Source of the DNA: Spiroplasma endosymbiont of Crioceris asparagi
Lineage (GTDB): Bacteria; Bacillota_I; Bacilli_A; Mycoplasmatales; Mycoplasmataceae
Direction of reading: 5' to 3'
DNA length: 64,000 bases
Assembly (NCBI RefSeq): GCF_964020035.1
Contig: NZ_OZ026475.1
Location: 558,001-622,000, forward strand
Made by a program: the position numbers and the translations under genes. Of this stretch, positions 1-64,000 are shown in pieces; positions within the stretch are counted from its first letter, which is position 1, and each line of letters opens with the position of its first letter. A model generated the notes under the pieces. The model was given only the letters and a program-made list of their open reading frames with translations. It searched no databases and was not told the origin of the DNA.

Positions 1-740
<740 letters not shown>

Positions 741-787
741 TTATAAAATAAGAAATAAAAATCTTATTTGTTTTTTAAATGACTATT

Positions 788-1639
788 TTATAATTCAAAA
801 AAATCAATAAATATTGCATCTAAAATTTTTTCAATTCTTTTAAGTTTTATTTTGTGTCAATATTTGACTTTAGTTTTTTGTTTTAAATCTAAAACATTTC
901 AATAAAAATCTCATAACTCTTTATAATTATTTAAAATTTTTTCATTCATTTTATTAAAAATTTCATAATTAATTTTTTCAAAATTTTTAGGCTTTACAAT
1001 AAATATACCTTCTTTAGATTTAAGGTTAATTTCTTCGAAAACTAGGTTAATATTATTTTCGTCAAAGATGGCATTATTAAAAATATTTTTATGTAAAAAA
1101 TATTGATTTTTTAATAAATTAATAAAACGTGAATCAACACCTTTTTCTACACTTATTAATTCTTGGAAAGAATTTAAAAATGATGGTAATAACATTAAAT
1201 TTAATAATACAAAAACAACAGACTCTCATATTTTATTATCAATTAAATCTTTTGTTGATCATTGCATCATAAATGCAGTTAACATATTAATTAAAATTGA
1301 CATAGCGATAAATCAAAATGATGTAATATCGACATTTCTTTTTAAATTAATTTCTGCATCTTTAAAATTAACAACTAAATTAAATACTTGTATTTTGTAA
1401 TAATAAAGTGATCTTGATAACCAATTTGATAATGTAAATTTAATTAAAAAATAAACTCCTAGTGTAACAATTGTATAAGATACTCATTTTTCTTTATGCG
1501 AAAATGCAGTTAAACTAATAAATAATCCCAAAATTAAAATAAATAAAATAATATCTAAACAATGAATAAAATATAATCATTTAATGTGTTTAAAATATTT
1601 TTTAACAATGTTTTCTTTTTCTTTCAAATACTTTTTCAT
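788..1639 (-). CDS. Four-helix membrane protein of unknown function
   Basis: Reads as 283 residues from ATG at 1639 to TAA at 788, with several TGA-Trp codons (HIKW, FYW). The first 150 residues contain four hydrophobic stretches at about 18-42, 46-66, 100-122 and 130-150. The remaining 130 residues are charged and probably cytoplasmic. I do not recognise a family. It lies about 100 nt upstream of eno in the same direction, separated from it by an AT-rich gap that must hold the eno promoter. No signal peptide cleavage motif or lipobox is seen. Confidence 0.7.
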
Positions 1640-1683
1640 AAAAACTCCAACTTTAATAATCATTATATTACAAATTTAATAAT

Positions 1684-1709
1684 AAAAAAAAGCAGAAGTC
1701 TGCTTTTTT
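1684..1709. terminator. Rho-independent terminator of the giant repeat gene
   Basis: An A-rich/T-rich hairpin with core AGCAGA/TCTGCT flanked by A7 and T6. It lies 17 nt beyond the stop of the giant gene and in front of the membrane protein. It is symmetrical enough to work in both directions. Confidence 0.8.
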
Positions 1710-1725
1710 ATAAAGTGTTAATTTT

Positions 1726-4700
1726 TTACTCACTTAATGTTCCAGAAATAGTTTTTTCTCCAACAATTGTGTATCCTTTATTAGCACTCAATTGAAGAGT
1801 TCACGTGTCTCCTTCAATTGAATAACTTATTTTAAGTGAATCTTTATATTGTTTTATAATATATTCAAATGTTTCTCCTAAATAATCCATTTTATCTTGA
1901 TCATTATAGCTTCATTTTTCTACTAGTGGTAAATTTGATCATTTTTGATCTATCAATTCAGTTGCGAATTTTTTAACTTCGTCTGAGTTAATATTATTAA
2001 TTTTGAAATTTACTTTTCCACTAACTTTTTTATTGTATATTGCTTCTTTAGATTGTATTTCACCACCATCAACAATATTTCCCCATCGTGGATCTGCATA
2101 ACCAACATAATTTCCGTCACTATCAATTTTTAAATCTTCAATTTCTATTGTTGACTCACCAATGCCAGCTTTAATTAAAGAATCATGGATTGCTTTTTTA
2201 GCTTCTTTAATTGAACCATATGTTTTTCCTGCAGTTTCTTCGTCAATTATTTTTTGAATGTCTTTAATGTTATAGTGAACACGACCATCGACAGTTGTTT
2301 TTCCTTTTAATGATCCATCATCATCTAATTTATATCCAGGTTTGGCAACAGCTTTTCCTGTATATGTTGCAACATCATCATTAACAGTAATAGTTACAGT
2401 AATAGTTACTACATCATTATCAACAGCTTCAATTGCTTTTTCCGCATCATCTTCTGTTTTAAATCCTCTGTCTGCAAGTGCTTTATCAATGTCTGATTGA
2501 ATATCTTTAGTATGAATTAATTTCCTATCATCAATTGTTACATTACCACTTAGTTGACCAGTGCCATCAAGTGTGAATCCTTTTTGAGCAACGGCTGTTC
2601 CGGTGTATGTTCCATCTTTATTAACAGTTACAGTAATTTTTACTTTATCTTTGTCAACAGCTTCAATTGCTTTTTTAGCATCTGCTGGATTGTCAAATGT
2701 TTTTCCATTAATTGCTTTATTAATATCTGCTTGTACTTCTACGGTTGAAATATGTGTATTTGGATCAATTGTTACTTTTCCTTTTAATACACCATCACCA
2801 TCAAGTGCATAGTTACCTATAGCAACGGCTTTTCCGGTGTATGTTCCATTTTCATTAACTTTTACAGTAATTTTTACTTCATTACTATCAACCGCTTGAA
2901 TTGTAGTTGTAGCTTCAGCTGATGTTTTAAATGTTTTTCCATTAATTGCTTTATTAATATCTGCTTGTACATCTACAGTTGAAATGTGAGTTTTTGGATC
3001 AATTGTTACTTTTCCGCTTAACTGACCATTACCCTCAAGTATAAATTCAGGTTTTGCAGTTACTGTTCCGGTGTATGTTCCATCATCATTAACAGTTACA
3101 GTAATTATTGCTTTATCATTATCAACCGCTTGAATTGCAGTTGTAGCTTCAGCTGATGTTTTAAATGTTTTTCCATTAACTGCATCGTTAATGTCTTTTT
3201 GTACATTTGCAGTTTTAACAGAAGGTTTTTTGTTTAATATTACTTTTCCTGTTATTGATTGATTATGAGTAATTATATATCCTGGTTTTGCAGTTGCTGC
3301 TCCGGTTATATTACCATCATTATCAATTTTTAAATCAAATGTTGCAGCAACATTGTTGGAAAAATCTTTCATAATAGCACTTTGAGCGGCTGCGCCAGAA
3401 TTAAATTTATTATTATTCTTTGCTATTCATTCATCAATAAATTTTTTTATTTGTTCAAAATCAACAGTTATAGCTTGTGTAATATTTACACGACCACTTA
3501 ATTGATTACCATCATCAAGTGTATAACCATCATTTGCCTTTGCTGTTCCAGAATATGATCCATCTTCTTTAACAGCTACAGTAATTTTAACTTCTGTAGT
3601 ATCTACTCCCTCAATAACTTTTTTAACTTCATCAGATGAATAGAATGTTTTTCCAGCAAGAGCTGCATCAATGTCTTTTTTAACTTTATTAATACTAATA
3701 TGATTTGAATCATCAATTGCGTTTGCTACTGAGAAAGTAAGTGTTGTATCTTTACTTACTTTATATTTTTTGTCATCAAAACTAATTGTAATATCTGCAG
3801 TAGTTTTAGTTTCAGCATTTTGAGTTGCTGTAACAGTAATTATATTTTTTCCATCTTTTTTAAGACTTGTTACTATTTTAGATTCAACAGTTGATTGTAA
3901 ATCTACTGATTTAATTTTTTGAATTTTTTGAATTGAAACAATAGTGTCTTTTACACCTTGAGTAATATCTTCTCTAGTGTCAATATTTACTGTACCATGC
4001 ACTTGATTACCATCAATAAGATTATAATGATCTTTTGCAGTTGCAGTTGCAGTAAATGATTTTCCATCTTTATCAAATATTACATCACTAATTGTAACTT
4101 CTGTAGTATCTGCCCCAACGATTGCTGCTATTGCAGCATCTTTAGAATCAAATTTTTGATCTTTAACTGCTGAATCAACTTTTGCTTGAACATCTGCAAT
4201 GTGAACAATTGTTCTTGTATCAATTGCGTTTGCTACTGAGAAAGTAAGTTGAACTTTAGATTCATCAACTTTATATTTAGTTTTATCAAAACTAATTGTA
4301 ATATCTGCAGTAGTATCAGTTGATTTATTTTGAGTTGCATTAACAGTAATTATATTTTTTCCATCTTTTTTAAGACTTGTTACTATTTTAGATTCAGCTG
4401 TTTTTTGTAAATCTTTTAATTGAATTTGTTGAATTTGTTGAATTGAAGCAATAGTGTCTTTTACACCTTGAGTAATATCTTCTCTAGTGTCAATATTTAC
4501 TTTACCATGTAAGTCAGGACCATCAACAAGATTATAATGATCTTTTGCAGTTGCAGTTGCAGTATAATTTCCGTCATTGTCAAATGTTACATTACTAATT
4601 GTAACTTCTTGAGTATCTGCACCAATGATTGCTGCACTAGCTTTTTCTTGAGAATCAAATGTTTGATTTTTAACTGCTGAATCAACTTTTGCTTGAACAT

Positions 4701-6609
4701 CTGCAATGTGAACAATTGTTCTTGTATCAATTGCGTTTGCTACTGAGAAAGTAAGTTGAACTTTAGATTCATCAACTTTATATTTTTTGACATCAAAAGT
4801 AATTTCAATATCTGCAGTAGTGTTAATTTTTGAATCTTGAGTTGCTGTAACAGTAATTTCACCTTTAACAACTTTACTTATTTTTTCATCAACTGTTTTT
4901 TGTAATTGGTCTTTTGTAACACCATTAATTGTGTTAATTGCTGCTATAGTATCTTGAACGTCTTTAGTAATATCTGTTCTAGTGTCAATATTTACTTTAC
5001 CTTGTAGTTTATCACCACCATCAATAACAAAATTTGGTTTTGCTTCTACTTTAGCAGTATAATTTCCGCCTTTGTCAAATGTTACATTACTAATTGTAAC
5101 TCTTGCAGAATCAACGGCTTCAATAGTTGTTCTAGCTTCTGCTTCACTATTAAATGTATTTTTTGTTTTATTGTAAACTTCTTTTTGAATATCTGTTAAT
5201 TGAATTCTTGTTCTTGTGTCAATTGCGTTTACTACTGAGAAATTAAGTGCTTTTGCTGTGTCTTTGTTAATTATATATTTTTTGTCATCATAAGTAATTG
5301 TAATATCTGCAGTAGTGTTAGTTGTAGCATTTTGTTTTGCTGTAACGGTAATTTTATTTTGGTTATCTATATCTTTTAGACTTGCTGCTATTTTTGTTTC
5401 AACAGTTGATTGTAAATTTTCTAATCGAATTTGTTGAATTGTTTTAATTGCTGTTATAGTTTCATTTACACCTGAAGTAATATTTTCTCTATTGTCAATT
5501 AAAACTTTACCGTGTAGATCATGACCATCAAGTGTATATCCTGATTTTGCAGTTGCAGTTGCAGTATAGTATCCTTTGTCATCAATATTTTTAACAACAA
5601 TTGTTACTTTGTCATTGTCAACGTTTTGAATTGCTTGTTTAGCTAATTCGTTTGATTTATATGTTTGATCTTTTACTACTTTATCAACATCTTTTTGAAT
5701 TTTTTCAATTTTGATGTGTTCTGTTGCATCAATTGCATTTTCAACTGAGAAAGTAAGTGAAACACTAGGATCAACTTTATATATTTTTTCATCATAAGTA
5801 ATTGTAATATCTGCAGTAGTGTTAGTTGTAGCATTTTGTTTTGCTGTAACGGTAATTTTATTTTGGTTATCTTCATCTTTTAGACTTGGTGCTATTTTAG
5901 ACTCAACAGTTGATTGTAAATTATCTGGTGAAACATTATTAATTTTGTTAATTTCTTTTATAGTGTCTTTTACACCTTGAGTAATATTTTCTCTAGTATC
6001 AATATTTATTGAATCACCAAAATCGTATGTTGGAGATCCATCAATTGTGAATCCATTATCAGCTGTTGCTGTTACACTATATTTTTTTGAATTATCATCA
6101 ATATTGGCACTAGTAATTTTATATCCCTTACCATGAATACCTTTTATTTTATTCAACGCATCATCGTGTGATGAAAATAGTTGTTTTGCAACTTCATCAA
6201 CTTTATTTTTAATTGTTGTTCTTGCAATATTTATATCTTCTTTTTTAACTTTATTTTGCACAATAAATTCAAGTTGTGTTCCCGGTTTTACTGTATAACC
6301 AGATTTTAAATTTAATTTAATTCATGCATCTGGCATAATTTCAATTGGTTTAATTGATAAATCTGCTTCTTTTGAAAGAAGATTACCAACTCCATCTTTT
6401 GATATTATATCTTGAATTGCTTCATTTGGTCTGTTAGGATAAATAATTAAATTGTTATCTTTTTTAACATTTTCAATAAACTGATTAACTTCATTTGTTA
6501 TATCTTTTTCGTTTGAACCTTTTTTTGTAAAAGCTGTCATACCAACTGTTGTGGCTGTTACAACCCCAATAAATCCAATTAAACTTAATAATGTTAATAA
6601 TTTTTTCAT
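1726..6609 (-). CDS. Giant modular exported repeat protein, 1627 aa, no lipobox Cys
   Basis: One continuous frame when TGA is Trp. The start has an AGGAG site. An N-terminal signal helix (MKKLLTLLSLIGFIGVVTA) is followed by a head domain shared with the neighbour at 7355-10372 (both have VNxFxxNxK, LSIKxxxMxxDAW, PGTQLxFI). However, the lipobox Cys of the neighbour is absent, so this protein is either secreted or kept by an uncleaved helix. Residues about 208-1046 alternate two modules five times: B (about 90 aa, NTTADITITYD and TFSVxNAID signatures) and A (about 78 aa, IQKDVD...YTGTVTAKxGYxLDG signature). About six further A modules follow to residue 1545, then a degenerate tail. Repeating alpha-helix plus beta-hairpin modules suggest a long surface stalk, adhesin or shield; function is inferred only. 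Confidence 0.9.
3472..5988 (-). repeat. Five B+A supermodules (about 507 bp each) inside the giant gene
   Basis: Type B and type A protein modules alternate B1-A1-B2-A2-B3-A3-B4-A4-B5-A5. At DNA level the A3/B4 and A4/B5 boundaries keep a perfect match of over 100 bp at about 4165-4278 and 4672-4785. The offset is 507 bp, exactly one B+A supermodule of 169 codons. This shows recent duplication or gene conversion of whole supermodules. Confidence 0.85.
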
Positions 6610-6699
6610 ACAAAATACTCCTAATTTGTTTATATTATATTACTCTTTTTTAGTGCTAAATGCAATAGGTTTATCAAAGATGTTTACTTACTTTATAAA

Positions 6700-6730
6700 C
6701 CAAAAAAACACTCTTATGTGTTTGATTTTT
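6700..6730. terminator. Terminator after the 136-aa lipoprotein
   Basis: AAACAC/GTGTTT stem with a 6-nt loop, flanked by A and T runs. It starts at the stop codon of the 6729-7139 lipoprotein and precedes the giant gene start. Confidence 0.65.
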
Positions 6731-7139
6731 ATTTAAATATGTTACTTATTGTAAATTTTAGTAAATTAGTATGTTCAACTTTATAACCTTGATTTACAGT
6801 CAAAGTAACGATAACTCCTTTGGGATTTTTTTTAGTGTCTTCTTTTTGAATTGATGATATAGTTAATTCCTTTGAAAGATCAGAACTAAGCATTTTAGTT
6901 AGTTTTTCTTTCAGTTCAGAAGATGAACTCATTTTTTGAATTTTATTTTCGGGAGCTAAAAAAAATTTTTTTGCTTCATCAATAAACTCATTAAGTGCTC
7001 TTTCATCAATTACAACAATATCATTCTTATGTTTATCTGAACTAGATTTACCATGCCCACAAGATACAAGAAAACTAGAACTGCTAGTAGCAATTCCAAT
7101 AAGTCCGATTGCACCAAACAAACTTAAAATTTTTTTCAT
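6729..7139 (-). CDS. Small lipoprotein, 136 aa
   Basis: The signal peptide MKKILSLFGAIGLIGIATSS is followed by a lipobox (FLVSCGHG), so the mature protein should be diacylated at Cys and held on the outer face of the membrane. The ATG at 7139 is preceded by AGGAG. The mature region of about 108 residues has an N-terminal helical part (FIDEAKKFF) and a C-terminal beta part (VIVTLTVNQGYKVEHTNLLKF). The beta part resembles the head domain of the two giant neighbours (GYTVKPGTQLEF, GYMVRPGTQLDF). It therefore looks like a stand-alone head domain without the repeat stalk. It lies between the two giant genes with its own terminator and a probable promoter at 7278-7306. Confidence 0.85.
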   Translation of the reverse strand: MKKILSLFGAIGLIGIATSSSSFLVSCGHGKSSSDKHKNDIVVIDERALNEFIDEAKKFFLAPENKIQKMSSSSELKEKLTKMLSSDLSKELTISSIQKEDTKKNPKGVIVTLTVNQGYKVEHTNLLKFTISNIFK

Positions 7140-7252
7140 ATTTTCTCCTAAATATTAATTATATGATTTATATTTTATTAATATATTTAAATGTTTATAA
7201 AATAAAAAATTTAATAAAAACTTACTGTTTTACAGTTTTAGATACTAAAATT

Positions 7253-7310
7253 TATTTTTTGTAAACATTTCATAGATATTATATATTGAAAATTAAAAAA
7301 AATATGAAAA
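7253..7310 (-). promoter_or_regulatory. Probable promoter, copy 1 of a conserved upstream block
   Basis: On the minus strand TTCATA and TATAAT (7278-7283) are spaced by 17 nt. The block of about 58 bp is closely matched by 10819-10876, in front of the next lipoprotein gene. Conservation of both boxes and the downstream ATGAAATGTTTA supports a promoter, with a leader of about 130 nt. Confidence 0.45.
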
Positions 7311-7354
7311 ATTTAATTTCATATTTAAAAATTTAATTTTTTCTACTTTAGATT

Positions 7355-10300
7355 TTATATAAAACTTCCGGCCATAGTTGTTAAATTATCTAGTGTATAC
7401 CCTTCTTTTGCTTTAAAATCTAAAGTTCAAGTTGCTTTACTTTCATTAATATGCATTACAATATCTATGCTTTTTTCATATTCTTCCTGAACTGAGGCAA
7501 TAGCCATTGAAAAACCAACAATAATTCCTGTTCTCATATTTTTATCATTTCAGTTTCCCATATTTTTAAATCTATTAGCTATTTTTTGAACTTTTTCCCT
7601 TACTTCATTACCATCAATATGGGTGGTGGTGTCAAGGTGAACTTTTCCAGAAATTGAGTTACCCCCTTCAAGTGTGTAGCCTGATTTAGCAGTGACAGTT
7701 GCTTTATAACTACCATCAGCTTTAACTTCGTTTACAACAATTGTTACTTTATTATCGTCAACACTTTGAATTGCAGATTTAACTCCATCAACTGAAGTAT
7801 AAGTTTTACCATCTACTTCTTTATCGACATCTTTTTGAATATCTGAAATATTAATATGGGTGGTGGTGTCAAGGTGAACTTTTCCAGAAATTGAGTTACC
7901 CCCTTCAAGTGTATATCCTGATTTAGCAGAAACTGTTCCGGTATAACTACCATCAGCTTTAACTTCATTTACAACAATTGCTACTTTGTTATTGTCGACA
8001 CTTTGAATTGCAGATTTAACTCCATCAACTGAAGTATAGGTTACACCATCAACTTTTTTATCAACATCTTTTTGAATTTGGGAAATGTTGATGTGAGTGG
8101 TGGTGTCAAGGTGAACTTTTCCAGAGATTGAACTACCACCATCAAGTGTGTAGCCTGATTTGGCGGTGACAGTTCCGGTATAACTACCATCAGCTTTAAC
8201 TTCATTTACAACAATTGTTACTTTGTCATTGTCGACACTTTGAATTGCAGATTTAACTCCATCAACTGAAGTGTAGGTTACACCATCAACTTTTTTATCA
8301 ATATCTTTTTGAATATCTGAAATGTTGATGTGAGTGGTAGTGTCAAGGTGAACTTTTCCAGAGATTGAACTACCACCATCAAGTGTGTAGCCTGATTTGG
8401 CAGAAACTGCTCCGGTATAACTACCATCAGCTTTAACTTCATTTACAACAATTGTTACTTTGTCATTGTCGACACTTTGAATTGCAGATTTAATATCATT
8501 AACTGAAGTATAGGTTACACCATCAACTTTTTTATCAACATCTTTTTGAATTTGGGAAATGTTGATGTGAGTGGTGGTGTCAAGGTGAACTTTTCCAGAG
8601 ATTGAACTACCACCATCAAGTGTGTAGCCTGATTTGGCGGTGACAGTTCCGGTATAAATACCATCAGCTTTAACTTCATTTACAACAATTGTTACTTTGT
8701 CATTGTCGACACTTTGAATTGCAGATTTAACTCCATCAACTGAAGTGTAGGTTACACCATCAACTTTTTTATCAATATCTTTTTGAATTTGGGAAATGTT
8801 GATGTGAGTGGTGGTGTCAAGGTGAACTTTTCCAGAAATTAAACTACCACCATCAAGTGTGTAGCCTGATTTGGCGGTGACAGTTCCGGTATAACTACCA
8901 TCAGCTTTAACTTCATTTACAACAATTGTTACTTTGTCATTGTCGACACTTTGAATTGCAGATTTAACTCCATCAACTGAAGTGTAGGTTACACCATCAA
9001 CTTTTTTATCAATATCTTTTTGAATATCTGAAATGTTGATGTGAGTGGTAGTGTCAAGGTGAACTTTTCCAGAGATTGAACTACCACCATCAAGTGTGTA
9101 GCCTGATTTGGCAGAAACTGCTCCGGTATAACTACCATCAGCTTTAACTTCATTTACAACAATTGTTACTTTGTCATTGTCGACACTTTGAATTGCAGAT
9201 TTAATATCATTAACTGAAGTATAGGTTTTGTCTTTTGTTTTTTTATCAATATCTTTTTGAATATCTGAAATGCTGATGTGAGTTGTGGTGTCAAGGTAGA
9301 CTTTTCCAGAAATTGAATTACCGCCATCAAGTGTGTATCCCAATTTGGCAGAAACTGTTCCGGTATAACTACCGTCGGCTTCAATTTTACTTACAACAAT
9401 TTTTACTTTATTATCATCAACACTTTCAATTGCGGATTTAACTTTTGCAACTGAAGTATATGTTTTGTCTTTTGTCTTTTTATCAATATCTTTTTGAATA
9501 TCTGAAATGGTGATATGGATAGAGGTATCAAGGTGAACTTTTCCAGAGATTGAGTTACCACCATCAATTGTATATCCTGGTTCTGCAGTAACAGTTCCAC
9601 TATAAACACCATCTTCTTTAACTTCGTTTACAACGATAATTAATTTATCACTATCAACAATTTCAATTGAAGATTTTACTGAAGCAACCGAATTATAGGT
9701 TTTGCCCTTCACTTTTTCATTAACATCTTTTTGAATTTGGGAAATGTTGATGTGAGTTGTTGCATCAATTTTAATAGATCCAGAAATTATAACTTTTAAT
9801 TCTCCATCAATAGTAAACCAATTTGTTGCATTAATGGTTGCGCGATATGATTTTAGATCTGGTGATATTTCTACTGAATTTTTTTGCACTTTTCATCCAT
9901 TACCACTTTTACTTTCTATTGCTTTTATTGCAAAATCTTTATTTTTAAAATTTGTTTTAGGGTTAGCAACTTCATCTAAATCTTTTTTAATTAAAGATTT
10001 TTTGATATTTTTTAAAACATCCAAAGCGATAAAGTCTAATTGTGTTCCTGGTCTTACCATGTAACCATCTTTTAATTTTATTTCGATTCATGCATCTTTT
10101 GGCAACATTTTAACTTGTTTTATTGATAAATTTGCTGGCTTTAAAATAAATTGAGATTGAAAATTTAAAATTTTTTTTAACTTTTCATCGCTATCTTTTG
10201 TTGTTGAATTTAAAGCTTTGGCATTCTTAACAAAATTATTTACATCTTCTGTTACATCTTTATTTTTACTGACTTTTGATTTTTCATTTCCACAAGAAAC

Positions 10301-10372
10301 AATATTTGCCGTTACAGCAGATGTTATTCCAACAAATCCCAATAAACTTAATAAGGTTAATAATTTTTTCAT
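7355..10372 (-). CDS. Large tandem-repeat lipoprotein, 1005 aa
   Basis: The ATG at 10372 follows a strong AAGGGGG site. The signal peptide with lipobox (TANIVSCGNEK) predicts a membrane-anchored surface lipoprotein. Residues about 30-200 form the head shared with the 1627-aa neighbour. Residues 207-917 are nine tandem copies of a 79-residue module (consensus pieces HINISDIQKDIDKK, KSAIQSVDNDKVTIVVNEV, YTGTVTAKSGYTLDGG, SISGKVHLDTTT). The tail is a degenerate copy. Each module predicts one helix followed by beta strands, giving an extended rod. Copies 3-8 are almost identical, so copy number is probably unstable. No enzymatic motif is seen. Likely role, by inference: adhesion or surface shielding with size variation. 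Confidence 0.92.
7622..9754 (-). repeat. Nine tandem 237-bp repeats with a 711-bp higher-order unit
   Basis: The motif gtgtcaaggtg recurs at 8103, 8340, 8577 and 8814, giving a period of 237 bp (79 codons). On top of this, variants recur every third copy: cagaaactgctcc occurs at 8401 and 9112, exactly 711 bp apart, and the SVNDIK/GAVSAK variants mark copies 3 and 6. A three-copy block was therefore duplicated as a unit. Outer copies (1, 2 and 9) are more diverged than the central ones. Confidence 0.95.
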
Positions 10373-10882
10373 AAAACCCCCTTTTATTGTTAAATAAATT
10401 GTTATTTTATTTGCAAATTATTTAAAGCTTTACAAAAACCTAAATATACAAACTTTTGAATTAATAAAAATTAAAATTTTATTATTTTGTTTTTAGATAT
10501 TTAATAATTAGTTAAAGACAATTTTGTTTTTTGCCAATTATTTAATTAATATATTTAAATTAATATTAGAAATAACTTTTAGCATTAACTCTACAGTTTC
10601 TTATTTATTTAATTTACTATTGCGAAAATACTTAAAATACAAGTAATGGAAGTTAACTCCAAAAGATTGAACATGTTAAACAAAAATAATATTTTTATTT
10701 TACCCATATTAATAACATAATTTTTTTATTATTTTTTAGTTAATAAATTTTATATTGAGAATATTTGAAAAATAGAATTTTAATTAAGTTAATTATACTG
10801 CTATTTTTTGAATATTAAAATTTTATTTACATAAACATTTCATTCATATTATATATTTAAAAATAAAAAATATGAAATAAAA
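10373..10882. other. 510-bp AT-rich intergenic region
   Basis: No credible reading frame with a ribosome site is seen on either strand. The region holds the promoter-like block at 10819-10876 and then a leader of about 450 nt before the 1005-aa lipoprotein. No stable hairpin other than the typA terminator is evident by eye. Confidence 0.6.
10819..10876 (-). promoter_or_regulatory. Probable promoter, copy 2 of the conserved block
   Basis: Minus-strand TTCATA (10871-10876) and TATAAT (10848-10853) have 17-nt spacing and align with 7253-7310. The -35 overlaps the typA terminator stem. If real, the lipoprotein mRNA has a leader near 460 nt. Confidence 0.4.
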
Positions 10883-10893
10883 CTATTTCATAT
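10861..10893 (-). terminator. typA terminator
   Basis: A 10-bp stem ATATGAAATA/TATTTCATAT with a 4-nt loop overlaps the typA stop codon and is followed on the minus strand by a T-rich run. Confidence 0.7.
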
Positions 10894-12703
10894 CATTTCT
10901 ATGTTGTTTTCGATCATTTTCTTTTAATCATTTTTTTCTGATTCTAATGTCTTTAGGAGTGACCTCTACCAACTCATCTCATTCAATAAATTCCAAAGCT
11001 TCTTCTAATGTGAAAACTCTTGGTGGAGTTAATTTAACTGAATCATCACTTCCTGATGCTCTTGTATTAGTTAGTTTTTTACCAGTTGTAGGATTAACAT
11101 TTAAATCATTATTTCTTGAGTGTAATCCAACAATCATTCCTTCGTAAACTTCAACTTGAGGTCCCACAAATAGTGTTCCACGTTCTTCTAAGTTATTTAA
11201 TGCATATGGTAGTGTAACTCCATTTGCCATTGAAACTAGTACTCCGTTAGGTCTATTAGGAATTTGCCCTTTGTATGGTTCATAACCTTTAAAAGATTTT
11301 ACCATTACCCCTTCACCGTGAGTTTCATTAATAAAGTCAGATTTAAATCCAATTAATCCTCTAGTTGGTACTTCAAAAACAATTTTGTCTCTAACACCAT
11401 CAGAGTCCATATCAATCATAACCCCTTTTCTTAAGTTAAGGTTATTGATAATTGTTCCTTGATATTCTGAAGGTGCATCAATAATTACTTTTTCAACTGG
11501 TTCTAATTTTTCTTTGCCATCTTTATGGAAAATAACTTCAGGTCTTGAAATTCCCATTTCAAATCCTTCTCTTCGCATTTGTTCAATTAAAACAGAAAGG
11601 TGAAGTTCTCCTCTTCCTAGAACTTTAAATCCATCAGCTGATGATGAAGAAAGTGCTTCAACTTTAAGACCAACATTAACTTCTAATTCTTTTTCCAATC
11701 TTTCTTTAATGTTTCTTGTAGTTAGTAATTTTCCGATTCGGCCAGCAAATGGTGAAGTGTTAACTAAAAAGTTCATACTCATTGTTGGCTCTTCAACAAC
11801 AATTGGTGCCATTTTAACTAACTTGTCACTTTCACAAACAACATCTCCGATTGTTAAATTTTCAATTCCGGAGATAACAACAATTTCTCCAGCGTGTGCT
11901 TCTTTAACAGCAACTCTGTTCATTCCTTGATATACAAAAATTTTGTTAATTTTACCGCGAGAAGTTGATCCATCATTTTTTGCAATTGAAACTGATTGGT
12001 TTTCTTTTAAAGTACCTTGAAATAATCTTCCAATTCCTAGTCTTCCAATAAAAGCATCATAGGCTAGAGAAGAAACTTGTAAAGCAGTATCTTCATTTTG
12101 TTTTTCAAATGGATAATGTCCCACTTGTTTAACAATTGTTTCAAATAAAGGAACTAAATTTTTTGATTCTTCTTCCATTGAATATTGCACAATTCCATTT
12201 CTGGCAATACCATATAGTGTTGGAAATTCTAATTGTTCATCATTAGCTTCAAGTTCCATAAATAATTCAAGCACTTCATCAACAACTTCTAATGCTCTTT
12301 GATCTGGTTTATCAATTTTATTAATTAATAAAATTGGTTTTAAACCTAAAGCCAATGCTTTAGATAAAACAAATCTTGTTTGAGGCATTGGTCCTTCTGA
12401 TGAATCTACCAATAAAATAACAGTGTCCACTGTTTTCATAATACGTTCAACTTCTGATGAAAAGTCAGCATGTCCTGGAGTATCAACAATATTAATTTTG
12501 TAACCATTATATTCAATAGCACAGTTTTTAGAATAGATTGTAATTCCACGTTCTCTTTCTTGATCGTTAGAATCCATAACTTGGTCTATAACAACTTGGT
12601 TATCTCGAAAAACTCCAGATTGTTTTAAAAATGCGTCAACCAGTGTTGATTTACCGGCATCAACGTGAGCAATCACTGCTATATTTATTATTTTTTTGTT
12701 CAT
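10883..12703 (-). CDS. typA: GTPase TypA/BipA
   Basis: Ribosome-associated translational GTPase involved in ribosome assembly and stress or cold adaptation. It is 606 residues, the normal family length, ending in TAG after a C-terminal tail with TGA-Trp codons (FIEWDEL, RKKWLKE). G1 is AHVDAGKST (many bacterial TypA proteins have AHVDHGK, so the H-to-A change is notable), followed by the switch region [13 protein letters not shown]3 DTPGHADF and G4 NKID. The EF-G-like domains follow, including the TypA C-terminal [17 protein letters not shown] segment. It stands alone between the lipoprotein block and a small hypothetical operon. Confidence 0.97.
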
Positions 12704-12745
12704 ATTTATTCCTTGTTTGTATTTATTAATAATACTATTTAAATG

Positions 12746-13546
12746 TTAATTCTTTTTACTTTTTTTAAAAATTTCTTCAACTTCTTCTAATATAATTCCT
12801 TCATCTTCTCATTTTTCGTGTTCACCGTCTAAAATAACTTTAGAACTAAGAATCTCAGTATTTAATTCTTTTTCATAAACTTCAATAATTTTTTCACGAA
12901 ACATTAATGCAAATTTAAAAGTTATTCATGAACCATAAATGATGTCAATTAATAGTTTTGATTTTTCTAATGATTGTTTTTGATAAATTTTATAAATGGC
13001 TTCTTCTAGTGTATTGTCAATTCAAAAATATAAATCATACATTGATTCGTTATATTCAAAATCAGTCAATTCATTACCATTTTCTTTTAAAGAGTCGACA
13101 ACTTCTCTTAATTCTTTAATATTTTCTAAACTAACTGTTATTGAAGAAAGTGATTCTACAAAATTTCTAAATTTTTCTTGAAAAAATTCTCTAAAAATAT
13201 AATCGAAATGATATGTTCCTGTTGGTACAACATCTTCATTCCTTTTAATAAATAATGATCGGATATCTGAAAACATTTTTGATATATAAATAAATTTAAC
13301 ATATGTTTCGTAATCAGAATCTAGTACTGTTTTAGAAGCTGCCTTTTCAAAATAATCAAATGTGTTTTCTAAAGTAAATCACACTACTCTAAAATCTTTT
13401 GTCTTGTTTCAAATTGGATGAACAATTTGAACAAATGATCCTTGTTTATCTTTACTAGTATATGTTGATCAAAAAATTTCTTGTTCCATTATTGTGTTCG
13501 CAAAAACTTCATAACATTCTCAATCAGTTAATTTTGGTTCTATCAT
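12746..13546 (-). CDS. Hypothetical 266-aa protein, operon partner of the J-domain protein
   Basis: A complete frame of 266 residues with several TGA-Trp codons, starting MIEPKLTDWE. It has no signal peptide or membrane helix. Composition is aromatic and acidic, and the C-terminus is a charged helix (EEVEEIFKKSKKN) that looks like coiled coil. I do not recognise a family. It begins 10 nt after the stop of the J-domain gene, with TAAAGGAGAC between them, so the two are almost certainly co-transcribed and may act together. Cytoplasmic. Confidence 0.75.
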
Positions 13547-13556
13547 TTTGTCTCCT

Positions 13557-14474
13557 TTAAGAAAAATATTCTTCTAATAAAATTTTATATAAATTTATTT
13601 TTTGCATAATTTGTTCTGAATTAGGTGATTTATTTAAATCAGGATGATATTTTTTTGATAACTTTCTATATGCTTGTTTAAAATCTTCTTTAGTTGAAAA
13701 TCTTGTTAATTTAAAAAATGTTAATGCTTCTTCTGTGGCAGAATCCAAAATTAATGTTTGGGTTTTGCTAATAAAGTCTTCAACCTGCTCATAAAATTGT
13801 GATTCATCTTCAATTTCAATTGTCCCAAAATCTTTAGTTTCTGAATTTGGTCCAAATTCTCTTTCATAAGAAAAAGTTTCATATGTTAAAGAAACAACTT
13901 CTTTTAACATTCTTGTTCAATAGTAAGCTGGAACAAATCCTAAATTAATTATTTCTTGAATATTAGTTTCATCTAATTTTTTGATTCCTAAAAATAATGT
14001 AGATTTATTTATAATTTCTTCAATTCCACTAATGCTTTCGCGTTTCATAATTTCAATCATTTTTAAAAATGGGGATTGTGTCATCCGGTTTTTTGGAAAC
14101 TTTTTTTCTACTATTTCAAATAATTTTTTAGACACTAAATAAGAAAATTTTGTTAATGCAATAATTACTAATTCTGTTAGCAACCCATCATATTCTTTTT
14201 CTAATTCATCTCTTATGGCATTAAAGTTTGATACACAAGGTATTGTTTGAAAAACTTCCATAATTTCTAAGGTATTAATATTTAATTTAAATTCTTTATT
14301 AATAAATTCAGCTCTTTGACAAGCAATCAAATTATTTAATTCATGACGATAATCTTCTAAACAATCTTGTGCATCGTTTAATGTTTTAATTTCTTTATCA
14401 AAAAAGAAATTGTCTCATGAAATATAAAATTCATCTTGATTTTTAAAATTTTTATTTTTGTGAAATATTTTCAT
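13557..14474 (-). CDS. Protein with C-terminal J domain
   Basis: 305 residues reading through three TGA-Trp codons (ISWDNF, AYYWTRM). The last 60 residues form a J domain: FKQAYRKLSKKYHPDLNKS has the essential HPD tripeptide between helices II and III, so it should stimulate DnaK ATPase activity. The first 240 residues are helical and unlike DnaJ: there is no Gly/Phe linker, zinc centre or substrate domain. It is therefore a dedicated co-chaperone rather than DnaJ itself. It is preceded by a YgjP-type peptidase gene and followed within 10 nt by the 266-aa unknown protein. Confidence 0.85.
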
Positions 14475-14490
14475 AAAATTCCCTTATTAT

Positions 14491-15156
14491 TTATTTTAAT
14501 GCTTTTATTGCTTTTTTGTAATCAGGAAAATATTTTTCCACATTATATCAAAATAATTTTGAATGATTTTTATGTAGCATATGTGATAATTCATGTACTA
14601 TTACATAATCTAAACATTGTTGTGGATAGTGTAATAATCTTGTGTTTAAAATTATTTTTGCTTTATCGGGATAACAAACACCCCAACGAGTTTTCATAAC
14701 TCTTAAAGATAAATTTTTACAATCGGTTTGCATAATTTGCATTCAAAAATCAAAGCGTTCTTCAAAAATATGTCGATAAATAATTGCCGCCTTTTTATAA
14801 ATATGTTTAATAGTATCTTCTAAATTTTCATAAATTTTAAAAGAATAATTATTTCTTTCAGAAATAGTTGTTAATTTAAATTCTTTGTATTCATCAAAAA
14901 GTTTAAAAAATAATTTATCTCCGTTAATAACTAAGTATTTTTTACTTTTATTTTTTTCCAACATTGTAGTAATTTTTTTAATGTTAGTATAAATTAATTG
15001 TTCTATTTCTCAATCTTGTACGTGCACTGGAGCACTAACAATTATTTGTTCATTATCAACTTTCAATCGAATATATTTTTGATTTTTTATTTCTAAAAAA
15101 TAATCAATTTGTTGTTTTTGATAACTTAAACTTTTTTTAATCCTTAGTTTACTCAT
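14491..15156 (-). CDS. YgjP/SprT-like zinc metallopeptidase
   Basis: 221 residues. The C-terminal catalytic part has [19 protein letters not shown], with the HExxH-type zinc motif (HELSH), a third ligand candidate in KNHS, and the conserved aromatic that follows. Upstream is the family motif [10 protein letters not shown] (usual form RWGSC). Family: YgjP/DUF45 (M48-like), length normal. The start ATG lies inside the lepA stop (ATGAGTAA, 8-nt overlap), indicating translational coupling. The protein lacks a signal peptide and should be cytoplasmic. Its biological substrate is not known. Confidence 0.88.
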
Positions 15157-16954
15157 CGATTTTTAATACTGCAATGAATGCTTCTTGGGGAACTTCAACT
15201 GAACCAATTGCCTTCATTCGTTTTTTTCCTTTTTTTTGTTTTTCTAATAATTTCTTTTTACGAGAAACATCCCCACCATATAGTTTGGCAGTAACATCTT
15301 TTCTAACTGCCTTAATAGTTTCACGGGCAATTATCTTACTTCCAATAGCCGCTTGTACTGGAACTTCAAAATTTTGTCTTGGAATAATTTCTTTAAGTTT
15401 TCTTGCCAAAATACTTCCTCGATGATAAGCAAAATCTTTATGCACAATTGTTGATAGTGCATCAACAATTTCACCATTCAATAAAATATCCATTTTTACT
15501 AACTTAGACTGACGATATCCAATTACTTCATAATCAAAAGAAGCATATCCTTTTGAAATTGATTTTAATTTGTTAAAAAAATCAAACACAATTTCATTTA
15601 ATGGCATTTCATAAATTAAGATTCTTCTTGAATCATCAATATATTCTAGATCTTGATATATTCCACGCTTATCTTGACAGAGTTGCATTAAATCACCAAT
15701 ATATTCTTCTGGTGTCATAATTGTTGCTTTGATATAAGGTTCTTCAATAAATTTGATAACTGAAGGATCTGGTAAATGAGAAGGATTATCAATGGTAATT
15801 ACTTCACCATTAGTTTTGGTAACTGTATAGATAACTGATGGTGCTGTTGCAATTAATTCTAAGTTATACTCACGTTCTAATCTTTCTTGAATAACATCCA
15901 TATGTAATAAACCTAAAAACCCACAACGAAATCCGCTGCCAAGTGATTGTGAAGTTTCTGGTTCATAAACTATTGAGGCATCAGATAATGAAATTTTTTC
16001 TAATGCTTCTTTTAAGTCTTTATATTTAGCAGTGTCAATCGGATAAATTCCACAATAAACAACCGGGTTTAAATTTTTATATCCGGGCAATGGTGTTGCT
16101 GTCGGATTATCTACAAGTGTAATAGTGTCACCAACATGAACGTCACGCACCGTTTTAATAGAAGCGGCTAATCAACCTACCCCACCAGCTTCTAATGAAT
16201 CTATTCGCACTTCTTTCGGATTTTTAATTCCTAATTCCACAACTTCATATTCTGCACCAGATTGCATTAATTTAATTTTGTCGCCAACTTTAACTTTACC
16301 TTCGAATATTCTAATTGATACCATAACTCCACGATATTTGTCGTAGTATGAATCAAAAATTAATGCTTTTAATGGTTTTTCATCAATAGCATTTTTAGGT
16401 GCTGGTACTTTATGGACAATACTTTCTAAAACATCAACAATGTTTAGTCCTGTTTTCGCAGAAATCATGGGAGCATCTGAACAATCAATCCCAATCACAT
16501 TTTCAATTTCTTCCTTAACCCTTTGGGGATCAGCTGCTGGCAAATCAACTTTATTAATTATTGGAATAATTTCAAGATTGTTATCTAATGCCAAATACAC
16601 ATTAGCTAGAGTTTGTGCTTCAATTCCTTGACTAGCATCCACTACCAATAATGCCCCTTCACACGCAGCCAAACTACGAGAAACTTCATAAGTAAAGTCT
16701 ACATGACCTGGGGTGTCAATTAAGTGAAATATATATTCTTGATTATCAACTTTAGATGTGTATTTTAATTGTACAGAGTTTAGCTTAATTGTAATTCCAC
16801 GTTCACGTTCAATATCCATTGTATCTAACAATTGTTCTTGCATTTCACGTTTGTCAACTGTTCCAGTTAATTCTAAAATACGATCAGCAAGTGTAGACTT
16901 ACCATGATCGATGTGAGCAATAATACTAAAATTACGAATTTTTGTTTTTTCCAT
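15149..16954 (-). CDS. lepA: Elongation factor 4 (LepA)
   Basis: Translational GTPase that back-translocates stalled ribosomes or aids initiation. It is 601 residues from the ATG giving [16 protein letters not shown], which matches the usual family start; a TTG 42 nt further up is possible but would add an atypical extension. G1 [26 protein letters not shown] and NKVDLP are all present. The LepA-specific C-terminal domain has [16 protein letters not shown] and ends AVLKIDE. One internal conserved Trp (GGVGWLAAS) is TGA. It is co-transcribed with the downstream metallopeptidase. Confidence 0.97.
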
Positions 16955-17042
16955 ATAATCTATTTTACTTAAATATCTTTTGTTTTGCTTGGACAATTTA
17001 AATTGCCCCTGAGAATAATATTCTAACTTTTGAATAAAATAA

Positions 17043-17071
17043 AAAAAAGAAAGCTTATTACTTTCTTTTTT
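17043..17071. terminator. Terminator after the MFS gene
   Basis: Stem AAAAAGAAAG/CTTTCTTTTT with a 7-nt loop. It starts 7 nt beyond the MFS stop and is bidirectional in appearance. Confidence 0.8.
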
Positions 17072-17077
17072 ATTGTC

Positions 17078-18460
17078 TTAAAGTGAACTTTGCACTGCAA
17101 GGCGTTTTTTTTGTTTATGTAAAACAAATAGCAAAATAATTCCTGCAAACATTGCCATTATTCCAATAGCACAAATAATTGTTAAACTTATTTGATTTGA
17201 AATTTTGGTTGATATGACACTAGTGTGATCGTCGTTTCAAACATTTCAATGTTCTTGAATTAAAGAGTCAACTTGTCAAAATCATGCATCAGGAGAAAAC
17301 GCTATAAAAGATATAAATCCAACCGACATAGCATATTCTTTTTGACTAATTTTTAATTCATAAATTGTTGCTCAACGATTAGTTACCAAAAATCAAGATG
17401 TGGCTCCTAAACATAAGAACAAACCTGTAACTAGAACTTGAACAATTATTTTTCAAACTACACTTAAGTGATTAATATCATCTTCAAATCCGGGAATCAA
17501 AATTGCTGCTAGTGTTAACAAAGTAGAAATAAATAATCCACAAACAATAATTAATGTATATTTTTGAGTTTTATCACCAAATTTTCCAGCAGGCACAGCA
17601 ATTACACTGCGCAATAAATAAGTTCTTATTAATCCTGCAGCTACAATAATAATTGCTGGAACTCCTAAGGTATCTAAGTAATTCATATAAACACTTAAAC
17701 CTGTTTGATACATATAGACACCCATAATCAAGATGGTTACAATTAATAATTTATAATTTTTTAGAGGTAAGAAAATATCACTAATTTTAATTTTAAATTT
17801 TTGAGTGTCTTCTTCATCTTCAAAATATTTTTTTTCGGGAACAAATTGCCACAATAATCAAGCATTAATAAAAATTGCGGCTGTGAATATAAAAACTAAA
17901 ATTGAAAATGCATATTTTCCTAAGGTTTCAGTTAGAAGTTTATCAAAAATCATAAAAATACCATATGCAAAAACTAATAATATTGTTCCAATAATTCCGT
18001 TTAGACTACCTTCCATTCCATTCAAATAACCATTTTCTGCTTTTGTTCCTTGTTGAGAAAGTAATTTTCACAACGCCGATCAGAAAATAAAGCACGTGCA
18101 AAAACTTCATCCAGAAAAAATAATATAAAGTTGCACTAATTTATAATTATCGATGAATGGTATAAAACCATATCATAAGTCTAAAATACCACTAATGGCC
18201 ATTCCTCAAAATGCTAATTTTCTTAAATTAATATGGTCAGCAAAGAAACCACCGAAAACATAACTTAATAAAGCAACATATCCATAAATAGCAGTTCCTT
18301 GAGAAAATTGATCAGGAGTAATTCCTAAATACTTACTAATTTGATTTGAAGGAATTACATTTTTTAAATAAAACGGCACTAACATTACTAAAACATCTGA
18401 TGCAGCTATGATTGCTAAAATATATACCCTTTTATTTATTTTAAATTTTTCTTTAAACAT
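17078..18460 (-). CDS. Major facilitator superfamily transporter
   Basis: 460 residues with about twelve hydrophobic segments, many containing TGA-Trp. N-terminal helix IIAASDVLVMLVPFYLK is followed by a loop and a helix ending FGGFFADHINLRKL, the position of the classic MFS loop 2-3 motif. The central segment LLSQQGTKAENGYLNG is a signature I know from mollicute MFS proteins. A second-half copy of the loop motif appears as PAGKFGDKTQK. Substrate unknown. It lies upstream of lepA and downstream of the GDPD gene in the same direction, with a 13-nt gap to the latter. Confidence 0.88.
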
Positions 18461-18472
18461 TAATTATTTAAA

Positions 18473-19177
18473 TTAAATTTTTAAATTTGGGTTATCGCTA
18501 ATAAAAGCGTGTAACAATTCTGGGCGATATATTTTTTTTAATATAACAACATCTTCATCTTTTTTGAATGTTCAAATGTTGAGCGGCAAATTAATTTTAT
18601 TAATAATTGGATAACTTGATTTTAATTTTAGTGTTCCTACATAGGGGTGCAAGTAATCAAATTCTTTAATTAAATCATAATTAATTTTTGACAATCCTTC
18701 TACTAAATATCCACGTTTAAATTTATTACGATCAAGTGTTGCAATAAATTTTAAATCATTAAGTCCAAAACTTGAAACTATAATTTCTGCTTTAGTACTT
18801 TCTCTTAATTTATTCAAAGCATCTAATAAGATTTGACGCTCGCTTTTTGTGTAGCGATCTGGTTTAATTTCAACATTAATCATTTCATATTCTTTTGCAA
18901 TTTTTTCAACAAAATCTTCGATGAATAATGGTGGTAATCAATCGGGATTTGTTTTAAAAAATGGGATTTGTTTAATTTCATCATAAGTAAAATGACGCAC
19001 AGTTTTATCAACATTTGCAATACGTTTAAAATTGTGATCATGAAATATTATAATGCGTTTATCTTTTGTTAATCTAATATCAAATTCAACTGCCTTGCAT
19101 GTTTTTAAAGCATTTTTAAAATCACGCATGCAATTTTCACCTTTAGGTGATCTAAACCCTCTGTGGGCTACTAGCAT
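18473..19177 (-). CDS. Glycerophosphodiester phosphodiesterase family protein
   Basis: Hydrolyses glycerophosphodiesters from lipid turnover to glycerol-3-phosphate and an alcohol. In mollicutes this feeds glycerol metabolism. 234 residues, with a strong GGAGGT site before the ATG. Catalytic elements: AHRGFRSPKGEN (general acid His and Arg), EFDIRLTKD and IFHDH (metal ligands and second His), INVEIKPD (third acidic ligand). No signal peptide, so it is cytoplasmic. It is about 234 aa, slightly short but typical for mollicute GlpQ. The C-terminal residues PELLHAFISDNPNL replace the usual GVDGIITDNP motif in a looser form. Confidence 0.92.
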
Positions 19178-19281
19178 AAACGACCTCCGTCTTTTACCTA
19201 ATACCTCTTGTGTTTACATTTTTATTATAAAACTCTTTTTTAGCAACAATCAAGTATTTACTAATTAATAAAAGTGATTTA

Positions 19282-20442
19282 TTATCTTATTTCTTCTTCT
19301 AAATCTAAATTTCCTAAAATTTTCGATAACCCAAAAACAATTTTTTTCTCTAATTGTTTTTCAATTCGCTCTTTTGCTTTATCAAGTTTTTCTGATGAAC
19401 TTATTAAAGTTCGTGAAACACCTTCAATATTTTTCAATTCTTTGCGAGAAATTAATATTGCTTTGGGAGCTTCAATTTGTCAGAAATTTTCAATTTGTTG
19501 TTGTTTTTTTTCATACTCTTTGATTAATGTTTTAACTTCTTGATCATCACCAATTGATTCTTTTAATTTTTTAATTTGTAATTCATAATTATTTTCAAAC
19601 AACATCATATTACGTAAGATTTGAGTAACAAACACAAATTCATCTGGTCCACTAATTCAAATATTTGGGTATCGTTCACTTTTAACAAATGGTACACCTT
19701 TATATTTTTCATTAATACTAGTTGCAATTAAGATGGCATATTTCCCTCTTTCATTTAGCATATCTGTATTTAATTTATCTTCTCAATTATCTTTTCATTC
19801 AGCATTTTTCACTTCATAAATAATTGAACCAATTATTTTGGCATCTGATGTTTTAATAGATAATTTAAAATCGGCTTTTTTATTATCTTTTGAAACATTA
19901 ATTTTTTCAATTACATCATACATTCCAAAACACTTGCGCAATTCTGATTCCACTTCATTTTCAAAGTTTTCGCCTTTTGTTTTGTTTTGCATTAATTTGT
20001 TTTTGGCATTAGCAATTTTTAGTTCTTCAATTTCATTAATATATTGAGATCTAATTTTTTCTTTAATTTCTAAGATTTCATTTTCTTTTAATAATTTTTG
20101 TTTTTCATTTAAAGCTTTTAATTCTTCAATTTGTTGCAGAAATTTATTTTGAGCTTCAAGCACTGCCATTTTTTTAATGTTTTCAATTTCTAAAACTTTG
20201 TTTTGTAAATCATTATTTAAATTTTGTAGTTTTTGATCAAACTCCAAATTGTTTTGTTTTAGTTTTAAACTATATTCATTTTTCAAAGAAGATTTAATTA
20301 ATTCTAATTCTTCTTCTCGAAGTTGTTTTTTATATTTACTCTCATTGTCTTTAAAATACTTAAAAACCTCTGCTTCAGCATGAGATTCTAAAATATTAAT
20401 TGGTTTTTGACAATGAGGACAAGTAATAAATACTTTTTCCAT
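19282..20442 (-). CDS. DUF2130 family protein with long coiled coil
   Basis: 386 residues. It starts with a CxxC zinc-ribbon-like element (ITCPHCQKPINI), followed by about 130 residues of heptad-rich coiled coil (EIENIKKMAVLEAQNKFLQ region). The conserved DUF2130 domain is centred on KGENFENEVESELRKCFG, DNKKADFKL and SIIYEVKNAEWKDNW, then RYPNIWISGP. The E...D...ExK spacing looks like a restriction-endonuclease-fold (PD-ExK) core. That is an inference from pattern. The cellular role of the family is not established. It has its own promoter region and is separated from the following ABC permease by a terminator. Confidence 0.85.
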
Positions 20443-20568
20443 TATTCCTCATTTCTTATTTATTTAATACATTGTTCGAAGTAATACTTTTTTTGTTTAA
20501 AAAATATTTAGCATTGATTTAATGTATATTGAGTTGTATCTCATGATTATTATACTAGTTATAAATAA

Positions 20569-20592
20569 AAAAATTAGCCAAAGCTAATTTTT
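20569..20592. terminator. Terminator after the ABC permease
   Basis: A 10-bp stem AAAAATTAGC/GCTAATTTTT with loop CAAA, 8 nt beyond the permease stop. Confidence 0.85.
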
Positions 20593-20599
20593 GTTTTTA

Positions 20600-21361
20600 T
20601 TATAAGTATAAGTTACGTTTGTTAAATCCAACAACAGAACCATATATTAGTGGTGGCACAACGAATATTCAAACTGCATATGGTATTAACGAACTTCAAT
20701 TATTTTTATTAATTAAATCATCATTACTAAATACATAAGTTGAAATATATGTAAAAAATTCTAAATCTTTGCTCCCGCTGATTGAATATACAATTCTCAT
20801 TAAAGTTGAAACTGTTGAAATAAAAGCAATTGAAAATATTACTATATTTTTATTATTAAACAATGCGGCAAATAAGAAATTTAATGTCATTAAAAATATT
20901 GTTCCTAAAAAATAAGTAAATACTAAATTAATTTCTTTAGTATCACTTTCTCAACTACGATATTTTTCGGGAATCACATTAAAACCAATTACAAGAACAA
21001 TTATTTGTAAAATTGCATAAGCAAATAACATGGCAAATATTGAAAAATATTTGTTAAGTAAAACGTTAGTTCTTGATTTATCTGATACTAAATAAATAGA
21101 TAAACTACAGTTATCAATTTCTTTGGTTAAATTTATAAGTATCAACAGTGCAGCTAAGGCGCTTGTAAAAATCAAGCCAAATGTTCCAAAATATATTTTA
21201 TTATATGTTTCTAAATAGCTTTGTGCTGTGGGGTTTTCTCCAGCTAATTTTCCTGTTGAAAAAAATGAAACTGCCATTAAGAAAAGTGAAACTGCTAAAA
21301 TTGATAAATAGATTGATTTTGAAGTTTTAAATACTCTCTTTATTAAATTAAAGTTAATCAT
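20600..21361 (-). CDS. ABC-2 type permease, partner of the upstream ATPase
   Basis: 253 residues with about six hydrophobic helices (SIYLSILAVSLFLMAVSFF, FGLIFTSALAALLILINL, FAMLFAYAILQIIVLVIGF and others). The start is fixed at 21361 by the GAGGAG site inside the ATPase 3' end; the ATG overlaps the ATPase stop (ATGATTAA). The architecture fits an ABC-2 exporter subunit (CcmB/NatB-like), working with the ATPase as a dimer. Substrate unknown; drugs, peptides or lipids are typical for the class. Confidence 0.85.
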
Positions 21362-22085
21362 TTTTGTACTCCTCTTCATAAGTTTTTATTTCATATGCTT
21401 CTCAGAAAACTTTTTCAATATCTTTGTTTTCTTTTCTAATTGATTTAATATCATTGGCATAAATAATTTCACCTCTTTTTAAGATGGCAAATTCATCACA
21501 CAATTCATCAACTTCTGACATAATGTGTGAAGATAAAATTATTGTTTTACCTTGTTCTTTTAATTCCTTAACAATATTTACAAATTTCTTTTGCATAACA
21601 GGATCTAAACCACTGGTTGGTTCATCAAATAAATAAATTTCTGAATCAACCATTAAACAAGCGATGATAGCAACTTTTTGTTTCATTCCTTTTGACATTT
21701 TTTTGATTGGTGAATCTGCATCTAAATCAAAGTAATTTATTAGTTTATCCATTTTGTCCAAATCAGAATTTGGTCTTAATTTTGCATAAAATTTTAAATA
21801 TTCTTTTCCAGTACCTTCAAGCGGAATAATTGGTTCTCCGGGAATAAATGAAATTAAATCGTTGGTTTTGTGTGAGTTTCCTCAAACATCTATATTATTA
21901 ATTTTTAATACACCTTCATTAATTTTGACAAATCCCAATAATGTTCTCATTAAAGTTGACTTACCAGAACCAGAAGGTCCTAAAATACCAAAACAAACAC
22001 CTGTTTCAATATTTAAGTTAATGTTTTTAATACCTTTTTTGGCATTGTACATCATAGTCATATTATCTATATTTATAATTTTCAT
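21354..22085 (-). CDS. ABC transporter ATP-binding protein (CcmA/NatA-like)
   Basis: 243 residues, with AAGGAG before the ATG. Walker A is GPSGSGKST, the signature motif is MSKGMKQKV (a degenerate form of LSGGQ seen in exporter-type ATPases), Walker B is IYLFDEPTSGLDP, and the switch His is in LSSHIMSE. The DEPTSGLDPVMQKKF segment and short length mark it as an ABC-2 exporter ATPase. It is translationally coupled to the permease downstream. It is paralogous to the plus-strand ATPase at 46933, which shares KKMSKGMKQKVAIIA and SGLDPVMQK. Confidence 0.93.
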
Positions 22086-22158
22086 AGCTAACTCCTTGTA
22101 GTGATTTTAGCAAAAAAAATAAAAAAAATTATTATTAAAATAATTTTGTAAATATAAA

Positions 22159-22680
22159 CTACGAATTAATTTTGTGTTTTAATTCTTTAATGAAATTTAA
22201 ATCAAAAAAACCCGATTTTTCTTTAATCATTCTTTTGATTTCAACAACTGCATCTCAAATGATTTCTACAATTTTGGGACCATATTCTCATTTAATTCTA
22301 TTTCTATTAAATTCAACTAAATCCAATATACGATATGAAAAGTCTTTATAAACTTTTACATCCAAATCATAGTCAATAAATTTTATTGTGTTTTCCTCAT
22401 AAATATATGGAGAAGCTAAATTACAATAAAATTCATAACACCCATTTTTAAACATGCATAATATGTTAAATCATTTATCATGGGGGAAAAATCAAAGTGC
22501 TGGTTCTTTTGCCACTCACTTTGTGCCTTTTTTTTCATTTATTACTACTTTGTCATTATATAAAATTACATGCTCTTCATTTTTTTCAATTAACAAGGGC
22601 CTCTCTCAACTTCTGTAAACTACACCATTATGTTTATATGCGTGAACAAGTAATTTATCTCCAGGTTTAATGCCTTTCAT
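22159..22680 (-). CDS. DUF402 family nucleotide phosphatase-like protein
   Basis: 173 residues found by reading TGA as Trp (seven such codons, for example RSWERP, TKWVAKEP, WFFPHDKWFN). It starts MKGIKPGDKLLVHAYKHNG and ends in TAG. Conserved DUF402 features: the beta barrel with WFFPHDKWFN, then YCNLASPY and the acidic FIDYDLDVKVYKD metal site. Members such as YtqA/FomD-type enzymes hydrolyse nucleoside tri- and diphosphates, so a house-cleaning phosphatase role is likely. Cytoplasmic, monocistronic or read from the region between GH53 and the ABC genes. Confidence 0.85.
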
Positions 22681-22769
22681 AAATCCCACTTTCTTTTATT
22701 TATAATTTGTTTCTTTAAATATAATTATAACATTTATAAAATAGTTTGAAATTAAATTGGGTTTGTAAT

Positions 22770-25004
22770 TTAGTTTTGAAGTTTAAAAATTAAAGCCTTA
22801 GGATAAAGTCATAACTCTTTTCCGCTTTTTATAAAAGTATCATCTTCTATTTTTTTACGAATACATACATATTTCATATTTTGAAAGTCAGCATTTGAAT
22901 TTGGTCAATTCAAAATAGTACTATTTAATTTATTAAAATTTACTGTTCCATCTTTTCTTAATAAATTATCACATGAAATAAAATCCATTTGAGCTTCACG
23001 ATTAACTTTTTTTAAATCATCATATAGTCAAATTTTATCATTTCCTTCATATTCAGATATTCCACCATTGACTCCTAGAGCATTATAAAATAAAGATTTA
23101 AGTTCATCATCACTTTTTGATAATGATGATTTAATTTGTTTTAACAATGAACTATAATCATTTACTGCTTTTATATTAAAATTTTTACTTAAGTCAAAAT
23201 AATTAGTTTTTAAATTATTACTAATTTTATTACGATTAATAATAATTTTTATTGGGTCAACATCTTTTTTATAATAAAAAGAATTATCTTTTGCATTTAT
23301 ATAAATTGTAACTTGTTCCTTATTTATATCTATTTTTAAAAAATCTACTTGTGTTCACATTATGTGTTTGTAATTTTCTTTAACTATATTAATAAAATCT
23401 TTTGAACTAGTTCTTTTACTATACTCATCATTATAAATATCAATTTCATTAGACTTTCCATATCATGGTTTTTGTGAATATTCATCATTTATTTTATTTA
23501 AGTAACTTGAAAGATATTTTTTATTATATGATTTTTTTCAATAAAACTCGTTGTTTTTAAATAAATCATCTTTGTATAAATCTGTTTTATCTGCTTGATT
23601 ATCAATAATGTCTTTTTTGGAGATAAAATTGAATTTATTGTTACTATTATCGTTTTCTGTTTTAACAACTCTTTTGTATGTTTTAATTTCATCTAATATT
23701 GGTAATGCACAACCATTAATATCAAATAGACCTTTATTCCATCATGTACTTCCCAATTTATAGCCATTGTGATTATTATTTCTTAAATAATCAACTCCTT
23801 CATAAGTTGCTCAGCTTGTTTTTCCTTTTAATAATCATCCTGGTTCTCATCAATAATAACCAACCTTACTATTTGGCAATGCTTTAGAAATTGTATTTAG
23901 GAAAACATTAAATAAATACACTGATCCTTCAGAACTAACTGGGGCTCTTTTAATTGAATCTGCATATGACATTTGATCATTAGAAGTATCACCAATGTAA
24001 GAATCATTAGTGGCAGCATAAACTGAAGAATACTCCATTATTAAAGTGTCTTTATTATAGTTACTTTTAATATATCTCATTGAGTCAAATAAATCATCCA
24101 TATCATGTCAATTTCACTGGGGATAAAATGAAAGTCCAATATAATCAACATTTTTAAATACATATTTATTTTCCATAAATTTATTTAATGGATATTTAAA
24201 GCTTTTAATATTTGAACAATCTAGATGTATTATTGTTTTAATTGCCAGCTTATTCTTTATATCAAAATTTTTGACAGCTTTTATTCCATTTTCTAAATAA
24301 CTTTGGGTTTCTCCAAAATTATATTTGCTATTTGTTCACAAAAAGCCTCTGCTTATTTCATTACCAATTTGCACTGCTGATATATATTGAGAAAGTCCAA
24401 CTTTAGTGAAATTTTCTAATACTTGATTAGTATACTCATAAACAAGTTTTGCAATTTCGGTAGCTGACTTGTGTTCTCATTTTTTTGGTGGTTTTTGAAC
24501 TTGGGGATCTGCTCAAAAATCAGAATATTGAAAATCAATAAAAAAATCGTGTATACCCTCTTTTTTTGCTTGCTTCATAATTCAAATGTCAGTGTCAATA
24601 TCGTTATGACCACCACCATATGAATTACCTTTGTCGTCATATGGATCATTTCATAACCTTAGTCTTATGGAATTAACACCCTTTCATTTTAGAATTTTAA
24701 AAAAATTATCATATTTTAAAGTTCCATTTTCGTCAATATATGAGTATAAATTTTGATTAATATAGTTTTCTTGTTCTTCATCAATATCTTTATATCTATA
24801 TTTTGAATAGCCTTTTTCAAATAAAAAATTTTCCACTACTTCAGCATAACTCGATGTATCACAGCCATTTATTATGTCGTTATTTTTAGCAATTACTTTA
24901 CTTCTATGATTATCTTCTTTATGAGAAGAACAATTTATTAATGCAATAAATGGACATAAAGTTAAAATTATTAATAGTGTTATTTTTAATATTTTGTTCA
25001 TCAT
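22770..25004 (-). CDS. Secreted GH53 endo-beta-1,4-galactanase lipoprotein
   Basis: 744 residues. The signal peptide with lipobox (LCPFIALINCSSH) places the enzyme on the cell surface. Residues about 110-330 are a clear GH53 barrel: SIRLRLWNDPYDDKGNSYGG, then DFQYSDFWADPQVQKPPKKW, acid/base Glu near 216 in AVQIGNEIS, GLSFYPQW, nucleophile Glu near 324 in LIMEYSS, and YYWWEPGWL. The family cleaves beta-1,4-galactan side chains of plant pectin (type I arabinogalactan). The remaining 330 residues are an unrecognised beta-rich and helical extension, absent from standard 340-420 aa GH53 enzymes. About 15 Trp are TGA. The ribosome site is poor, and a T16 tract lies 27 nt upstream of the ATG. Confidence 0.92.
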
Positions 25005-25031
25005 GCACCATAGTTTTTTTATTATTCTAAT

Positions 25032-25047
25032 AAAAAAAAAAAAAAAA
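25032..25047 (-). repeat. 16-base T tract upstream of the GH53 gene
   Basis: Sixteen uninterrupted A on plus (T on minus). It directly follows the hairpin at 25046-25065, so it serves as terminator U-tract for the upstream lipoprotein, and it ends 27 nt before the GH53 start. Confidence 0.8.
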
Positions 25048-25065
25048 CAAGTAGATACACTTGTT
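25046..25065 (-). terminator. Terminator hairpin of the 408-aa lipoprotein
   Basis: Stem AACAAGT/ACTTGTT with a 6-nt loop, followed on minus by T16. Confidence 0.8.
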
Positions 25066-25136
25066 TAGCAAATTTTTGTTAATTGTTATAAAAAAATAAC
25101 TACATTAAAGAGAAAAACATAAAATTTAAAACTGGC

Positions 25137-26363
25137 TTAACCTTTAATGAATAATATTTTGTAAATGCCATTTAAATTTTCAGATTCAAATTTTAGTTCT
25201 TCAATTGTGCTTCCTTTTGAAATTTTTTCAAAATCGTTTTTGTCAAATTTGGTTGTATTATTATTTCCATCACATCAAGAAAGATTTACAAAGTTACCAA
25301 TCGGTTTTGTATTATCTGTTGTATTAATATCACTTCAATTAAGCTTTCAAGTTGTTTTATCGGAATTGACTTGTTTTACTTCACTTTCTAATGCTGGGAA
25401 GTGAATTATTCTTAAATCATATTTTTTTAAATCATCATAGTCTTTTAAAGTTATTTTAAATGTTTTAGATTTTTGATCTTCTTGAATTAAATTTTTATTT
25501 GGATCATCTTTGCTGATTCAAGTCATATTTAAATCACGTTTAACAATAACTCTTAATGAATTTTTTAATTTTGTTTTTCCTTTTTCTGTTGGATTAAAGT
25601 CAAAATATGCAGTGTCTTTTTCAAGAATTATGTCTGTTGTTCAATTGTGACCCACTGCGTTCATATGTCGACTTCCAGCACCAACGGCAAAATCATTTTT
25701 TGCTGTATTGGTTGGATCTTCCAAATCAAATTCAATATCTTTAATTAGTTGTGATCTAACATCTTCAAATAATTGTCCATATGTTGTTGTTTTACCAATT
25801 TTGACAACAACTTTAGATAAATCATCAGTTTTAATTTTAAAGGTTACTTCAACTGTACCAATAAATTTATTTGTATTTTTTACAGCAATAGTTGCTTTAT
25901 TGTTTTTTTCATCAACCGTTGCTTTAATGTCTTCTTTTGTTAATCCTGAATCTGGATTTTTAGTAATAACAGCAGCAATTATAGTTGCTTCTTTTGCATC
26001 ATCTAAATAACCTAATTCTTTATTTTTAATAATATCTGCCAAATTGTTAGATTTGATAGTAAAAGTTACTTCAACTGAACCAGTAAATTTATTTGTATCT
26101 ACTGGTGTAATTGTTGCTTTGTTTTTGGCTTTATCAATTTTTGCTTCAATATCTTCTTTTTTTAATCCTGAATCTAGATTTTTAGTAATAACAGCAGCAA
26201 TTATAGTTGCTTCTTTTGCATCATCTAAGGCACCTAATTTTGTATTTTTAATAAGTTTTGTTAAGTCTTTGACTAATTGCTTATCTTTACCACAAGAAAT
26301 AATTGTTACTGCTGATGTTGCAATCATGCCAAAAGAACCTAATAATCCTATTAGTTTTTTCAT
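25137..26363 (-). CDS. Repeat lipoprotein, 408 aa (two spiralin-like modules)
   Basis: The signal peptide MKKLIGLLGSFGMIATSAV is followed by lipobox IISCGKDK, and the RBS is AAAGGAAA. Residues about 32-170 hold two modules of about 70 aa with signatures LGxLDDAKEATIIAAVITKN, DSGLxKEDI and NKATI...KFxGxVEVTFxIK. The last 240 residues form a domain nearly identical to that of the next gene (TAYFDFNPTEKGKTKLKNSL, ESENLNGIYKILFIKG). Modules of this pattern are common in surface lipoproteins of the Spiroplasma/Mesoplasma group. Function is unknown; surface exposure is inferred. It is a paralogue, by duplication, of the gene at 26589-28685. Confidence 0.88.
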
Positions 26364-26464
26364 CTACTTTTTTTCCTTTCGTTTATTTATTTGATAATTT
26401 TATTTAATTATTTTTTTAAAATTTAATACTCTAATATAACAGTGTTTCTATACTTAGTATCTAC

Positions 26465-26480
26465 AAAAAAAAAAAAAAAA
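26465..26480 (-). repeat. 16-base T tract 101 nt upstream of the 408-aa lipoprotein
   Basis: T16 on the minus strand, followed by a segment conserved with that in front of the paralogue at 28.7 kb (GT, ATACTAA, AAACAC, TATATTAGA). A weak AAGCA/TGCTT stem precedes it, so it may also end the upstream transcript. Confidence 0.75.
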
Positions 26481-26588
26481 GCAAGGATAAATCTGCTTAA
26501 TTTTTGTATTATGTATAAAAAACATACTTAAACGTTATTTATATTCTCGCTTTTTGTTAGTAATTACATAAATTTAAATTTTGCTACA

Positions 26589-28685
26589 TTAACCTTTAAT
26601 GAATAATATTTTGTAAATGTCATTTAAATTTTCAGATTCAAATTTTAGTTCTTCAATTGTGCTTCCGCTTGCAACTTTATCAAAATCATCTTTTTTAAAA
26701 TTTTGATGTCCATCACTTCCATCACATCAAGAAAGATTTACAAAGTTACCAATCGGTTTTGTATTATCTGTTGTATTAATATCACTTCAATTAAGCTTTC
26801 AAGTAGTTTTATCGGAATTGGCTTGTTTTATTTCGCTTTCTAATGCCGGGAAGTGAATTATTCTTAAATCATATTTGTTTAAATCATCATATTCTTTTAA
26901 AATTATTTTAAATGTTTTAGATTTTTGATCTTCTTGAATTAAATTTTTATTTGGATCGTCTTTGCTAATTCAAGTCAAATTTAAATTGCGTTTAACAATA
27001 ACTCTTAATGAATTTTTTAATTTTGTTTTTCCTTTTTCTGTTGGATTAAAGTCAAAATATGCAGTGTCTTTTTCAAGAATTTTGTCTTTTCAAGAATGTC
27101 CAGATCCACCCAAATGTTGACTCATAGGAGTAACAAAGAAATCATTGTTTGTTATATTAGTTGGTTCATTACTGTTAAATACAACATCTTTAATTAATTG
27201 TGATTTAACATTCTCAAATAATTGAACGTATGTTGTGTTTTCATCAATATTAACAACAACTTTCGCCAAATCATTAGTTTTAATTTTAAAGGTCACTTCC
27301 GCTGAACCAATAAATTTATCTGTATTTTTTACAGCAATAGTTGCTTTATTGTTTTTTTCATCAACTTCTGCTTTAATATCTTCTTTTGTTAATCCTGAAT
27401 CTGGATTTTTAGCAACAACGGCAGCAATTACAGTTTCTGGTTTTGCATCATCTAAGGCACCTAAATATTTAATTTTAATAATATCTACTAAGTTTGGTTT
27501 GACTATGAAAGTTACTTCAACTTCTTCAATAAATTTAGTTGAATCAACTGCTGTAATAATTGCTTTATTGTTTTTTTCATCAACTTCCGCATCAATATCT
27601 TCTTTTGTTAATCCTGAATCTGGATTTTTAGCAATAACGGCAGCAATTACAGTTTCTGGTTTTGCATCATCTAAGGCACCTAATTTTGTATTTTTAATAA
27701 GTTTTGTTAGATTTGACTTAATATTGAAAATTACATCTACTGAACCAATAAAATTACTTGATTTTTTGGCAGTTATAGTTGCTGCGTTATTAAGTTCATC
27801 AATTTCTACCGTAATATCTTTACTTATTAATCCTGAATTGGGATTTTTAGCAAGGACAGCAGCAATTATTATATCTTGCTTTGCATAATCTAAAATCCCT
27901 AAATCTCTATTTTTGATAACTTTTAATAATTCTTGTTTGAGAGTAAAAGTTACACTTACTGATCCAATAAATTTACTTGATGTATTTGCAATAATTGTTG
28001 CCATATTATAATATTCATTAACTTCCGCCGTGATATCTTTATTGGTTAATCCTAAATTGGGATTATTTGCAATAACGGCGGCAATGATAATTTTGGGAGT
28101 TGCAAAATCTAACATCCCTAAATCTGTTTTTTTAATAACTTCTGATAATTTCGGTTTAATAGCGAAGATTACATCTACTGAACCGGTAAGTTTATTTTTA
28201 TCAGCTGAAATAATTGTTGCTTTTTTATTGCCTTCATCAACTATTGCCTTGATATCATCACTTGTTAATCCTGATTCTCAATTCTTATTTAGAACGGCTT
28301 TAATAATTGTTTCTGATTTTGCATCATCTAACGTTCCTAAATCTTTGTGTTTAATAAGATTTAATAAGTTTGGTTTAATGGTGAAAACCACATTAACTGA
28401 TCCAACAAATTTACTAGAATCAAATGCGGTAATATTTGCTATATTGTTGGTTGCATCAACAGTTGCTACAATATCATCTTTTGTTAATCCTGAATTTAAA
28501 TTTTTAATAAGCACAGCTGAAATAATTGTTTCTGATTTTGCATCTTCTAACATTCCTAATTCTTTGTTTATAATGAGTTTTGTTAGATCTTTAATCAATG
28601 CTTTGTCATTACCACAAGAAATAGTTGTTGCTATTGATGTTATCGCCATACCAAAAGAACCTAATAATCCTATTAGTTTTTTCAT
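26589..28685 (-). CDS. Repeat lipoprotein, 698 aa (six spiralin-like modules)
   Basis: The signal peptide is almost the same as in the 408-aa paralogue, with lipobox TISCGNDK. Residues about 32-460 comprise six 71-72-aa modules, each starting with a LIKxxxLGxLDDA helix and ending GSVxVxFxIK. The two C-terminal modules are most alike (KPETVIAAVxAKNPDSGLTK). The C-terminal 240 residues match the paralogue, including TTWKLNWSDINTTDNTKPIG with TGA-Trp. Difference in module number (six against two) is the main contrast between the two proteins. Surface-exposed, function unknown. Confidence 0.9.
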
Positions 28686-28776
28686 TTATTATTTTCCTTT
28701 CGTTTTTTTAAATTATTATTTTTCTAATATTTGTTTATTAATCTAATATGAATGTGTTTATATAATTAGTATTCAC

Positions 28777-28792
28777 AAAAAAAAAAAAAAAA
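28777..28792 (-). repeat. 16-base T tract 91 nt upstream of the 698-aa lipoprotein
   Basis: T16 on minus with no hairpin directly before it, unlike the other tracts. The ROK operon already has its own terminator 37 nt further upstream. The downstream sequence is conserved with 26465. Confidence 0.8.
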
Positions 28793-28828
28793 GCAAATAA
28801 TTAAATGAAATCTTTACAACTATAAAAT

Positions 28829-28855
28829 TAAAAAACGAATTAACTTCGTTTTTTA
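28829..28855. terminator. Terminator of the mannosidase-PTS-RpiR-ROK operon
   Basis: A 10-bp stem AAAAAACGAA/TTCGTTTTTT with a 5-nt loop, 13 nt past the ROK stop. Confidence 0.88.
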
Positions 28856-28867
28856 ATAATTTTGAAA

Positions 28868-29734
28868 TTATAATTTTGAACAACCAAGCAAAGTCGCTTC
28901 ATCAATATTTTCAGCAAAAGATAATTTTATATCAAAACCACCGCTATTTAATATTGATTTAACTTCTTCAAAAACATTTATATAAAAATCCTTGTTGTGT
29001 AATGCCACCGATCCACCCAATACGACTTGTGATGGATTGAAAAAATATATTGCTGTTGTGAAAAATTGAACTAATCTATTTTTCATTTCTAAAAAGTAAT
29101 TATTTACTACTTTATTGTTATTATTTTTATACATTTCAAAGGCTTCTTTTGCACTTGAAATATTAACTCCTAATTTTTGTAAATTTAATTCAATGTTTTT
29201 TCCTGATGCAATAAATTCAATCCCAGAGTTAGTAACCTTATCAGAACTCAAATCAGGAATTGCGTTGTAAACTTCTAATGCCAAGCCTTTTGATCCAGAA
29301 AATATTTTTCCTTGATTAACAAAACCAGCTCCTAATCCCGTTGAAATTGTAAAGTATAAAATTGAATGAATCGGTTTTTTTTCATTTTTAATAATGTATT
29401 GGCCAAGAGCAGCTACATTGGCATCATTGTTTATATTAATTTGCACCTTGTATTTGGCATAAAATATTTCTTTAATGTTTTTATTATTTCAAGTTTCTAA
29501 ATTTGGTGTATTTAATATAATTCCATTTTCAATATCTAATGGTCCAGGAGATGCAATTCCAATTGATTCAATTTTTTGATCATCTTTTAATTGGTCAATT
29601 ATTGAGAAAATTTTGTCAATCATCTTTTGAAAGTGTTTTACATCATTTTTAAATATTTCAATTTTGTTAATTTTGTTATTAATTATTGAGCCAACTCTTA
29701 TAGAAGTTCCCCCAATATCTATTCCTATTTTCAT
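28868..29734 (-). CDS. ROK family sugar kinase
   Basis: 288 residues. The ATP-binding N-terminus is MKIGIDIGGTSIRVGS, followed by the catalytic region ASPGPLDIENG, NINNDANVAALGQY (catalytic Asp), and the phosphate loop TISTGLGAGFV. The usual ROK zinc site (GHxxx...CxCGxxGC) is missing: the corresponding stretch reads GSKGLALEVYNAIP. So it belongs to the zinc-less ROK branch. Last gene of a four-gene operon behind a GH38 mannosidase, a PTS permease and RpiR. A natural role is phosphorylating the free sugar, probably mannose, released by the mannosidase. Confidence 0.87.
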
Positions 29735-29763
29735 TTAATATTTTCCTTTAAAGTAAATTTTAA

Positions 29764-30609
29764 TTAATTTTTATATTTAACATATTTTGTTATTAATTTA
29801 GAAGTTTTTTCTCTAAAATTTCTATATTTTTCTTCATTTATTGAAAATAATTTTTTTGACAATATATCACATAAATATATAGCTGGAAGAATAGAAGAAA
29901 TATAAAAATCAGAACTGGTTATATTATTAGAAACAAATGGAATACAAAAGTTAGTAACTTTAGCCAATGTAGAATTTGGATTCGAACAAATCGAAACAAC
30001 ACTTAGGCCTTTATCCTTCGCTATTTTTGCTGCTTCAACAATTATTTTACTTTCTCCAGAAATTGAAACACAAATAAGAAGATCTTCAGAGTCAAGCGAA
30101 AGTGTTTTTGAAACAATATATCCGTCTTCCGTTTTTAAAACCGATGATTGTATACCAAATCTAATTAAACGGTATGACATTTCCATACAAACTAATTCAC
30201 TTTCTCCTAAACCCAAAAAATAAATATACTTCTTTTTAAGTATTAATTGAACAAAATCTGTTATTAATTTATCATCTATATTTTTTGAATTTTCATTTAA
30301 GATTTTAAAATATAAATATGTTATTTCATTATTATTATCATTGCCTACGTTATCTTGAAAATCTTTGCTTGATTTAAGTTCTTCTTCTTTAAGAAAAAAT
30401 GTTAATTCTTTCATACTGGAAAAATTCATTTTTTTTAAAAAAGAATACAAAGTAGAAAATCCTGTGTTAGTTTTTTTAAATATGTTTTTTATACTAATTT
30501 CTTCTACGTTTGTATTAAAGTCAATTAAATATTTGTATATTTTATCTTCATTTTTTGATAAAGGTTTTTTTAATGAATTGTATCTTTCAATTAAATTATT
30601 TTTCATCAT
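29764..30609 (-). CDS. RpiR family sugar-responsive regulator
   Basis: 281 residues, with AAGGGA before a double ATG (30609 or 30606). Residues 1-77 are the RpiR helix-turn-helix (LSKNEDKIYKYLIDF, then NTGFSTLYSFLKKMNFSS). Residues about 110-240 are a SIS phosphosugar-binding domain (KYIYFLGLGESELVCMEMSY, LLICVSISGESKIIVEAA, VVSICSN). RpiR proteins sense sugar phosphates and usually control the operon they lie in. Here that would be the mannosidase-PTS-ROK operon. Confidence 0.92.
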   Translation of the reverse strand: MMKNNLIERYNSLKKPLSKNEDKIYKYLIDFNTNVEEISIKNIFKKTNTGFSTLYSFLKKMNFSSMKELTFFLKEEELKSSKDFQDNVGNDNNNEITYLYFKILNENSKNIDDKLITDFVQLILKKKYIYFLGLGESELVCMEMSYRLIRFGIQSSVLKTEDGYIVSKTLSLDSEDLLICVSISGESKIIVEAAKIAKDKGLSVVSICSNPNSTLAKVTNFCIPFVSNNITSSDFYISSILPAIYLCDILSKKLFSINEEKYRNFREKTSKLITKYVKYKN

Positions 30610-30639
30610 TAAATCCCTTTTCTCGAAAAATATTATTAC

Positions 30640-32778
30640 TTAAATTAAAGTTATTCCTTTTGTAATTTTATCAAATTTTGTTTCTACATAATTTATTTTT
30701 TTAGAATTAAAAATATTTCTAATAAATATAAAACTGTTTAATAATTGTGCTTTTCCTAAGAAAATTTGATATTTTATATTATTTCTTTTATGTCAAGAAA
30801 CTTTTTCTCATTGTGAATTTAAAATAGCAATTCAACCCACACCTATTAAAAAGGCTAATACATACATCACCGGTTTATTTGCAAATGTTCATCCATAAAT
30901 AACTCCAGCACCAACTTTTAAGTAACCACCAACTGCAACATAAAAACATGCTCCTAAAATTGCACCGGAAATATTAACTATTCAATATCTCAAAGGTTTT
31001 CTTATAAAAAATGGAATAGCGCCTTCTGATATACCAAGTATACCCATGACCAAACATGAACTACCTTGAACTTTTTCTTGTTGTGAAAAGTATTTATTTC
31101 CAATAAATACTGATAAACCAACTCCTAGAACTGGAATACCAATTGCTATATTACCTGCTGCATTTGGTGTATATCTTACTGCGTCAGGTAAAGTTGTATC
31201 CGATCAAATAACTGTATATGCAGCTCATGCAGCTTTGTTAACTGGACCACCTAAATCAAATGCCATCATTGCGGCAATTAAAGCTGATAAAGAAATTTTA
31301 GATCCATTTTGTGATTGAACATTTAAAACAAATTGTTTTAATCCTTCATTTAATTTCATCAAAGGATAACCACACATTCATCATGCAACTATTATTGCCA
31401 CTAGTGAACCAAATAAAGGCACAAATAATACAGAACCCAATACTTTTGCTTTTCCTTTTGGAGTCATATATTTAATTATTAGTTTAAGCATGTAACCAGC
31501 TATTAAAGCGCTTATAACAACTCCAACAAATCCTGTATTTCTTAACACCGATAGTGCTCCACAAATAAATCCAATTGATAATCCGGCTTTACCGTTTATT
31601 GAATAACCTATAAAACCACCTAAAAACATTGGAAATAACATTTGCAACCCTATATTCATTCCCATTATTTGCATTGTATATAAAAATCCATTAATGCCTT
31701 TTACATTACTTACAAATGCACTTGGATTATCTCAAGAAAATTGGTACAGACCACCCAACGCTTGACCACCACCACTTAGTGTAAATTGCGCAATTAATTG
31801 TGCAACACCAATCATAAGTCCGCAACCAATTAACAATGGAACGCAATATCCAATTCCCGTCATCATATGCTTCAACAAATCTCTACTATTTTGTATTACA
31901 AATTTTAAATATTTATTATTTGTTTTTATCTCATCATAATGGGGTTTTAAATCAAAATAATCTATGTTTTCATTATTTTTTTTATTTTTAAAATTTTCAA
32001 ATTGTTTTAATGCTTTTTTAAAAACCTCTTCTCCATTTTTTATCATTTCATTTGTTGTACATCTATAAATAAACTTGTTGTTATAATTATTATCTAAATC
32101 AACTTCTACGTCAGCTGCAACAACCAAAAACATTACTTTTTTTAGTTCTTCTTTTGTTAATTTATTTTCAATTCCTAGTGAACCATGTGCTTCAACTTTA
32201 AATCCATATCCTAGAGATTTGCAAGCTCTTTCTAGTGCCTCTTTAGCCATATAAGTATGTGCTAATCCTGCTGCACATGATGTAATACCCGCAATAATTT
32301 TATCTTTTTGCATATCACTTTTTAATGTTTCAAATTCTTTATTAGCAACTATTGATTCTATTAATTCATAAATTTCTTTTTCATCATTTGATTTTGTTAA
32401 ACTTTCTCTAAATTTTTCATCTTGAATAGCTTGAGCAACCTTTGCAAGATCTTGTAAATAGTCTCCATTTTTTTCAGGAATTAAAAATGAAATTATGTAC
32501 TGAACCGGCTTATTATCAAAGGTTTCTCAATCACTAATTGGATTTTTTAATTTTAAATAAAATAAAGCCGGGCTTTTAATTTTTTCACCTTTTGCATGAG
32601 GAATTGCAAATCCATCTTCAAGTCCTGTTGAAATTTGATTTTCTCTTTCTTGATATAAATCTAATATTGATTGATCATTTGTATAATTTTTAGATATTTC
32701 TGATAAAAACTCAAATACTTCTTGCTTATTTTTACAGGAAACATCAAGTTTAATATTATTAATTCTAAACTTTTCCAT
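30640..32778 (-). CDS. PTS fructose-type EIIABC, probable mannosyl-glycoside permease
   Basis: 712 residues in the order IIA, IIB, IIC. IIA (1-145) has the phosphorylated His61 in DGFAIPHAKG. IIB begins near 160 with ITSCAAGLAHTYMA, Cys168 being phosphorylated; CAAG replaces the common CPTG of fructose permeases. IIC has about nine helices with MMAFDLGGPVNKAAW and GISEGAIPFFIRKP. The start is 8 nt after the GH38 stop, whose end carries the AAGGAG site. Pairing with a GH38 enzyme mirrors E. coli mngA-mngB (2-O-alpha-mannosyl-D-glycerate), so uptake and phosphorylation of a mannosyl compound is the best guess. The true substrate is not proven. Confidence 0.88.
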
Positions 32779-32786
32779 TTTTCTCC

Positions 32787-35459
32787 TTAAAATTCATAAA
32801 CTTTGAACTCATTAGGTTCTATAAATTCTGAATTTTCTAATTTTTTATCTTCTAAAACATTTATTTCTTTTAAATTAATGTCTTTAATATTAATTTTGTT
32901 ATTAGTTGGGTTATAAATTCTTATAATGTTTTTTTGTAAATCATATGATTTCTTTAAACATGAAACCACAAGAGAACTATCTATATTTGTTTTTAATAAA
33001 TCATTATCATATTTTTTTATTTTCATAGTTGGTAAAACAAACATGTCTCCATTTTTTTCAAATAAGTTTATTTTTTGAACTTGATAATATGTATTATCGA
33101 TACATCAATCTTTAGATTCAACAACAACGTTATTGTCATTATCTGAAATTCCAAATCTAAACTTAATATTTAAATTTTTACCTTTTAAATTACCATCTGG
33201 CGTTTCAAGTGGAAACACTGAATTTCCAGAAGCCCTTTCTGGTCTGTATAGTAAATTGTTTCTTCCAATATAAGAAACCGCTCTAAATAATGTTATAGCT
33301 AATTTTTTATTATCTAAATTTGATAATTGATATTCATTGTTACATTTAGAAAATACTGAGTATGTATAATCATTAGATTTTTTTCAACAACATGACTCTA
33401 AAGCTTCGATATCCACTGGGTAGTCATTTCATTTGTCATTTTTTCAAATTTTTAATTCATTTTCATAACAATTTTTATTACGCTTAATTTTACCAAAGGA
33501 TGTGTCGCTATAACTTTCATTAGAATCAATGTTGGTATTAAATAAGATTCTTCATCTGATATCTTCTGCAGTGTTTTTAGTATCAATATCAAGATCAATT
33601 TTGTTTTCAAATAAATAAAATTTTATATTAAAAATTTGTTCTGTTTTATTATTGTTTTGCTCTATTTGATAATGAAAATTTGCTTCTAAACTAGGTATTA
33701 AATTATCGTCACATGACAATAATTGAATTTTTTTTAACTTAGAAGTTATTACTTCGTCATAAGTTTCAGGTGAGTAATCATATAAATCACCAACATCTTT
33801 GTTAGATTCTAAAATTATTGCATTTTTAAATGTAATATTTCTTTTTTTATCTTTTAAAATAATTTCATTATTTTCTACTTTTAACATGTAAAAATTATTT
33901 TCAATAAAATTATTTTTGTTAATTATTGATTTAATTTCAAAATCATCTTCGATAATTTTGAAGGTTTTTATAGAAACTGGTTCAACATTTTTAAATTCTA
34001 AAATTATTTTATGTCAATAAAAACTTTCTTTATTTTTGTTTTCGGTAATTGATGTATTTTGAATATTTTTGTTAATCTTAAATTCATTTGCATCAACATA
34101 ATCTTTGGAAACAACTTTATATTTAATTTCATTATTTTTTTCATCTAAAATTTTAAAACTTTTTTTTCTTGTAAAAATAGTCATTGTATATTTTAAATTT
34201 CTGACAAGCGGTTCAAGATTAAATATTAACAAATCATTGTCATTACATTTATTTGCAAAAGAAATTTGTCTTTGTATAAAAGTAATTAATGAATTAATAT
34301 TATCTGTTGCTACATTTAATCTTTCAATTATACTTCTATTTGTTTTATCACTATTGCATCCACCAACACTATCATGTGCTTGACATTCAAAAAGTATTCT
34401 TTGCGAAAGTTGTAATAAATCATTTGGATATTTTCCACCACTTTTTTCATATATTAAACTAAGAGGCTCTGCAATTTTATATATTAAATATTCTAAGTTT
34501 TTAGTTAAATATTTAATATCATATCTAGAAGAATTTATAGTTTTATGAACTCTAGAATATTCTCCATATCTTAACTCTCCACTTAGTTGTTTTGTTTTAA
34601 TATTTTCTATATCTTTTAATATTTCATCAGTAAATTCTTCATAACTAGTTAGTATTCATTCATTTTCATCATCTAGTTTATTTATTTCTGAAATTAATTC
34701 ACCCAAATTTTCAAAACAAACCATTTGATCTGAACCTCAAGGAAATAAAACTTTGTTGTTTGTATTTTTGCTTGCATTTTTTAGTTCTTGCAATAAATTC
34801 ATCGCTTTATCATTTTTTATTGATTCAAATATTTTTTTTGCATTTTCTTTTATATTTTCTTTTTCATAACCATCTCTAAAAAGATCATATGTGAATCTTC
34901 CTCCACAAGTGTATCCATATTTAAATAAGTTATATTCAACAATTTCGGTACCATCAATACCAACTCATTTATTTAAGACACCTTCTTCTAAGTGTTCTTT
35001 TTTAACACCACGTCAGTGTATAAAAGATTTCATTCCAAACTTATTAAATATTTGAGGTAAATTTGAATTAAAACCAAATGAATCTGGCATATATGCCACC
35101 CTCATATAGTTACCATACTTTTGGCTTTCTTTTATTCCTGTAAGCATGTTTCTTAATATTGATTCTCCAGTAACATTAAATGTGTCAGTTTGCGTGTATC
35201 AAGGACTAATCACCAATTTATTGTTTTTAACCATGTCTTTTATTTTAGATTCATCTTTAGGAGCAATCTTTAAATATTCATCAACAACTGAATATTGAGA
35301 ATCATAAACAAATTTTGGAAAATTTGCCTGCTTTTGTTTATATTCTTCAAATATTTTTTTAAAATTAAAATACAAAAATGTATTTGCTGTTGCTTTTGTA
35401 AAATATCATTCCCTATCTCAATGAGTGTGGGGAACAACATAAATTTTTCATTTTTTCAT
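32787..35459 (-). CDS. GH38 alpha-mannosidase (MngB-like)
   Basis: 890 residues, close to MngB length (about 877). N-terminal zinc and substrate motif VPHTHWDREWYF (His11, His13, Asp15) and nucleophile Asp126 in YMPDSFGFNSNLPQ, followed by the expected SFIHWRGVKK segment. No signal peptide, so it acts in the cytoplasm on PTS-phosphorylated substrate. The C-terminal two thirds are the beta domains usual for GH38. Start MKKWKIYVVPH with an AAAGGGA site. It is first gene of the operon GH38-PTS-RpiR-ROK; expected products are a mannose (or mannose-6-phosphate) moiety and the aglycone. Confidence 0.93.
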
Positions 35460-35480
35460 TTTTTATCCCTTTCCAAAAAT

Positions 35481-35486
35481 ATTATA
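35481..35486 (-). promoter_or_regulatory. Probable -10 box of the mannosidase operon
   Basis: TATAAT on minus, 22 nt before the GH38 ATG. It sits inside a perfect 12-bp palindrome ATATTATAATAT, which could also be an RpiR operator core. Confidence 0.4.
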
Positions 35487-35581
35487 ATATATTTTATTCA
35501 AGAATATTTTATTTTGTATAAAATATATTATTTAATTGCGTTTTATAATTGATTAAAAAATTTAATATACGTTTTAAAAAT

Positions 35582-35613
35582 AAAAAAATAGGTTTTATCA
35601 ACCTACTTTTTTT
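35582..35613. terminator. Terminator of the fructose operon
   Basis: Stem TAGGTT/AACCTA with a 5-nt loop flanked by A7 and T7, 9 nt after the fruA stop. Confidence 0.85.
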
Positions 35614-35621
35614 ATGCTTAC

Positions 35622-37673
35622 TTAAGCAATATTTAATTTTCCTGATTTAATATCTTTTAATCTTCATAATCCTAGAACTAAACCACAAACCATAGATATT
35701 GCAATTAGTGCAACAATAACTACACTTATTCCAATTCCCATTCCTAATGATTTACTCATGTTTCCTACATTTGCTTGTAATAAGGCAAATGTAAAGATTC
35801 CTCCATGTGGTGCTCCTAATGTGATTTGTAGCCCTCCTACAATTCCACCAATAATTGCTCCACCAACCATTGAAACGGCGATAATTCTTTTTGGATCTTT
35901 AATCATAAAAGGAATTGCTCCCTCAGAGATAAAACATGCACCCATTAATCAGTTACCTTTAGCGGCTTGTCGATCTTTATCTGTTCAAGCTTTTCTAACC
36001 AACACTGTTGAAAAGGCAATAATTAATGGTGGTAACATTCCAGCCAACATTGAAGCAGCCATAATAACTGTTTGTGCATCATAACCATCAGCATCAACAT
36101 CAGTTATCAATTTATGACCAACTGATAACACTCCTAATGAATATGCAATTTTGTTAATTGGTCCTCCCATATCAACACACATCATTGTTCCAATCAATAT
36201 TGCTACTAGAGCAATTAAATTGTGTTGTGTTAAATAAGATAATCCTTGTGAAATTCCATACATTACATATCCCAAAGGAATATTCATTACAAACATTGTT
36301 ACAGCAATTGCAAATAATGAAAGTACTGGTATGAAAACAATATCTCTTACACCTTGTAAGTTTTTATGAAATTTACCCATTAATTTTGATAATCCATAAA
36401 CTTCTAAGGCAGCTAGGTATCCCCCAACTAATGCTCCAATAAATCCTGATTCATTTCCTTTTAAATTATGAGGCAATAATTTACCAAACATATTTGATCA
36501 ATTACCATCATCTCCATAAGCAAAAGGCATTATTGAAGATGATAATAATCCTGCCACCATTCCTGGCATTAATCCTTGTGGACCAATAATTGTATAGGCA
36601 ATAAAGGCTCCTAAGATTGGAATCATCATTTGCATTGAAGTTTTTCCAATGGCAGCAAAGAATCCGGCTCCTTTATTTACAGTTCCAAAATTTCCTCCGG
36701 CATCTGAATTACCAGCGGCAAAATCAATTAGAAATGCAATTCCTAATAAAATTCCCCCAGCAACTACGAATGGTAACATTCTTGAAATTCCACCAAGTAA
36801 ATTTCCTTTAACATCTTTAAATTTTTTTAAAGTTAGTGCTTCACCAACTCCTTCAGCATCTCCTGCTGCACCTTTTATAATAGTTGTTTTTTGATCATTT
36901 AAATAATTTTCAAATAATTTAGGCCCATTATAAATTGCATCTTTTGTAGAAGTATCAATAACTTTTTTGTTATTAAATCTGCTCATACCAGTTAATCCTT
37001 TATCATGAGCTAAAATAATAATTTTGGCATTGTCTACATCAGTTTGAGTTAAAATGTTTTCATTTCCTCTTCGTCCTTGAGTTTCAACTTTAATTGAATA
37101 TCCCGCTTCTTTAGCATATTCTTTTAGTTTTTCTTCTGCTAAATAAGTGTGGGCAATTCCTGTTGGACAGGCTGTAATTGCGACAATATCAAACCCGTTG
37201 TTTGGTGTTGCCACAACTTCAGGTTTTTCTTCTTCAAAAAATTTAGACAATTCTTTAAAGTTTGTTGCATTAGCTAAAATTTTGTGACTTTCACTTCTAG
37301 CTAATTTTCCAGCCAAGTTTCCTAAAGCTGTTAAATGTTCATTTCCATCTGCTCCATTAGTAAAAATGAAGAAGATATATTTAACTGGTTGTTTATCATC
37401 AGCTTTTCAATCTATAGGATTTTTTACCCTAACAAAAGCTACTCCACTTTTATTAACTACAGGATTTAATACATGGGGAATCGCAATTGCATCTCCCATG
37501 GCTGTAGACATTTCTGATTCACGTTTTAAAATTCCTTTTACAAATTCTTCTTTATTTGTAATAAGATTTTCTTTTAAAAGGTTTTCTGCAACAAATTCAA
37601 TTAATTTTGTTTGATCTGTAATATCTACATCAAAAAACGAAGTTTGTTTTGAAAACATATCTTTTAATTCCAT
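35622..37673 (-). CDS. fruA: PTS fructose-specific EIIABC
   Basis: 683 residues. IIA has His67 in DAIAIPHVLNP. IIB has the phospho-Cys169 in ITACPTGIAHTYLAEEKL. IIC has the helices and the GGISRMLPFVVAGGILLG, DMGGPINKIAY and FISEGAIPFMIKDP motifs. It imports fructose as fructose-1-phosphate. GGAGG of the ribosome site lies in the last codons of fruK, 3 nt before its stop, so the two are coupled. Conserved Trp residues flanking IIC helices are TGA. Confidence 0.95.
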
Positions 37674-37676
37674 TTG

Positions 37677-38621
37677 TTATACCTCCACTTTATTTACTTC
37701 AATTTGTTTACTTAATTTTAGAATTTCATCACCTTGTGCTAATCATTCTGTAAACGCGGTTGCCCCACCAGCAGCGGCAGCAACTTTTAAAGTTTCTTCA
37801 ATTGATAATTTGTTTGATATTCCATAAACAAATCCTGCAACCATGCTATCACCAGCACCAACAGAATTAACTAAATCACCTTTGGCAATTGATACTTGAT
37901 AAATATCATTGTTTATTCCAAAGAAGACACTTCCTTTTGAACCCATACTTACTAAAACATTTTGCGCACCCATTTTTTGTAGTTCTTGAACTAAAGCTTT
38001 TAATTCTTTTAAATCTAAATTTTCTTTATATTCAATTCCTAATGTTGAACAAATTTCTTCTGTATTTGGTTTTATCAAATAAGGTTTTGATCTAAGAGCA
38101 TTTTTTAATAATTCTTTGTTAGCGTCAACAATAAAGGTTGCTCCTTTTTGATTGGCAATATCTCCCAACTCTTTATATAAAGATTGAGAAATTGATTTGG
38201 GAGCACTACCAGTAATGACAACAATATCATTTTTTCTAATAGTTTTTTCAAATGTTTTTAAAAACTTTTTAATATCATTTTCTAAAACATTAAACCCTAA
38301 ACCATTTAACTCAGTTTCTTCTTTGCTTACTAAATTTTTTATTTTAAAGTTTGTACGGTTTTTTCCTTTAATTACCATAAAGTTATTTTTAATTTTTTGG
38401 TCTTTAAATGCTTTTGTAAACACTTCTTGATTTTCACTTCCCAATAAACCCAATAACTCTACTTCTTGTTTTAAATTATTTAAAACTAAACCGACATTAA
38501 TACCTTTTCCTCCAGCTTGAAAATATTCTCTTGAATAATAGTTTGTAACCCCTACGTTTAACTTATTATCAATTTCTAGAATATAATCAATTGCTGGATT
38601 TAAAGTAATTGTATATATCAT
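37677..38621 (-). CDS. fruK: 1-phosphofructokinase
   Basis: 314 residues, PfkB family. N-terminal TLNPAIDYILEID, the GGKGINVG substrate loop, and C-terminal VNSVGAGDSMVAGF with the catalytic Asp in GAGD. It phosphorylates the fructose-1-phosphate made by FruA to fructose-1,6-bisphosphate for glycolysis. The ATG overlaps the fruR stop by 1 nt (TAATG), and the stop is 3 nt from fruA. The tail after FTEW is about 25 residues and charged. Confidence 0.95.
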
Positions 38622-39325
38622 TAATTAACCTCACTAATAATTGTAACTGTGTTTTTTTTACTAAATTTTATAAATGATTTTGAATTAAATTTTGTTGTAT
38701 CAATTAATCCAAAACAGAGATATGAATTTTTTATAACTGTTTCTTTAATTTTTGCTTCTTCAATATTTGTTGTATATAAAAAGCCTTCAGCGTCCATTGC
38801 ATTAATTCCAATAAAAGCTAAATCAAAGTTATACGTATTTATTTGGGAAACAGTTTCAGCACCAACAATGGCGCCAGTAACATCTTTTATTTTTCCCCCT
38901 AATATATAAACTTCTTTAAAACCATTTGAGAATAATTCTTGTGCACTTATTATAGAGTTTGTATAGACTTTAATATTCATATCATTTGGCAATATTTTTG
39001 CTAAAAAATATGTTGTAGATCCTGAATCTAAATAAATAGTTTCATTTGGTTTAATACAATCTAAAGCTTTTTTTGCAATATTTTTTTTTGCTTCAATGTT
39101 TTGATGCAACTTTTTATTCAAAGCTTCTTCATAAAGTTGAGTTTCTTTGATTTCTTGAACACCACCATGAACTTTTTTAATTTTCTTTTGTTTGTCCAAA
39201 TCTGTTATATCTCTTCTTAGAGTAGTTGATGGTATATGAAAATTTTCAGCAATTTCTTCATGTGTCACAAATTCTTTGCCTCTAACAAAATCTAAAATTA
39301 ATTTTTGTCGTTTTTCTTTTATCAT
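38621..39325 (-). CDS. fruR: DeoR family regulator of the fructose operon
   Basis: 234 residues. The N-terminal DeoR helix-turn-helix reads FVTHEEIAENFHIPSTTLRR and RDITDLDKQKKIKKVHGG. The C-terminal DeoR sensor domain has IYLDSGSTTYFLA, VYTNS, and GxITGAIVG-type and DLAFIGINAM motifs. By position it is first gene of fruR-fruK-fruA and likely an autoregulator responding to fructose-1-phosphate. Start MIKEKRQKLIL; the ribosome site is weak. Phased A-tracts lie just upstream. Confidence 0.93.
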   Translation of the reverse strand: MIKEKRQKLILDFVRGKEFVTHEEIAENFHIPSTTLRRDITDLDKQKKIKKVHGGVQEIKETQLYEEALNKKLHQNIEAKKNIAKKALDCIKPNETIYLDSGSTTYFLAKILPNDMNIKVYTNSIISAQELFSNGFKEVYILGGKIKDVTGAIVGAETVSQINTYNFDLAFIGINAMDAEGFLYTTNIEEAKIKETVIKNSYLCFGLIDTTKFNSKSFIKFSKKNTVTIISEVN

Positions 39326-39359
39326 AACTACTCACACTTTGATATTAACACACTACTTA

Positions 39360-39383
39360 CCAAAAAAAACCAAAAAAAACCAC
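39360..39383. promoter_or_regulatory. Two A8 tracts at 10-bp phase in the fruR/39.4-kb divergent gap
   Basis: CCAAAAAAAA repeated twice head to tail, followed by CCAC. A tracts in register with the helical turn bend DNA. The gap serves two divergent genes. Nearer fruR, AGTAGTGTG and AAGTGTGAGTAG flank TTAATATC and could be operator half-sites. Confidence 0.5.
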
Positions 39384-39431
39384 TTTTTAAAATCAAGATA
39401 TTTTTGGTAAAATAATATTTAGGAGTTATAT

Positions 39432-39659
39432 ATGGAATTATTAAAACCAGCAGACGCAAACTTTATTTGAGCTTCAAAAAACACAATGAAAACAGCTGTT
39501 AAATGTCAATCAAAAGATTGTAAATTTCCAGCAAAATTATGTGAACAAAAAAAATATGGTGATAAATCAGATACTCATTGAGTTATTGAACATATTAAAG
39601 GAACTTCAAATAATCCACAAAATATTAATATCATCCATTTTGGTTGTATAAAAAAATAA
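39432..39659 (+). CDS. Small cysteine-containing protein, 75 aa
   Basis: ATG at 39432 with AGGAG 8 nt before it. It has TGA-Trp in NFIWASK and THWVIEH and ends in TAA inside the following terminator. Cysteines occur as VKCQSKDCKFPAKLCEQ and IHFGCIKK, four in total, spaced like a small zinc-binding fold. No signal peptide, so it is cytoplasmic. It is divergent from fruR and convergent with proS. I do not recognise a family; the strong ribosome site, terminator and Cys pattern argue that it is a real gene. Confidence 0.75.
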
Positions 39660-39690
39660 AACTACTTTTAACAGTAGTTTTATTTTTTTT
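39658..39690. terminator. Bidirectional terminator between the small gene and proS
   Basis: Stem AAAACTAC/GTAGTTTT with an 8-nt loop, with T run on plus and A/T run on minus, between convergent stops. Confidence 0.85.
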
Positions 39691-39695
39691 ATTTA

Positions 39696-41129
39696 TTAAT
39701 AAGCTCTTGCAAAATAGACTCTATATTTACTTTCTTTATTGCAATTAAAACATTTACCTGCAGTTTGTTCAATTCCGTCAGGAATACATCTTGAGTTTGT
39801 TGAAGTTTTTTGTTTAACATCTGCTTCACACTCAATTGCTCCACAAAATGGCACTAAAACAAATCCTTGATTTTGTTTTAGAATATCTTGATATTCTTTA
39901 ATGGTATTAGCTTTGAAAATACGATTATTTAAATTGCTTTCCGCATTTTTATAAATATTCATATCATATGCTTTGATTTCATCAGCTACATATTTTTCAA
40001 CATCAACTAATTTAACTTTGTGTTTAGTTCTAGTGTCTCTTCTTGAAATGGTGACACAACCTTCTTCAAGATCTCTTAAACCAATTTCTACTCTTAGAGG
40101 AATTCCCTTAATTTCAGCTTCAGATATTTTAAATCCAAATGATTTATCTGAACTATCTATTTCAACTTTAAAATGCTTACTTAATTTAGTTTCGATATCA
40201 TCAGCGACTTTATTAATTTTTTCATCATCTTTTATTTTAATTATCTCAACTTGTATTGGGGCAATTGCGCTTGGTAATACTAGACCAAAGTCATCTGCAT
40301 GACACATAATTATTGCTCCCATAATTCTAGTTGATAAACCTCAACTTGTAGAATAAGCAAATTCTTCTTTTTGCAGTTTATTTTGGAATTTCACATTAAA
40401 TGCTTTTGTAAAGTTTTGATCAAAATAATGAGAAGTTGCTGATTGTAATGATTGACCATCATGCATTAAAGCTTCAATAGTGTACGTATTTTTAGCACCG
40501 GCAAATTTTTCATGTTCTGTTTTTTGACCTGTAATTACTGGAATCATTAATTTATCTTGTGATATTCTTTTGTAGACTCCTAAAATATCCAATGTCATTT
40601 TTAATGCTTCATCAGCATTAGCATGAACGGTGTGTCCCTCTTGTCATAAAAACTCATTGCCCCTTAAAAAAGGTCTAGTAGTTTTTTCGGCACGCATCAC
40701 ATTTACTCATTGATTATATTTCATTGGTAAATCACGATGTGATTTAATGTTTTTTGCTCAAAAGTCTGCAATTGCAACTTCACTTGTTGGTCTAATATAT
40801 AGTGGTTCAGCAAGTTTATTATCACCAGTTTGTGTTACAGTTCAAAGTTCAGGAGCAAACCCTTCCACATGAGCTTTTTCTTTTAAAAATAATGATTTTG
40901 GAATTAAAAGTGGAAAATAAACATTATCCACTTTTAATTTTTTAAATTCTACGTCAACCAATTTTTGAATATTTTCTCAAATTGCAAACCCATACGGTTT
41001 GTAAATCATTGTTCCTTTTACGGCTCCATATTCTACAAGATTTGAATTTTTAATCACATCTGTGTATCATTTTGCAAAATCAACATCACGTGGAGTGATT
41101 TTTTCAATTTTAAAATTATCTTTACCCAT
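39696..41129 (-). CDS. proS: Prolyl-tRNA synthetase (short, eukaryote-like type)
   Basis: 477 residues from ATG at 41129. Class II motifs: [17 protein letters not shown] (motif 1 region), [20 protein letters not shown] and [20 protein letters not shown] (motif 2), and [21 protein letters not shown] (motif 3). The C-terminal zinc domain has FCGAIECE and GKCFNC, ending in Tyr (VYFARAY), as in the type lacking the editing insertion. Charges tRNA-Pro. Several motif Trp are TGA. Confidence 0.96.
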
Positions 41130-41137
41130 GGTACACC

Positions 41138-41689
41138 TTAAATAATATTTCCACTTTCGCCATAAAATACTCTGATTTCTAAATCATTTGCTTCTATAAA
41201 CGTTTTAATTCTTTCGTAATTAACTTTATCTTTAATTAAGATTCATTCGATCGCTTCTAATGAAATAGCTTCATTAATATATGTTATTTTAGAGTTTGCA
41301 TCATATGTTCAATCATATGTTGTATATTTTGATAGTTTTATTGGATCAATTCCAATAACTGCGATTTGATCAACATTAACTTCTGCTTGTTTTGCTCATT
41401 CTCAAAAATTAACACGTGTCGAATTATCAAATTCTAAACCGATAGAATTTTCTTTTTCAAGATAAGTTCAAACAGAATACTCTTTTTTTATTAATTGTTT
41501 TTTTTGTTCAACAGGAACTATTCCATACTCAAGAGTAAATAAAATATTATCGACATCTGTATAGAATAAAAAAGAACTGATTTGTTTTGTTTTAATAATT
41601 TTTAAAACTTGCTTTTCGCCAGATCTTCTAAAGAAAGATTTTTTATATCTTTTTTTAGAAATATCGGTTATAGATTTTTCGTGCATCAT
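41138..41689 (-). CDS. Conserved hypothetical, weakly DarT/ADP-ribosyltransferase-like
   Basis: 183 residues, starting MMHEKSITD with an AAGGGA-like site. The middle has FLFYTDVDNILFTLEYGIVP, resembling the substrate loop of DUF4433/DarT proteins (hydrophobic-xH/T-xxNhxxIhxxGhh). After that come a DxSTRVNFWEWAK segment and a C-terminal NEAISLEAIEWILI that looks like the EVLV...I.hIhV end motif. The match is by pattern only and the key His is not obvious. No antitoxin (DarG macrodomain) is adjacent. It lies 8 nt upstream of proS, so the two are co-transcribed; the cell role is unknown. Confidence 0.6.
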
Positions 41690-41717
41690 TCTTCGTTCCC
41701 TTATTTAGTTTCTTTAA

Positions 41718-41807
41718 TGGCGGATTGAGAGAGATTCGAACTCTCGCGCCAGTTGCCCGACCTAACACCTTAGCAGGGTGCCCTCTTCACCACTTGAGTA
41801 TCAATCC
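41718..41807 (-). tRNA. tRNA-Ser(GCT)
   Basis: A 90-nt class II tRNA. The acceptor pairs GGATTGA with TCAATCC, followed by discriminator G and encoded CCA. The anticodon loop CTGCTAA holds GCT (reads AGC/AGU). A long variable arm (TTAGGTCGGGCAACTGGCGC region) and the T loop GTTCGAATC are present. Confidence 0.95.
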
Positions 41808-41821
41808 ACAAAAAAATTATA

Positions 41822-41853
41822 ACAAAAAAGCAACCATTAATTTCAGATTGCTT
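41822..41853 (-). terminator. Terminator after the 149-aa membrane protein
   Basis: Stem AAGCAA/TTGCTT with a 14-nt loop and a T6 run, 36 nt past the stop. Confidence 0.6.
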
Positions 41854-41888
41854 GCTTTAAATATTGGTAAATCTAATCAAAATGTATT

Positions 41889-42338
41889 TTAATTTAGATA
41901 ATTGTTATTATTAATAACAAATTTTCCTACTTTGCTTTTTTTGAAAATATAATTTTTTTTAAAAAATCCAGCTTTAAATGCATTATTTTTAATTTTATAA
42001 GCAAAAAATAAACTATTGAAAAAGTATAGATATGTAAAAAACACAAAGGCACTAATAACGCAAGTTGTAGAAAAAATTATTGTCATTGTCACGGTTTTAA
42101 CATTTTCTATTTGCTGATGATAAATATTTTCAAAGTCGTAGTTGCAAATATATGTTTGAATAAATAAAAGTGTTATTAAAATAACTAATAATAAATTTAG
42201 TATTAATCAAAATAAAGAAATAACTTTATTTTCTTTTCCAACAACATATATATAATAAAAAACCAAATAAGTTGTAGAAACTATAAACAATATTGCTGAC
42301 ATTAAAAACATTAAATCTGTAATTATAAAATAAAACAT
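41889..42338 (-). CDS. Small membrane protein, 149 aa
   Basis: AAGGAGTG before the ATG. It has three hydrophobic helices: residues 1-28 (LMFLMSAILFIVSTTYLVFYYIY), 38-60 (SLFWLILNLLLVILITLLFI, Trp by TGA), and about 84-112. A basic tail follows (KNYIFKKSKVGKFV). Start is 1 nt after the stop of the upstream 756-aa protein, whose final codons carry the ribosome site. This predicts translational coupling and perhaps a shared complex. No family recognised. Confidence 0.75.
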
Positions 42339-44609
42339 TTATCACTCCTTATTGATAATGTTATAAGCAAACTTAATTTTATACCCACTATCATAATCAT
42401 TGTTAGAATTAAATTTATTAAAAAACCAACTCATAAATTTTGAATCATTATTCACTGCTTTAAATTTTCTGTCAAAATTTTTATATTTAAAATTAAACTT
42501 ATCTACATTTGGTTTTAAATAATTTTGATAAATTTTATTTATATTTTCTTGACAAGAAGCAAATTTGGTTTGTGATTTTTCTTTTAGTTTTTCCATTTTA
42601 AGTACAAGTCTGTAACTATCACAAATTGCCTGATATCTTCTAGAATCACCCATAACTCATTTATTATCATCATTTAAATAAGGATAAGCAAATGTTAATT
42701 CTCCGGGCGCATCTGTAGAATTTACTACTAAATTCCAATCACTATTTCCTGTTCAGTCGGCAAAACAATAGTGCATATATCCAAAATTATTAACTTGTTG
42801 ACATCTTAAAGCAAACAAATAATTACCAGATTGTTCAGTTCCTGGACCATAATAACCAGACCCACCTAAAGAATACTGTGATGTTCTAAGATTTTTGTTT
42901 ATTCGATTATTAACAAATTTTTTAAAAATTGGTGAATTTATTTCTGCTTCCAAATTTGAATTATGAATATAAATTAAATCAATGTCATCTAATAATTTAT
43001 CATTTATATTAATTTCACGGAAAAGATTTGCATAGGCAATTTTAACATTTTTAAATGAGGTATCACTTTTTAAAATATTTGGTTGTGCTGGATATTTTAA
43101 ACTATCAAATAATTTAACAAATTCATCCATGTTTTTTTGAATTGATTCATCATGATAAAAATAATATGTAACATCTTTGTTATCTTTATCAGTGTCCAAA
43201 TATTTCGCCTTATTTTCTAAGAATCAGTTTATGGCTCATTTATTATAGTATGCATTGGTGTGGTGAAATCTATCTTTTTTACCATCATTTATTAAACCAA
43301 GGTTTTTTGATATTCAACGTTTTTGTTTGTCTAAATAAATTCAAGTTTTCATGCCCTCAGGAATGATTCATTTACCGTTTTTTTTATGTGATCACCACTT
43401 AATTTGATCTAAGCCTCTTAAAAATATTTTGTTAAATCCTGCTTTAATTGCATATTTTATATTATTAAAGAAAGCAACTTCTTGATTCTTTGGAATATAT
43501 AATTCATTTTTTTCATTCATATGTCAAGAAACTAATGGTGGATCGTTTTGATCATAATTTCAGGTTAAGTACTTAGTTTCATCTGAAGATGGATCTTTAG
43601 GGTTTGGTATTGCACAATTATTCATATAATATGCTGAAAAATATCTTTGATTATTAATTTTTGTTCTATCTTTGAAATAATTATTAAGACAATGGTTTCA
43701 ACTATAATCAACATATTTAACTTCATCATTTAAATCGTTTTTGTTAGGATTATTAATTGGTGAATCAGGATCTTTTCTTGCCAACCAATTAACGTTTTGA
43801 AAACGATTATTTAAAAAATTTATTCCATTGTTTTTATCAGCAATGTCGGAAAAATCATTTTCCTTTAAATTAACTTTAATTTTATTAATTTGTTGGTAAC
43901 TTTGTTTATTTCCAATATCTATTTTAGTAATTAAATTTAAAGTGAATTTTGTACCATTTTCTTTTATAAAAGCTTTGGTTTTTTGGGCATCTGTTGTTGA
44001 TAATGAAATATCAGCAATGTAAACAAAATCTTTTTTTAAATGATTATTAATGATTTTGTTTTCAGTTATTATGTCGGGAATTCAAATACCGTTTGGTGGA
44101 AAATAAGTATCATCATATGAATAAGAATATTGAGCTCATCCATAATGAACTTGAAAGCCATATTTAGATAAGTTAGAAAATGTATTTGCCATTTCAAGCG
44201 ATAAACTAATTTTCTTAAAATCAGAAGACTTTAATTTAATAACAAATTGACATGAATCAGTATCTTGTTCTCATAGGTTTAAACTAAAACTATCATTAAT
44301 AACATTTTTAAAATTTTCAATATCACCCATAAATTTGGCATTATATAAATCTAGTTTTTGAGTTTCTTTTGGTTTTTTTGTGTTTAAATAATTGGCATAT
44401 TGATCAAATTTATCACCAAAAAATGAATCTATATAATCATTTTTGTTTTTAGAAACACCCATTGGTTTGTTGGGAAAGGCAATTTGATAATCACCACTAT
44501 GAAATTTAACTGCATATTCTAAATAAATAGATCATGATATCAAAAACATAGTTAAAAAATAAAAAAGTGTTATCGTGCTAAAAATAAAACCTCTATATAA
44601 TTTTCACAT
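42339..44609 (-). CDS. Membrane-anchored putative glycosidase, DUF4091/GH123-like C-terminus
   Basis: 756 residues with about 25 TGA-Trp, including one directly before the TAA stop (KEW). A single N-terminal helix (FSTITLFYFLTMFLISWSIY) without lipobox Cys suggests a signal anchor with the bulk outside the cell. The region after 390 has barrel-like segments (IKAGFNKIFLRGLDQIKWW, WIIPEGMKTWIYLDK). The end matches the DUF4091 pattern: GYMHYCFADWTGNSDW, then GELTFAYPY, then GDSRRYQAICDSYRLVLKME, equivalent to YPG...SxRxxxxRdGxxDYeYL. DUF4091 proteins are related to GH123 N-acetyl-beta-galactosaminidases. Substrate not known; prediction rests on pattern. Confidence 0.65.
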
Positions 44610-44676
44610 ACCAAACCTTTATCTATAAAAATTATAAATTAAATTAAAAATCTTGCAAGCAACCACATTTATAACT

Positions 44677-44700
44677 AAAAATCTTTTATATAAAAGATTT
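44677..44700 (-). terminator. Perfect 24-nt palindrome over the tsaB stop
   Basis: AAAATCTTTTAT followed by its exact reverse complement, spanning the tsaB stop at 44686. In RNA it would form a loop-poor AU hairpin followed by few U, so it may act as terminator or 3' stabiliser. Confidence 0.5.
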
Positions 44701-45261
44701 TATGTAAATAGGATTAAATGTTTTAATATCTTTTTCTTCTATAAAACTATTATTATTTTTTAAATCAAAATAGTTTTTTTCAAAATCTATATTTTGATAA
44801 TCTTTAACGATTTCAAAATTAGCAAATTTCTGAGCAATCATTTCAAATTGTGAGAATTCTAAAATTTGATCTGGAATTAAATTTTTACCATTTTCATAAA
44901 TTCCAAAATATACTTTTTCACCTTTAGCATCAAGTGTGGAAATAACTTTATTCACGCCTGCTTGAAATACTAATGATGAAATTGAAAATACTTTAATCTT
45001 TTTATTTAATATCATCAATGTTTTAGAAAAAGCTACACCAACCCTAACACCAGTATAACTTCCTGGACCTTTTGCCAAATAAATATTATTTAAGTCTTTT
45101 AATGTTAAATTATGTTTTTTTAGTAATTGATTTATTGTGTTAGAAATATGATCACTAATACGTTTTTCATTCTCTAAAAATAATTTATCTAATACTTCAT
45201 TATCTTTTTCTAAAATAAGTATTACTTTGAAATTTGTTGTATCAATAAAAAGGTTATTCAT
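44686..45261 (-). CDS. tsaB: tRNA threonylcarbamoyladenosine protein TsaB
   Basis: 191 residues. N-terminal MNNLFIDTTNFKVILIL is the actin-like ATPase strand; the conserved AKGPGSYTGVRVGVAFSKTL motif and ISTLDAKGEKVYFGIY follow. TsaB partners TsaD and TsaE to make t6A37 on tRNAs reading ANN codons. The ATG overlaps the tsaE stop (ATGAATAA). tsaD is not in the window. Confidence 0.95.
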   Translation of the reverse strand: MNNLFIDTTNFKVILILEKDNEVLDKLFLENEKRISDHISNTINQLLKKHNLTLKDLNNIYLAKGPGSYTGVRVGVAFSKTLMILNKKIKVFSISSLVFQAGVNKVISTLDAKGEKVYFGIYENGKNLIPDQILEFSQFEMIAQKFANFEIVKDYQNIDFEKNYFDLKNNNSFIEEKDIKTFNPIYIKSFI

Positions 45262-45652
45262 TTATTTCCACCCTTCTAGTTTCATCATCAATAATAAAAA
45301 TTTTAATTTCAATGCTTTTTATTTTTGAAAAATCAAAGTTAAAATTTTCATGTCATTCAATTATGTTTAAAGAATTATCAAATTGTTCTACAAACATTTC
45401 TACATCACTTTCTTTTGTTAATCGATAAGCATCAATATGATTGATTTTAAGACCATTAGCGTCATATTGATGCATAATGTTAAACGTTGGTGACTTAACA
45501 ACTTTTTTAACCCCTAATTCTTTTAAAAGAATTTTAGTAAACGTTGTTTTTCCAGCGCCCAATTCTCCCGATAATAAAATAAAGTAATTAGGAGTTACTT
45601 TGTGTGAAATTGTTTTTGCTAACTTTTCGATATCTTTAATTGAATAATTCAT
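45254..45652 (-). CDS. tsaE: tRNA threonylcarbamoyladenosine ATPase TsaE
   Basis: 132 residues. P-loop GELGAGKTTFTK, switch SPTFNIMHQY, HIDAYRL and NIIEWHE (Trp by TGA; the Glu-Trp is the TsaE hallmark). Required for multi-turnover t6A synthesis. The ATG is only 23 nt downstream of the terminator repeat at 45675 and has no good ribosome site, so transcription probably starts within or just after the terminator, or by read-through. Confidence 0.95.
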
Positions 45653-45674
45653 ATTTATATTTTAAACCATAAAT

Positions 45675-45715
45675 AAAAAAACACCTTGTGGTGTTTTTAT
45701 TTTTATTTAAACTAT
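45675..45715. repeat. 41-bp direct repeat, left copy (contains terminator)
   Basis: Identical in sequence and orientation to 49506-49546. The hairpin CACC-TTGT-GGTG with A7 and T5 flanks is a terminator for the 381-aa secreted protein gene, whose stop lies inside the repeat. Confidence 0.95.
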
Positions 45716-46852
45716 CTCAATGTTATCTAAAATAGCGTTAACTGAAGCTTTAGCATAATATGCATTGTATCAGTGAGCAAAAGCAAATGCTTTTGCAGTT
45801 ATTTTTATTTCTATTGTATTATTTTTTCACTCTCAATCTAGAATAACTCATGTTTCCATTTCATTAGTTTTTTTGTAAACTCTATTTGCCAATACAACAG
45901 AATCTTTTTCTAAACTTAAGTCAATACTTTTCAGATTATAATTAGTTTTGTCTTTATCTGTAATTCCACAATCTGATTCATAATTAAATTCATTTTTATC
46001 ATTTTCATTATCTCAATTATTTCCAGTTAATTTATATGTAATTTTACTATAATTTTTTTGAGCAATATCTTTTCCTAAATTAAATTCAATAGATGTTTGT
46101 TCACTATTTTCATCACGTTTAATAGCAGAATAAGAACTCGCTTCTGCAGTCGCTGAAATACTTGTTTTATAGTTAAATATAGTGTTATAAGTAAATTTAA
46201 CAATCCCCTTAAATGAACTATTTGTGTTGGCTCTAATAATTGAATAATTATAATTGATTTCAATAATTTCAACATCTGATAAATTAACATTAGAATCAGG
46301 ATTTAATTCTATAATTTTTTGTCAAATATATTCATTTTTATTTTTAAATCCGGAATCATCTAAATTTTTTAAATTTTTATTTTTAAACGCATCATTTATA
46401 TCCGTTTTGCTTGTTTTGTCAACATTGGAAAGTGTTATATCAAATGATAATATTCCTGAAAAATTTCCAGTTCCAGAATATAACACAGAAATTGGATAAT
46501 CATTTGAGGTTCCTTCCATTGGATAAGTTGTAGGAAATTCTATAAATGATCAATCTTTTTGATTTTTTATAAAATCCTTTAATATTAGTATTAGTTTTTC
46601 TCTATTGTTTTGATTGATTTTTTGTTCTTCACTTAAAATAATTTTAAATAAATTTTCTTGATTAATAGTATTATCTTTTTTAAAATATTGAAAAATATTT
46701 AAATTTATTTTGTTTAATTGAATTGTTCCCAAATCAACTATTTCATTTTGATTATAATTTTGTAAATTTATTTCGCTGTATTTTTTTAAAATAGGAACTG
46801 ACGATGACGAAAATGCCGAAATTCCCATTATTGTTACTAATGTTTTTATCAT
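45707..46852 (-). CDS. Secreted hypothetical protein, 381 aa, with one spiralin-like module
   Basis: Start MIKTLVTIMGISAFSSSSVP looks like a short signal peptide, but no lipobox Cys follows. Residues about 115-200 fit the module seen in the 25-28 kb lipoproteins: FKNKNLKNLDDSGFKNKNEY, then ELNPDSNVNLSDVEI and NSSFKGIVKFTYN. A long C-terminal beta-rich part follows (GKDIAQKNYSKITYKLTGNN and onward). Probably released or membrane-tethered by its helix; function unknown. It is divergent from the ABC transporter at 46933 and shares the segment framed by 41-bp repeats. Confidence 0.8.
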
Positions 46853-46903
46853 ATTTTTTTCCTTGCTTTTCTTTTTTTATAACATACTGTTATATTTTTA
46901 TTA

Positions 46904-46909
46904 TATAAT
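46904..46909 (+). promoter_or_regulatory. Probable -10 box of the plus-strand ABC operon
   Basis: TATAAT 24 nt before the ATG, followed by AAAGGA ribosome site; no good -35 seen. Confidence 0.45.
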
Positions 46910-46932
46910 GAAAATGAAAAAAAGGATTTATT

Positions 46933-47640
46933 ATGATAGAAATTAAAAATATATCAAAAACATATGGTAAAAATGTTGGGAATTTTAATATTAATTTAAA
47001 TGTAGAAGATGGAAAGGTATTAGGAATTTTAGGACCAAATGGTGCTGGAAAATCTACTTTAATTAGACAAATAATGGGTTTTATTAGTTCTGATTCTGGT
47101 GAAATTAAATTTGATAATTTAGATATTAAAAAATGTCGTGAAAAAATTTTAGAACAAATTGGATATATTTCAGGTGAATTAAATTTATTTGATAATCTAA
47201 AAGGAAAACAATATATAAATTTGTCTAATACATTTAAAAAAAATGTTGATAAAGATTTTGTTGAAAAATTAGTTGATTATTTTCAGCTAGACACTGAAAG
47301 AAAAATTAAAAAAATGTCTAAAGGAATGAAACAAAAAGTTGCTATCATTGCAGCCTTTATGAATAAACCAAAATATTTAATTTTAGATGAGCCTTCTTCA
47401 GGTCTTGATCCTGTAATGCAAAAAAGATTTATCAAGTTAGTTAAAAAAATGAAAGAAGAATATAATTCAACAATCATTATTTGCTCGCACATCTTTGAAG
47501 AAATTATTGATTCTGCTGATGAAATAGTTTTTTTAAAAGAAGGTAAAATAGTTGATCAATTCCAAGCATCAGAGATAAAGAAAATTGAAGAATTAAAAAT
47601 TAAGTTTGCTGACATTTATAAAGATGAGGTCGAAATTTAA
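46933..47640 (+). CDS. ABC-2 exporter ATP-binding protein
   Basis: 235 residues. Walker A GPNGAGKST, signature MSKGMKQKV, Walker B YLILDEPSSGLDP, switch His in ICSHIFEE. It is close to the ATPase at 21354-22085, sharing KKMSKGMKQKVAIIA and GLDPVMQK. The stop overlaps the start of the first permease (TAATG). With two permease genes downstream it should form a heterodimeric ABC-2 exporter. Substrate unknown. Confidence 0.94.
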   Translation: MIEIKNISKTYGKNVGNFNINLNVEDGKVLGILGPNGAGKSTLIRQIMGFISSDSGEIKFDNLDIKKCREKILEQIGYISGELNLFDNLKGKQYINLSNTFKKNVDKDFVEKLVDYFQLDTERKIKKMSKGMKQKVAIIAAFMNKPKYLILDEPSSGLDPVMQKRFIKLVKKMKEEYNSTIIICSHIFEEIIDSADEIVFLKEGKIVDQFQASEIKKIEELKIKFADIYKDEVEI

Positions 47641-48557
47641 TGAAAAATAAAATTATAAAAAATTTCTTCTTTTTAAAAAATTTAAGTTTGCTTAAGCTAA
47701 TAAACTTAAATTTTATATTAAATAAAAAAACCATAATTTTTTGAACGATATTATTTTTTATATTTTCTGCTATCATGATTTTTTTGTGTCTTGTTGGTTG
47801 TGGAAACAGAACAATTGCATTTCAAACTATATTTGACGAGCATAGTCAATATCCTTGAGATCACTTATCATTTAGTGATGCAATAAATATTGGAGTGTTT
47901 GGATATATTGAAACTATTTTTATTACAATAATGGTTGCCTCTTTAAGTAAGAAAAATATTTCAAAACAAATTGATACAGGAAATATCTTTTTTTGATTAT
48001 TAAAACCAGTTAAAAAATCAAAAATAATTATTTCAAAGGCTCTTTTTATATACACTATTACGTTTTTTATTTGATTTATAAACTTTATTATTTTTGCGGC
48101 ATTTATGACCGAGGCTAAAAATGATATGGAAAATTATAAGTTTGCTGTTTTGCAAATGATAAACTATTTGGTTTTAATGATTTTATTAGAAACCATTATA
48201 ATTTTTTTAAATTTAATTTTAAGTAATCATGATGAATGATTTAATATTATTATTTGATTTTTTGTTATCTATTTAGGACTGTGCTTTTATAATTATTTTC
48301 AATGAAATACTAAAATAGTTAACTTACTAGATTTTCATAATCTAATAGGAAACACGCTTTACTTTAATAGAGAGGTTGTTTGAAAAACTATAGTATTAGA
48401 TTCTGATGCGGCAGGCATGACGTCACAAAATATTTTTGAACATGTAAAAATAAACCTTTGGCACTTTTTTATTGGTTATATTTTAAGCATATGAGCAATT
48501 GTATTAATTAATTATTTATTATTTATTAAGTTTATTAAATTAGAATTTAACATTTAG
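47640..48557 (+). CDS. ABC-2 permease subunit 1
   Basis: 305 residues with eight TGA-Trp. About six hydrophobic helices, for example ILFFIFSAIMIFLCLVGCGN, SLFITIMVASL-like and LNFIIFAAFMTEA-like. The first periplasm-side loop has QTIFDEHSQYPWDHLSFSD. ATG is coupled to the ATPase. It ends in TAG, then AGGAG and the ATG of the second permease 8 nt later. Paired with the next gene, which has similar size and topology. Confidence 0.85.
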
Positions 48558-48564
48558 GAGAATT

Positions 48565-49503
48565 ATGGTATTTAAAATTAAAGAAAAAAAAATATTAAAC
48601 ATTATTAAATATCATATGCTTGATAATTTAAAATTTGTTTTATGTTTTGGCTTAGTGTTGTTTTGCGCTGTTGCGGCAATTTTTATTGTAGTTACGAACA
48701 AGCAAGATAATCTTTTAAAACATTCAATTGCTTTTACTTGGCCAAGTGATGAAGGTATGGGGGAAAATAGAGGTCAAGCAGTACCAGTTTCAAGATTTTG
48801 TAATTTTTTTGTATTTAGTTCTCCATTTATGATCATCCCAATTAGCATATCAATTTTTTTCATTACGAGAATATTTTTTAATGAGTTTTCAAATGGTAAT
48901 ATTTCTTTTTGATTAGTTAACTGTTCTAGAAATAAAGTTATTTTATCAAAATGATTAGCAATTCAAATTATGGCTATAATAATTTTTATGCCAGAAGTTT
49001 TATTTGTTAGTTTTATAAGTTTTCAAGCATATGACACATGAAATGTAAAATGAGTATTTGCACAAGGTTTTTCTTTTCTTTACACAATAATTTTTATAAA
49101 TACATTGTTTATTTTTTTAGGATTAATTTTTAGTAGAAACATATATTGATTTTCAATTTTTACTTTAATTATAATTTTTTGATTAATGTTAACTGGAATA
49201 ACTAGTGAAGTTTATTATGATGATAAACATAGGGAATACTCACAAAAAGAATTTGAAATATTTAAATACAATAAGTGATTTAGTTTAGAAATATTAATGC
49301 CCCTGTTTTTAAACCCCACTAATCAAATCGACATTGAAATTCCAATTAATAATGGACTTTTAAAACAAAATATAAGCAAACTATTAATTAATGATTCTGC
49401 AGAAGTTATTTTAAAATTATTTTGTTTGCAGCCAATCTTAAATATCTTTTTTATCATTTTATCATTTTGATATTTTAAGAAAAAACAATTTGCCAATTTA
49501 TAA
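48565..49503 (+). CDS. ABC-2 permease subunit 2
   Basis: 312 residues with AGGAG 5 nt before the ATG. About six helices (FVLCFGLVLFCAVAAIFIVV, FMIIPISISIFFITRIFF and others). The loop HSIAFTWPSDEGMGENRG keeps a TGG Trp, one of few in the window, while other Trp are TGA. A long external loop near residues 215-280 precedes the last helix. Ends 2 nt before the right 41-bp repeat, which supplies its terminator. Confidence 0.85.
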
Positions 49504-49505
49504 AC

Positions 49506-49546
49506 AAAAAAACACCTTGTGGTGTTTTTATTTTTATTTAAACTAT
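49506..49546. repeat. 41-bp direct repeat, right copy (contains terminator)
   Basis: Exact match to 45675-45715. It contains the gpmI TAG stop at 49543-49545 and a hairpin that can terminate both the plus-strand ABC operon and gpmI. Confidence 0.95.
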
Positions 49547-51123
49547 TTTTTTATTAATGATGGTTGTGTCATTTCACTTGGAACTTCTAAACCAATCATT
49601 TCTAAAATTGTTGGAGCAACATCAGCAATTGCTGCGTCTTTTTCATTTAACTTAATATTTTTATCAGTTACAATAATTGGCACTAATTGTGAAGTGTGTT
49701 TTTTGTTTGGTCCACCTTCTTTATCAATCATAATTTCTGCATTTCCATGATCTGCTGTTATTATCATTGTTGCATCGTGTTGTTCACAAACTTCAAATAC
49801 TCTTTTTAATTGTGCATCAATTGTTTTAACAGCTTTAATTGCTGCTTCTAAATCACCTGTGTGACCTACCATGTCACAGTTTGCATAATTTAAAACAATT
49901 ACATCATATTTTTCACTAGCTATTCTTTTAACTAATTCATCAGTAATTTCTACAGCTGACATTTCTGGTTTTAAATCATATGTTTTTACTTTTGGTGAAG
50001 CAATTAAAGCTAAATCAGCGTTTTTTAATTTGATTTCATCTGGTTTTGCAAGACCATTTTTAAAATAATCTTTTCCCCCATCAAAGAAGAATGTTACGTG
50101 AGCAATTTTTTCTGTTTCTGCAATTCTTAATTGTGTTTTATTATGATTTGCTAACCATTCACCCAAACCATTAACAACTTCAATTGGTTGAAATGCTACA
50201 TGATCTGAACTAACAGAATCAGAATATTTCATCATTGAAACAAAATAAATTTTATCCCCTAAAAACTCTTCATTTTTGAAAGCATCATCTTGTCAACCAA
50301 TAAAATTTTTATTAGTGAAGATTGAAGCCATTTGAATTGCTCTATCAGGTCTAAAGTTAGTAAAGATTACTGCATCATTTGGTTTAACATAACCATTAGC
50401 TTCTGAGCTGTTATATGCAGGAATAATTCCTTCATCATCTTTGCCATTAGCATATTGTTCATTAATATATGCTGTTGCATCACTAAATTTTTGATCAATA
50501 GATCTTTTAGTTAGAATGTTATAAGCTTCTGCTGTTCTTTCAAATCTTTTATCACGATCCATTGCAAAAAATCTACCAGAAATTGATCCAACTTTTCCAA
50601 CACCTGTTGCTTTAAAAACTTTGTATAATTCATTTAAGTAATCAATTGCAACTTTAGGTTTTGTATCTCTTCCATCTGTAAATAAGTGACAATAAACTTC
50701 TTTTAATCCATTTTCACTAGCCACTTTAACTGCTTCAAACATATGTTTAATATGTGAGTGAACACCACCATCAGAAAATAATCCCATTAAATGTAAAGCT
50801 GAATTATGTTTTTTAGCATGTTCAATTGCAGCTAAAATTTCTTTGTTTTTATTAAATGATTTATCAACTATCGCTTTATTAATTAATGATAGTGATTCAT
50901 ATTTAATTCTTCCAGCACCTAGATGAATATGACCAACTTCTGAGTTACCCATTTGCCCATCTGGTAATCCTACTCATTCACCACTAGCATGAGCAGAAAC
51001 TCATGGATAATCTTTTTTTAATGATTCAACAAATTCCATGTTAGCTTGTGTAACTGCATTACCTTTTGAATCTTTTTCTAAACCCCAACCATCTAAAATG
51101 GTTAATACTATGTGTTTTGACAT
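49543..51123 (-). CDS. gpmI: 2,3-bisphosphoglycerate-independent phosphoglycerate mutase
   Basis: 526 residues. Start MSKHIVLTILDGWGLEKD (Trp as TGG). Nucleophile Ser in PDGQMGNSEVGH, LFSDGGVHSH, TDGRDTKP, FTNFRPDRA, and the second metal site DMVGHTG and ITADHGNAE. Manganese-dependent interconversion of 3- and 2-phosphoglycerate. AAGGAGAA of its ribosome site is within the final codons of the HAD gene, so the two are coupled. Feeds enolase. Confidence 0.97.
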
Positions 51124-51126
51124 ATT

Positions 51127-51945
51127 TTATTCTCCTTTGTTAAATATGTATTTGTTAATAATCTTGCCAACAAAACCTTCTTGATAACTATATTTGGAAA
51201 TTTCAAAAGCATTTGCTTTTGCGCTATCGCAAGCATTTGAAGGAACCACTCCATGTGTCACAACTTTCAACATTGATACATCGTTTGGTCCATCTCCCAT
51301 TGCAATAATTTCATCTTTATTGATATTAAATTTTTTCATAAAATAGTTAACCGCGAATCCCTTATGAATTCCTGCGCGGTTAATCTCAGCTGTTCTTCCT
51401 GGTTCTCAATGAATTTCAATATCATATTTGGAAATTTCTTGATGAAAGTTTTCATTTGAGTTTCTTAATAAAAACTTAAAACAACTTTTAAAATTCTCGA
51501 AATCCATAATATTAATTAACTTTGAATTACGATCAATAAATTTTTTTTCAAACTCCATTAATGTTAACGGACCTTTATTGTAAATATAATTTTCCATTGG
51601 ATCTTCTGAGTATGCAAAAAAGTCAATATCTGGTTGTTTTGTTTTAATTACATTAATTACTGAATTAACATTTTGTGCAGATATTAAATTTTTTTCAAGT
51701 GTTGTTTGATCTTTTAAATCAATAATTCAAGATCCATTTAAAGCAGCTAAATAATAACCATCTTGATAAAAACCATGTTTTTCTAATTCATTAATTTCCG
51801 CAAATGGTGCTCTTCCTGTTGCAAAAACAACAATCACTCCAGCATCATGTGCTTGTTTAATTGGTTCAATATTAGATTTAATTATTCCCCCACCAGGAGT
51901 GTGACAAGTTCCATCCATGTCAATTAATAACAATTTGAATTTCAT
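51127..51945 (-). CDS. Cof-type HAD phosphatase
   Basis: 272 residues. Motif I LLIDMDGTCHTPGG (nucleophile and acid Asp), motif II FATGRAP, motif IV MGDGPNDVSML. The middle cap fits the type IIB Cof family. Such enzymes dephosphorylate sugar phosphates or flavin precursors; the substrate cannot be told from sequence. Its ATG overlaps closely with the tpiA stop (1 nt apart), making the run tpiA-HAD-gpmI. Confidence 0.92.
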
Positions 51946-51946
51946 A

Positions 51947-52690
51947 TTATAAATTAATTAATTTTAAGAATGAATTTGGTTCTAATGAAGCTCCACCAAC
52001 TAATGCACCATCGATATCATCTTGTTTTAAAATATCTTTGATGTTTTCTGGTTTTACACTTCCACCATATTGGATTAATATTTCGTTTGAAACTTCTTCA
52101 CTATATAAATCTTTGATAATGTTTCTAATTTCTTTACATACATTTTGGGCAATTTCTGGTGTTGCAACTTTTCCTGTACCAATTGCTCAAATTGGTTCAT
52201 AAGCTATAACAACACGTTTTGCTTCTTCTGCCGAAATACCTTTAAAGGCAGCAACAATTTGTTCTTTTACAAAATCAACTGTTTTTCCTTTTTCATATGT
52301 TTTTAATGATTCTCCACAACATAAAATCGGTGTTAAACCATGTGCTAATAAAGCAACTAATTTTTTGTTAATTACTTCATCAGTGTCATTAAAATATTCT
52401 CTTCTTTCTGAGTGACCAATAATTACATATTCAACCCCTAAGTCCAAAATCATTGGAATAGAAGTTTCACCTGTAAAGGCTCCCTCTTCTTCAAAGTGAC
52501 AGTTTTGTGCAGCAATTACTAATTTTTTTGCTTTTGATTTAGCTGATGCTAGTAATGTTGGTGCACATGCAATTCCTGCAATTATGTTTGGCACATTTTT
52601 GTATTGTTTTTCTACTAATTTAACAAACTTCTTTGCCTCTTCATTAGTTTTATACATTTTTCAATTACCAATTATTATTTTTTTTCTCAT
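51947..52690 (-). CDS. tpiA: Triosephosphate isomerase
   Basis: 247 residues. N-terminal IIIGNWKMYKTN (catalytic Lys; Trp by TGA), [11 protein letters not shown] (His), VIAYEPIWAIGTG (Glu), and the phosphate loop [12 protein letters not shown] and [14 protein letters not shown] before the ATG. Interconverts DHAP and GAP. First of a three-gene glycolytic run with the HAD enzyme and gpmI. Confidence 0.98.
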
Positions 52691-52737
52691 ATAACTCCTT
52701 ATTTATAATATTTTACCACATTATCGCTAATGGAAAA

Positions 52738-53871
52738 TTATGAAAAATAGTGAACAAACTCTTGATAATGGCGATTTTTTTCTGGATCTTGTGATGGTAA
52801 AAGTTGAACACCCTCAATAAATTGGTCTACTAAATCTTGCACTTTTTTTATTTTGTCTTCAGCAATGGAAAATTTTGATAATTTTGCCATTATTTCTAGC
52901 GTTACAATTAATTGTGTTATTTTGTTTTTTTCATCTTCAGTAATGGTTACATTTGGTGCTGTTTTTTTAATGAAATTTTCCAGAACTTGAACTGTAATTT
53001 TTTCAACTTTATTTTCTTTTAAATACGCAACAATGTCATCTCATTTAAATTTATGTTTACCGTCTGTATTTGGTGGTTTAATGTTATCAAAATCCTCATT
53101 ATTAGGAATTATATCTTGTGCTTTATTGCTAATTTTTTGATAAATAAAATTAGCAATATCTTTTTTATCATTGTTTGTTTGAATATATTTAAACGCTCTA
53201 TCCATATCATCAATAATTGTTGAATAAACAATTGGATCTGTTCATGATTTATTATTATCTTTATTGTTTTGAAAGTCTTTATAAAATTTAAACATTGCAT
53301 CAGCTCGCAAACGAAAATTAAGTTTAGGAATAAATTTATTTCCCCCGATAATAATGGCATCGTTTGACGTATAACTAATTTTATTATTATCTGTTAAAAA
53401 CACTCCTGAAGTTACAAAATTTTCAACAGGAATAACTAAAAAAACCATTGATGCTGCCCCACAAGTTCCAGATAAAAATCTACCTGATAGTTTAGGTTTT
53501 AATGGTTTTAATAATTTTTTAAAAATAAATATATATAAAATTAAAGCAATTATATTTGTTAATAAAAATCACACTAAAAATAATAAAGCCTCAATTACTA
53601 TTGAACCAATAATGCTAACTGCTGCCCTTATGGGTAAATCAACATCTGGTAATAATTTTCTTGCTTCTTTAGCTAAAAAATTATTTAATTTTTCATTAAT
53701 CAAAATTGTTATTGAATCAGAAAATAATAATATGATTGCAAATGAGATTAAATTAAAGAAAAGGAAGTAAATTGATCCCTTCACACTTATAAAGAAACTT
53801 ATTGCAAATCCAATTAAAATAAATGAAATTAATACAATGTCTCAAATTATTGGCGAACCTATATTTATCAT
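52738..53871 (-). CDS. Membrane protein, CvpA-like topology, 377 aa
   Basis: Four to five hydrophobic helices fill the first 160 residues (IWDIVLISFILIGFAISFFI, SIYFLFFNLISFAIILLF, IRAAVSIIGSIVIEALLFLV, FLLTNIIALILYIFIF, GAASMVFLVIP). The order and GKxSGRFLSGTCGAA-type segment after helix 4 are reminiscent of CvpA, but I see no conclusive motif. The remaining 210 residues are soluble and helical (ADAMFKFYKDFQNN, then ITEDEKNKITQLIV). Lies 47 nt upstream of tpiA. Function unknown. Confidence 0.75.
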
Positions 53872-53886
53872 TAACCACCTTTTGGT

Positions 53887-54612
53887 TTATTTTTTGTAAG
53901 AGTTGGCCTCTTCATCAACTATTACTGTTACATCTTTATGATTTAATAAAACTGTACATGGTCATTCTTCACTAATTGGACCATTAATTAAATAGTGAAC
54001 AGCTTCAGCTTTATTTTTGCCAGTTGCAACTAATAAGATTTTTTTAGCATTCATAATTGATTGCAATCCCATAGAAATTGCTTGTGTAGGAACATCAGAT
54101 TTTTTTTCAAAAAATCTTGCGTTAGCTTCAATTGTTGATTCTGTTAAATTAACGATTGAAGTTAGTGAATTAAACGGTGTTCCTGGTTCATTAAACCCAA
54201 CATGACCATTAATTCCTAGTCCTAAAAGCTGTAAATCAATTCCCCCATGATTTTTAATTTTTTCATCATATTTAACTGCTTCATGATTTGAATTAATTAA
54301 TCCTGATGGTAAGTGAGTATTTTCTTTTTCAATATTGATGTGATTAAATAATTGTTTTCTCATAAAGTAAACATATGATTGATCATCTTTTTCTGTTAAT
54401 CCCTTATATTCATCTAAATTAAATGTTGTAACATTTGATCAATCGATTTTTTCAGAATTAGTTCTTGAAATAATTTCCTTATATAAAGGTATTGGTGTTG
54501 AACCTGTTGCCAAACCCAAAACTGTTTTTGAATTTTCTTTAACTAAATTCAAAATTATTTCTGCTCCTACTTTTCCAGCTTCTTGAGCATTTTTAACTAC
54601 TATTACTTTCAT
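53887..54612 (-). CDS. nagB: Glucosamine-6-phosphate deaminase
   Basis: 241 residues. Substrate loop [40 protein letters not shown] (catalytic Asp/His/Glu region), and LVATGKNKA. Converts glucosamine-6-phosphate to fructose-6-phosphate and ammonia. Its GGAG site overlaps the stop of the upstream 238-aa gene. nagA is not in the window. It implies amino-sugar use, consistent with exo-glycosidases nearby. Confidence 0.97.
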
Positions 54613-54620
54613 ATTTCTCC

Positions 54621-55337
54621 TTAATAAATTTTGTCTTTTAAATTATTTCATAAACTAAAATAGTCTAATAAATTTGAAATATTATTAATATCTAAATTTA
54701 GTGTTGGAACCATTCTTGAAATAATAATATAAACTAAAAGTTTATTTTGTCCTCTTATTAAATATTTTACATTACCACAGTCCAAAATAGTACCATATGT
54801 TTTACAAATCACATTAAATATTGAACTGTATTTAATTTTGTGTTTAATTATTTGATTTTTAGTTGTGATATAAATTTGTGTTTGGGAATAATAAAAGTCA
54901 AAGCGGCCAATTTGTTCGACATCTTTTTCATTTATATAAAAATGAAAATAGTTATTTAATTGTAATAACTTAATTTTATCTTTCCCATCAAGTTTAAATT
55001 TAACTGGAAAATCTTTTAGTGGTCTTCAAGTTGTAAACACCAACTCTTCTAATTGTCTTATAAATTTATTGTCTAATTCACGGGGAATAATTTTAAGTTT
55101 TTTAACTAATTTTTTTAACTTTGCAACAAAACTTTCAGTAATAGCAAAGTTTTGTTTTACTCATTTAAATAAAACTCAACATTTATAATCATAAAAATCT
55201 TTAGAATCAAGATATTTTTTATCTAATGTTCTGATTGTTAAAATAGAAATTTTTTCAATTGTGTATTGACTTAAAATATGAAAGTTATCTGCTCTTATTT
55301 TTTCAAATTCTTGACTTAAATTGTGTCTAATAAACAT
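54621..55337 (-). CDS. Hypothetical 238-aa cytoplasmic protein
   Basis: A complete frame with five TGA-Trp (KCWVLFKWVKQ, TTWRPLKD, FSLWNNL), starting MFIRHNLSQEFEKI and ending in TAA whose context carries the nagB ribosome site. Content is alternating beta (QIGRFDFYYSQTQIYITTK) and helix, very basic, without signal or membrane helix. No family recognised. Divergent from folD. Confidence 0.75.
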
Positions 55338-55354
55338 AAAATATCCTTTTATTA

Positions 55355-55360
55355 TATAAT
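55355..55360 (+). promoter_or_regulatory. Probable -10 box of folD
   Basis: TATAAT 21 nt before the folD ATG, between the divergent 238-aa gene and folD. Confidence 0.4.
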
Positions 55361-55381
55361 TATAAATGAATCGAGGTTACA

Positions 55382-56221
55382 ATGGCTAAAATAATAAATG
55401 GTAAAGAAATTTCTGAAAAATTGTTATTAGAAATTAAAGAAAATATAATAAAAAATAATTTAAATATTAAACTTGTTGTAATCCAAGTTGGTGATATTGA
55501 AGCAAGCAATAAATACATCAAATATAAAACTAATGCTTGCAAAAATGTTGGGATCAATTTAGAACTAATTAAATATGATGCCAACGTAAAACAAGAAGAT
55601 ATAATAAATGAAATTCATAAATTAAATCAAGACAATAGTGTTAATGGAATTATGACTCAATTACCATTACCAAAACACATTGATGTTAATGCCGTGATTG
55701 AATCAATATCACCTGTAAAAGATGCCGATGGGTTTACTAAATCAACATTGGGAGCTATTATGTTGGGAGAATGTTTAAATCCTCCTGCAACCCCTAAAGG
55801 AATAATAAAATTATTAGAAGAATATAACATTGACGTTGTTGGAAAAAATATTACTATTATTGGAAGAAGCAACATTGTTGGTAAACCATTAGCTAATATG
55901 CTAATTAACAAAAGCGCTACAGTGACAGTGTGCCATACTAAAACAATTAACCCAAACGAAAAAATCAAATCAGCAGACATTATAATAAGCGCGGCTGGTG
56001 CATTAAATATTGTTAACAAAAACAATATTGGAGAAAATCAAATTGTAATTGATGTTGGTACAAATTTTGTTGATGGAAAATTATATGGTGATGTAAATTT
56101 TGATGAAGTAGAAAACAAAACAAAATTAATTTCAAAAGCAATTGGTGGTGTCGGACCAATGACTATATGGGGTTTAATAGATAACGTTTATAAACTAGCT
56201 TTAAAACAAAAAACAGCATAA
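55382..56221 (+). CDS. folD: Methylenetetrahydrofolate dehydrogenase/cyclohydrolase
   Basis: 279 residues. Active-site region YIKYKTNACKNVGI (Lys near 44), GIMTQLPLPKHI, DADGF, PATPKGIIKLL, and the NADP loop IIGRSNIVGKPLANML; the end IGGVGPMTIWGLIDN has a TGG Trp. Makes 10-formyl-THF for purine and fMet synthesis. Isolated on plus, with its own terminator. Confidence 0.97.
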   Translation: MAKIINGKEISEKLLLEIKENIIKNNLNIKLVVIQVGDIEASNKYIKYKTNACKNVGINLELIKYDANVKQEDIINEIHKLNQDNSVNGIMTQLPLPKHIDVNAVIESISPVKDADGFTKSTLGAIMLGECLNPPATPKGIIKLLEEYNIDVVGKNITIIGRSNIVGKPLANMLINKSATVTVCHTKTINPNEKIKSADIIISAAGALNIVNKNNIGENQIVIDVGTNFVDGKLYGDVNFDEVENKTKLISKAIGGVGPMTIWGLIDNVYKLALKQKTA

Positions 56222-56233
56222 GCTGTTTTTTTA
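56208..56233 (+). terminator. folD terminator
   Basis: A 10-bp stem AAAAAACAGC/GCTGTTTTTT with loop ATAA that includes the folD stop codon. Confidence 0.9.
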
Positions 56234-56244
56234 TTATCTATTTC

Positions 56245-56279
56245 AAAAAAAAAAAAAAAATGAAGAAACTTCATTTTGT
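56245..56279 (-). terminator. rplM-rpsI terminator with T16
   Basis: Stem AAAATGAAG/CTTCATTTT with loop TTT on minus, leading into a T16 tract at 56245-56260. This is the fourth 16-base homopolymer of the window. Confidence 0.85.
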
Positions 56280-56281
56280 TT

Positions 56282-56677
56282 TTAACGTTTTGAGAATTGT
56301 GGTGCACGTCTTGCTCCATACAATCCATATTTTTTACGCTCTTTAATTCTCGCATCACGAGTAACTAAACCTTTTTCTCTTAAAACACCTTTTAATTCAG
56401 GATTTGTTTCCATTAATGCTCTGGCGATTCCAAGTCTAGCAGCACCTGATTGACCTGTAAATCCTCCACCTTTAACTTTAATGAATGCATCAAATTCTTT
56501 TGATGTTTCAGTGACAACTAATGGTTGTTCTAAATCTTGAACCAATGTTGCAAATGGAAAGAAATCTAATGCTGGTTTTCCATTAACAATAATTTTTCCT
56601 GTTCCTGGAGTTAAAACAACTTGAGCAACAGAAGATTTTCTTCTTCCGGTTCCACAATATTCAACTTTATTTGCCAT
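56282..56677 (-). CDS. rpsI: Ribosomal protein uS9
   Basis: 131 residues. Start [20 protein letters not shown], conserved [20 protein letters not shown], and the tail [18 protein letters not shown] that contacts the P-site tRNA. ATG overlaps the rplM stop by 1 nt. Confidence 0.98.
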
Positions 56678-57123
56678 TAATTATCTCCTTTATTAAAATT
56701 TAAAACTTCTGGATTTTGTGCTTGGTGTGGGTGTGCTGCACCTTTATACACGTGTAATGCACGATATTGATTTGAACCTTGAACATTTTTTGAAAGCATT
56801 AATCTAACTGCTCTTTCAATAATTGCTTCTGGTTTCAAATTTATTCTTGTTTCAAAACTTGTTCTTGATAAACCACCTGGATGCATTGAGTGTTTATAGT
56901 AAGTTTTATCTTTGAATTTTTTTCCAGTAACAACAACTTTTTCTGCATTTATAACAATTACATGATCACCGTTATTCATATTGAATGTGTAATCAGGTTT
57001 ATGTTTTCCACGTAGAATTGTTGCTATTTGAGTTGCTAGTCTACCTAGGACTTGCCCCTCAGCATCAACAACATATCATTTTTTGTTTATGTCTGATGTT
57101 TTTATTAATGTAGTTTGTTTCAT
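56677..57123 (-). CDS. rplM: Ribosomal protein uL13
   Basis: 148 residues. Start [20 protein letters not shown] (Trp by TGA), [20 protein letters not shown], and [12 protein letters not shown]-type core. Strong AAAAGGAGA before the ATG. About 60 nt of GC-richer leader (GTCCCGGAAAAC, 57140 region) precede it and might fold as an autoregulatory leader, as in other low-GC Gram-positives, but I cannot establish a structure by eye. Confidence 0.98.
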
Positions 57124-57221
57124 TGCTTAAATCTCCTTTTCAGTTTTCCGGGACATTATGTGAGTGTAAGCTTAATTAATTATATATTATTTCTATTTAT
57201 TTTAGTAAAAAAATACTTTTT

Positions 57222-60200
57222 TTAACTTGCGCTTGCGGAAAGTGCACTAATTGGAGTAATTTTTTTAATTTGTTTTAAAGCAATAATGAATGTAAAACTA
57301 TAAATAACTAATAGTATTAATAAGACTACAAATGGCATATAGATTGTTAATTTAAATGGTAATACTCATGAAGAGTTAACTGCCAGATAATTTATACCTA
57401 ATTTCAATGCAAATAACGCGGTTGCAAATCCAATAATATAACTAATCCCTACTGCTCAGAAATATATTTTTAAAATTTGTCATACAACATATCAATTTTG
57501 ATATCCTAATATTTTCATAGTAGAAATAAATTTTGAATTTTCATAAATAATAATCGTTGTTACTAGAAGAATAATTATTAATGAAATGATCATTGCTAAA
57601 AAAATAAATACAATTGCAATCAAGTTAACAATTTCAGTAATTTGTTCAAGAATTTTTTGTGCTTCTTTAGTTGGTAAAGCTATCATCAACACTTTTGATC
57701 CAGCTCCAGGAATGTAATCCCCTATTATTTGTTTTCCATTTTCTTCATGCATTTCAAAATTACCGTTTAAACCAATTGATGAATAATCACCATATGGTTG
57801 CATAACTGAAGCATTTTGAATCATTTCATAAATAGGTTCATCTTGAGAATACTTGTAGTTAAAAATTGGATATGTGTGTAAAAATAACTGATTTATTTTA
57901 TCAAAAATAATTCTTTTTGATTTGTCTTTTTCACTATTCATTCTGTTTAAGAATTTGTCATATTGGATATGATTATTTTTATCTTCTTCATCTTTACCTA
58001 AATAATATTCTAAATCATTAGTATTTTGTGATAATCCTAAATATTTTATAAAATCTTTATTTTGAAAATTTTGAATTTTAAATCATTTTGCAAACATATC
58101 ATTTTGAATTTTGTTATATCCTAAAATATTTTTAGAAGTTTCATTAGAAGTTCAAGCTTGTGGTTTACCATAACTATCTTGAACACCCACTATTTTAAAT
58201 GTTTGTTTTGTTTTAAATTCTTTAGTTTGAATTTCTGATTTTAAAAATGCTTTTTGAATATCAGATTGTTCTGTTGATCTTGAGGCATTATCAGAACATG
58301 TATTTATTCCATTTATTTTCACGGGATTAATATTTGTTGTTATTCCACTATTGCTGAAATTTTCGTCTATTGTTGATTGGTAAGGTAATGCTGATGAAGG
58401 TAAAAATTTATCATATTTTGAATAATCATTAAAACCAAATTCATTTTTATCTGAATTTACTTTTTGTCCATTTTGATCCGCTAATAATTCTTTTAATATA
58501 TCAACATTAATATTTTGACCAATTTTTAAATTCATTTTTTTTGCAAAAGATTTATTAATTATTAAATTATTTTTTTGATCAAATAACTTTTTAAATTGAT
58601 CATCTTTGAAAGAAACCATATTTTTAAAATCATTTTTATCTAAACCATAAATTTTAAATGTGTTATTACCCATTTTTGCATTCAACATTGTCCCAAGTGT
58701 ATCTTTTTGCGGATCATATGAAACAATGTTAAAAGTTATATTAAAGTTTGTATCATTTACAATTGCTTCTTTAATTCTTTCTTGAACATAGTATGGGGCT
58801 CTTGAATATGTTGTTTGTAAAACAGCCAATGATAACCTGTGATCAAAAGTAATTGCTATTCATGCTGCTAATTTTTCATTAAGTAATTTTATTTCTTTAG
58901 AACTGTGTTTTTTAAAATACTCATCAATATCAAAATTTACTAAATTGATTCCCTTAATGTTGTCAGAAATTTTTTTATCTTTTGAAATTTGAGGAACAAT
59001 ATTAGTTCATTCACCATCGCTAATATTGAAATAACTTTTTTTAAAAATATTTTTAAAATGTTCTTTACCTTTTTGATTTATTACCAAACTACCGTCTTCT
59101 TTTTTATTATAAGAATCTGTATTTAAAGTCACTTTAACACCATTAAAATATTTTTGATAAAACCAAACTAGTGTTTTTGTAACTCTTTTTAGTGAATCGT
59201 TTCCGTCATTTGGATCATTATTATCTAAATTATTTGTCAATGTAACTCAATCAGGTCATTGTTTTTGTAAAGTAGAAAATGCTATATCACCTGTAATTGC
59301 AGGTATTGAAACTGAAACTTTATCTAATGCTTTTAAAAAATTTGTTGATAAATTTGCATAGTTTAAATAACCCATTCTCGCTCAACCAGAAGTATTTCCA
59401 ATTAATCCACTAACCGCTTTATTAGAAATATTTTGAGCGTAATATTCAGAATTAATATTTCCAGTTTCTAATTCATTGTATATTTTGTTTATATCGATTA
59501 TTTTTTTGGCTGCGTTTTTATCATCTTTTATATAAGGTAATGCTGAATAAACTTCTTGATCTGTTTTTGTTGGTGAAAATGCTTCTTTTCTTAATGACTT
59601 TAAATTACCTTTGTCATCTTTAAATCCTCAAGTGTCGTCACCCTTACCATCTTCTTTATAAGTAGGATTATATGTTTTATAAAAACTCATAGGATTATTT
59701 TCCATAGGGGCATGGTATTCAAAAACATTTGAATAATTTAAACCGCTAAATGTTGCTTGTTCATTATCAATTAATATTTTAGGCATGATTGTTGTTGCAG
59801 ACAACAATATTGTTGCCATTAACATTGTAATAAATGCTCCAATAAATCTAACATATGATGAAGCAAAAATTGCCACACTTAGTTTTGTGTTAAATTTAGC
59901 TTTACTAAATGGTTTTTTAATTGCAGTTTGAATTATTGAATGACGTTCAGTTGAAGCACCAGATAATAATTTTAAAGCTGGTGTTCTCATAACTATTGCA
60001 ATACATCCAAATGAAATTGCTAATAATAAAATAAATCCCAAAAATAAAGTATTAACTAATGATAAAAATGAAAATGTATAAACACCAAAGGTGATTGTAA
60101 AGAATTTTGAAAACATACCTACAATAATTGGTTCAAAACCAAGTGATAATAAATATCCGGTAATGCATCCAATTGCTGAAGTTATTATTGGCACTGCTGC

Positions 60201-61430
60201 AAAATTATTTACAAGTTCTCTTTTACGATATCCCAAAGCTTTTAAACAACCCATTTGTGTTTTAACAATATCGGCTTGTTTTTTAATCATAATTAATAAA
60301 GCAAATAATGAAATCAACAATGTTGATATCAATAAAATTGATGCTGTAATTTGATATGAATTAATCACTTTGTTAAACATTGAAATTCTATTATTAAATT
60401 TATAATTTTTATTATTGTTTTCAAAATAAATTTCATCTAGTTGTTTTTTTTCTTTGTCTTTAACTTCTGTATAGGTTGCAAAATTTTTCTGTAATTTTTG
60501 ATAATCAAATCCATCTTGTTTTTTAATTGAAAAATATGTTTCTCCCCCAAACTCATCTCCATATAATTTTGCTGATGTCATATCACATAAATATAAATTA
60601 GTTTTTTCATCTTTTTCTAAACCAAATAATGAGGGATCTATATAAGCGATTAAATTTTTTTGTGAATCAGGCATCACTGTTGTCTCATCTATAATTGGCG
60701 CCGCAAAATCTGCTGATGTTCCTAAACCCACAACTTCTAATCAAGCAAATCCTGAAAAGTTTGTTTTTCATCTTCCGTTTTCTAGTGAATCATTAAGTAA
60801 TAAGGTTTTGTCATCGGGAACTAAATTTGAATCACTAACTTTTAATGTATTTCCAAAACTATCTTTTTCAATTCTAATTACATCACCAATTTTGATGTTG
60901 TTTAATTTCGCAAAATTTTCATTAATAACAACTTCCTTATTGCTAGAAATGTTTCTTCCTGATGTTACAAATAATTTATCAACAGTGCTTTCTTGATCAA
61001 TGGTTTTAGTTTTTGTAACTGCTTTAATTTTTAAGTCTCTATTCTTGTGAGTAATCCCTACAAATTCTCTTGCTTCAGTTCTTGACCAATCAAAAACAGT
61101 TTTGTCACTATCTTTAGAGAGTTTATTTATTAAGTATTGTTGTAAAAGTGATTGATTATCTTGAACGTCAGTTTCATGATTATTTGCGCTTTGATAAATA
61201 TATGCTTTTTTATTTAAACGATATGTTTTTTCAAAATTTATTAATGAGTCTCTTAGATTTGATTGTGAATTTAATTCATTGTTTTTAACAACAATAGATT
61301 CTGTAGTTGCTGATAAAATAGAAATTAATGCTGATAAAAACGCTACTAAAAGAGACAAACCAATAATTTGAATTTTAGTATGTCATGCACTTTTAAAAGC
61401 ATTCTTTAATAACAACGATGTAGTTTTCAT
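57222..61430 (-). CDS. Giant FtsX/MacB-type ABC permease, 1402 aa
   Basis: Starts MKTTSLLLKNAFKSAWHTK, the usual N-terminus of mollicute FtsX-domain permeases, followed by a helix LSLLVAFLSALISILSATT. Two large extracellular parts (residues about 45-330 and 550-1160) flank an FtsX four-helix block at about 335-550 (SILLISTLLISLFALLIMIK, LGYRKRELVNNFA). A second FtsX block is at about 1245-1400 (FIFLAMIISLIIILLVTTIIIY, MKILGYQNWYVVWQILKI). More than 20 Trp are TGA. Likely acts in lipoprotein handling or export with an ATPase; none is adjacent. Confidence 0.9.
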
Positions 61431-61448
61431 AATTTTTTTTCCTAATAT

Positions 61449-62186
61449 TTAATAAAATATTTTTTTTAATATTAATCCTTTTCCTGGGGCAATGTATTTT
61501 AATTTAGGTTCTTCTAATAATAACACTGCTTTAATTTGTTCAATTGTAATTAACTCTTGGGCATAAGCAATCGCTGCACCAACTATCATTCTTATTTGAT
61601 ATCTTATAAAACCCTTGGCAAAAAATTCACAAATAAATTCATTTTCAGTTTCTTTAAAACTAATTTGATTGATTGTTCTAATTGTTTTTATTTTGCCAAG
61701 ATTGCTTCTACTTATTTTAGCAAAATTTAAAAAATTATGTTCACCTTCAAAAATTTTAAGTGCTTCTCAAAATTTTTGAAAATTAAAATTATTAATATAC
61801 ACACCATAACGGTTTTGAAAAATACCTGGTTCTTTTTTATAAAAAATATAATTATAAATTTTTTCTTTACAATGTCTTACTTTGAAATCTGGGGAAATTT
61901 CTTTAATGTCTTTAATTTTAATAGAAATTGGTAAAGCTTTATTAACAGAATTTTTTAAAGATATTAATTGTGGCTTAAATGGCAATTCTAAATATACTTT
62001 TTGATCTTCTGCATGAACTTCACTATCTGTTTTGGAAGCGCCTAGTGTTTTAAAATCTTTTGTTTTTAAAACAACAAAAATTGCTGCTTCCAATTCTCCT
62101 TGAATTGTTTTTTGTTTATTTTGTTTTGCTCATCCACAAAAATCATATCCATCATATTCAATTGTTAACAGTAAAAAACTCTTCAT
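61449..62186 (-). CDS. truA: tRNA pseudouridine(38-40) synthase
   Basis: 245 residues. N-terminal LLLTIEYDGYDFCGWAKQ (Trp by TGA; usual YDGxxFxGWQ). Catalytic Asp in SKTDSEVHAEDQ (usual GRTDxGVHA; the flanking residues differ). Then YYIFYKKEPGIFQNR-like region and FFAKGFIRYQIRMIVGA. Ends in TAA 18 nt from the permease start. The ATG is 2 nt past the ecfT stop, so it is coupled to the ECF genes. Confidence 0.95.
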
Positions 62187-62188
62187 AA

Positions 62189-63070
62189 CTATAATGGTTT
62201 TTTGTAACTTAATTTACCCAATAATGTATCAACTCTAGGAATTTGAAGTTCTTGTCATTGAGTATTATAAGCATAAACAAATAACAAGACCACAACAGTC
62301 ATTCCAATTAAAAATAATATTAGATCACGAATACTAAATTTAAATTGACGATATCTTGTTCTTTTAGCTCCTGGGTCGTACCCTCTTGAATCCATTGCAT
62401 AAGCTAAATCTTCAGCTTTTTGAAATGAAGAAACTAACAATGGAATAATTAAAGAAACTAATGTTTTTACTTTATCTCTCAATTTACCATTTTTAAAGTC
62501 AACACCTCTTGAGGCTTGGGCCTTCATGATTCTTCCAGCTTCATCAATTAGGGTTGGAATCATTCTTAATGCAATTGAAATAATCATAGAAAAAATAAAA
62601 ACTGGAAATTTAATTCATTGCAAAGGTTTTAATAAATCTTCAATTGCTAGTGTTAGAACTAGGGGTTGAGTTGTTCCTGTAAGAATTGTAGTTAATAAAA
62701 TCATAAAGAATATTCTCAAAGTCATATAAACTGCTTGATATATTTTTTGTTCAGAAATATGTAATATTCAAACATTGAATGTTTTACCAACCTCACCGCC
62801 ATCAGGATTAGATTTAGTGATTGTACTAATAATTAATAAAACAATAAATATGAATAAAATTGGAAAAACTAGTTTAGATAGCATTTTTCATTTTAAACCA
62901 CTAATAACATATAAACAAATTATAAATAATCCCAAACATGATAAACCCAAAGCACCAATTGGAATAAAAAGTGACACAATTAAAGATATTATTAAAAATA
63001 ATTTTAATCTTGGATCTAGTTTGTGAATTAGTGAATTACCAGGGATATATCTCCCAAAAACCATTCTCAT
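62189..63070 (-). CDS. ecfT: ECF transporter transmembrane protein EcfT
   Basis: 293 residues, start MRMVFGRYIPGNSLIHKLDP, the usual EcfT N-terminus. Five to six helices, and two coupling motifs with Ala-Arg-Gly form: AQASRGVDF and AMDSRGYDPG, which dock on EcfA1/A2. GGAG site follows the ecfA2 stop by 1 nt. Part of an energising module shared by several vitamin or metal S-components, none of which is in the window. Confidence 0.96.
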
Positions 63071-63081
63071 AATTTTTCTCC

Positions 63082-64000
63082 TTATTTTTTTAAAACTTTT
63101 TTAACTTCTTCAACAAGTTCTTTTACTGTTTTAAATTCCTTATCAAGAATATTGATACCTTTTTTTGCTAATTTATAAGCCAATTGATATAACTTTGGTG
63201 GTTCAATTGAAAGACGTTCTAATAACTCTTCATTTTTGAATATTTCATTTGGTTTTCCAATTAAAGCAACTTTACCTTTTTCCATTACTACAACTTCATC
63301 AGCAATTTGTAAAACATGATCCATGTTGTGAGTAACAATAATAATTCTTTTCCCATTTTCAACATTTAATCTTTTAAACAAACTCATAAAGTCTTCTTCA
63401 CCTTTTGGATCTAATCCTCCAGTAGGTTCATCAAGAACAAGTGTTCCACCATCCATTGCAATAATACCAGCAATTGCAACACGACGTTTTTGACCACCAG
63501 ATAATCCAAATGGACTTCTTTTTAAATATTCTTTAGGTAATCCAACAATTTCTAATAGTTCTGGAACTTTTTGAATTGATAATTGTTTGTTGTCCCCTAA
63601 ATTAATTGGTCCAAAAGAAATATCTTTTTCAATTGTTTCTTCAAATAATTGGTATTCGGGAAATTGGAAAACTAATCCTACTTCTTTTCTTAACTTTTTA
63701 ATTTCACTAATTTTTTTAGTTCCCGCAGGAATTTGATAATCACCAACTTTTGTTCTTCCAGTATCAGTAATAATTAAACCATTAGTTAATTGAATCAAAG
63801 TTGATTTACCACTACCAGTAGTTCCAATAACAGCAGTAATAATTCCTTTTTTAAAAGTTACACTAGTTTCATCCAATGCTTTAAATTCAAATGGTGAATT
63901 AGGATTATAAGTATAAGATACATTTTCTAAAGATATATCACCATCATAATGAAATAATGGTTGTTTGGCATCGTTTAGTTTTGTTTTATAAAGTGATTTA
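63082..64000 (-). CDS. ecfA2: ECF transporter ATPase EcfA2 (5' end outside the window)
   Basis: About 306 residues are visible. Walker [24 protein letters not shown] (Q loop), [30 protein letters not shown] and VTHNMDHV. The order before ecfT marks EcfA2, with ecfA1 expected upstream. The frame runs on to the window edge ([19 protein letters not shown] before the family core) without an in-frame ATG, so either the true start is beyond 64000 with an N-terminal extension of at least 28 residues, or a rare start codon is used. Confidence 0.95.

Follow-up and report, generated by a model that had tools for sequence, protein, structure and literature searches.

Analysis of a 64,000-bp stretch of DNA (the window, G000:C1:558001-622000 of a 701,400-bp genome in a single contig) identified a gene with nine tandem copies of a 237-bp unit. 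We consider it probable that this gene encodes a surface lipoprotein with a stalk of nine recombining units, and that the 711-bp spacing within the array was left by a two-copy duplication followed by a one-copy duplication.

Organization of the array gene

The gene occupies positions 7355-10372 of the minus strand, on which all features of the array described below also lie. It encodes a predicted lipoprotein of 1005 aa under genetic code 4, in which its four TGA codons specify Trp. Long open reading frames on the plus strand across the array were rejected as by-products of the stop-poor code. Inspection of the N-terminus, MKKLLTLLSLLGFVGITSAVTANIVSCGN, by eye revealed a lipoprotein-type signal peptide with a lipobox-like IVSC. 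The Vmc-like lipoprotein signal domain (NF045726) scored 17.1 bits against the protein, below its cut-off of 19.3 bits. We infer a surface location for the product, which would be anchored in the membrane of Spiroplasma by its N-terminal lipid. The only simple tract found 5′ of the gene is one A7 run located 355 bases before the start, and a TA tract is absent; thus this region gives no indication of a slipped-strand switch.

The nine units, each of 237 bp (79 aa), are located at 7622-9754, the first in gene order being 9518-9754. The preliminary description had reported nine 79-codon copies here, and both Tandem Repeats Finder (7623-9757, period 237, 9.0 copies, 89% matches, 0% indels) and a listing of the units confirmed this, all copies being in frame and free of indels. 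At the amino acid level adjacent units are 63, 80, 86, 96, 91, 91, 91 and 90% identical. The array is flanked by a diverged unit at either end. The N-terminal one (9755-10009) belongs to the same domain, with a match of the A1 profile at G000:C1:567755-568009 (E 3.3e-22); the 19 rows of that profile include this unit itself. The C-terminal cap (7358-7621) resembles a diverged unit and is also found at the C-terminus of a 1627-aa paralogue. If a lipid anchors the N-terminus, the cap would lie at the distal end; a domain search of the array protein recognised no functional or binding domain in it.

The paralogue (1726-6609, minus strand) shares the domain and is 34% identical to the array protein. 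Tandem copies of the domain follow one another in it every 234 bp, and in its N-terminal part the domain alternates with a second one to give a composite A+B repeat with a period of 507-510 bp. Both genes are clustered with that of a 136-aa lipoprotein (6729-7139, minus strand), which is related to the N-terminus of the array protein only (27% identity, E 4e-9). Elsewhere in the window two more repeat lipoproteins were found, at 25137-26363 and 26589-28685, with 222- and 219-bp units; the latter partly resembles the MAG1450 family (NF046007; 67 bits vs a cut-off of 425). At 22770-25004 lies a 744-aa lipoprotein-like open reading frame that, as read, resembles a glycoside hydrolase and may be an endo-galactanase.

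Mosaic structure and probable duplication history

Units in the centre of the array are more uniform than those at its ends, as had been described: copies 3, 5 and 6, numbered along the plus strand, differ at 2-6 of 237 sites, and the outermost copies 1, 8 and 9 differ from the rest at 26-62. The preliminary description had further stated that sequence variants recur in every third copy at 711 bp. An exact match at this offset is indeed present, but the recurrence does not run through the whole array. At offset 711 an exact run reaches 386 bp (8131-8516 = 8842-9227); the longest runs at offsets 237 and 474 are of 130 and 157 bp, respectively. The recurrence is restricted to copies 3 and 6, with two mismatches, and to the first two thirds of copies 4 and 7. 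Other pairs of copies at the same offset differ at 17 (2 and 5), 36 (1 and 4), 50 (5 and 8) and 53 (6 and 9) sites. Overall, the segment 8066-8516 is repeated 711 bp further on (8777-9227) with two mismatches in 451 bp, which is short of the 711 bp that a duplicated three-copy block would leave.

To reconstruct the history of the array, duplications were undone by Fitch-parsimony contraction from nine units to six with breakpoints left free. Removal of one one-unit and one two-unit event cost 3 substitutions, as against 31 for a single three-unit event. Three one-unit events cost 18, and the one-unit and two-unit events in the other order cost 14. In the best solution the latest event is a one-unit duplication of 237 bp at 8540-8788 (offset-237 match with 3 substitutions, junction zone of 12 bp), and the earlier one is a two-unit duplication of 474 bp at 8027-8516 (offset-474 match, junction zone of 16 bp). 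Once the one-unit event is undone, a perfect match of 490 bp (474 + 16) appears at offset 474, at a cost of 0. In the simplest history, then, 474 bp were duplicated first and 237 bp afterwards, and the 711-bp spacing most plausibly represents the sum of these two steps. It follows that changes in length are to be expected in steps of 237 or 474 bp and not in a special step of 711 bp. The recent duplication of a three-copy block proposed earlier found no support in this analysis, and the 711-bp higher-order unit was probably a misreading.

Shuffled orders of the units produced a run of at least 386 bp in 28 of 1000 cases; a contraction by one plus two units at a cost of 3 or less was never obtained (0 of 300), and a three-unit contraction at a cost of 31 or less was obtained twice in 1000. 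The order of units is therefore not random, and these results lend little weight to 711 bp as a unit in its own right.

A single recent three-copy (711-bp) duplication, partly overwritten later by gene conversion, is favoured by the longest exact match of the array, which lies at 711 bp. With conversion of about one unit it is also a history of two events. However, the tract of near-identity is too short for it, and the 31 mismatches of the best three-unit contraction are spread over 7803-8130, which would be the third unit. A coincidence would be needed in which the conversion tract erased nearly exactly that unit, and we regard this history as unlikely. Less likely again is a mosaic produced by gene conversion between units at unchanged copy number. 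Conversion would homogenise the central units as well, and it could have left the matching tracts at offsets 474 and 711. Nevertheless, the 490-bp match just exceeds two units, as predicted by tandem duplication and not by conversion, and copy number and period vary between the arrays of other species.

The least probable of the alternatives, in our estimate, is that the array is a mis-assembly in which a wrong number of copies was built from short reads. The exact repeat of 386 bp is longer than ordinary short reads, and in the draft genome of a relative, G034, contigs end at such an array (G034:C1:6-1790 and G034:C5:4-210, starting at bases 6 and 4 of the contigs, respectively), which suggests that these arrays break short-read assemblies. 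Against this, the genome studied here is in a single contig, all frames are intact, and the units carry private substitutions and form distinct mosaics.

Overall, the data support the earlier proposal that unequal recombination took place recently in a lipoprotein-like gene, the centre of which has been homogenised. Under the preferred history, a two-copy duplication and then a one-copy duplication, the high DNA identity among units would allow misaligned recombination to add or remove whole in-frame units. Through such gains and losses the stalk would lengthen or shorten and stay homogeneous in its middle. The genome contains an intact recA-family gene (486.7 bits vs a cut-off of 325.3), and the recombined units share the 12- and 16-bp junction zones. 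The sequence of the array would be compatible with unequal recombination as well as with replication slippage.

The 79-residue domain

Structure prediction for a single unit gave two helices and three strands (alpha-alpha-beta-beta-beta) with pLDDT 96.6 and pTM 0.84. In a model of three units the domains were as well folded (pLDDT 95.7), but the pTM of 0.66 leaves their arrangement relative to one another, and hence a rod shape, less firmly predicted. Each unit is confidently predicted to form a compact alpha-alpha-beta-beta-beta domain, and nine of these would make up the stalk in the middle of the protein. Between-unit dN/dS was 0.17-0.34 in seven of the eight pairs computed and 0.55 for units 3 and 5. 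These low values indicate that the units are kept as protein by purifying selection.

Searches of Pfam with single units reached no cut-off, the best E-value among all 19 units being 0.0028; the sole match of the first unit was to Bactofilin (16.3 bits vs a cut-off of 27.9). The whole protein gave matches above cut-off to DUF6972, DUF3447, Bactofilin and DUF1508, which were rejected as weak matches summed over the repeats. A sequence search of the PDB returned nothing significant. Neither Foldseek (best E 0.28) nor VIA-align (best match pantoate-beta-alanine ligase, Z 5.1, rmsd 2.9, 62 aligned) found a convincing structural match.

Distribution in related genomes

TypA of Spiroplasma sp. TIUS-1 shares 84% identity with the TypA encoded in the window. 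Together with genes that stay open under genetic code 4, this identifies the genome as that of a Spiroplasma close to TIUS-1. In TIUS-1 the array gene is absent directly after typA. Since TIUS-1 carries other genes after typA, the locus is variable between species. A TIUS-1 protein encoded near typA (L022 13164-14231), at the place taken by the array gene in the window, reads like a DUF285/BspA repeat protein. No relative was recovered when the genome contigs were scanned with the array protein, and a DNA search found no close nucleotide relative outside the genome of the window, outside matches being 24-43 bp long. The unit profile detected diverged versions of the domain in 13 of 60 genomes from the family, counting the one to which the window belongs; the same profile found no match in G001, a genome of the same genus.

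Arrays occur at eight of the loci that we read in other species; they comprise 3-8 copies, and their periods range over 228-291 bp. Several are nearly identical from copy to copy, those of G017, G015 and G031 include runs of identical units, and those of G020 and G078 show longer matches also at multiples of the unit. In G015 (L094, about 2300-3470), just after a lipoprotein array, a 282-bp unit is present in three copies, each with a TAA stop, an arrangement suggestive of the amplification of a unit with a nonsense codon. This indicates that expansion acts on DNA whether it is translated or not.

Relation to known repeat proteins

The best analogue of the array protein is the class of Periscope Proteins (SasG, Rib/alpha C, Sgo_0707), surface proteins with long tandem repeats of a folded domain (PMC8201768, PMC9704523). 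Their repeats are defined as exceeding 50 residues with at least 80% identity (PMC8201768); the unit of the array has 79 residues, seven of the eight adjacent pairs reach 80%, and it is folded in the prediction. Recombination between units identical in DNA is expected to alter the length of Periscope stalks (PMC8201768, PMC9704523), and the alpha C protein of group B streptococcus was reported to lose repeats, from nine to 1-4, under antibody in mice (PMC9704523). Periscope stalks are elongated rods that vary in repeat number among strains and bear a functional domain distally. By analogy with this class, the most likely function of the array is that of a surface stalk of adjustable length. 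There are also differences. Periscope Proteins are anchored by a C-terminal wall motif, whereas the array protein has a predicted N-terminal lipid, so that its C-terminus would be distal. No sequence relation was found between known Periscope stalk domains and the array unit, whose variation in number is a prediction.

Among mollicutes, Lmp1 of Mycoplasma hominis and Maa2 of M. arthritidis are size-variable lipoproteins. Another is the multiple banded antigen of Ureaplasma (PMC3637154). Like the array protein, these are lipoproteins of wall-less bacteria with in-frame tandem repeats; their variation has been observed, whereas that of the array protein among strains is predicted. The BspA/DUF285 (PARCEL) proteins of mollicutes are similar to the array protein in being repeat surface proteins in a variable locus, but their repeat, as read, is short and of the WDTSNVTNMSHMF type and differs from the 79-aa unit, to which Pfam DUF285 gave no match.

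The array protein probably represents an ordinary type of expandable stalk on the bacterial surface, made of a domain that is not itself in Pfam. The phenomenon being otherwise ordinary for bacterial surface proteins, the newer element is this widespread mollicute domain. The two-step history also illustrates that a striking higher-order spacing may arise from two smaller duplications. It is conceivable, although we put this forward tentatively and at somewhat less than even chances, that lipid-anchored surface stalks of variable length form a class particular to Spiroplasma and its relatives, in which arrays of the alpha-alpha-beta-beta-beta domain have been independently homogenised in many species of these insect-associated bacteria. 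With these findings, the bacteria that are likely to possess expandable surface stalks come to include a wall-less lineage associated with insects. Both the domain and the arrays that it forms offer possible typing markers and a possible system for surface variation in symbionts of hosts without antibodies.
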